DNA from: Fidelibacterota bacterium
Lineage (GTDB): Bacteria; Fidelibacterota; UBA8477
Reading direction: 5' to 3'
DNA length: 36,480 nucleotides
Assembly: GCA_021734065.1 (NCBI GenBank)
Contig: JAIPJQ010000010.1
Span: 1 to 36,480 of the forward strand
The notes under the pieces are model-generated. The model was not told where the DNA came from. It did no database searches and saw nothing but the letters and a program-made list of their open reading frames with translations. Made by a program: the position numbers and the translations under genes. Below are positions 1-36,480 of the stretch, in pieces (position 1 is the first letter of the stretch; each line of letters begins with the position of its first letter).

Positions 1-501
1 AAGACCAATTTACAGGCCAACTATTACGATTATGATTACGATGAATTTTTCCTGAGTACGGGTCAGCCTTTGCGGAGTTTCATGCACCGTTCTCTCTTGG
101 TGGAAGAGCGACTGAATCGCCGATTGACCTATCGTTGGTCGGTACAGTGTGATGTGAGTTACAAGTGGGAAGAGGATGGTAAGCTAGATTGGGACCGGTT
201 TCTTGAAGATGTGGTTGCAGAGCGGGTTCAACAATTGGTCATGCTCACAACGCGTTACGAAAGGAACCTTTGGGAGGCATGGTTTGGCTATTCAGTTAAA
301 ACGCGTGACGTGGCGTATATCCAGCCGGGTCCGGCCGGTGCAACACCCAACTGGCGAGGCGAGGGTCCTGTGGCCGGTTTCATCTGGAATCAAACCCGCC
401 GATTGGGCTGGCAGGCATCTTTGGATTATCTCCAGGTTAAAGATGGCGATCGCGTTTATACATTACCCCGTTTCTCGCTGCGGGGCTCGTTGCAATTTTA
501 G
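1..501 (+). CDS. Outer-membrane beta-barrel protein, C-terminal part (5' cut by window)
   Basis: The frame is open from base 1, so the gene begins upstream; 166 residues are visible. It shows alternating aromatic/polar strands and ends in LRGSLQF, a C-terminal phenylalanine after an amphipathic strand, as is usual for proteins inserted by the BAM complex. No family is recognised from this fragment. It resembles the C-terminal barrel strands of DUF5916- or TonB-receptor-like proteins, but that is a guess. Location in the outer membrane is inferred from the strand pattern. A second frame at 203-643 overlaps it and is judged a shadow. Confidence 0.6.
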   Translation, partial: KTNLQANYYDYDYDEFFLSTGQPLRSFMHRSLLVEERLNRRLTYRWSVQCDVSYKWEEDGKLDWDRFLEDVVAERVQQLVMLTTRYERNLWEAWFGYSVKTRDVAYIQPGPAGATPNWRGEGPVAGFIWNQTRRLGWQASLDYLQVKDGDRVYTLPRFSLRGSLQF

Positions 502-512
502 TCAGCTTGTTC

Positions 513-541
513 TTGTTAATTTCGATTCATCAACCTATTAT
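513..541 (+). promoter_or_regulatory. Possible sigma-70-type promoter before the MotB-like gene
   Basis: TTGTTA (513-518) and TATTAT (536-541) are separated by 17 bases, close to the TTGACA/TATAAT consensus. This would give a leader of about 130 bases before the start at 678. Part of the leader (562-604) can form alternative small hairpins (TCAGA/TCTGA copies). It is a pattern match only; promoter consensus in FCB bacteria can differ. Confidence 0.35.
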
Positions 542-677
542 TTAACCGGTAACAAAAAAGATCTGACAGCTTGGGTAACATTCAGAAAAAATCTGATTTT
601 CAGAGCAATGCTTCTAAGTGATAACAACCGAGGGTATTTCTAAAAGAGTTGGGGACGAATTTTCCGGGGGAGTGTAC

Positions 678-1376
678 ATGTTACTGAAAAGGGTTTTGCA
701 ACCGAGGGACTCAGGACCATTGATATGGAAATCGTGGCTGACTGAATATGGGGATTTAGTCGCCCTGATCATGGTGTTTTTTGTGCTCTTGTACACCATC
801 AGTTGGGCGACGGAAGCAAATGTACCTGAAAATTCAGAGTCCCTGGTTAATGACAGCTATGCTGAATTAAAAGATTTTTGTGAGCATGAATTGTCGCCGG
901 AAGATTACGAGTTGGAACGGGTAAAGCAGGGCGTACTGGTTCACCTGCCCACTGATCGGTGGTTTCAGAAAGACGAACCGGTGATAAAACCTGTTATGAA
1001 GGAACACCTGAAGAAGTTAACCCAAAAGATTAGCGAATTAAAGTTGCTCACCCTTGCGCCACCGGGAGAGTCGGGTATTCTATTTTCATCAGAAAGCGGA
1101 GCATCCGATTTTGTGCGTATTCAATTGAGTATTACTCAGTTACAGGAGCAGGCCGGGCATTCATTTAATTATCGCACAGACGATTTGTTTTTAGCCCGCG
1201 CCAAACAAATCGCCATCGCGTTAAACGAAACGTTGCGGGTGCGGGATTATCGGTTTGAAGTCAATCCTGACCAGTCCGGTATGGTCCAGGCCGTACGGGC
1301 TGTAGAGCCGCTGCAGGATACACAATCCCACAGTAACCTGACTTTATTGATTTCAGCCTCCTTTAAATCAAATTAA
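678..1376 (+). CDS. MotB-like inner-membrane protein with divergent OmpA-like domain
   Basis: 232 residues. Residues 17-45 carry one membrane helix of MotB type: WLTEYGDLVALIMVFFVLLY, with Asp26 where MotB has its proton-carrying aspartate. Residues about 72-110 (from QGVLVHLP on) resemble the first strand and helix of an OmpA peptidoglycan-binding domain. A later ARAKQIAIAL segment resembles its second helix, but the classic OmpA core motifs are degenerate. The start was set at 678, not at the in-frame 618 ATG, because GGGGGAG at 666-672 sits five bases before it. No MotA-like partner is seen in this window, although the upstream side is cut off. It could be a stator subunit, or a proton-channel protein feeding another envelope machine. 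The fold call is fairly sure; the job is not. Confidence 0.6.
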   Translation: MLLKRVLQPRDSGPLIWKSWLTEYGDLVALIMVFFVLLYTISWATEANVPENSESLVNDSYAELKDFCEHELSPEDYELERVKQGVLVHLPTDRWFQKDEPVIKPVMKEHLKKLTQKISELKLLTLAPPGESGILFSSESGASDFVRIQLSITQLQEQAGHSFNYRTDDLFLARAKQIAIALNETLRVRDYRFEVNPDQSGMVQAVRAVEPLQDTQSHSNLTLLISASFKSN

Positions 1377-1483
1377 TTTTTTGGGCATAGTCCCTATACT
1401 TGATCACGTAACGATCTAACCATATCAAGCGGGGGAAATTGACAGCTCAGATGGGCTGGATTTTCGGTTTAGGAACTTTTGGT

Positions 1484-2290
1484 ATGCAGGTAAGGTCTGT
1501 CATTGTAAAAATTGCTTTCTGTCTCATTCTCTGTGGCAGGGTTTCCACAGTGCTGGGAGCTTTTGATCTGCCCACGGTGGATGCCCGGGTTCTGGCGGCC
1601 GGGAATGTGCGCAGCACCCTGAGTTCCATTGCTAACCCTGCATTATTACGACCGGGACGCCCGGCTAAATTTGGTGTCAGCGGGACCAGTTATGTTGCCA
1701 ATCTCAATATCTGGGGTTCTGCGCTGACCATACAGGGGGACATTTGGCAGCACCCTGTCAATTTCGCTGCTACATTTTATGGTGATGAGGTCTATCAGGA
1801 GTACGCGCTGCTAGCGGGTTCCGGCTACCAGATTTTTCCACTTTTAACTTTGGGATTGAGTCTGCAATTGCGCGAGTCGTCTATGCAAAATTATGACGCG
1901 CACATGGGTGGCGGAATGACTGTGGGAGCGCGAGTGGTGCTGATGCCCGATCTGATTCTGGGAATTCTATGGCAAAACATGCTTCAAAAACCAATGGTGG
2001 ACGCTGCGCCAGAACCGGAAATATTCAGCATCGGATTAAAATACGCTGCACCGGTTCTGGAACTGACTTTGGGGCTGGAGAAAGATGCTCAATTACCCCT
2101 GAACACGCAAATAGGTGTGCTTTCGAACTGGTCTGACTGGTGGGGGTTGGCAGTGGGATACGAATCGGCCATGTCTGCATTTACAGTAGGTCCACACCTG
2201 AATTGGGCGGTCTGGTCGCTCAGGTATGCCTGGCAATGGCGAGCCTATCTGCCTCCGCGACAATCATTTTCACTACATTACGCATTTTAA
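1484..2290 (+). CDS. PorV/UPF0164-like outer-membrane barrel protein
   Basis: 268 residues from ATG 1484, which gives a good signal peptide (basic MQVRSVIVK, hydrophobic core, cleavage near VLG-AF) and has AGGAA at 1471-1475. In-frame TTG 1439 and ATG 1451 would place extra residues before the signal and are less likely. After the signal, a DARVLAAGNVRSTLSSIANPA segment is like the opening of PorV/PorQ-type barrels, where an aggregated N-terminal Ala/Gly/Asn-Pro motif precedes about 14 strands. The protein ends in SLHYAF with terminal Phe. It abuts the next gene (TAA directly followed by GTG), so the two are probably co-translated. PorV-type proteins shuttle type IX secretion cargo. Here only the family likeness is seen, and a plain porin is possible. 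Confidence 0.55.
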   Translation: MQVRSVIVKIAFCLILCGRVSTVLGAFDLPTVDARVLAAGNVRSTLSSIANPALLRPGRPAKFGVSGTSYVANLNIWGSALTIQGDIWQHPVNFAATFYGDEVYQEYALLAGSGYQIFPLLTLGLSLQLRESSMQNYDAHMGGGMTVGARVVLMPDLILGILWQNMLQKPMVDAAPEPEIFSIGLKYAAPVLELTLGLEKDAQLPLNTQIGVLSNWSDWWGLAVGYESAMSAFTVGPHLNWAVWSLRYAWQWRAYLPPRQSFSLHYAF

Positions 2291-4027
2291 GTGCCCAGAA
2301 TGGTGTGTTCATTCCCATGGCAACAGCGAATCCTGGCGTTGATTTTCCTGCTGGAGTCAATCGCGTTCGGTCAGGTGGATACCTGGGCAGGTTGGGAAGG
2401 TTTGGATGAGGAGCAGCAAGCGGCATTACTGGAAGAGATCAACACCTGGGCAGACCAGCCCCTTCACTTTCGAACGCTGACCTGGCGGCAACTCAATGAA
2501 CTACCGGTGAGCACGGAAGCTCGTGATGCGGTTTGGACTTACCTTCAACGTCATCCACAGTATGGGAAACTGGATTTTCTGGATTCCCTGGCGCTGGATT
2601 CCTGGGATTATTTGGTGCTTTCGGCAGTGATAACGGAAGGTGATCGAAACCGGGAACAGCGCTATCGCCTGCGAATGGGTACCGCCTCAGGCCAGTTGGA
2701 TGAGCGTTATCGGCAGAATTTCAATCTACAATTAAATCGAATCCGACTGTCGGTCATGGTTCAGCGGGATTTGGAAGCGACCTCGTTTCACTCTTATTCA
2801 ACCGGAGGTTTGGTCTATTCACTACCTGACAATCATGGTCGGCTGTATCTGGGGAATTATCGGCTGGATTCGGGGTATGGGCTGGCATTCGGGCAAAGTT
2901 CGTTCGCGTCCGGGAGTGGCTTGAATCAGATACATCCACGACTTCGTCAACGAATTCGTATTCATCAGGCAGCCCAGGATTATGGGTACTTCACCGGTTT
3001 AGCCTGGCAGCGGGATTGGCAATCCTTCCAACTGCTGGTTCACTTCAATCAAAACAAAATTCCCGGCAAATTAATCCAGGATAATTACGTTCCTTTCCCA
3101 ACCTCCCATGCTTCTAATGTGGTGTACCGAACTGCCCGGACGCTGGGTATGAGTGTTCAATATGCACCTCGTGAAGAGCTGACGGTACAGCTCCAGTTGG
3201 GGACCGATCATCTGGCAGGGCAATGGGATTTTCCCACGGAGATCAGCGTTGCCTGGGAATATCCCCACATACGACTGGCGTATGGTGCCGGTTGGTGGGG
3301 AGGGGATACGCTCTCCCAAATTTTTAGCATCAGGTTGGATGGAAATCGGGTTTCAACAGCAATCAGTTTCTGGAAAACCGGGGGTCAGCGGAAATTGCGG
3401 TATCGTCTCTCAGAACCCGTCGTTGCCATGCAGACGGTCAACAATCAGGGCGCTGTGATGGGTGTGCGATACAAACCCGGCAAGGGTGTGTCTCTGGATT
3501 GGATGGCCTGGTTCAGGAAAGATTTCATTCCCCCTGATTTAGAAGATAAATCACTGAAACGGGGACACGAGAGTCGATTGAATTGGAAAAACGGCAGTTT
3601 CTACTGGCGTCAGCAGTGGGCGGTTGAAGGGGGTTCGCTGCATAAAACCGGGGTCCAGATCCATCAGCAACCAGGAAAAGAAATTCGGCTGGTTGAATTT
3701 TTCAAGTTGGCTTATCAGGATCATTTGATTGGCGGACTGGCAGGATTACGTGTTCAGTATCGCCGCCCGGAATGGCAGGTGAATACCGGATTGGTTCGCT
3801 ATGTGGCGACAGCGTATGCCGTCCGTCAATATGCTTACGAATCGGGTGTGAGCAGCGCTTTCAGCATCCCGCTCTATTATGGTGATGGCGTACGGATATA
3901 CACAGTCGTTGGCATATTGGACAACTTTTGGAAAATCGAATTCAAACTAGGTCAATGGCGTGAGTTTTCGACTGAGGGCACCATCAACAAACATGATGGT
4001 ACGCTACAGTTGTCAATTGTCTTCTGA
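2291..4027 (+). CDS. Helix-hairpin-helix plus outer-membrane beta-barrel protein
   Basis: 578 residues. GTG 2291 directly follows the preceding stop; in-frame ATG 2300 is an equally possible start, and both precede a signal peptide (hydrophobic LALIFLLESIAFG). Residues about 57-112 (TWRQLNELP..., then KLDFLDSLALDSWDYLVLSAVI) look like a ComEA-type helix-hairpin-helix pair. The remaining 450 or so residues are a run of alternating beta strands ending in LQLSIVF, typical of an outer-membrane barrel. Proteins with a periplasmic HhH domain in front of a barrel occur in FCB genomes; their function is not established. DNA handling at the outer membrane (ComEA-like) is a speculation. Confidence 0.55.
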   Translation: MPRMVCSFPWQQRILALIFLLESIAFGQVDTWAGWEGLDEEQQAALLEEINTWADQPLHFRTLTWRQLNELPVSTEARDAVWTYLQRHPQYGKLDFLDSLALDSWDYLVLSAVITEGDRNREQRYRLRMGTASGQLDERYRQNFNLQLNRIRLSVMVQRDLEATSFHSYSTGGLVYSLPDNHGRLYLGNYRLDSGYGLAFGQSSFASGSGLNQIHPRLRQRIRIHQAAQDYGYFTGLAWQRDWQSFQLLVHFNQNKIPGKLIQDNYVPFPTSHASNVVYRTARTLGMSVQYAPREELTVQLQLGTDHLAGQWDFPTEISVAWEYPHIRLAYGAGWWGGDTLSQIFSIRLDGNRVSTAISFWKTGGQRKLRYRLSEPVVAMQTVNNQGAVMGVRYKPGKGVSLDWMAWFRKDFIPPDLEDKSLKRGHESRLNWKNGSFYWRQQWAVEGGSLHKTGVQIHQQPGKEIRLVEFFKLAYQDHLIGGLAGLRVQYRRPEWQVNTGLVRYVATAYAVRQYAYESGVSSAFSIPLYYGDGVRIYTVVGILDNFWKIEFKLGQWREFSTEGTINKHDGTLQLSIVF

Positions 4028-4055
4028 GGGATGACCCGATAAATTAGCCCACTCT

Positions 4056-5588
4056 ATGCGTCGTCTATTCTATGCTCTTGTTCTCCTGATTCCCAGCATT
4101 CTACCTTTTGCCCTTTCAGGCGAAACCCAACAGACCGAGGTCGTCTTCGAGCGGTACCGTTCCGGTACGTATTTAAAACCCATCCCGGTGTATCTGGTGG
4201 GTGAGATTCCCTATGTAGCCACCATGGATGTGGCCGGTGCATTTGAGGTAAATGTCTTTGAGAATGCCCAGGTGCGGAAGAAGGTTTTTCGCCTCAAGAC
4301 ACTCAAAATCAAATTCAGTGCCTATACCCATTTCATCATGGTTGAGGATGAGGTCATTCAAGTTCCCCATCCGGCGATTTATCAGCAGAATGACATTTAT
4401 GTGCCCCTGCACGCATTTGCCGAGATTCTCAAGGACAAAAAGATCATTCGCAATTACCATTTCATCAAAGGCATTCCCGCCCCCTTGCCGGAACCGGCCC
4501 CTGCGGAGGCCGATCGGTTTAACATTCAGAATGTCACGGTAGTGGAGCGCAATAATGGCGTAATGATCCGGATTCAGACCGGCAAATCCTTCCGGGATGC
4601 CAATGTGAAAGCCTGGTTGAATCGGAAGGAATGGCTGTATGTAACCATTCCCGGTGGGCAATTGGATGTGATGAATTTCAAGGAGCCGCCCCTGCCGGAT
4701 AATGGTGTCCTGAGCAAAATGATTGTGAATCAATTGGATGACGTGGTGCAGCTGTCTTTTCGCGTGGTGCGCGATGTGGAGAGTGTGGATGTATTATACA
4801 GCGATTATCCGGCGGAAATTATTGTCAACCTCCGGAAATCCTATACCATTGACAGTCGCCATTTGCTGAATAAAGAGCGGGAAAAATGGCATATCGATAA
4901 GATCGTTCTGGATGCCGGCCATGGTGGTAAGGACGGGGGAACTGTCTCGCCAGGTGGTTTGCGGGAAAAAGACATTACGCTGGATGTGGTGAAGCGTCTG
5001 GGGAAGCTCATTGAAGACCGCACGGAGATTGAAGTGGTGTTTACCCGCGAAACCGATGTGTTTATTCCGCTGTGGGAGCGGACAAAAATCGCCAATGAAG
5101 CGGGCGGTAAAGTTTTCATCTCAGTGCATGTAAATGCCTCGAAAAATCGGTCTGCGTCTGGATTTGAAACGTTCCTATTGCGACCGGGAAAATCCCAGGA
5201 AGCCATTGAGGTGGCGGAACTGGAAAACTCGGCTATTAGACTGGAAGAGGATCAGAGTCATTACGGCGATCTTTCCAGCCAGCAATTAATTTTGGCTACC
5301 ATGGCGCAGAGTGCATTTATGCGCAATAGCGAAACATTGGCATCCCTGATTCAGAATGAATTTGACAAGCAGTTACAAGGTGTGAATCGCGGGGTGAAAC
5401 AGGCCGGTTTCATCGTCCTCATCGGTGCCAGTATGCCCAATGTGTTGGTGGAACTGGGATTTATCAGTAACACCCGGGATGAAGCGCGGCTGAAACGGGC
5501 ATCCTATCGGCAAAAAGCAGCGGAAGCGATTTTCCAGGCGTTGATGCAATACAAGGAACGACACGAAAAATTGATCTCCAACGGATGA
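4056..5588 (+). CDS. N-acetylmuramoyl-L-alanine amidase (AMIN + Amidase_3)
   Basis: 510 residues with an N-terminal signal peptide (MRRLFYALVLLIPSILPF). Residues about 40-130 resemble a copper-amine-oxidase-N-like domain (YQQNDIYVPLHAF). Residues about 150-270 fit an AMIN domain, which targets amidases to septal peptidoglycan. Residues 283-505 are the zinc amidase: His289 in DAGHGG, Glu304 in LREKD and His358 in SVHVN as zinc ligands, and Glu466 in VELGFIS as the catalytic glutamate. It cuts the bond between MurNAc and L-Ala in the periplasm during cell separation. The stop overlaps the start of murI by four bases (ATGA), so the two peptidoglycan genes are co-translated. The Shine-Dalgarno signal is weak. 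Confidence 0.9.
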   Translation: MRRLFYALVLLIPSILPFALSGETQQTEVVFERYRSGTYLKPIPVYLVGEIPYVATMDVAGAFEVNVFENAQVRKKVFRLKTLKIKFSAYTHFIMVEDEVIQVPHPAIYQQNDIYVPLHAFAEILKDKKIIRNYHFIKGIPAPLPEPAPAEADRFNIQNVTVVERNNGVMIRIQTGKSFRDANVKAWLNRKEWLYVTIPGGQLDVMNFKEPPLPDNGVLSKMIVNQLDDVVQLSFRVVRDVESVDVLYSDYPAEIIVNLRKSYTIDSRHLLNKEREKWHIDKIVLDAGHGGKDGGTVSPGGLREKDITLDVVKRLGKLIEDRTEIEVVFTRETDVFIPLWERTKIANEAGGKVFISVHVNASKNRSASGFETFLLRPGKSQEAIEVAELENSAIRLEEDQSHYGDLSSQQLILATMAQSAFMRNSETLASLIQNEFDKQLQGVNRGVKQAGFIVLIGASMPNVLVELGFISNTRDEARLKRASYRQKAAEAIFQALMQYKERHEKLISNG

Positions 5589-6427
5589 ACCAGGCAGCGG
5601 AAAATCCCATCGGAATTTTCGATTCCGGACTGGGTGGAATTTCGGTGGTGCGAGCGGTGATGGATTTATTGCCTCACGAACGCCTGATCTATTTCGGCGA
5701 TACCGCCCGAGTTCCCTATGGCTCAAAATCCAACGAAACTGTGCGCCGTTTTTCCCGGCAAATCGTCAATTTTTTACTGGACCATGACGTGAAGATGGTG
5801 GTGGTAGCCTGCAATACGGCCTCGGCCATCGCGCTGGATGATTTGCGGGGTCGATGGGATTTACCCATTTTGGGTGTGATTGAACCCGGAGCAACCGCAG
5901 CCGTGAATAAAAGTCCCTCCCAACGCGTGGGAGTGATCGGCACCACCAGCACGATCCATTCAGGGGCGTACGAACGGGCGCTTCTGGCCAGAAATCCGGA
6001 TCTGCAAATTCAGAGCAAAGAATGTCCCTTACTGGTACCGCTGGTGGAAGAAGGCTGGCCGGAAGACGATGTGCTGAATGGCGTATTGACGCGGTATCTG
6101 AGTGGATTTAAACAATTTCCGGTTGAATCGCTCATATTGGGTTGTACCCATTATCCCTATTTGAAAGATGCTATTCAGAGGGTGGTTGGAGCGGATGTGA
6201 ACCTGATTGATTCGGGAGAGGAGACCGCACGCGTGGTACAGGAAATTTTAGCCGGGAAAAAATTAATGCATGTTCCCGAAACTCATGACGGTGACCGCAA
6301 ACATCATTTTTATGTAAGTGATTTTCCCCAGCGGTTTCAGGAAACGGCTGCTCGCTTTTTGGGGCGACCGCTGGAAAATTTATTCCGTGTGGAGCTGGAA
6401 GTGCTTGAATCCTACAGTGTTGGATAA
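5585..6427 (+). CDS. murI: Glutamate racemase
   Basis: 280 residues, a normal family length. The cytoplasmic enzyme makes D-glutamate from L-glutamate for peptidoglycan. Substrate-loop motif IGIFDSGLGG is at residues 9-18. The two catalytic cysteines are Cys76 in VACNTAS and Cys187 in LGCTHYP, and an IDSGEETA motif follows near the C-terminus. It overlaps the amidase gene by four bases and is followed 17 bases later by folC. A tiny 6-codon frame (6428-6448) lies in that gap and is probably chance. Confidence 0.95.
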   Translation: MNQAAENPIGIFDSGLGGISVVRAVMDLLPHERLIYFGDTARVPYGSKSNETVRRFSRQIVNFLLDHDVKMVVVACNTASAIALDDLRGRWDLPILGVIEPGATAAVNKSPSQRVGVIGTTSTIHSGAYERALLARNPDLQIQSKECPLLVPLVEEGWPEDDVLNGVLTRYLSGFKQFPVESLILGCTHYPYLKDAIQRVVGADVNLIDSGEETARVVQEILAGKKLMHVPETHDGDRKHHFYVSDFPQRFQETAARFLGRPLENLFRVELEVLESYSVG

Positions 6428-6444
6428 ATGAAAATGAAACAGGA

Positions 6445-7743
6445 ATGAGCCCCCCTTTGCCCGCCTACCAGGAGGTTATTGATTACATTTTTGGGTTGAC
6501 CGTTCCGGGCGTCAAGCTGGAGTTGACGCGAGTGGAGCAGTTCATGGAGGCGCTTGGCACACCTTACCGCGCCTATCCCACTATTCATATTGCCGGAACA
6601 AATGGTAAGGGATCCACCGCAGCTATGCTGGCTTCCGTGCTGGCGGCGGCGGGGATGCGGGTGGGATTGTTCACTTCTCCACATCTGATCAGACCCAACG
6701 AGCGTATCAAGGTGAACGGCCAGGAAATTCCGGACCAGTTGATCGTTGAACGCGTGACAGAATGGAAACCACTGATCGAAGCGTACGGCATAACTTTCTT
6801 TGAAGTATTGACTGCACTCGGGTTCTGGTATTTTAAAAATCAGCAGGTGGATGTGGCTGTGATTGAAACCGGCCTGGGGGGACGGTTGGATGCCACCAAT
6901 GTGCTCACACCAATCCTGAGTGTGATCACAAGTGTGGACATGGACCACATGAATATCCTTGGGAATACCATTGAAGCGATCACCGCGGAAAAAGCAGGCA
7001 TTATCAAGCGCGGGGTTCCGGTGGTGCTGGCGGAAAATTCCCAGCCGGTACAGGCTGTGATTCAGAAGTACGCCCGGCAGGAAAACACTGAATTGCTCTA
7101 CGCGCCCGATTATTGTGACATTTTGCAGCAGGAAGTGCGTTTCCCCCGTCAGGTTTTAACCTGCCAGACGGATGTCGAAGAGTACCGCATTGATTCTCCT
7201 TTATTGGGCATACACCAGGCTCAAAATGTGGCGGTGGCCCTGGCCGCCATTTCACGCTTCCCCTTTGAAATCTCCCGGGAGGCCATTCTAATCGGCATGG
7301 CGAAGGTGCGATGGCCAGGCCGTATGCAGGTCATTCAAACCGAACCGCGCGTCCTGTACGATGTAGCTCATAATCCCGCAGGTGTGCGTCAATTATTGCA
7401 GAGTCTTCGGTATGCCGGATTTGGGGAAACCGTCCTGCTTTTGGGATTAAATCAACGGAAAGATGCTGATGGGATAATGGAAATTTTGGCTTCCTGGCCC
7501 GGCGAAATTGGCCTGTATGCTTATCAGGGAGAATCTACTGTCCCTTTGAAAAAATTGCTTGAACTTCAGCAATTGAATCTGCATATAACCGATGTGTTTG
7601 AAAATTTTACTGACGGCATCACCTGGGCTGAGATGGTTCGCAGCCAGCACGACCGACCCGCAATCTGTATATTTGGCAGCCATTACCTGGCCGAAGAAAT
7701 ATTTCCCTACTATAAAGTGAATTCGGCGGTAAATAATATTTGA
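6445..7743 (+). CDS. folC: Bifunctional folylpolyglutamate synthase / dihydrofolate synthase
   Basis: 432 residues. A Mur-ligase-fold enzyme that adds glutamate to dihydropteroate or tetrahydrofolate using ATP. Visible motifs are the P-loop IAGTNGKGST at 49-58, TSPHLIRPNERI, ETGLGGRLDATN, the SVDMDHMNILG segment and the EKAGIIK lysine motif, then the C-terminal Mur-ligase domain (LYDVAHNPAG). It is the third gene of a run with the amidase and murI. A 124-base gap before rho follows. Whether it has the dihydrofolate synthase activity as well as the polyglutamate activity cannot be told from motifs alone. Confidence 0.93.
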   Translation: MSPPLPAYQEVIDYIFGLTVPGVKLELTRVEQFMEALGTPYRAYPTIHIAGTNGKGSTAAMLASVLAAAGMRVGLFTSPHLIRPNERIKVNGQEIPDQLIVERVTEWKPLIEAYGITFFEVLTALGFWYFKNQQVDVAVIETGLGGRLDATNVLTPILSVITSVDMDHMNILGNTIEAITAEKAGIIKRGVPVVLAENSQPVQAVIQKYARQENTELLYAPDYCDILQQEVRFPRQVLTCQTDVEEYRIDSPLLGIHQAQNVAVALAAISRFPFEISREAILIGMAKVRWPGRMQVIQTEPRVLYDVAHNPAGVRQLLQSLRYAGFGETVLLLGLNQRKDADGIMEILASWPGEIGLYAYQGESTVPLKKLLELQQLNLHITDVFENFTDGITWAEMVRSQHDRPAICIFGSHYLAEEIFPYYKVNSAVNNI

Positions 7744-7867
7744 TAACCCAGACCAGTCCTTTAAATTAGACCCTGTTCCAAGGACGTCTCTGCTCCACCA
7801 ACCCTTTGACATCCACCTCCAAAAGATGAACCGTTCTCATTAATTATTATTAAAATGGCAGTACAAA

Positions 7868-9121
7868 ATGGCGTATAGAATCAACGAACTACAGCAGATG
7901 AAAATCAAAGAGCTCACAAAAATCGCCCAGGAGCTCGCCGTGCCCGCTGTTGCCGGAATGAAGAAGGGCGATTTGATTGAAGCGATACTGGAAGCTCAGA
8001 CCGAAAGTAGCGGTTTGCTTTTTTCCAAAGGCATTTTAGAGGTTTTACCGGATGGCTACGGCTTTTTGCGTGCGCCGGAAAATAATTACCTGGCGGGACC
8101 GGATGACATCTATGTATCCCCATCTCAGATCAAACGATTTGGTTTGCGAACCGGTCAGATCATTTATGGTCAGGTACGCCCGCCCAAGGATAATGAGCGG
8201 TATTTCGCGTTGCTGAAGGTGGAAGCCATCAATTTTCAGGATCCTGAAGAAGGCCGCATCATCCCGCACTTCGATACGCTGAAACCGCTGTATCCCACCG
8301 ATCGGGTGACGTTGGAGCGCGGTCCCAAGAGCTATTCCATGCGCATTATGGATCTGCTCACTCCGGTTGGTAAAGGGCAGCGCGGGTTGATCACCGCTCA
8401 GCCTAAAACCGGTAAGACCATGTTGTTGCAGGACATTGCCAATTCAATTACCAAAAATCATCCGGATATCACACTGATCGTCCTGTTGATTGATGAGCGA
8501 CCGGAAGAGGTGACGGACATGGAGCGCTCCGTGAATGCCGAGGTGGTTTCCTCGACTTTTGACGAACCACCGGAGCGGCATGTGCAGGTTTCGGATATGG
8601 TATTGGAGAAGGCGAAACGGATGGTGGAGTTTGGTCGGGATGTGGTGATTCTGCTGGACAGCCTGACCCGTTTAGCCCGGGCACATAATGCTGTGATTCC
8701 CCATAGTGGTAAGATTCTATCCGGTGGTATTGACTCCAATGCCCTGCATCGCCCGAAGCGCTTTTTTGGGGCAGCCCGAAATGTTGAAAACGGGGGCAGT
8801 TTGACGATTATTTCCACCGCGCTGATTGAAACGGGCAGTCGGATGGACGATGTGATTTTTGAGGAATTCAAGGGGACTGGAAATATGGAATTGGTACTGG
8901 ATCGTCGCCTGAGTGATCGCAGGATCTTCCCCTCCATCGACATCAATCGATCCGGTACGCGGAAAGAGGAATTGTTGCTTACCAAGGGCGAGCTGACGCG
9001 TGTGTGGGTGTTACGCAAGCTGTTGAACGAAATGACACCCGTGGAAGCCATGGAGTTTCTCCTGGAACGCATGTCACGCTCCGGAAGCAACAAGGAATTT
9101 TTGCAGTCCATGAATTCTTAG
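7868..9121 (+). CDS. rho: Transcription termination factor Rho
   Basis: 417 residues, usual length. Domains in order: N-terminal Rho_N helices (residues 5-45, [12 protein letters not shown]), an RNA-binding cold-shock fold ([16 protein letters not shown], 55-70) and the RecA-type ATPase with Walker A AQPKTGKT (Lys183, Thr184), Walker [17 protein letters not shown], and the Q- and R-loop region. It is a hexameric RNA helicase that ends transcription in the cytoplasm. The leader (7744-7867) holds a TTGACA at 7806-7811 but no convincing -10 box at the right distance. The Shine-Dalgarno is weak (A/T-rich leader), as often in FCB bacteria. Confidence 0.96.
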
Positions 9122-9132
9122 TTCAGAAGTTT

Positions 9133-9145
9133 GGTGCCTGGCACC
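9133..9145. repeat. Short perfect palindrome GGTGCC-T-GGCACC after rho
   Basis: GGTGCC (9133-9138), one base, GGCACC (9140-9145). In RNA it can fold as a 5-bp stem with a 3-base loop. It lies 11 bases past the rho stop and has no T tract, so it is not a normal intrinsic terminator. It may be a REP-like unit or a protein site. No second copy was seen in this window. Confidence 0.4.
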
Positions 9146-9184
9146 TTGAAACATATTAATTAATAAAGATTGGAGCGAGACAGC

Positions 9185-9847
9185 GTGCTCATTCCGACAT
9201 TTTTCCTACGCATGAAGACCGATATAATGTTCAATCGAGCACCGTATCATGTGCGGCAATACATCGGTGAAACCTTCAGCGGCCGCCCGATTGATGATTT
9301 TATCAACGGGGATAAACGAGCCGAATTCACCTATCCGCAATTACAGTTTAAGGTCATTCAGGGCGACCCCTGCATGATGGCCATTGGCGCGGAAGCCGTG
9401 GAGGCTATGCGGGAGATGATGCCAGACCTGGAGGAAGTTCACATTGATGGGGTGGCATTCCGTGTGGTTGAAAAGCAAATTGTGGATGAAGAGAAAGAAC
9501 TGGGATTGGCCCGGACCTTTATCAATTATGAGTTTGCCACACCCTGGATCGGTCTGAATGAGCAGAATTTTCTGCAATTCAAATACTATTATCGTGAAGA
9601 GCGAATCGCCTTCATCAACCGGTTGCTGATGCAAAACATGCGCTTTCTATCACAGGAGTTTAACATTCCCATCGAGAGCAAAATTGTCATCAAAAGCAGG
9701 ATCCGGGTGCTGACCAATCAATCCCTCACCACATCCCCAACCGGCGGGTTTGTGGGGGAGTTCCGGGCGAATTTTGAAATTCCCGATTACCTGAGTATCG
9801 GTAACATGATATCCAAGGGGTTTGGGGCGGTTCACCGCCTTGGATAG
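9185..9847 (+). CDS. Stand-alone Cas6b-like RNA-processing-fold protein
   Basis: 220 residues from GTG 9185. GGAG at 9172-9175 lies nine bases before it and decides this start over in-frame TTG 9170. The middle FTYPQLQFKVIQGDP matches the YPxIQYK strand of Cas6b N-terminal domains. Then come NYEFATPWIGLNEQN and, at the C-terminus, GFVGEFRANFEIPDYLSIGN followed by SKGFGAVHRLG, which is the glycine-rich loop and final strand of the Cas6/RAMP ferredoxin fold. Cas6b cleaves CRISPR repeat RNA, usually with an N-terminal His pair just before the YP-QYK strand. Here that position reads DFINGDKRAEF, without histidine. No repeat array or other cas gene is present. Context is rho upstream and an aminotransferase downstream, 110 bases away. 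The fold call comes from motif memory and is fairly firm. The substrate and activity are unknown. Confidence 0.65.
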   Translation: MLIPTFFLRMKTDIMFNRAPYHVRQYIGETFSGRPIDDFINGDKRAEFTYPQLQFKVIQGDPCMMAIGAEAVEAMREMMPDLEEVHIDGVAFRVVEKQIVDEEKELGLARTFINYEFATPWIGLNEQNFLQFKYYYREERIAFINRLLMQNMRFLSQEFNIPIESKIVIKSRIRVLTNQSLTTSPTGGFVGEFRANFEIPDYLSIGNMISKGFGAVHRLG

Positions 9848-9957
9848 ACACCATCCTTAGCTGATTGTTTTTACCGTACTTTCCCTAACCCTTTAATCAC
9901 TTGCAAACCATAGTCCGCGCGAATAAATTCGGCCGCTTTTTCAGGGATGTGCCAGGG

Positions 9958-11151
9958 ATGAAGATCACTTTTACAGACAGAATTAATCGCTTAAAACCAT
10001 CCGCCACCATGGCTGTAATTGACCGTGCTGCCCGGCTTCGCGCGGAAGGGGTGAATGTCATCAGCTTCGGTGCGGGTGAACCCGATTTTGACACGCCGGA
10101 CTCGGTGATTAAGGCCGCCGAACAGGCGATGCGCAATGGGAAAACCCGTTACACGCCCGGTTCCGGGACTGCTGAGCTGAAAAAAGCCATCGTGGAAAAA
10201 CTGGCACGAGATAACAATCTGGGATACTCACCGAATCAGATCATCGCCTCCAGCGGTGCCAAACATTCGCTGTTCAACATCTGTCAAGCCCTGTTCCAGG
10301 AAGGTGACGAAGTAATTGTGTTCTCGCCCTATTGGGTGAGTTTTCCTGCATTTGTAACCATGAGTGGCGCAACGCCGGTATTCGTCCAAACCACGGCAGA
10401 AGAGCAATTTCAGATCAATGCCGAAAAATTATCGGCCGCAATTACACCCCGTACACGCGGAATGATTGTCAACACGCCCTCCAATCCAACCGGCGGGGTT
10501 TTACTACCGGAAACCCTGCAGATGTTGGTGGATATGGCAAACCAGCATGATCTGTGGTTGATTTCCGATGAATGTTATGAAGCGATCACCTACGATGAAC
10601 CCCATATCAGTTTGGCCACGCTGCCCCATGCTTATGAGCGCACTTTAACCGTCCAGTCCTGCTCGAAAACCTATGCCATGACCGGCTGGCGGATTGGCTA
10701 CGTGGCAGGTAATAAGGATGTGGTTGCAGCCATGGGGAAATTTCAGGGACAGAGTACCTCTTGTCCCAATAGCATTGCTCAGGCTGCAGCAGTGGAGGCA
10801 CTCATGGGGGATCAGACCATTGTGCAGGAACGGCGGGATGAATTCCGGATCCGGCGAGATTATATCATTGATGCGCTGAACCAGATTCCAGGTCTGGAAT
10901 GCGTCATGCCGGAAGGAGCCTTTTACGCGTTTCCCAATATTTCCGCTTACTATGGAAAATCCACAGGGGATCAAATAATCGAGAACAGTTTGGACTTGGC
11001 AGCGTACTTGATTGACGAAGCTGCGGTGGCCACAATCCCCGGAGCTGCTTTTGGAGCGGATGACTACCTCCGCATTTCATACGCCAACTCGATGGAGGAG
11101 ATTGAGGAAGGCGTAAAACGAATTAAAAACGCGCTTGCCAAATTGACATGA
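9958..11151 (+). CDS. Class I pyridoxal-phosphate aminotransferase (aspartate aminotransferase type)
   Basis: 397 residues from ATG 9958, where the family's opening MK-(I/L)-x-R-(I/L)-xxLKPSAT begins. The upstream in-frame TTG at 9901 would add a 19-residue tail not found in the family, and AGGG at 9943-9946 supports 9958. Motifs: GAGEPDFDTP, NTPSNPTGG, SDECYEAITYD, the PLP lysine Lys237 in SCSKTYAMTGWRIGY, and the substrate arginine region LRISYANS. It probably moves amino groups between aspartate and glutamate (aspB type, subfamily I-gamma); prephenate or aromatic substrates are possible. Cytoplasmic. It stands alone between the Cas6-like gene and rpmE. Confidence 0.88.
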   Translation: MKITFTDRINRLKPSATMAVIDRAARLRAEGVNVISFGAGEPDFDTPDSVIKAAEQAMRNGKTRYTPGSGTAELKKAIVEKLARDNNLGYSPNQIIASSGAKHSLFNICQALFQEGDEVIVFSPYWVSFPAFVTMSGATPVFVQTTAEEQFQINAEKLSAAITPRTRGMIVNTPSNPTGGVLLPETLQMLVDMANQHDLWLISDECYEAITYDEPHISLATLPHAYERTLTVQSCSKTYAMTGWRIGYVAGNKDVVAAMGKFQGQSTSCPNSIAQAAAVEALMGDQTIVQERRDEFRIRRDYIIDALNQIPGLECVMPEGAFYAFPNISAYYGKSTGDQIIENSLDLAAYLIDEAAVATIPGAAFGADDYLRISYANSMEEIEEGVKRIKNALAKLT

Positions 11152-11196
11152 GCAAGCTATAAGGAAAACGGATCAACCGAAGAGGAGGAGAATTAC

Positions 11197-11409
11197 ATGA
11201 AAACCGGTATCCATCCTGAATATAAATTGAGCAAAGTTACCTGCGCCTGCGGGAATGCCTTTGAGACCTACACGACTGTTGGTGATATCAGCGTTGAAAT
11301 TTGTTCCGCGTGCCATCCCTTCTTTACCGGCAAACAGAAATTGCTGGATACTGCAGGTCGTATCGACAAATTCCGCAAAAAATATCAGAAAAAAGACGCG
11401 GACAAATAA
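11197..11409 (+). CDS. rpmE: 50S ribosomal protein L31 (zinc form)
   Basis: 70 residues. [10 protein letters not shown] start and [24 protein letters not shown] are standard L31. The zinc ligands Cys16, Cys18, Cys36 and Cys39 are all present, so this is the C+ (zinc-binding) paralogue. A strong Shine-Dalgarno (GAGGAGG) lies about eight bases before the ATG. It leads the usual rpmE - DUF1385 - prfA cluster. Confidence 0.96.
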
Positions 11410-11430
11410 GTCACTAACCCGATTAAGAAA

Positions 11431-12420
11431 TTGGTGAAACCGAACGGTATCTGGCTGAATTTTCTGGCTGCCCAACAGTCTATACTCGTTGGGGGGCAGG
11501 CTATTATTGAAGGCGTCATGATGCGCGTGCCGGGTGCTTACGCCATTGCGGTTAGGAATCCCCGCAATGAGATTATTACCCGGCGGACACCCTTTGTTTC
11601 CCTCTCTGAAAAATATGCCTGGATGAAATGGCCGGTGATTCGCGGTGGCATCGCGCTGTTTGAATCCATGAAAATTGGTATCAATACCCTGAATCAATCG
11701 GCAGACATCGCGTTTGATGAGGACAGCAGCGGGGAAAAAACGCTCAAAGAAAAAATACAGTCCTGGCTGGGGACTGCTTTCGCTTTGGTGTTGGGGATTG
11801 GGTTGTTTTTTGTGTTACCATTATTTCTTACAACCAAAGTAATGAATGTGGAAAAAACAGCCCTGCTGTTCAACCTCAGTTCCGGTGCCATGCGCATCGC
11901 GTTTTTCCTCATCTATCTCTGGGCCATCTCCCTCATGAAGGATGTAAAACGCCTGTTTCAATATCACGGAGCGGAGCACAAAACGGTCTATACCTTCGAG
12001 GCCGGAAAGCAGCTCACTACCGATGACGCCCGTCCGTTTCCCACACAGCATCCCCGCTGCGGGACCAGTTTTCTCTTCATTGTACTATTATCCGCCATTC
12101 TGCTTTTTGCCGTAATTGACACGATTTTATTGTGGCTGGTGGATGGAGAAATGTCATTAAAACTCCGTTTACTGGTGCATTTACCACTCATTCCCCTGGT
12201 GGCGGGCATTTCCTATGAAGTACTGAAATTTACCGCTCGTCACCGCGATTGGGCATGGGTTCGCGCTTTGGCGGCGCCGGGACTCTGGTTGCAGAACATT
12301 ACCACATCCGAGCCGGATGACGAGCAGCTTGAGGTGGCTCTCAAATCGCTGAAAAGCGCCTTCGGAGATGATCTGGAAAAATATGAGGGGCAAACCTACG
12401 TAGCGGAGGCGATCGGCTGA
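11431..12420 (+). CDS. DUF1385 (YqhQ-type) integral membrane protein
   Basis: 329 residues. [16 protein letters not shown] near residue 21 is the family signature, and [15 protein letters not shown] plus the Cys in HPRCGTSF follow in the middle. Four or so membrane helices are visible (about residues 114-138, 150-167, 210-240 and 245-270). The start is uncertain: TTG 11431 and GTG 11434 are both possible and neither has a strong ribosome site. It lies 21 bases after rpmE, and its stop overlaps the prfA start by one base. This gene is commonly found beside rpmE and prfA. Its function is not firmly known (a B. subtilis homologue is linked to metal sensitivity). Confidence 0.85.
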
Positions 12421-13484
12421 TGCTGCTGGACAAATTACCTATCCTGCAGGAAAAATTTGAGTCACTGGAAAAGCAGTTATCTGATCCGGAGGTTATTGCC
12501 GATTCTCGACGCTACGCTGATCTGGCCCGGGAGCATCGGGAGCTATTGCCGATCCTGAAAAAATTCGATGATTATGTCCGGCTGATGGAGCAGATCCGTG
12601 ATGATGAAGATATTTTATCCGGGTCGGATGATGAATTGAAAGCTATTGTCCGTGGAGAATTGGATAGTCTTCAGGAGCAGCAGGAGCAGATGGAAAATAA
12701 GCTCAAAATGATGCTTGTTCCCAAAGACCCTGCGGATCGTAAAAACGCCATCGTGGAAATCCGGGCCGGTACCGGTGGTGAAGAGGCCGCACTGTTTGCG
12801 GGGGATTTGCTGCGGATGTATCAGCGGTTTGCGGAGGCATCCGGTTGGAAGCTTGAATTTTTGGGATTACACGAACTGGGTGGTGGCGGCGTAAAGGAAG
12901 TTTCCTTCCAGGTTTCCGGCGATGGTGTTTTCGGTCATCTGAAGTATGAATCGGGTGTCCATCGCGTACAGCGTATCCCCGCCACCGAATCCAGTGGTCG
13001 TATTCACACTTCAGCGGCAACCGTGGCAATTCTTCCGGAGGCGGAAGAGGTAGATGTGCAAATTGATCAGGCGGATTTGCGGATTGACACCTATCGCGCC
13101 AGTGGCGCCGGTGGTCAGCATGTGAACAAAACCGATTCCGCTATTCGCATTACCCACCTTCCAACCAATTTGGTGGTCACCTGTCAGGATGAAAAATCCC
13201 AATTTAAAAATAAAGAGAAAGCCCTGCGGGTTTTGCGGGCGCGGTTGTTACAGCAGGAACAGGAGAAACTGGCCAGTCAGCGTGCGGATATGCGGAAATC
13301 CCTGGTTTCTACCGGTGATCGCAGCGCGAAAATTCGCACCTATAATTTTCCCCAGGGGCGCGTAACAGATCATCGCATCAACTTGACTTTGTATCGTCTG
13401 GAAGAGATAATCAACGGTGATTTAACTGAATTAATTGATGCATTAATCACGGCTGATACGGCGGACCAACTGGCGGAATTATGA
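12420..13484 (+). CDS. prfA: Peptide chain release factor 1
   Basis: 354 residues. The GGQ hydrolysis motif is at residues 231-233 ([15 protein letters not shown]). [22 protein letters not shown] is the RF1 form, not RF2. It frees the finished protein at UAA and UAG codons. It overlaps the DUF1385 stop by one base and the following membrane gene by four (ATGA). The prmC/hemK methyltransferase gene that usually follows prfA, and that modifies this GGQ glutamine, is absent here. Confidence 0.96.
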
Positions 13485-13906
13485 CAGCAGCAATCAATTC
13501 CCGGAGCATGCGTACCTGGCGGAAGTTTCATCGCTTCTCGTTCGGTTATTTTAAGATTATCGGCCTGGTTACTGCATTTATAATGATCGTGATCTCATTG
13601 ACCGGCATCCTGCTCACCCATCAAGATGATTTGCGAATTATCCAGAATAGCAGGCTCAGCAGCAGCGTTTTACCTGACGAGTATCAGGAACGTCTGGATG
13701 AGACCCGGAAGCGGCAGCAATTGGATGAAATCATACCACGCGAGACGTCGGTCCCGTTAAAATGGGTGATCCTGGATTTGCACACGGGGGATTTTTGGGG
13801 ATCGTGGGGGCGTTGGTATTATGATTTGATTGCCGTGGCATTTATGTCACTGGCATTCACCGGATTTTATATGTATTGGAAGATTCGCAAGAACCACAAG
13901 TTTTAA
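13481..13906 (+). CDS. Small PepSY-associated transmembrane protein
   Basis: 141 residues with two membrane helices: about 22-46 ([20 protein letters not shown]) and about 115-135 ([18 protein letters not shown]). The first is preceded by WRKFHRFSF, a His-containing opening typical of PepSY_TM proteins; [10 protein letters not shown] follows it. The middle loop ([20 protein letters not shown]) is like a shortened PepSY strand. Such proteins often sit beside iron, copper or heme genes. It overlaps prfA by four bases and is followed by a DUF4920 lipoprotein with a strong ribosome site. Confidence 0.65.
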
Positions 13907-13916
13907 AGGAGGTAAG

Positions 13917-14414
13917 ATGAAGAAAATAATTGTGTTAGCCATGTCCAGCGCATTCGTGTTGCTGGGGTGTTCCCAGAGTGACGATGCGGTTGCCGGAAAA
14001 GTTTTTGGCAATGGCGTGACCCTGGAAAAAACCGTGCAGGTGCATGAGGTACTGAGCCAGGCGGATGCACTGAAGGGCAAGACGCTGCGTATGCGTGGCA
14101 TGGTAGCCAGCGTCTGCCAGGACGAAGGCTGTAAGATCGAGATGGTGGACGGCAATCGTGTGATCACGATTCGTTTCAAAGACGATGCCTTCCGGGCTCC
14201 CAAAGATGCTGTGGGTCAAACCGTTGAAGTGGAAGGTGTTTTTCTGGCGAGCAGTGGTGAGATCAAGTGTGCTGACATGGCTGCCGGAAAAGAATGCGAT
14301 GAAGAGCAGAAAGCCAAAGATGCGGTATTTGCTTCAAGCGGTGGCGGATGTTGCGCCGGAGGTGCTGAGCGCGTGAATTACAACTTTATCGCATCCGGCA
14401 TGGTGTTGTTATAA
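13917..14414 (+). CDS. DUF4920-type lipoprotein with C-terminal cysteine cluster
   Basis: 165 residues. AAAGGAGGT at 13906-13913 sets the start at 13917; the same frame runs further upstream but into the previous gene. The lipobox LLGC gives lipidated Cys18. GMVASVCQDEGCKIEM, VITIRFKDDAF and GQTVEVEGVF are the OB-fold-like core of DUF4920, with the CxxxxC pair in place. The usual tryptophan after the second cysteine is Lys here. Near the C-terminus there is GGGCCAGG, a pair of adjacent cysteines that suggests metal binding. Function unknown. With the PepSY-TM neighbour, a role in envelope metal handling is a fair guess. Confidence 0.7.
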   Translation: MKKIIVLAMSSAFVLLGCSQSDDAVAGKVFGNGVTLEKTVQVHEVLSQADALKGKTLRMRGMVASVCQDEGCKIEMVDGNRVITIRFKDDAFRAPKDAVGQTVEVEGVFLASSGEIKCADMAAGKECDEEQKAKDAVFASSGGGCCAGGAERVNYNFIASGMVLL

Positions 14415-14476
14415 TCCCTGGCAAGTGAGCGTGTAACCTGAATACCCCAACCCCATCCAAGTAGGGCGATTTGACA

Positions 14477-15061
14477 ATGGAAGAGTCGCCCGAACTGATT
14501 CAATCTGCACGTGCTGGTGACAGCCGGGCGCAGACGCAGCTGGTGAATATGTATTCCGGCCGCATTTTTAATCTGGGATTACGTATGCTGCGGAACCGGG
14601 AAGATGCGGAGGATTTACTTCAGGAGACATTCATCACCGCGTTTAAAAAGCTGGATACTTTCAAGGAGAAATCCAGCTTTTACACCTGGGTGTACCGGAT
14701 TGCAGTGAACATTGCGTTGGGGAGATTACGTGAGCAGTCGAAGATGAAAATTGCCTATTCGATTCAGGAGCCGGATTTTGAAAATCTGCAGGGACTTTCG
14801 ATTTCTGATTGGCCGGTTCATATCGAGACGAAAATAACCGATGAGGAATTTCGCACGGCACTTGATGCCACGCTGGATGATTTGCCTGAGAAATACCGTT
14901 CGGTATTCGTTCTGCGAGACCTGGAAGGGCATTCAACGGAAGAGACGGCAAAAATGCTGGATTTGACTGTGAGCAATGTTAAGGTACGACTCATGCGGGC
15001 GCGCTTATTTCTGCGGGACCGTTTGAATGCATATTTAAAACGTAAGGGCTGGTTGGTTTAA
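14477..15061 (+). CDS. ECF-type RNA polymerase sigma factor
   Basis: 194 residues from ATG 14477 (GTAGGG ten bases upstream; TTG 14471 is the alternative). Region 2 is at about 20-85, with LRNREDAEDLLQETFITAFKKLDTF and the WVYRIAVNIAL segment. Region 4 is at about 130-180: LDDLPEKYRSVFVLRDLEGHSTEETAKML, then the helix-turn-helix VSNVKVRLMRARLFLRDRL. It is RpoE-like. The anti-sigma candidate follows four bases later, then glutaredoxin and groES, so the sigma factor probably answers a thiol or protein-folding stress. Confidence 0.92.
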   Translation: MEESPELIQSARAGDSRAQTQLVNMYSGRIFNLGLRMLRNREDAEDLLQETFITAFKKLDTFKEKSSFYTWVYRIAVNIALGRLREQSKMKIAYSIQEPDFENLQGLSISDWPVHIETKITDEEFRTALDATLDDLPEKYRSVFVLRDLEGHSTEETAKMLDLTVSNVKVRLMRARLFLRDRLNAYLKRKGWLV

Positions 15062-15064
15062 CAC

Positions 15065-15316
15065 ATGGCCAAAGAGCGAAAAAGAGACATCGATTTACAG
15101 GCAAAAATTTGTTCCGAATTCGGAGCAGATCTGGATTCACCATTGTGTGAGGAAGTGGGTAAATTGATGGATGAATGCCCTGACTGTCGTATCTATTATG
15201 ACACGATGAAACGCTCGGTGAAGCTGTACCATCAGACGGAGTGCGACAAAAGTGTACCGGAAGAAATTTCTGAGCGACTCTTCAAAGTCTTACGATTGGA
15301 TAAACCTGAGTCATGA
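15065..15316 (+). CDS. Small Cys-containing anti-sigma factor candidate
   Basis: 83 residues, all soluble, no membrane helix. Cys16, Cys28, Cys38 and Cys41 lie in the pattern CSEFGADLDSPLCEEVG...ECPDC, similar to short zinc-finger anti-sigma proteins, but the usual HxxxC is not present, so zinc binding in the classical ZAS way is doubtful. A further Cys60 occurs in the tail. The place directly after an ECF sigma gene is the main evidence for the role. A redox-sensing cytoplasmic anti-sigma factor would fit the neighbouring glutaredoxin gene. Confidence 0.65.
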   Translation: MAKERKRDIDLQAKICSEFGADLDSPLCEEVGKLMDECPDCRIYYDTMKRSVKLYHQTECDKSVPEEISERLFKVLRLDKPES

Positions 15317-15334
15317 TACGGAGAGAATTCAGAA

Positions 15335-15580
15335 ATGCAGCAAGGCCAACCAAAAGTTATTGTATTTACAACACCTACCTGTTCACATTGTAATTCGGCA
15401 AAGCGGTATTTACGGGAGAAAAGGGTAAAATTTAAAGAAGTGGACGTGAGTAGAAATCAGAAGGCTGCCCAGGACATGGTTCGAAAAACCGGTCAGCAGG
15501 GTGTGCCGCAATTATGGATAAACAATCGGCCTGTAGTCGGATTTGACCGGGCTAAAATTGAACGATTATTAAGCATATAG
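15335..15580 (+). CDS. Glutaredoxin-family protein (CSHC)
   Basis: 81 residues. Thioredoxin fold with active site Cys16-Ser-His-Cys19 (TPTCSHC), cis-proline in GVPQLWI, and GFDRAKIERLL at the end. It reduces disulfides in the cytoplasm using glutathione or thioredoxin reductase; NrdH-like use is possible. Ten bases before groES. Start ATG 15335 follows GGAGAGAA, an acceptable ribosome site. Confidence 0.88.
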   Translation: MQQGQPKVIVFTTPTCSHCNSAKRYLREKRVKFKEVDVSRNQKAAQDMVRKTGQQGVPQLWINNRPVVGFDRAKIERLLSI

Positions 15581-15589
15581 GAGGAGTGA

Positions 15590-15859
15590 ATGAAAATCCA
15601 ACCATTGGATGACCGTGTATTAGTTGAACCAGCTGCTGAAGAGGAAAAAACTGCCTCAGGGATTATCATTCCGGACACAGCAAAAGAGAAACCGCGTCGT
15701 GGCAAAGTCGTTGCCGTGGGAAATGACGAGGAGTTACAGGGGCTTCTGAAAGTGAATGACGAGGTCCTGTATGGGAAATACGCCGGCGATGAATTGCAGT
15801 ATGACGGGAAGGATTATTTAATCCTGTCACGGAGTGATATTCTCGCGAAACTTGCCTAA
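15590..15859 (+). CDS. groES: Co-chaperonin GroES without an adjacent groEL
   Basis: 89 residues. [15 protein letters not shown] start, the mobile loop [13 protein letters not shown] at 18-30, and the [13 protein letters not shown] end segment are standard. It caps the GroEL ring during protein folding. AGGAGG lies close before the start. Normally groEL follows directly, but here a strong terminator begins 20 bases after the stop. The gene is therefore the last of the sigma/anti-sigma/glutaredoxin run. groEL must be elsewhere, or this is a second copy. Confidence 0.94.
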
Positions 15860-15878
15860 ACAATCAGGCACAAGTGTC

Positions 15879-15910
15879 AAGGGGCTCGGTGGAGCCCCTT
15901 GCGCTTTTTT
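15879..15910 (+). terminator. Intrinsic terminator after groES
   Basis: A perfect 9-bp stem AAGGGGCTC / GAGCCCCTT with a GGTG loop, followed by GCGC and a run of six T. This is a textbook intrinsic terminator and ends the sigma-factor operon. Confidence 0.92.
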
Positions 15911-15954
15911 ATTCACGGGTACTGCGACGAATATTTCTTATGATGCAATTCAGC

Positions 15955-15971
15955 ATGTGAGGGATTCACAT
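15955..15971. promoter_or_regulatory. Palindromic operator candidate ATGTGA-N5-TCACAT
   Basis: Perfect 6-bp arms (15955-15960 and 15966-15971) around GGGAT. The half-site TGTGA is that of CRP/FNR proteins, and the outer part also resembles Rex sites, but the 5-base spacing is one less than for CRP. It lies 75 bases before the CoA-disulfide-reductase-like gene, in the only sizeable gap between the terminator and that gene (15911-16046). The rest of the gap shows nothing clear. Confidence 0.35.
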
Positions 15972-16046
15972 TTTAGAGACCATTTAACCAACCCGGGAAA
16001 CGTGAGAGATCAATAATCCACCCGCCGGAAGGAACGGAAAGAATTT

Positions 16047-17408
16047 ATGAGTATGAGATATATCATTATAGGTGGCGATGCAGCCGGGATGAGCGCAGCA
16101 AGCCGTATAAAACGGAATGACAAGCATGCCGAAGTCATTGTATATGAGCGGGATGCCCATATTAGTTATGCTGCCTGTGGCATGCCCTACTGGTTAGGTG
16201 GCGTGGTTGGTTCAGACAAAGATTTACAGATTTTAACGCCTAAGATTGCAAAAGAAAAACGGGGCATTGATGTGCGGACTCACCATGAAGTTGTCGCCAT
16301 CGAAGCTGCCCAGCGCCATGTAACCGTTCATGACCTGAAGAAGGGTGAGCTGGAGGATGTGAGCTTTGATCATCTGATCATTGCCACAGGTGCGTCGGCT
16401 ATCCGTCCCCATATCCCCGGCGCCTTGGCTGAGGGTGTCTTTACGCTGCGGACGCTTGTAGAGGGGCAAAAGATTTTCAAATTCATGGAAGAAAATGGTC
16501 CCCGGAGGGCAGCCATTATCGGTGCCGGGTATATCGGATTGGAAATGGCGGAAGCCCTGCGGGGAAAAAACATGGATGTCCACATGGTTGAAATGGCACC
16601 CCATATCATGCCCAATTATTCCCCCGATATGGTGGAAGAGGTAACCACCCATTTGCAGGAAAATGGCGTCAATATATACCTGGAATCAAAACTGAAAGCC
16701 ATTAAAGAGCAGAAAAACGGCTTGAAGCTAGAAATGGAAGGTGCCACCACGGGGCTGATCGTTGATATGGTGATTCTGGCCACGGGTGTGAAACCCAATT
16801 CCGAGATGGCGAAAGAGGCGGGCTTGAAAATGGGGAAATCCGGCGCCATCTGGACGAACAAACGCTTGAAAACCAATGTGGATCGCATCTGGGCAGCGGG
16901 GGATTGCGCCGAGTTGGAGCATCGCGTTTTGGGCGAAGGTGTGTGGATACCGCTGGCGCCATCCGCAAATAAGACCGGCCGGATCGCGGGGGATAACGCG
17001 TCCGGTGGACATACGATTTTCCCGGGAATTCTGGGAACCAATGTGGTGAAAGTTTTTAATTATACCATGGCTTCCACGGGAATTACAGAGGAGATGGTAG
17101 AAGAGAGCGAGAAATTCCCTCATGTGACCAGCGTGGTGATCACCGAGAATGATCGGGCTGGTTATTACCCTGGGGCTGAACCGGTAAAAATCAAGCTCGT
17201 CTTTGACAAACGGGAAAAGAAAATCCTGGGTGCCCAAATGGTGGGGAAATCGGGTGTTGCCAAGCGGATTGATGTGTTGGCCACAGCCATTTCAGCGGGA
17301 ATGACGGCGGATGATCTGGCCATGTTGGATCTGGCTTACGCGCCACCCTACGCACCGGTGTATGATCCGGTGAATGTGGCAGGCAGTGTAGCCGGGAAAG
17401 TCAAATAA
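16047..17408 (+). CDS. FAD/NAD(P)H disulfide reductase (CoA-disulfide reductase type)
   Basis: 453 residues. FAD-binding GGDAAGMSAAS at 9-19; a single redox cysteine, Cys44, in ISYAACGMPYW, as in CoA-disulfide reductases and NADH oxidases; NAD-binding IIGAGYIGLEMAE near 157; AAGDCAE for the second FAD segment; and a C-terminal dimerisation domain ending YAPPYAPVYDPVN. This family reduces CoA disulfide, CoA persulfide or polysulfide. Rhodanese is fused to it in some relatives; here a separate rhodanese lies three genes downstream. GGAAGGAA before the start is a good ribosome site. First gene of a sulfur redox operon. Confidence 0.88.
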   Translation: MSMRYIIIGGDAAGMSAASRIKRNDKHAEVIVYERDAHISYAACGMPYWLGGVVGSDKDLQILTPKIAKEKRGIDVRTHHEVVAIEAAQRHVTVHDLKKGELEDVSFDHLIIATGASAIRPHIPGALAEGVFTLRTLVEGQKIFKFMEENGPRRAAIIGAGYIGLEMAEALRGKNMDVHMVEMAPHIMPNYSPDMVEEVTTHLQENGVNIYLESKLKAIKEQKNGLKLEMEGATTGLIVDMVILATGVKPNSEMAKEAGLKMGKSGAIWTNKRLKTNVDRIWAAGDCAELEHRVLGEGVWIPLAPSANKTGRIAGDNASGGHTIFPGILGTNVVKVFNYTMASTGITEEMVEESEKFPHVTSVVITENDRAGYYPGAEPVKIKLVFDKREKKILGAQMVGKSGVAKRIDVLATAISAGMTADDLAMLDLAYAPPYAPVYDPVNVAGSVAGKVK

Positions 17409-17425
17409 CAACAGAGCATGATTGT

Positions 17426-17641
17426 ATGATTCAGAAAGAGATGCTGATTGAAGATCTGGTTCAGAAACATCCTGAACTGATTGGCCCCCTGAAAGATGAA
17501 GGGATTGTTTGTCTGGCTTGCGGAGAACCCGTGTGGGGTACTTTGGAAGAACAGGCATCCCAGAAGGGCATTAAGGATATCAGCGGTTTGGTGGAGCGGA
17601 TGAATGATCGGCTGGAGAAACCTGAAAAAGACAATCGCTGA
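17426..17641 (+). CDS. DUF1858 protein with CxxC
   Basis: 71 residues. IEDLVQKHPELIGPLKDEGIVCLACGEPVWGTLEEQASQKGI is the DUF1858 helical fold, related to the N-terminal ScdA/RIC domain. Cys29 and Cys32 (CLAC) are the conserved pair. Function unknown; it is often coded beside rhodanese or hybrid-cluster genes. It lies between the flavoprotein and OsmC. Confidence 0.85.
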   Translation: MIQKEMLIEDLVQKHPELIGPLKDEGIVCLACGEPVWGTLEEQASQKGIKDISGLVERMNDRLEKPEKDNR

Positions 17642-17670
17642 CTAATCATAATTAAAGGTTTGGAAATTTA

Positions 17671-18093
17671 ATGGCTGTGAAAATTCAGCAAGTGGGAAAT
17701 GCTGCCACATTCCTGGCAAAGGGTGATTCGGGACACTGGGTTGTCATGGATGGCCCGGAGCAGGTAGGTGGTTCCAATGCCGGATCACGTCCCATGGAGA
17801 TGGTGCTGTTCGCGTTGGGTGGCTGTACCGCCATGGATGTGACATCGATTTTAAATAAAATGAAAGTTCCGGTTGAGGACATTCAGATTGAAATCGAGTC
17901 GGAACGGGCCAAAGAGCATCCAAAAATCTATACCCGGATTGACATGACATTTCATTTTTACGGACCCGATCTGCCGTTGAAAAAATTGGAGCGGGCGGTT
18001 CATTTGTCTGAAAGCACCTACTGCTCCGTGACGGCTATGCTCTCTAAAACTACCGATATCACGGTACACATCGAGAACCATAACACGGCATAG
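17671..18093 (+). CDS. OsmC-family thiol peroxidase-like protein
   Basis: 140 residues. The two redox cysteines are Cys52 in FALGGCTAMDV and Cys118 in STYCSVTAML. The opening carries GGSNAGSRPMEMVL, typical of the YhfA/OsmC branch. OsmC proteins reduce organic hydroperoxides or handle persulfides with a Cys pair in the cytoplasm. It lies 29 bases after DUF1858 and four before the rhodanese gene. Confidence 0.9.
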   Translation: MAVKIQQVGNAATFLAKGDSGHWVVMDGPEQVGGSNAGSRPMEMVLFALGGCTAMDVTSILNKMKVPVEDIQIEIESERAKEHPKIYTRIDMTFHFYGPDLPLKKLERAVHLSESTYCSVTAMLSKTTDITVHIENHNTA

Positions 18094-18097
18094 AGCT

Positions 18098-18520
18098 ATG
18101 CGTAAGTCAATCATAATCGCAACTATCGTTCTGTTTGGAGCCGCTCTGGTGGTGCTGGGACTGGTGCAGTCGGACGCGTCACCCAAGTTCCCCAATATTT
18201 CTGCGGCTGAACTCAGCGAGAAAATTGGCATGAATGCCGATATTGTCCTGTTGGATGTGCGGACGAAATCGGAGTGGGATGGTCCGCTGGGACATTTGGA
18301 TGGCGCAAAGCTGATTCCTCTACAGGAATTTGGGAATCGATATAATGAATTAGATTCAGTGCAGCATAAAGAGATCATCGTCTATTGTCGTAGCGGGAAT
18401 CGTTCACAGGTGGCTACGGCATTGTTGCGGGAAAAGGGATTTAATGCCATTAACATGCTGGGCGGCATGCGCGCCTGGAAACAGCTGGAAAAACCCCAAA
18501 CATCAGAGGTGGAAAAGTGA
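18098..18520 (+). CDS. Membrane-anchored rhodanese-like sulfurtransferase
   Basis: 140 residues. The N-terminal helix SIIIATIVLFGAALVVLGLV (4-23) is a signal anchor, so the catalytic domain is outside the cytoplasm. Rhodanese domain 34-135: DIVLLDVRTKSEWDGPLGHLDGAKLIP, active-site loop YCRSGNRS with Cys97, and GFNAINMLGGMRAWK. It transfers sulfane sulfur. The stop overlaps the next gene (GTGA). Confidence 0.92.
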   Translation: MRKSIIIATIVLFGAALVVLGLVQSDASPKFPNISAAELSEKIGMNADIVLLDVRTKSEWDGPLGHLDGAKLIPLQEFGNRYNELDSVQHKEIIVYCRSGNRSQVATALLREKGFNAINMLGGMRAWKQLEKPQTSEVEK

Positions 18521-18723
18521 AAACCTGGATGAAATTAGCCCTTGGAATTGGTCTGGGGGCAGGGGTCGGATTTGCCTACTACTTTTTCATAGGCTGCAAA
18601 AGCGGTACCTGCGCCATTACCTCCAGCCCGGTGATTTCCACACTTTATGGTGCTGTGGTGGGATTGTTGTTTGCCTGGCCGGGGAAAAAGCGCGAAAACA
18701 AAAACGCTGAATCCACCGGTTAA
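18517..18723 (+). CDS. DUF6132-type small membrane protein
   Basis: 68 residues. GTG 18517 overlaps the rhodanese stop by four bases, with GAGGTGG upstream. Two helices (about 5-26 and 38-55) flank IGCKSGTCAITSSP, the Cys-x4-Cys loop typical of this family, which is usually found with thiol and sulfur proteins. Probably an inner-membrane partner of the rhodanese. Function not known. Confidence 0.8.
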   Translation: MKTWMKLALGIGLGAGVGFAYYFFIGCKSGTCAITSSPVISTLYGAVVGLLFAWPGKKRENKNAESTG

Positions 18724-18829
18724 ATTCATACCATTCCATGAAGATTTCATCACTCTCCGGAATACCTTTCAAATCCGGGGTGCTTATTTATAGTTTTCAC
18801 ACGCAACTTTTGCCACTGGAGTGAATGGT

Positions 18830-18997
18830 ATGATCGATATTTTCATTTTTATAGCAGCCGTTTTCCTGTGGTTTGTCGTCACAGGATGGATATTACCACG
18901 CTTCAATATCACCGCCCCCACCTGAGGAGCCGGGATGTATTCTCCGGTGGAGAATGAGCGCCAGAACATGAAGAAGAGCGAAACCGACGAGGGATAA
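18830..18997 (+). CDS. Candidate selenocysteine micro-protein (in-frame TGA at 18923-18925)
   Basis: From ATG 18830 the frame codes 31 residues: a membrane helix (IFIFIAAVFLWFVVTGWI) then LPRFNITAPT, and TGA. Past the TGA the same frame continues GAGMYSPVENERQNMKKSETDEG to TAA 18995-18997. Read through as selenocysteine, it gives 55 residues with Sec32 just after the helix, in a place where a Cys would suit a membrane redox protein. A perfect hairpin with GGT loop lies 13 bases past the TGA. TGGAG at about 18817-18821 serves ATG 18830. The gene lies 106 bases after DUF6132 and six before the sorting-domain protein. Alternatively these are two tiny genes: the second could start at ATG 18935, with GAGGAG at 18924-18929. 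Selenocysteine is an inference from hairpin and context. Confidence 0.5.
18939..18955 (+). promoter_or_regulatory. Candidate bacterial SECIS hairpin after TGA
   Basis: ATTCTCC (18939-18945), loop GGT (18946-18948), GGAGAAT (18949-18955): a perfect 7-bp stem, extendable by one T-G wobble pair. The loop G lies 21 bases past the TGA (20 bases between). Bacterial SECIS elements are hairpins at about this distance with a small apical loop that has G near its start and are bound by SelB. A competing small stem GGAG (18926-18929)/CTCC (18942-18945) also exists. Confidence 0.5.
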
Positions 18998-19003
18998 AAC
19001 GCC

Positions 19004-19714
19004 ATGTCTACCCTGAAAAGAATGACCTTGTTTTTTCTGCTGATTGTGGCTGGAATGGGACAATCCAGGTTTTCTTTTATACATCAGGATACAAGTGTCA
19101 CCGGGCTTCATGAGTACTACCAGTACGAGGCTTGGATATACAATACATCCACCGATACGCTGCAATTAACCACCAACCGTCTCTACCGCACCACACCACC
19201 TGCTGAGTGGAGCGCCAGTATGTGTATCGAGATTGTCTGTTTGCCTCCTTTTATTGATGTTTATGATTTTAGTCTTTCTCCCGGAGATTCAGCTTGGTTT
19301 GCTCTGGACATTTATCCGTTTGAAGTAGAAGGTACGGGAGAATGGTCTATCGAGGTGATTGATTCCACCACCATGGAAGCAGATACGGCGGATATTGCTT
19401 ACACTTTTGGAGCGATTGGTGTTGTGGACGAGCCGGAAGCACCGGCACCGCGCGAATTTGGCGTGGTACAGGTATTCCCGAATCCCACGAATGCTGCGTT
19501 TAACACGATTTTACACAAAATGACTCCGGGCAGATATGAATTAACCCTGTTTGATTTAAATGGGCGTACCTTAGAAACCCGATGGTTGGAGATGAAGACG
19601 AGCGGACGGCATCTGTTGTCCTGGAATGTTGACCGGTACACGTCGGGCAGTTATGTATTGCGTATTGAAGGTGGGGGCTCTGTATGGGTGAAACGCGTCA
19701 CCATAATCAAATAA
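19004..19714 (+). CDS. Exported protein with T9SS-type C-terminal sorting domain
   Basis: 236 residues. Signal peptide RMTLFFLLIVAGMGQS; a beta-sandwich-like central part with CIEIVCLPPF (a Cys pair) and TSTDTLQLTTNRLYR; and a C-terminal sorting domain from about residue 155: VFPNPTNAAFNT, YELTLFDLNGRTL, SGSYVLRIEGGG, VKRVTIIK. The tail is read by type IX secretion or serves as a FlgD-like beta domain. The N-terminal domain is not recognised. The thioredoxin-like gene overlaps it by 31 bases. Confidence 0.75.
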   Translation: MSTLKRMTLFFLLIVAGMGQSRFSFIHQDTSVTGLHEYYQYEAWIYNTSTDTLQLTTNRLYRTTPPAEWSASMCIEIVCLPPFIDVYDFSLSPGDSAWFALDIYPFEVEGTGEWSIEVIDSTTMEADTADIAYTFGAIGVVDEPEAPAPREFGVVQVFPNPTNAAFNTILHKMTPGRYELTLFDLNGRTLETRWLEMKTSGRHLLSWNVDRYTSGSYVLRIEGGGSVWVKRVTIIK

Positions 19715-20220
19715 TTCCACGAATAGTTGGTTTTCTGCTCATGCTGACGGTGGCCTGGGCTGCTGATCAGAAGTTTCCGCAGGCGGATCTAAAAGACCTG
19801 ACCGGCGGTCGTATTGACATGCAATCGGTGATGGACGGGAAGCTGACCCTGGTGAATTTCTGGGCCACATACTGCGTTCCCTGCCGTAAGGAGATGAAGA
19901 TCCTGGACAAGCTGAACACCAAATATGCTGACCGGGGATTTCAGGTGATTGGCGTGGCCATTGACAATCCAAAAACAGCCGGTCGGGTGCGCGGTCTGGT
20001 CCGCTCTCAGAAACTCAACTATACCATTCTTCTGGACACAGACCAGGGTTTATACCGCACATTCAATACGAATGCCATGCCTTATTCCGTACTGGTGGAC
20101 ACTCAGGGCAAAATTGTGTGGCAACATACCGGTTATGTCCCGGGTGACGAAATTGAGCTGGAAAAAGTAATTGTCTCGCAATTCGCCTCAGAGGATAACC
20201 CACCAAGCTCTGTTAAGTGA
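19684..20220 (+). CDS. TlpA-family periplasmic thiol-disulfide reductase
   Basis: 178 residues. ATG 19684 has GGTGGGGG just before it and overlaps the previous gene by 31 bases; ATG 19741 is a shorter alternative. Signal-like helix (IVGFLLMLTVAWA), then a thioredoxin fold with active site Cys64-Val-Pro-Cys67 in FWATYCVPCRKEM, and cis-proline near AMPYSVLVD. It reduces disulfides outside the cytoplasm, for example on a partner of the envelope. The stop overlaps the following barrel gene by GTGA. Confidence 0.92.
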   Translation: MGETRHHNQIIPRIVGFLLMLTVAWAADQKFPQADLKDLTGGRIDMQSVMDGKLTLVNFWATYCVPCRKEMKILDKLNTKYADRGFQVIGVAIDNPKTAGRVRGLVRSQKLNYTILLDTDQGLYRTFNTNAMPYSVLVDTQGKIVWQHTGYVPGDEIELEKVIVSQFASEDNPPSSVK

Positions 20221-21950
20221 GGTTGATCCTGCGATCCTTCCTTCAAACAATTTCCGTTAGCTTGCTACTTGCCCTGCCTTTGTTGGCATTTAACGGGAAT
20301 GCCTCACTCTATTCCCGCTGGGGAAACGGTGAGCAGTTAGGCGTGAAATACCATTATCTGGAAAATTATCTGGGATTTTCTGCCGACTGGGGGCAATGGC
20401 AACTGCAAACAGAGCTGGCGTACAACCAGCCACCTGAGTATGGATACAGCCTGACCGGATTGCGACAGGGATTGATTTCGTACCGGAATGGAAGTCTTCT
20501 GCTGGAAGCAGGAACTTTGACTCAGGTTTTTGGCAGTGGAATGAGTTTGAATCTGTTTGAGCAATTGGAAATCGACTTCAATAATTTGCCGGTGGGCGTG
20601 AAAGCCGACTGGCATCAGTCCTCCCGTACCTGGTGGACATTTTTGGCAGGTCAAAAAACACCTTTTCGTTTTTATTCACCCAATTCCAACAACCGTGTAC
20701 CGGATGGTGAAGCCGACTACTGGCTGGCGGGAGTACAGGCTTCCTTTTCAAACGACAATGGGAATCGAACCGTTGCACCTTATCTCATAGCGACCCGTCT
20801 TCATTCGCCGATTCAGGCGTTTGCTATTGAAACAGCCACGAACCAGATTGTACTGGACACACTGGAGCAGCAAATGGCTGCCACCACAGCGGGGGTGATG
20901 GTGGCCATGTATTATGATAACTGGGATATTCTGGTGGAAGGAGCCTGGACGGAGAAAGTTTTTGATGAGCCCCTGCGGAGTCAGCAGGTCATCATCACGG
21001 ACTATTCCCAGGGAATTGTTACCGATGCCACGCTCTCCCGGAGTTCCGGGTATGGTTTGTATGGACAAGCCAATTTCTATTTTAATGCTCTGGCGGTGTT
21101 ATTGGAATACAAACATTATCAAATGGGAGTGGAGTCACCGGTTGAGAAAACCAATCCGTTCCAAATGGCGACCAAGCCGTTACCGTTTCAGGTCGGTCCC
21201 ACCGCATTACGCCAGCATGATGTGAGTTTACTCGCCAATGTCACCCACCCGGTGGATTATGGTGATGAGGTAGGGTTCAATTTTGAAGTACAGTCCCAGG
21301 TGGGGTCGGATTGGATTCTGCGTGGTCAGACAAGCATCCTGAGTGCGGGACATGCCAGCCGTGAACTTACCCGCTTTGGCCAGCCTGATCCCGGTCGTGT
21401 ATTACCTGCTTTTGACAAAGATTTTGCGCCGTTTCAGGAGTATCTGGTGGAATGGGATTTTGCCGGACGCAAACTGGATTATCGGGGAGCGCTGGCATTC
21501 ACGTCATCCACATTGAGTGGTCAAACCAACGAAACCAGCCATTATTTTACGATGGTTCCCGCCTACCTGTCCTACCGTGTGAATGATTCCTGGGTGTTAA
21601 GTAGTGTGTCTGAATTCCAAACCGCCACTGTGACAAGTTTTGATCAGCACGATAATGAACTGGGTGGATTTGATTTCGAATCGGCGCAGGGCATTTTTTC
21701 GGTGGACTGGCGGGCGAAGGTGAGTGTCTCAGCCATTTGGGATCATACCACGGATCCCACCCAAGTAGATGAAAATGGACAGCCCATTCAAGATTGGCTC
21801 AGTGGTGAAATATCTGTGCGTCCCACGCAGCGTTTCCAATTTCGCGCCTCCTACGGTTCGGAAAAAGGGGGCGTTCGCTGCACCGGCGGTGTTTGTCGTG
21901 TGATTAATCCGTTTCAGGGTGCAAGAGTCACCTTGGAGGTTCGGCTATGA
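20217..21950 (+). CDS. DUF6029-like outer-membrane protein
   Basis: 577 residues. GTG 20217 overlaps the TlpA stop. Signal peptide (SFLQTISVSLLLALPLLA) then a long run of beta strands (GNASLYSRWGNGEQLGVKYHY; GTLTQVFGSGMSLNLFEQLEID). It resembles the DUF6029 family of Bacteroidetes-type outer-membrane proteins. The protein ends in VTLEVRL, not in the usual Phe. A Cys pair occurs near the end (VRCTGGVCRV). It is translationally coupled with TlpA and the next gene. Confidence 0.65.
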   Translation: MRLILRSFLQTISVSLLLALPLLAFNGNASLYSRWGNGEQLGVKYHYLENYLGFSADWGQWQLQTELAYNQPPEYGYSLTGLRQGLISYRNGSLLLEAGTLTQVFGSGMSLNLFEQLEIDFNNLPVGVKADWHQSSRTWWTFLAGQKTPFRFYSPNSNNRVPDGEADYWLAGVQASFSNDNGNRTVAPYLIATRLHSPIQAFAIETATNQIVLDTLEQQMAATTAGVMVAMYYDNWDILVEGAWTEKVFDEPLRSQQVIITDYSQGIVTDATLSRSSGYGLYGQANFYFNALAVLLEYKHYQMGVESPVEKTNPFQMATKPLPFQVGPTALRQHDVSLLANVTHPVDYGDEVGFNFEVQSQVGSDWILRGQTSILSAGHASRELTRFGQPDPGRVLPAFDKDFAPFQEYLVEWDFAGRKLDYRGALAFTSSTLSGQTNETSHYFTMVPAYLSYRVNDSWVLSSVSEFQTATVTSFDQHDNELGGFDFESAQGIFSVDWRAKVSVSAIWDHTTDPTQVDENGQPIQDWLSGEISVRPTQRFQFRASYGSEKGGVRCTGGVCRVINPFQGARVTLEVRL

Positions 21951-23218
21951 TGCGACGGAGACTGGCAGTGGTTGGATTCATCACAATCCTGATTGGGATG
22001 TTCTGGACGTGTGACTTTGGTGTTGAGCCTGCACTCAAACCCGATTTTGTCGGCGTGGTGAAATTGGCGCCCGGGGATACGGTTCTTCTCACACTCTCTT
22101 CTGTAATCTTGCCTGCGGATACAATTTATAGTTACCAGATTACTTCCGAAGGTGACACAACTGTAGCACAATTCATCCCATTGGCGGGCGATTCACTTCA
22201 AATTGTTGCCCGCGATTCAGGTGTCAGTCAAGCTGATTTGTTGGTTTTCAGTAGTGGTGAGCGGCTTACGGCAGAACTTGAATTGCGCGTTTCTCCTCAA
22301 AATCAAAGTGGTTGGCTGAATCGTATTAATTTGGGGGATACACTTTCTATTCGACTTGCTGACTACGGTATCCCGGGATCAGAAATCATTGACTCCATTT
22401 CAGTAGGATTTTCTACGGATAGCATCTGCACTTATGCGGGATTGGAAACCGGGAATGTCCGTGTGGTGGGGATGGTGCCCGGCTCCACGCAGATGAGTAT
22501 GGTGGTTTGGCAGGCGGGGATTGCCACCACATTGGAACTGCTACTGCAGACATTCATCCGGCGCACAACACTGGTGGAATTATTTACCAACGCCGGCTGT
22601 GTGCCTTGTGCCCCGGCCAATCAATTGCTGGATGAAATACGGGAAAACGACACAACCGACGCAATAAGTATGATCCGGTATCATGTGTGGTGGCCCATCC
22701 CAAACGACCCGATGTATGATTACAATCGGACTGAAAACGTGAATCGTGTCATGTATTACGGCGTTACCCAGGCCCCCACACTGGTGGTTGATGGCCAAAT
22801 GGCGACGCAGACCCAGTCGCTCTGGCCGGGTCAGATCCGTCAGGCCGGCAGTGTGGATAGTGAAATTACCGTCACGATTGAATCCGTTTCGCAGGCAGGC
22901 AGTGATTCCGTAGATATAGCCTATCGTCTCCGCTCGTATGCATTGAATGATCTTACAGACCTGCGAATTATGAGTGTTGTAACCGAGGACAGTGTGGAAT
23001 TTGCAGGGGAAAACGGCGAGGATATCCACATGCAGGTCATGCGGGATTATGAAGTCACGACTTCCATTGATCTGGCTGCAGATGGTGAAATCACCGGTGT
23101 GGACCGGTTAAAATGGCATGCCGGGCGTGATGATATTGATCGTTATCTGGTAACGGTTTTCGTTCAAACCGATGCGGATAAAAAGATTCTGCAGGCAGCA
23201 CAAAAATCCTTATACTGA
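21947..23218 (+). CDS. Omp28-like outer-membrane lipoprotein-type protein with thioredoxin motif
   Basis: 423 residues. The stop of the barrel gene overlaps this start (ATGA). N-terminal helix VVGFITILIGMFWTC with a cysteine after Thr, a non-standard lipobox. The second half carries TTLVELFTNAGCVPCAPANQ (Cys218 and Cys221), a thioredoxin-like CxxC as in Omp28-related proteins, followed by APTLVVDG with a cis-Pro. The N-terminal half is beta-rich and not recognised. Probably a disulfide-active outer-surface protein working with TlpA. Confidence 0.75.
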   Translation: MMRRRLAVVGFITILIGMFWTCDFGVEPALKPDFVGVVKLAPGDTVLLTLSSVILPADTIYSYQITSEGDTTVAQFIPLAGDSLQIVARDSGVSQADLLVFSSGERLTAELELRVSPQNQSGWLNRINLGDTLSIRLADYGIPGSEIIDSISVGFSTDSICTYAGLETGNVRVVGMVPGSTQMSMVVWQAGIATTLELLLQTFIRRTTLVELFTNAGCVPCAPANQLLDEIRENDTTDAISMIRYHVWWPIPNDPMYDYNRTENVNRVMYYGVTQAPTLVVDGQMATQTQSLWPGQIRQAGSVDSEITVTIESVSQAGSDSVDIAYRLRSYALNDLTDLRIMSVVTEDSVEFAGENGEDIHMQVMRDYEVTTSIDLAADGEITGVDRLKWHAGRDDIDRYLVTVFVQTDADKKILQAAQKSLY

Positions 23219-23237
23219 ATTCAGGAGATAGAGATAT

Positions 23238-23690
23238 ATGACGTTCGGCGAACTGCATCCCTTTTTTGTCCATTTCCCAATCGCGTTGATGACGGTGGCT
23301 GCGTTGTTTGATGTACTGGGACTTTTTATCAATAAAACCTTTTTCCCCAGAGTGGGATTTACGCTGTTACTGGTGACCACGGTCCTGGCAATTGTTGTGG
23401 GGCTCAGCGGGTATGCAGCGGAGGCGGATCTTGAGGAAAATATCCAGATATTGGCCGCGGTGGCGGACAACTTAACTCAGCATGCCACAGCAGGGAATTT
23501 AGCGGTTTGGTTGATTGTGGCTTTGGGATTGTTCCGGTTGTGGTCTGTGCTGGAGCGGAAAGTATGGGCATTTCAGGGTTGGATTTTTCCGGTATTGTCC
23601 CTGTTACTGGCATTGTGGGTGATTTATACCGGATTCATGGGTGGACAACTTGTACGGGCAGTAGTGGCTGCGTATCAGGCAATGATTTGA
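23238..23690 (+). CDS. DUF2231 membrane protein
   Basis: 150 residues with four membrane helices. HPFFVHFPIALMTVAALFDVLG is the family signature, with two His in the first helix, and QHATAGNLAVWLIVALGLFR carries a third His. Ends with a GFMGGQLV segment typical of the family. A heme- or copper-related role is suspected for the family but is not shown. GGAG lies before the start. Follows the Omp28-like gene by 19 bases. Confidence 0.85.
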   Translation: MTFGELHPFFVHFPIALMTVAALFDVLGLFINKTFFPRVGFTLLLVTTVLAIVVGLSGYAAEADLEENIQILAAVADNLTQHATAGNLAVWLIVALGLFRLWSVLERKVWAFQGWIFPVLSLLLALWVIYTGFMGGQLVRAVVAAYQAMI

Positions 23691-23724
23691 TGGCACAAAT
23701 TCGCATGGGGAATCAGGCAGAGTT

Positions 23725-24861
23725 ATGAATTTATTTTCTCGATATATGATGACAAGGAATGGGCTGAAATTTGGGCTGATGTTTTTAATGCCCTTCTTGC
23801 TGAATGGCTGGGGTTGGGGATCGCACCGCTACATCAATGAACATGCCCTTGATTATTTGCCACCGGAAATGTCCTTTTTTCAGACGCAGCGAAGTTTCAT
23901 TCGCGAACATGCCGTGGACCCGGATCAGAGTAATAATCGCCCCAATTACTGGCATTATATCGACATTGACTATTATCCGGAATTTTTTGAAGGGACGCTA
24001 CCCACAGCTTTTGAAGATGTGGTGGCCTTATATGATTACAACACGGTAATTGATCAGGGAACCGTTCCCTGGGCGATCATGATTGAGATGGACAGCATGT
24101 CAAACCTCATGGCTGCCGGTGAATGGGCGATGGCCTGGCAGGCGGTGGCAGATCTGGGGCACTATGTGGCGGATTCTCATCAACCCATGCATCTCACGCT
24201 CAATTATAACGGACAAATGACCGGCAATTACGGCATCCATTCCCGATACGAAACCACACTCATCAATCCTCATCTGGATGAACTCCCGTTACCAACCGGG
24301 TTGGGTAGTTATTGGGAAAGTCCGTTGGACTCAGTATTCGGATATATCGGGGAAGTTTATCCCTATGTGGATCTGGTGATCGATGCGGATGACGCTGCCG
24401 GCGCGGTCGATCCCAATTATAACAGTACCTACTATTCCATGATGTGGGATTCGCTGGAGATTGTCACAACCGATGCCATTCATCGCTCAATCCTGGACCT
24501 GGCCAGTATCTGGTACACGGCCTGGATCAACGCCGGCAGCCCCTATCCGCCGGGATTGGCAACGCAGGATGAAATCATTCCCATGGGTTTTTCATTGCGC
24601 CCAAATTATCCCAATCCCTTTAATCCGGTCACCACGATCAGTTATCACCTGCCTGAAACCGGCCGGGTACAGTTGACCATTACTGATGTAGTTGGTGATA
24701 CGGTCCGTCAGTATGATCTGGGTGAACAGGGGGTGGGTGACCACGCGGTTGAGTGGGATGGGCGGGACCATTCGGCGCAACCGGTGGCAACCGGAATTTA
24801 TTTTGCACGATTGGCCGTAAATGGCGCCTCCGGCGTCATTAAAATGACCTATTTAAAATAG
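23725..24861 (+). CDS. S1/P1-like zinc-dependent nuclease/phospholipase with C-terminal FlgD/T9SS-type domain
   Basis: 378 residues. Signal peptide to about residue 28, then mature-end-like WGWGSHRYINEHAL (Trp29/Trp31, His34), as in S1/P1 and phospholipase C proteins, where the N-terminal Trp and His residues bind zinc. DLGHYVADSHQPMHL (His146, Asp150, His152, His156) gives more ligands. From about residue 296 a FlgD-like beta domain runs: NYPNPFNPVTTISYHLP, YDLGEQGVGDHAVEWDGRD, ATGIYFARL and end KMTYLK, a secretion and anchoring tail. Exported hydrolase for nucleic acid or phospholipid; the substrate is unknown. ATG 23746 is an alternative start. Confidence 0.75.
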   Translation: MNLFSRYMMTRNGLKFGLMFLMPFLLNGWGWGSHRYINEHALDYLPPEMSFFQTQRSFIREHAVDPDQSNNRPNYWHYIDIDYYPEFFEGTLPTAFEDVVALYDYNTVIDQGTVPWAIMIEMDSMSNLMAAGEWAMAWQAVADLGHYVADSHQPMHLTLNYNGQMTGNYGIHSRYETTLINPHLDELPLPTGLGSYWESPLDSVFGYIGEVYPYVDLVIDADDAAGAVDPNYNSTYYSMMWDSLEIVTTDAIHRSILDLASIWYTAWINAGSPYPPGLATQDEIIPMGFSLRPNYPNPFNPVTTISYHLPETGRVQLTITDVVGDTVRQYDLGEQGVGDHAVEWDGRDHSAQPVATGIYFARLAVNGASGVIKMTYLK

Positions 24862-24934
24862 GCCAGGCCGCTCTTAGAACACACCGTTCTCGATTCATTC
24901 TTCGGGATTAATACTCACAATTTTTGGAGAAACC

Positions 24935-24962
24935 ATCCGTCATCCTGGCGGATCCATTTTTT
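24935..24962 (+). terminator. Intrinsic terminator after the envelope thiol operon
   Basis: ATCCGTC (24935-24941), loop ATCCT, GGCGGAT (24947-24953): 7 bp with one G-T wobble, then CCA and a run of six T. It closes the long run that starts at about 18830. The gap 24862-25054 also holds the TetR operator candidate. Confidence 0.7.
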
Positions 24963-25007
24963 CTTACTGATTTCTATTGCGTTTGCAAATAGCGTCTGTA
25001 AATTTAT

Positions 25008-25021
25008 ACCGACTGGTCGGT
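25008..25021. promoter_or_regulatory. TetR-family operator candidate ACCGAC-TG-GTCGGT
   Basis: Perfect 6-bp inverted arms (25008-25013, 25016-25021) around TG. It lies 33 bases before the regulator start and just after a weak promoter-like pair (TTGCGT 24977-24982, 16 bases, TAAATT 24999-25004). The place fits autoregulation by the TetR protein coded next. Confidence 0.6.
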
Positions 25022-25054
25022 CAGTATGGTGAAATTTCAGATCGGATTTATGCA

Positions 25055-25684
25055 ATGACAGAAAAGAAATCCAGAGAAATCAGACAAAAAGAGATTCTGG
25101 AAGCCGCACTTGAAACCTTCGTGAAAAAAGGATACAACGCCACGCGCATGGATGATCTGGTAAAGGCAACCGGTTTGAGCAAAGGCGCCATCTATTGGCA
25201 TTTCAGCAGCAAACACGAACTCTTCATGGCGCTGATTGAACACTGGATGGATCAATTTGCCCCGCTGCTGAGTCCCGGTTACCACGCCGGAAAGTCTGCT
25301 TCAAAAATCCTGCGCGATATCGGTCGATTTACCCTCAAAACATTTTACCTGAATAAAAACTGGTACCTGGCAGAATTGGAATTCTGGGCCATGGCCAATC
25401 GGGATAAGGAAATCCGTACGCTGGCCCGAAAATTATACAAACGCATTATCGGTGAATTTGAATCGGTCATCCGATACGGGGTTAAAGAGGGTGAGTTTCA
25501 CACCGACAATCCCACGGTTATGGCCATGTCTATTATGACCACACTGCAGGGAATGATCTGGTTTGTGATGATCCAGCCGGACGGTTTTGCGGTGGATGAT
25601 TATGTCTCCACCAGTCTGGACGCAATCATTGCCGCATTGACAAAAAAACCTGCGGATATGGGCGCAAATCCGGTGGAGGCTTAG
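25055..25684 (+). CDS. TetR-family regulator of the fatty-acid operon
   Basis: 209 residues from ATG 25055; the in-frame TTG at 24977 would put the operator inside the gene. The N-terminal helix-turn-helix is standard: ILEAALETFVKKGYNATRMDDLVKATGLSKGAIYWHFSSKHEL (residues 14-56). The C-terminal ligand domain (YLAELEFWAMANRDKEIR) is of the kind found in fatty-acyl-CoA sensors, but the ligand cannot be read from sequence. The beta-oxidation genes start 52 bases downstream, so it probably controls them and itself, like FadR of Bacillus. Confidence 0.88.
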   Translation: MTEKKSREIRQKEILEAALETFVKKGYNATRMDDLVKATGLSKGAIYWHFSSKHELFMALIEHWMDQFAPLLSPGYHAGKSASKILRDIGRFTLKTFYLNKNWYLAELEFWAMANRDKEIRTLARKLYKRIIGEFESVIRYGVKEGEFHTDNPTVMAMSIMTTLQGMIWFVMIQPDGFAVDDYVSTSLDAIIAALTKKPADMGANPVEA

Positions 25685-25736
25685 GTGAATTCATCAGAGG
25701 CATCAGGAACTAAAGTTATGAATAAAGGGGAATGCC

Positions 25737-27509
25737 ATGCATAAAGGCGGAAAATTTTTGACGATACCCATCACAGAGGACGAAATCTTTACCCGGGAAA
25801 AATTCACGGAAGAACAGCATGAATTTTTCAACATGGTGAAGGATTTTGCAGAGAGCACCATCGCTCCCATCACAGATGAAATTGACAAGCTGGACCAGGA
25901 TCTGTCCAGAAAACTGATGACCGAGATGGGGAAGATGGGCATGCTGGGAATTGATATACCAGAAGCCTATGGTGGAATGGAGATGGATAAAGCCACCACT
26001 TCCCTGGTAGGCGAAGCACTGACGTATGGGCAAAATGCTTCCCTCGTGGTGACCTATTCCGACCAAACCGGGATCGCCATGCTGCCCATCCTGTGGTATG
26101 GCAATGACGCGCAAAAAGAAAAATATCTGCCCAAGCTGGTGACGGGCGAATGGATTGGCTCCTACGCCCTTACCGAACCCGGATCCGGCTCTGATGCTCT
26201 GGCGGTAAAAACCACAGCCAAATTAAATGAGGCCGGGACCCACTACATTCTCAATGGTGTAAAGCAATATATCACTAATGGCAGTTGGGCCGATGTAGGG
26301 GTGGTCTTCGCCAACGCTGAGGGTGGGAAATTCACAGCATTTATCCTGGATAAGGATTGCAAAGGCTGGAATCGTGGTCCGGAAGAGAAGAAGTTGGGCA
26401 TTAAGGGTTCCTCCACCACCACCTATGTCCTGGAAGATTGTGAAGTTCCGGTAGAGAATGTCCTGGGAGAGGTTGGAAAAGGCGCTGCAATCGCCTTTAA
26501 TGTGTTGTATGTGGGGCGCTACAAGCTGGGCGCTGTCACGCTGGGTGGTGCCAAATCAGTGATCAAGGTCGCGCTCAAATACGCCAAGGAACGGAAGCAG
26601 TTCGGTCAGCCCATCGCTGATTTTGGTATGCTGCAACGGAAATTTGCGGATATGGTCGTCCGGGCTTATGAGGCCGATACAATCGTTTATCATACTGCCG
26701 GCAGTATGGACGAGGCGATCGGTGATGGGAAACCAGATTCCAATGCGTATTTCGCCCATCTGCAGAAAGCCATTGAAGAGCACGCCATTGAGACATCCGC
26801 CAGTAAAATTATCTGCTCTGAAACTCTTTGGCGCAATGTGGATGATGGCCTGCAGGTTTTTGGTGGTTACGGTTACTCGGAAGAATATCCGTTGGCAAAA
26901 ATGTATCGCGATGAGCGCATTAACCGCATTTTTGAAGGGACCAACGAAATCAACCGGCTCATCATTGCCGGGACAGTTCTGAAAAAAGCCCTCATGGAAT
27001 CGCTACCCCTGCGCACGGAAGCCGATCGGGCGCGGGAGCAGTGGCTGCCGGATCTGGATTATGAGCAGGCGGGTGATTTCACGAAGGAACTCAAAATTGC
27101 TGAATTGTCGCGCTCATTGGTTTTGCATGCTTTCGACGCCTGTCTGTTGAAATATGGTCAGGATTTCAAAAACCGTCAGTGGGTCATGGAACCCATTGCC
27201 GATATGGTAATCGCATATATGACACTCCAGGGTGTTTTGCGTCGTCAATTGCAGCTACCGGCGGACTATAAAAAGCGCAAAATGGCCAATACACTGGCAC
27301 GCCTTGCCATTGCCAAGCGATTCTCCGAGTTAAGTGAATTGGTCCGGGTTATCTGGGGGCATACCCTGTCATATGAAGAGCGTCAGGCCGCTGAAGTCCG
27401 ACTGCATGAGCATGTGCAACAGATCGGATTTTTCCCCGACACCATTGCCGATAAAGCGGCTGTGGTTGAGGCGCTGTACGAGGCCGGTGAATACTTTATG
27501 AACGATTAA
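25737..27509 (+). CDS. fadE: Acyl-CoA dehydrogenase (long/very-long-chain type)
   Basis: 590 residues, longer than the 380-residue short-chain type because of a C-terminal extension (from about residue 430), as in VLCAD/ACAD9 and bacterial FadE of the Bacillus kind. Motifs: YALTEPGSGSDA (FAD site), KQYITNGSWADV, YAKERKQFGQPIADFGMLQ, and the catalytic glutamate region RIFEGTNEINR. It removes two hydrogens from acyl-CoA in the first step of beta-oxidation. AGGGGA lies before the start. First structural gene of the fad operon. Confidence 0.92.
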   Translation: MHKGGKFLTIPITEDEIFTREKFTEEQHEFFNMVKDFAESTIAPITDEIDKLDQDLSRKLMTEMGKMGMLGIDIPEAYGGMEMDKATTSLVGEALTYGQNASLVVTYSDQTGIAMLPILWYGNDAQKEKYLPKLVTGEWIGSYALTEPGSGSDALAVKTTAKLNEAGTHYILNGVKQYITNGSWADVGVVFANAEGGKFTAFILDKDCKGWNRGPEEKKLGIKGSSTTTYVLEDCEVPVENVLGEVGKGAAIAFNVLYVGRYKLGAVTLGGAKSVIKVALKYAKERKQFGQPIADFGMLQRKFADMVVRAYEADTIVYHTAGSMDEAIGDGKPDSNAYFAHLQKAIEEHAIETSASKIICSETLWRNVDDGLQVFGGYGYSEEYPLAKMYRDERINRIFEGTNEINRLIIAGTVLKKALMESLPLRTEADRAREQWLPDLDYEQAGDFTKELKIAELSRSLVLHAFDACLLKYGQDFKNRQWVMEPIADMVIAYMTLQGVLRRQLQLPADYKKRKMANTLARLAIAKRFSELSELVRVIWGHTLSYEERQAAEVRLHEHVQQIGFFPDTIADKAAVVEALYEAGEYFMND

Positions 27510-27540
27510 GAGAAATAAATTTTACTTGGGAGAGTGAATT

Positions 27541-28674
27541 ATGAGTGACCGTTATAGTGTAATCGTAGATGCTGTCCGCAGCCCTATCGGGATCAAAAAA
27601 GGCAAAATGATGGGCATGCGTCCTGATGAGGTGACCGCTGCGGTGGTCCGCGCATTATTTGAGCGCAATCCGGCCGTAAAGCCTGAAGCGATTGAAGATA
27701 TGGTGCTGGGGTGTGCCTTTCCTGAAGCAAGTCAGGGAATGCTCATGGCAAAAGGTGTGGGGATTCTGGCAGGGATGCCGGTGGAATCTACCGGAAAAGT
27801 GGTGAACCGGTTTTGCGGTTCATCCATGGATGCGGCGCATCAGTTGAGTCAGGCGATCCTGGCCGGCGATCTGGAGATGGGTATCGCCGCCGGTGTGGAA
27901 GATATGTTTGGCGTTCCCATGGGTGGTTATAACCCGGACTTTAATCCCAAACTGTATAAGCTTGGGTATTACATGGGAATGGGTGAGACGGCGGAAAATC
28001 TGGCCAAAGAACTGAAAATCAGCCGTGAAGACCAGGAAGAATTTGCCATCAAGAGTCATAAGAAAGCGCTGGATGCCTGGGAGAATGGCAGATTCGATAA
28101 TGAGGTCATTCCCATCGAGTTAAATGGAGTTAAAGTGGATCGGGATGAAGGACCCCGCGAGCCGGACGTGGAGAAGATCAAATCCCTGAAACCGGCCTTT
28201 CTGGGAGATGGCACCATCACAGCTGCCACATCAAGTCCCATCACTTTTGGTGCTGCCGCATTGCTCATCATGAGTAATACCAAGGCTGAAGAACTGGGAC
28301 TGAAACCGCGCGCCAGGATCGTGAGCCGTGGCATCGGCGGTGTGGGACCCACTGTCATGGGAGCCGGCCCGCTACCGGCTACGGAACGAGCACTGGCGCA
28401 CGCCGGGATGAAAATGAGTGACATAGATGTTATCGAACTCAACGAAGCGTTCGCCGCCCAATCGCTCTATGTCATCCGCAAGGGTAAATGGTCGGCGGAG
28501 AAAATTAATTTCAATGGTGGCGCCATCGCACTGGGACACCCGTTGGGTTGTTCCGGTGCCAGAATTATGGCCACACTCATTAATGTCATGGAACAACAGG
28601 ATGCAAAACGCGGGCTGGCCACCATGTGTATCGGTACCGGCCAGGGAATTGCGACGATTCTGGAAAGGGTATAG
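27541..28674 (+). CDS. fadA: Acetyl-CoA acyltransferase (thiolase)
   Basis: 377 residues. The acyl-accepting Cys92 is in NRFCGSSMDA; NEAFAAQSLYV and GGAIALGHPLGCSGAR (His333) form the active site; the second Cys363 is in MCIGTGQG. It cuts 3-ketoacyl-CoA to acetyl-CoA and a shorter acyl-CoA. GGGAGAG lies before the start. The stop is two bases from the next start, so the two are coupled. Slightly shorter than the usual 390. Confidence 0.93.
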   Translation: MSDRYSVIVDAVRSPIGIKKGKMMGMRPDEVTAAVVRALFERNPAVKPEAIEDMVLGCAFPEASQGMLMAKGVGILAGMPVESTGKVVNRFCGSSMDAAHQLSQAILAGDLEMGIAAGVEDMFGVPMGGYNPDFNPKLYKLGYYMGMGETAENLAKELKISREDQEEFAIKSHKKALDAWENGRFDNEVIPIELNGVKVDRDEGPREPDVEKIKSLKPAFLGDGTITAATSSPITFGAAALLIMSNTKAEELGLKPRARIVSRGIGGVGPTVMGAGPLPATERALAHAGMKMSDIDVIELNEAFAAQSLYVIRKGKWSAEKINFNGGAIALGHPLGCSGARIMATLINVMEQQDAKRGLATMCIGTGQGIATILERV

Positions 28675-28676
28675 CC

Positions 28677-31025
28677 ATGACTCTAAAGATTGAAAAGGTT
28701 GCTGTTCTGGGCACTGGCGTCATGGGCGGGCAAATCGCCGCGCACCTGTCGAATGCTGGTATTCCCAGCTACGCCTTTGATATGACGCAGGAAATTGCCG
28801 AGAAAGGGATTGCGGCATCCACCAGCCTCAAACCCAGTCCTTACTACAATCCCAAAACAGTGGAACTCATCACCCCCTGCAACTATGATGATCATCTGGA
28901 TAAAATCGCTGAAGCAGATTGGGTGATTGAAGTGATTGCCGAGCGGTTGGACTGGAAGCATGGTCTGTACAAGAAAATCATCCCCAGGATGAAAAAAAGT
29001 GCGATCCTCACCAGTAACACATCCGGGTTGCAGGTGAGTGATTTGGTGGCAGAGATGCCGGAGGATGTACAGAAGCGCTTTTTTATCACCCACTTCTTTA
29101 ATCCACCACGCTATATGAAGTTGGTGGAACTGGTGCCGGGTGAAAAGAGCGATCCCAAGGTGATGAAATCCATGGCCGGCTTTCTGGAAGATGTCCTGGG
29201 CAAGGGCGTGGTCTGGGCTAAGGACACACCGAATTTTGTTGCTAATCGTATTGGGGTTTACGGTATGATGCTGACGCTGAAATTGGCGCAGCAGAAACGA
29301 CTTTCTGTTCCTGAGGTGGATGCGCTTACCGGCACCATCATCGGGCACCCCAAAAGCGCCACTTTTCGCACTGCCGATGTCGTAGGGTTGGATACACTGG
29401 CTTTTGTCTCCAATACTGCCTATGAAAAATGCACGGACGACGAGGAGCGTGAGCTTTTCAAGGTTCCGCCTTACCTGATGCAGATGATTCAGAACAAATG
29501 GCTGGGGCAGAAGACCAAGAAGGGCTTTTATCACAAGGTCGATAAAAAAACCATTCTGGCGCTGAATCTGGAGCCCATGGAATTTGAGCCACAGCAAAAA
29601 CGAAGGTTTGACGCGGTTCGAGTGGCCAAAGGCGAAATGTATCTGCCGGGCAAGCTGAAAGCGCTGGTAAAGAATGATGATGTGGCCGGTACTTTTCTGT
29701 GGCAGCTGCTCAGTGGCATTCTACGCTATTCAGCCAACCGAATTCCTGAAGCAGCCGATGATATTGTAAACATTGATAATGCCATGCGATGGGGATTTGG
29801 CTGGGAGCTGGGACCCTTTGAAACCTGGGATGCCCTGGGGGTTGCAGTCACTGTCAAACGCATGAAACAGGAAGGGCAGAAGGTCCCGGCCTGGGTTCAG
29901 GAAATGCTGGAGAAGGGCATTGATTCGTTCTACTGCTACGACGGTATTCAGAAGACCTACTACGATGTGCGTACCGGTAAAATGGAGCCGAAACCTACCC
30001 ATTCACTTTCAACCGACTTTCAGCTCATCAAAAAGAGCGGTGGTCTCATTAAGAAGTCCTGGTCAGCTTCGCTGCTGGATTTGGGGGATGGGATTGCCGC
30101 GGTGGAAACCCATTCCATTCTTCAACCTGTCATGAATCCCATCGACGGCTCCATCATCCAGATGTACGCAGATGCGGTGGATTGGGTGCAGGAGAATGGC
30201 TATAAGGGGTTGGTGATCGCCACGGAGGCGACCCACTTCAGTGCCGGCGCGAACCTGAACATGATATTGGAGGCGGCTCAGCGGGAAGACTGGGAAGCCA
30301 TTGAAGAGATGAGCAAAGCCATGCAAGATGCCCTGCAGAAATTGCGCTTCGCCCCGTTCCCGGTGGTGGCAGCGCCCCATGGCATGGCTTTAGGCGGCGG
30401 GTATGAGACCATCGGTGCGGTGGATCGCATTGTGGCAGCCGCCGAACTCTACACCGGATTGGTGGAGGTTGGCGTCGGTTTGATTCCCGGTGGCGGCGGA
30501 AATCTCCGCATGCTGCTGAATCAGACGGATAAACTGGCCAAGGCGCGTACCGGCCCGTTCCCCATTGCGCAAAAAGCCTTCGAAGTGATTGCGTTTGCCC
30601 GGGTGTCCTCCTCAGCAAAAGAGGCGGTGGCATTGGGCTACTTAACCAAAGCCGATAAAATCGTTGTAAATGGCGATCATCGTGTTGCAGTGGCGAAACA
30701 GGAGGCGTTAGCCATGGCGGACAGGTACACAGCACCGGAAATGCGGACAGATATCATTCTGCCGGGTCCCGGTGGCTACCTGGCCTTTGAAGGAACCATC
30801 ATGAATATGGTGAAGGCTCATCAAATTTCGCCCCATGATGCCAAAATTGCCGGTAAACTGGCTTATGTGCTTACCGGCGGGAAGAAAGGCGGTCCGTTAT
30901 CACCGGTGGATGAACAATATCTGCTGGACATTGAAAGAGAGGCTTTTGTTTCCCTGGTTGGGGAGCCCAAATCACAGGACCGGATTGCCTATATGTTGAA
31001 AAAGGGGAAACCGTTACGGAATTAA
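28677..31025 (+). CDS. fadN: 3-hydroxyacyl-CoA dehydrogenase / enoyl-CoA hydratase fusion (FadN order)
   Basis: 782 residues from ATG 28677. The N-terminal half is the NAD-binding dehydrogenase (VLGTGVMGGQIAAHLSNAG at 10-28; FITHFFNPPRYMKLVELVPG; a FVANRIGVYGMM segment). The C-terminal part from about residue 485 is an enoyl-CoA hydratase/crotonase (EATHFSAGANLN; APHGMALGGGYE oxyanion loop; GLVEVGVGLIPGGGG). This order (dehydrogenase first) is that of Bacillus FadN; E. coli FadB has the reverse. It does steps two and three of beta-oxidation. In-frame GTG 28626 would begin inside fadA and is rejected. Followed by a terminator. Confidence 0.94.
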   Translation: MTLKIEKVAVLGTGVMGGQIAAHLSNAGIPSYAFDMTQEIAEKGIAASTSLKPSPYYNPKTVELITPCNYDDHLDKIAEADWVIEVIAERLDWKHGLYKKIIPRMKKSAILTSNTSGLQVSDLVAEMPEDVQKRFFITHFFNPPRYMKLVELVPGEKSDPKVMKSMAGFLEDVLGKGVVWAKDTPNFVANRIGVYGMMLTLKLAQQKRLSVPEVDALTGTIIGHPKSATFRTADVVGLDTLAFVSNTAYEKCTDDEERELFKVPPYLMQMIQNKWLGQKTKKGFYHKVDKKTILALNLEPMEFEPQQKRRFDAVRVAKGEMYLPGKLKALVKNDDVAGTFLWQLLSGILRYSANRIPEAADDIVNIDNAMRWGFGWELGPFETWDALGVAVTVKRMKQEGQKVPAWVQEMLEKGIDSFYCYDGIQKTYYDVRTGKMEPKPTHSLSTDFQLIKKSGGLIKKSWSASLLDLGDGIAAVETHSILQPVMNPIDGSIIQMYADAVDWVQENGYKGLVIATEATHFSAGANLNMILEAAQREDWEAIEEMSKAMQDALQKLRFAPFPVVAAPHGMALGGGYETIGAVDRIVAAAELYTGLVEVGVGLIPGGGGNLRMLLNQTDKLAKARTGPFPIAQKAFEVIAFARVSSSAKEAVALGYLTKADKIVVNGDHRVAVAKQEALAMADRYTAPEMRTDIILPGPGGYLAFEGTIMNMVKAHQISPHDAKIAGKLAYVLTGGKKGGPLSPVDEQYLLDIEREAFVSLVGEPKSQDRIAYMLKKGKPLRN

Positions 31026-31059
31026 TCCCAGCGTGTGGATCTCCGTATTTCCCTCCTCT

Positions 31060-31092
31060 AAAACGCCCTCTTGCCTAAAGGGGGCGTTTTTT
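31060..31092 (+). terminator. Intrinsic terminator after the fad operon
   Basis: AAAACGCCCTC (31060-31070) pairs with GGGGGCGTTTT (31080-31090), 11 bp with one wobble and loop TTGCCTAAA, ending in a T run. It closes the beta-oxidation operon. Confidence 0.9.
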
Positions 31093-31103
31093 ATTACAGA
31101 CAC

Positions 31104-31127
31104 GAGAAAGAGAAAGAGAAAGAGAAA
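31104..31127 (+). repeat. (GAGAAA)4 purine microsatellite
   Basis: Four exact copies of GAGAAA, followed by GAAGAAGG. It lies 12 bases past the fad terminator in a non-coding gap (31093-31284). A 41-codon frame starts at ATG 31137, with GAAGG before it, but its composition is not protein-like and it is not called. Otherwise nothing is seen in this gap. Confidence 0.8.
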
Positions 31128-31284
31128 GAAGAAGGAATGAGCAAGATGACCACCATCATAGCAAAGCTAAAAACAAAATTCTCCCCCTATCTCTTCACGT
31201 GGTCGAACAGTATGCCTGCCGCTGCTACCTCAATTGCAACGGGTCAGAGAGGAGGCCGGTAAAAGAATGACTATGGTCGAGTCG

Positions 31285-31740
31285 CTAATAACCAAACGTA
31301 TCCAGCTGCGTGAGTGGCAGGTGGAACTGGTACTCCAATTCCGGTGTGGAGAACCGGAAGTCCCCGCCCACGCTCACACCATCACCCTGACCACCCAGGT
31401 AGCGAAAATTCACCGGTGTTATCATTCCCCGATAAATTTCATCACCCATATGCAGAGCAAAGGAGCCGCTCGCAAATTCCGGCGGGACTGCTTTTTTGAA
31501 CTCCAGCCTGATTTCAAGCTGCGCGAGTTGGTCGTCCTTAAAACGAAAGTTGGTGATGGTCACTCCGGCATCCGTCCGGGCGGTTTTTGATGTTGGCTGA
31601 AAAGCGGTGAATGTTTTTTCTGAATCGTGGATGGTGTAGATTTTTAGTGAATCGGCGGTACAGGTCATTAAAAAGACCAGACCAACAACGCTGCACGCTA
31701 TCCAGTGCAGATATTTATGGCGTTTGTTGATATTGGACAT
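31285..31740 (-). CDS. Hypothetical exported/lipoprotein-like protein
   Basis: 151 residues on the - strand. The start is set at base 31740 because GGAG (+ strand CTCC) sits seven bases upstream; an in-frame ATG at 31764 adds eight residues. N-terminal helix YLHWIACSVVGLVFLMTC, with Cys after Thr (not a usual lipobox). The rest is beta-rich (ITNFRFKDDQLAQLEIRLEF; VNFRYLGGQGDGVSVGGDFRF). No family recognised. It is read divergently from the peroxiredoxin gene, with a 141-base shared gap. Confidence 0.6.
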   Translation of the reverse strand: MSNINKRHKYLHWIACSVVGLVFLMTCTADSLKIYTIHDSEKTFTAFQPTSKTARTDAGVTITNFRFKDDQLAQLEIRLEFKKAVPPEFASGSFALHMGDEIYRGMITPVNFRYLGGQGDGVSVGGDFRFSTPELEYQFHLPLTQLDTFGY

Positions 31741-31881
31741 AAGTACTCCGGATGGAATTTCCATAGTTGATTGATGGTATGGTGAAATATAGTCATCAAA
31801 ACATTTGGATGAGAATTGTTCTCACAAATAAATAAGAGTATATTTGTCGCATATAGAATGTTCAGAGGGAAAGGAAATACC

Positions 31882-32379
31882 ATGCTAAAGACAGGAATTT
31901 TAATCATGATAGGATTAGGGGCTTTATTTGGTTCGGAGACATTACAGGTTGGTGATCCGGCGCCTGAATTCAATCTGCCCGGTGATGATGGCAAGATGCA
32001 CCGACTGTCGGATTATCGTGGGCAGACGGTTGTGGTATACTTTTACCCCAAGGATGATTCACCGGGTTGTACCCGGGAAGCCTGCTCCTTTCGGAACAGC
32101 TTCAGTGAATTTGAGAAATTGGGTGTGGCTGTGTTGGGGATCAGTTACGATGACCGCGAATCACACATTGCGTTTAAGGAGAAACACAACCTGCCCTTCA
32201 CATTGCTTTCAGATATGGATAAATCAGCCAGCACAGCATACGGCACCAAAGGATTGTTCATGGCCTCCCGAAAGACATTCATCGTGGATGACGAGGGGAA
32301 AATCGTCAAAATCTACCCCGAGGTTAGCGTGAGTGAACACGCCGAAACCATCCTGGCGGATTTGGTTGCGTTGAAATAA
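31882..32379 (+). CDS. Exported BCP-type peroxiredoxin
   Basis: 165 residues from ATG 31882, with AAGGAA upstream; the open frame from 31816 is longer but has no ribosome site. An N-terminal hydrophobic stretch ([13 protein letters not shown], residues 5-17) indicates export. Then the BCP fold: [20 protein letters not shown] with peroxidatic Cys63 and resolving Cys68, five residues apart as in bacterioferritin comigratory proteins. It reduces hydroperoxides, here in the periplasm. Its end is seven bases from the end of the PhyH gene on the other strand. Confidence 0.88.
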
Positions 32380-32386
32380 TCGATTC

Positions 32387-33187
32387 TTAAGCGATAATTG
32401 GATTTTTCTCTGTCCGAATCGGTTCCCCGTGTGGTGTCCCGGCCGCACAGTGATGGTCCGCCATGGGGGATTGGGCATTGTAACGGACACCGTCGGGGAA
32501 ATAAATAACTGTCATGCCCTTGCGGACGTTGTCTGAGTGATTCGGACCCGTATAATGTATTGTCATGCCATGATGAAACGTGGCATCACCGGGCTCCAGA
32601 TCAAAAGCGATGGGCTTACGGCGAAATTCTGCCGGAATTGCCTCCAGCAGGTGTGTATCCTCCCGAATCGTAAAATCATCAATATCCCAATCAATTCGGT
32701 GTGAACCGGGAATAAATTGCATGGAACCCATAGTAAGCGTCACCGGCTCCAGAGCCACCCAGATTGTTCCGGCGATGCGATCCAGCATGGGCCAGTAAGC
32801 CATATCAATGTGTGGGTCCGTACCGCGTCCGCCGGGTTGTTTATACAGTGCCTGGTCATGCCATAACCGGATTTTATCTGCCTGAAACAATTCCCGGGCA
32901 ATTTCACCCAAACGGAGACTGCGGGTAAACCTTTCCGCATCGGCAAATTCTGACCACAAGTGCCCACACTGGGTCAGTGCCTGCTCATACGGCGATTTTT
33001 CCACCAGCGTGCGGGTGTCGTGTTTTGTGCGTTCATGTACCACCTTATCAATCACCGCGCAGTAGACTTTCACCTCATCCGCTGACAGGACACCGGGCAG
33101 GTAAACAACACCGTTCTGATGAAAATCCTCCACCAGGTTCGCAGGTAAGTGGTAGGGTGTTGACAAATCCGGAAGGTCTTGGCTCAT
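32387..33187 (-). CDS. Phytanoyl-CoA dioxygenase (PhyH) family protein
   Basis: 266 residues on the - strand. Fe(II)/2-oxoglutarate oxygenase fold: His126 and Asp128 in TDPHIDMAYW, distal His211 in GMTIHYTGPN, Arg222 for 2-oxoglutarate. IPGSHRIDWD and FHHGMTIH are typical of PhyH proteins. AGAGGG lies just before the start. It hydroxylates an unknown substrate. It lies near a serine palmitoyltransferase gene, so a lipid substrate is possible, but the genes are divergent. Confidence 0.85.
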   Translation of the reverse strand: MSQDLPDLSTPYHLPANLVEDFHQNGVVYLPGVLSADEVKVYCAVIDKVVHERTKHDTRTLVEKSPYEQALTQCGHLWSEFADAERFTRSLRLGEIARELFQADKIRLWHDQALYKQPGGRGTDPHIDMAYWPMLDRIAGTIWVALEPVTLTMGSMQFIPGSHRIDWDIDDFTIREDTHLLEAIPAEFRRKPIAFDLEPGDATFHHGMTIHYTGPNHSDNVRKGMTVIYFPDGVRYNAQSPMADHHCAAGTPHGEPIRTEKNPIIA

Positions 33188-33320
33188 TTTTTCCCTCTGC
33201 TGGTTGTTCAGCGGAGCTTATTCTCCCCGTTCCGGTCAATTATATCTAAAAAGGTCACCATTTGAAATTATCTTTCAGTACGACGGAATAAACACTAATA
33301 TTCCTCTTAGAGGTAGTGAA

Positions 33321-33701
33321 ATGGCTTCATTTTATAAAATCCATGTGACGCGATCTATTGCCTATCTGCGGTGGTTACGGATGAGTACCCACTGGTGGCG
33401 CTATTTCCACGCCTCTCCCGGGAATTTGCGGAAATACATACGAATGCGGGACGTACTGCTTTCCGAAAAACGGTGGATGGAGACATTTTCAAACCACTGG
33501 CATTACGATGTTCATCTGGACGAGTTTTACAAATTCCTGGAACAAATTCTGGATGAGTTTCAGATTCCCCGTACTGTGGTACGTGATTATCGGGTGTTTT
33601 GTAGGGCGAGATTGCAGAATGAGCGTACCCATCTCACCGAAAATCGAAATCGTTCCTTCCCCGCGCACCAGTTCCCCAAGACGCTTGTGCTGAGAATTTA
33701 G
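33321..33701 (+). CDS. Hypothetical protein, small and basic
   Basis: 126 residues from ATG 33321, with GAGGTAG just upstream (the frame is open from 33204, without a ribosome site). Rich in Arg, Trp, His and Tyr (HVTRSIAYLRWLRMSTHWWRY), with helical middle DEFYKFLEQILDEFQI. No signal peptide, no recognised family. It lies 50 bases before the serine palmitoyltransferase gene, on the same strand. Confidence 0.5.
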   Translation: MASFYKIHVTRSIAYLRWLRMSTHWWRYFHASPGNLRKYIRMRDVLLSEKRWMETFSNHWHYDVHLDEFYKFLEQILDEFQIPRTVVRDYRVFCRARLQNERTHLTENRNRSFPAHQFPKTLVLRI

Positions 33702-33751
33702 ACATTCCCTTCCGTTTCATTCACGAGTTTGAACCATTCTGGGAGGATGTC

Positions 33752-35011
33752 ATGTTTCTTGAGCTAAGCGAAGTCGTAAAACAAAAAGTAATTGCCACAA
33801 CACGCCGTCGGTTTTCACGCTACCCCGATGTGTTTACCAAGATGTATGCCTTCACCCGTGCCAACACAGCCCGGGCATTGGGATATTATCCCTATTTTTT
33901 ACCCATTGAAGATACGGATGCCACGGTAGTCGTCCTTGATGGCAAAAAAGTGGTGATGCTGGGTTCCAATAATTATCTGGGCTTGACCAATCATCCCGAT
34001 GTAATCGAAGCCGGGGTGAAGGCGTTGCGAAAATATGGCGCTGGTCTTACCGGCAGCCGTTTTCTCAATGGTAACACGGTATTGCACGAAGAATTGGAAT
34101 CCAAATTGGCTGCATTCGTGGGGAAGGAAGCCGCGCTGGTGTTTTCCACCGGGTACGGTGTGAATCTGGGGGTAATTGCCGCCACCGTGGGTCCGGGCGA
34201 TACGCTATTCACGGATGAATTGAACCACGCGTCCATCGTGGATGGCACACGCTTCAGCCGCACCACGGTGTCCCGTTTTCGCCACAATGACATGGCCGAT
34301 TTGGAAGCCAGGCTGGCCATGGCCCATGTGGACAAAGGGCGTCTGATCGTCACCGATGGTGTCTTCAGTATGGAGGGCGACATTATCAATCTGCCCGAGG
34401 TGATTCGCCTGGCGCGGCAATACGGCGCCCGGGTGATGGTGGATGATGCCCACGCGCTGGGGGTCTTGGGACCCCAAGGTGAGGGGACTGCCGGCCACTT
34501 CGGAATGACCGACGAAACCGATCTCATCATGGGAACCTTCAGTAAATCGCTTTCCGGATTGGGTGGGTTCATTGCCGGTGACCACGTGGTGACTGATTAT
34601 CTCAAGCATCACGCGCGCACCATGATTTTCTCCGCTTCGTTGCCACCGGCCACGGTAGCCACTGTGATTAAGGCATTGGAAATCTTGCAGAATGACCCGG
34701 AGCGGCGCGAAAACCTGTGGGAGAATTGCCGCTATATGAAGACCGAACTGGAAAAAATGGGATTTGATACCGGCACCAGCGAAAGTCCCATCATTCCCAT
34801 CATTGTGGGTGAGGATCGGCGAACGTTCAACATGTGGCGCTCCCTATTGGAAGCCGGTGTGTACACCAATCCGGTTGTTTCTCCGGCAGTTCCCAAGGGG
34901 CGCTCATTGTTGCGCACCAGCTACATGGCCACCCATACACGGGATCAATTGGATTTTTGTCTGGAACAGATGCGGCGAATCGGGCGGAAATTTCGATTAA
35001 TTAACAGCTAA
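33752..35011 (+). CDS. Serine palmitoyltransferase-type alpha-oxoamine synthase
   Basis: 419 residues. PLP-dependent. Motifs: GSNNYLGLTNHPDV, GAGLTGSRFLNGNTVLHEELE, LNHASIVDG, DGVFSMEGDIINLPE, VDDAHALGVLG, and the PLP lysine Lys265 in GTFSKSLSGLGG. GYYPYFLPIED near the start and NPVVSPAVP with ATHTRDQLDF near the end are as in Bacteroidetes serine palmitoyltransferases, more than in KBL or BioF. It joins serine and palmitoyl-CoA to 3-ketosphinganine, the first step of sphingolipid synthesis. 2-Amino-3-ketobutyrate ligase is an alternative call. Confidence 0.85.
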   Translation: MFLELSEVVKQKVIATTRRRFSRYPDVFTKMYAFTRANTARALGYYPYFLPIEDTDATVVVLDGKKVVMLGSNNYLGLTNHPDVIEAGVKALRKYGAGLTGSRFLNGNTVLHEELESKLAAFVGKEAALVFSTGYGVNLGVIAATVGPGDTLFTDELNHASIVDGTRFSRTTVSRFRHNDMADLEARLAMAHVDKGRLIVTDGVFSMEGDIINLPEVIRLARQYGARVMVDDAHALGVLGPQGEGTAGHFGMTDETDLIMGTFSKSLSGLGGFIAGDHVVTDYLKHHARTMIFSASLPPATVATVIKALEILQNDPERRENLWENCRYMKTELEKMGFDTGTSESPIIPIIVGEDRRTFNMWRSLLEAGVYTNPVVSPAVPKGRSLLRTSYMATHTRDQLDFCLEQMRRIGRKFRLINS

Positions 35012-35033
35012 TTCCCGTGATTATTAGGAATTA
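35009..35033 (+). other. Hairpin overlapping the end of the SPT-type gene
   Basis: TAATTCC (35009-35015) and GGAATTA (35027-35033) form a 7-bp stem with an 11-base loop. There is no T tract after it, so it is not a clear terminator. It may slow 3' decay. Confidence 0.35.
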
Positions 35034-35076
35034 ACAGGGGGAGAAAATCACAGTGTTGATTATCTTATAAGTTGCT

Positions 35077-36021
35077 ATGTTGAAAGCGGCAACCATTGAT
35101 ATCGGATCCAATTCAGTTAAATACCTGTACATTGAATATGATGCCAATGGCATTTACGCCAAAGGGGAGCGGGTGGAAGTCACACGGCTTTCGGAGGGAT
35201 TGAGCCAGAATGGTGTTTTATCTTCCACCGCCATGCAACGCACACAGCGTCGCGTGATGCAGATGGTGCGCGAATTAAAATCCAAACATGTGCGCAGGAT
35301 ATTTATCGTTGGGACCATGGCGCTCCGGACTGCCAAGAATGCTTCAGAATTTCTCACCCGGATGCGTGATGCACGTTTACCAGAGGTCACGATTCTGGAC
35401 GGAGATGAGGAAGCCAGACTGGGGCAAGTCGCGGTCATAGGTGCGCTGCACCGGCAACTAGGCAATCATCGCTACTGTATTTTTGACACGGGCGGCGGCA
35501 GTACGGAGTTTATCGTCGGTGAGCAGCAGGATGTGAATGAACGGAAAAGTCTGGATCTGGGTGTGGTCGACTGCACAGAAAAGTATCTTGGCAGAGAATT
35601 GCCCAATCGCAGCTCGATAATGGCCTGCGAAAGGGAGATTGAGCAGACATTGGATGGTATTCCGGTACAAAATGTGGATGTTCTGGTCGGTGTGGGGGGA
35701 ACCGTGACCACCCTGGCAGCGACACATTTGGGCATTGAGCCCTACGATCCGGGGAAAATTCACGGGACGACACTGACCCGGGCAGACATTCAAAATCTGC
35801 GCGAACAATTTTTATCACTACCCCTGGAAGCCCGGAAAAACATTCCCGGATTACATCCCCAGCGGGCGGATGTGATCATCGCCGGAGTATTGATAGTCCA
35901 GAGTATTATGAAAAAGCTCAGGTGTAAAGAACTGGTCGTGAGTGATGCCGGGTTGCGCCTGGGTGTAATGATTGACCGGCTGGGGTTAACCGGTCGTACT
36001 TTCCAGTATATTGGTGAATGA
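35077..36021 (+). CDS. Ppx/GppA-type phosphatase
   Basis: 314 residues, one-domain length. ASKHA-fold ATPase-like: phosphate-1 loop ATIDIGSNSVKYL with Asp8, IFDTGGGSTEFI, and VLVGVGGTVTTLAA. It hydrolyses polyphosphate or pppGpp. The following gene is a phosphate-transport accessory type, which fits phosphate metabolism. Long C-terminal HD domains seen in some Ppx are absent. Confidence 0.88.
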   Translation: MLKAATIDIGSNSVKYLYIEYDANGIYAKGERVEVTRLSEGLSQNGVLSSTAMQRTQRRVMQMVRELKSKHVRRIFIVGTMALRTAKNASEFLTRMRDARLPEVTILDGDEEARLGQVAVIGALHRQLGNHRYCIFDTGGGSTEFIVGEQQDVNERKSLDLGVVDCTEKYLGRELPNRSSIMACEREIEQTLDGIPVQNVDVLVGVGGTVTTLAATHLGIEPYDPGKIHGTTLTRADIQNLREQFLSLPLEARKNIPGLHPQRADVIIAGVLIVQSIMKKLRCKELVVSDAGLRLGVMIDRLGLTGRTFQYIGE

Positions 36022-36056
36022 AAGTTTGTATGATTGAGTAGAAAGGATAGCGTGGA

Positions 36057-36480
36057 ATGCTTTCACTTTTTAAAAAAACCAAAATGCTTGAGAACAAAAT
36101 GGACGATTTTCTGGATCATACCAGTGAGTCCAGCATGGTATTCTACGAAGCAGTTAAAAATTATTTCCATGGCAGTGACGCCGAATTTCTATCCTGCGTG
36201 GATAAAGTGAACGAGCTTGAACACCAGGCAGATATTCTCCGGCGGGAGATTGAGAATCAGCTTTACACAGAAACCTTGATCCCTGAATCCCGGGGGGATG
36301 TTTTGGCGCTGTTGGAAAATACGGACAATGTGGTGAACCAAGTGAAGGGGACGATTTCTGACTTTGAAATCGAGCGGCCGGAAATTCCCATGGAATTCGC
36401 GGACGGTATTCTGAAACTGGCTGGATTTTCCGGTCAGGCGGTGGATAAAATGGTGAAGTCCATCCGGGCATTTATCCGGA
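36057..36480 (+). CDS. DUF47/PhoU-like phosphate-transport accessory protein (3' cut by window)
   Basis: 141 codons are visible before the window ends. MLSLFKKTKMLENKMDDFLDH then helical bundles (VNELEHQADILRREIENQLYTETLIPESRGDVLALLENTDNV) are the DUF47 signature, with the E-x-x-x-D metal-cluster spacing of PhoU-like proteins. Such proteins sit beside low-affinity phosphate permeases (Pit). AAAGGA lies ten bases upstream of the start. Start ATG 36057 follows Ppx/GppA by 35 bases. Confidence 0.85.
   Translation, partial: MLSLFKKTKMLENKMDDFLDHTSESSMVFYEAVKNYFHGSDAEFLSCVDKVNELEHQADILRREIENQLYTETLIPESRGDVLALLENTDNVVNQVKGTISDFEIERPEIPMEFADGILKLAGFSGQAVDKMVKSIRAFIR

Follow-up and report, generated by a model that had tools for sequence, protein, structure and literature searches.

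Discovery of bacterial selenoproteins leans largely on Cys/Sec pairs. The authors of deep-Sep acknowledge a blind spot for selenoproteins that have no Cys homologues (PMC12013277), and a catalogue from 2026, which covers 119 families and subfamilies of prokaryotic selenoproteins, among them selenoprotein forms of OsmC, rhodanese, DUF1858, CoA-disulfide reductase and FmdB proteins, holds nothing that matches the tiny membrane family described below (PMC13188914). The same work models the bSECIS element as a stem of 4–16 bp and a loop of 3–9 nt with a G in the first two loop positions, located 16–37 nt from the UGA (PMC13188914). Here we analyse a small gene in a window of 36,480 nt (the whole stretch of DNA studied) whose 55-residue product, judged from sequence, is almost certainly a selenoprotein. 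Searches of the literature on Marinimicrobia selenoproteins, on FmdB with selenoprotein and on DUF302 with DUF6132, with subscription papers and preprints mostly outside their scope, did not return the family.

An in-frame UGA followed by a bSECIS hairpin

The gene and its elements are as follows.

18830..18997, + strand: predicted selenoprotein gene of 55 codons with Sec32, comprising an N-terminal helix, LPRFNITAPT-U and a hydrophilic tail
18830..18922, + strand: N-terminal part with a predicted transmembrane helix, N-out/C-in by charge
18923..18925, + strand: TGA very probably read as selenocysteine, from the site codons of homologues and the presence of SelB and tRNA-Sec in the genome
18939..18955, + strand: bSECIS hairpin ATTCTCC-GGT-GGAGAAT, 20 nt from TGA to loop

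The frame is interrupted solely by the TGA, yielding the product MIDIFIFIAAVFLWFVVTGWILPRFNITAPT-U-GAGMYSPVENERQNMKKSETDEG, and ends in a TAA (18995–18997) placed 6 nt ahead of the next ATG at 19004. An earlier note on this DNA had described a 55-codon frame with a single in-frame TGA, a coding run that continues to a TAA shortly before the next gene, and a 7-bp hairpin with a GGT loop at bSECIS spacing; its coordinates proved exact, and the hairpin agrees with the bSECIS model in stem length, loop length, loop G and spacing, the features compared. Both congeneric genomes retain the TGA together with the downstream sequence (PTU..G.YSPGE). Other genes of the window, for example those for the rhodanese and a TlpA-like protein, end in TGA as an ordinary stop, and the genetic code is therefore not reassigned overall. 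When all 1504 TGA triplets on both strands of the window were scanned for a hairpin with at least seven Watson–Crick pairs and a G in the loop at 16–25 nt downstream, this TGA was the single match. Synonymous-codon shuffles of the window gene alone produced a stem of equal length in 2.4% of cases.

Homologues with UGA at the same site occur in at least five phyla

Using profiles built stepwise, we searched 245 genomes of Candidatus Neomarinimicrobiota, 147 genomes outside this phylum and then the phyla of genomes G301, G371 and G289. These searches recovered 108 homologues. Neomarinimicrobiota account for 33 (33 of 245 genomes, with TGA in all), and the other 75 come from four or more further phyla. 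Carriers outside Neomarinimicrobiota comprise 19 of the 147 sampled genomes, with 4 further carriers in the G371 phylum and 52 in the G289 phylum; in one other phylum, 53 of 82 genomes carry the Sec gene. The search across the phylum of G301 returned G301 itself as the sole carrier. Since the searches across the phyla of G301, G371 and G289 gave disjoint sets, the family spans at least five phyla once Neomarinimicrobiota and the remaining carriers are counted. Weak profile matches were set aside as chance, including L017, L036, L131 and L132, as well as L172–L176, which have no helix plus GxxT context; tblastn against plasmids gave chance matches only. L098 in G107 and its look-alikes in G108 and G109 were excluded as well: these hits are helices at the C terminus of a longer protein whose gene ends in TGA, apparently its natural C terminus.

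At the Sec site, 106 of the 108 homologues have TGA, one has TGC and one TAA. The Cys homologue (L205, genome G437) reads ...VLPALGVPT-C-MSGHC..., and its hairpin is down to 3 bp. It is the kind of relative, with Cys at the Sec site, that the earlier note had proposed to look for. The same note had held that relatives ending in TAA or TAG at this site, with no conserved Cys or Sec, would speak against selenocysteine; the one TAA gene (L234, genome G450) also lacks an ATG start and is apparently decayed. G450 and G437, which contains L205 and L235, share a phylum and are possible cases of Sec loss.

The hairpin recurs across the family. Downstream of the TGA, 102 of 106 TGA homologues have a hairpin with 4 bp or more of stem and a G in the loop, and the loop lies 16–37 nt from the TGA in 105 of 106. 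In a set of 32 genes from Neomarinimicrobiota, stems are shorter than 4 bp in 7 and reach 4 bp or more in 25, against 5.4 genes expected to do so from synonymous-codon shuffling, and mean stem strength exceeds that of the shuffles with z = 13; the same test on 19 further genes (18 outside Neomarinimicrobiota plus that of G219) gave z = 14, an example being the hairpin of L161 (GGGACCGA-GGC-TCGGTCCC). The two arms covary, and the third stem pair of the 32 Neomarinimicrobiota genes is C-G in 28, T-A in 3 and G-C in 1. Over the five stem positions of 106 genes, base pairs form in 494 of 530 cells, compared with 362 (sd 7) when arms are shuffled within groups. This count used the register that gives the best stem, and the codon-shuffle test, which re-optimises the stem in every shuffle, is therefore the fairer of the two.

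Selection on the protein extends past the UGA, with pN/pS of 0.62 downstream of the TGA (p = 0.003) and 0.20 upstream; the tail beyond the hairpin is weakly constrained (pN/pS 0.67, p = 0.08). Members of the family start with a short acidic segment, followed by a single transmembrane helix, LPK-x-GVPT-U and usually a tail of 15–30 residues. The consensus ahead of Sec is R/K-x-[IV]-L-P-[KR]-[LM]-G-[VI]-P-T-U, with T conserved in 105, G in 104 and P in 101 of 108 homologues. A Cys at position +5 (U-x4-C) is present in 63 of 75 homologues outside Neomarinimicrobiota and in 0 of 33 within.

Sec decoding machinery accompanies the gene

The host MAG (2.5 Mb, 82% complete) encodes a tRNA-Sec that scores 68 bits in a covariance model search, above the Rfam cut-off, and that ARAGORN also finds, with anticodon TCA. 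Adjacent selA and selB genes both exceed their NCBIfam cut-offs. The lack of selB or tRNA-Sec, which the earlier note had named as a refutation, thus does not apply. Outside Neomarinimicrobiota, SelB above cut-off occurs in 18 of 18 carriers tested versus 22 of 60 non-carriers (p = 7e-7), and within Neomarinimicrobiota in 31 of 33 carriers versus 136 of 212 non-carriers (p = 3e-4). No SelB match was found in carriers G081 (70% complete) and G134 (93% complete); both are incomplete MAGs, and the missing SelB perhaps reflects gaps in them. When the 22 of 60 are scaled to all non-carriers, a rough estimate puts carriers at about one quarter of the SelB-positive lineages sampled.

Predicted topology, gene neighbourhood and proposed role

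By the positive-inside rule, positively charged residues flanking a membrane helix mark its cytoplasmic side. Over 108 homologues, the first five residues contain 105 D/E and 4 K/R, and the last 13 before Sec contain 189 K/R and 2 D/E. The acidic N terminus and the basic stretch ahead of Sec together indicate that the N terminus is outside and the Sec-bearing tail inside, from which we infer that Sec lies at the cytoplasmic face of the membrane.

The gene closes a run of redox genes on the + strand of the window, the main members of which are listed below.

14471..15061, + strand: ECF sigma factor (Pfam), head of the redox gene run; relatives likewise have such a gene at the head of the operon
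16047..17408, + strand: CoA-disulfide reductase-like flavoprotein (TIGR03385, E 2e-143, below the equivalog cut-off)
17426..17641, + strand: DUF1858-like / prismane-associated redox-disulfide domain, Cys form (PF08984 and TIGR03980, both below cut-off)
17671..18093, + strand: OsmC-like protein (PF02566)
18098..18520, + strand: rhodanese-domain protein (PF00581)
18517..18723, + strand: DUF6132 small membrane protein, upstream neighbour (Pfam PF19628), also in the operon of relatives

In full, the run reads ECF sigma factor, an 83-residue putative anti-sigma factor, glutaredoxin, Cpn10, CoA-disulfide reductase-like protein, DUF1858-like protein, OsmC, rhodanese, DUF6132 and, last, the Sec gene. 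The Cpn10 (GroES) gene at 15590–15859 thus sits within a redox run headed by an ECF sigma factor gene. The DUF1858-like and CoA-disulfide-reductase-like proteins are Cys forms here, and both families have known selenoprotein forms. Elsewhere in the window, 23725–24861 encodes a secreted protein whose C-terminal sorting domain is FlgD/T9SS-like and whose N-terminal half by eye resembles an S1/P1 nuclease or phospholipase C fold.

In Neomarinimicrobiota, the gene order is sigma, anti-sigma, rhodanese/DUF1858-type, DUF6132, DUF302, Sec gene and FmdB. DUF302 proteins account for 14 neighbours over the 16 Neomarinimicrobiota loci scanned, and the start of the Sec gene commonly has a 4-nt overlap with the DUF302 stop. 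An FmdB-like start lies within 600 nt downstream at 29 of 32 Neomarinimicrobiota loci, 33 of 51 loci of the G289 phylum and 2 of 19 loci of other lineages; where FmdB (a zinc ribbon protein) follows, the stop of the Sec frame mostly falls between a 14-nt overlap with the FmdB start and a 20-nt gap from it. The window's own Sec gene has no FmdB gene downstream. In one relative a thioredoxin gene is near the Sec gene, and in L171 (genome G320) the Sec frame continues from the membrane head into a thioredoxin domain (WCGPCKK), giving a fusion protein of 212 residues. A tally of neighbours outside Neomarinimicrobiota revealed no common family; neighbours are not conserved beyond Neomarinimicrobiota and the G289 phylum, and the function is accordingly read from few lineages. 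The proposal that Sec32 acts with the upstream redox operon, made in the earlier note, gains support from the conserved synteny in relatives as a functional link with putative chemistry.

Taken as a whole, the locus is very likely to encode a small single-pass membrane selenoprotein in which a UGA decoded through SelB and the hairpin places a selenol at the cytoplasmic face, most likely for reductive thiol chemistry. SelB with Sec-tRNA would decode the in-frame UGA, guided by the hairpin beginning 13 nt past it. The short acidic N terminus would remain outside and the single helix would span the inner membrane, with the PK/PR ahead of Sec holding the tail inside and so presenting the selenol at the cytoplasmic membrane face. 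In most homologues outside Neomarinimicrobiota, U-x4-C might close into a selenenylsulfide, to be reduced by a thioredoxin-like partner; in Neomarinimicrobiota, which have no Cys at +5, the resolving thiol would have to come from a partner. Gene neighbours and the one thioredoxin fusion suggest that the protein most probably carries out reductive thiol chemistry at the inner membrane, acting on a disulfide, persulfide or peroxide, under ECF sigma control and with partners of rhodanese, DUF302 or FmdB type. On balance we favour such a membrane thiol/persulfide redox role.

Alternative explanations

Two other readings of the UGA would leave the gene without selenocysteine. The TGA might be a true stop that releases a 31-residue membrane peptide, followed by a second tiny gene starting at ATG 18935, an arrangement that the earlier note had regarded as a real alternative. 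The window does contain this ATG and a GAGGAG ahead of it, and neighbouring genes use TGA as an ordinary stop, but the second gene fails as an explanation because ATG 18935 and the GAGGAG are absent from both congeners, in which residues after the TGA are nevertheless conserved in frame. Moreover, TAA or TAG replaces TGA in a single homologue of 108 that has also lost its ATG start, Cys substitutes at the site in one homologue, and the hairpin is stronger than in codon shuffles, all of which make a true stop highly improbable. We give just as little credence to read-through of the UGA in which the hairpin would stimulate insertion of a residue other than Sec (Trp, Gly or near-cognate suppression). 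Hairpins 3′ of stop codons can in general stimulate read-through, but the presence of SelB in every carrier tested outside Neomarinimicrobiota, the sole sense-codon homologue carrying Cys and the use of TGA as a normal stop elsewhere in the window all argue for selenocysteine. Hairpin spacing and the loop G, which match the bSECIS model, point the same way (PMC13188914).

Accepting selenocysteine, the protein might serve in a role other than thiol redox, such as metal or arsenic/mercury handling, or as an accessory subunit of a membrane complex with a metal-binding selenol. No particular substrate follows from neighbours of DUF302, OsmC and rhodanese type, FmdB proteins are zinc ribbons, and several catalogued selenoproteins are part of metal systems (PMC13188914). 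Against this, the glutaredoxin, CoA-disulfide-reductase-like and TlpA-like genes of the window point to thiols, as do the thioredoxin gene in one relative and the thioredoxin fusion in another, and we consider a non-thiol role possible but rather unlikely.

Comparison with known families

No NCBIfam 20 or Pfam model scored above cut-off for the 18 members tested; matches to YoaK and DUF1936 (Pfam/NCBIfam) were below cut-off and not common to members. We think it probable that these proteins constitute a near-obligate Sec family of single-pass membrane mini-proteins, distributed over many phyla and overlooked because the reading frame has just some 30 codons ahead of the UGA and Cys homologues are almost absent, and that they represent a counterpart in architecture to eukaryotic SelK and SelS with new selenol chemistry at a membrane surface. 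That almost no member has a Cys form (1 of 108 homologues) is probably why the family escaped notice, an example of how the blind spot for Cys-less selenoproteins hides a common protein. Replacement of the selenol by Cys is so rare as to suggest chemistry for which sulfur is insufficient. The pattern LPK-x-G-x-x-T-U followed by a SECIS, often beside FmdB, offers an annotation rule, and the family provides a small target for experiments.

With the catalogued selenoprotein families the gene shares an in-frame UGA, a bSECIS directly downstream, a host with SelA, SelB and tRNA-Sec, and redox-type neighbours, but no catalogued name or motif fits LGVPT-U or U-x4-C on a single-pass mini-protein (PMC13188914). 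DUF6132 (PF19628) is likewise a small membrane protein, encoded in the same operon and carrying GCxxGTC directly past its helix, but it is a separate gene of a separate, Cys-based family. There is a likeness in architecture, and in architecture only, to eukaryotic SelK and SelS (VIMP), small single-pass membrane proteins that carry Sec in a probably disordered tail on the cytosolic side; in SelS, Sec is paired with a nearby Cys. Unlike SelK and SelS, the family described here uses a bacterial SECIS and bacterial machinery, and its Sec sits beside the membrane rather than near the C terminus.
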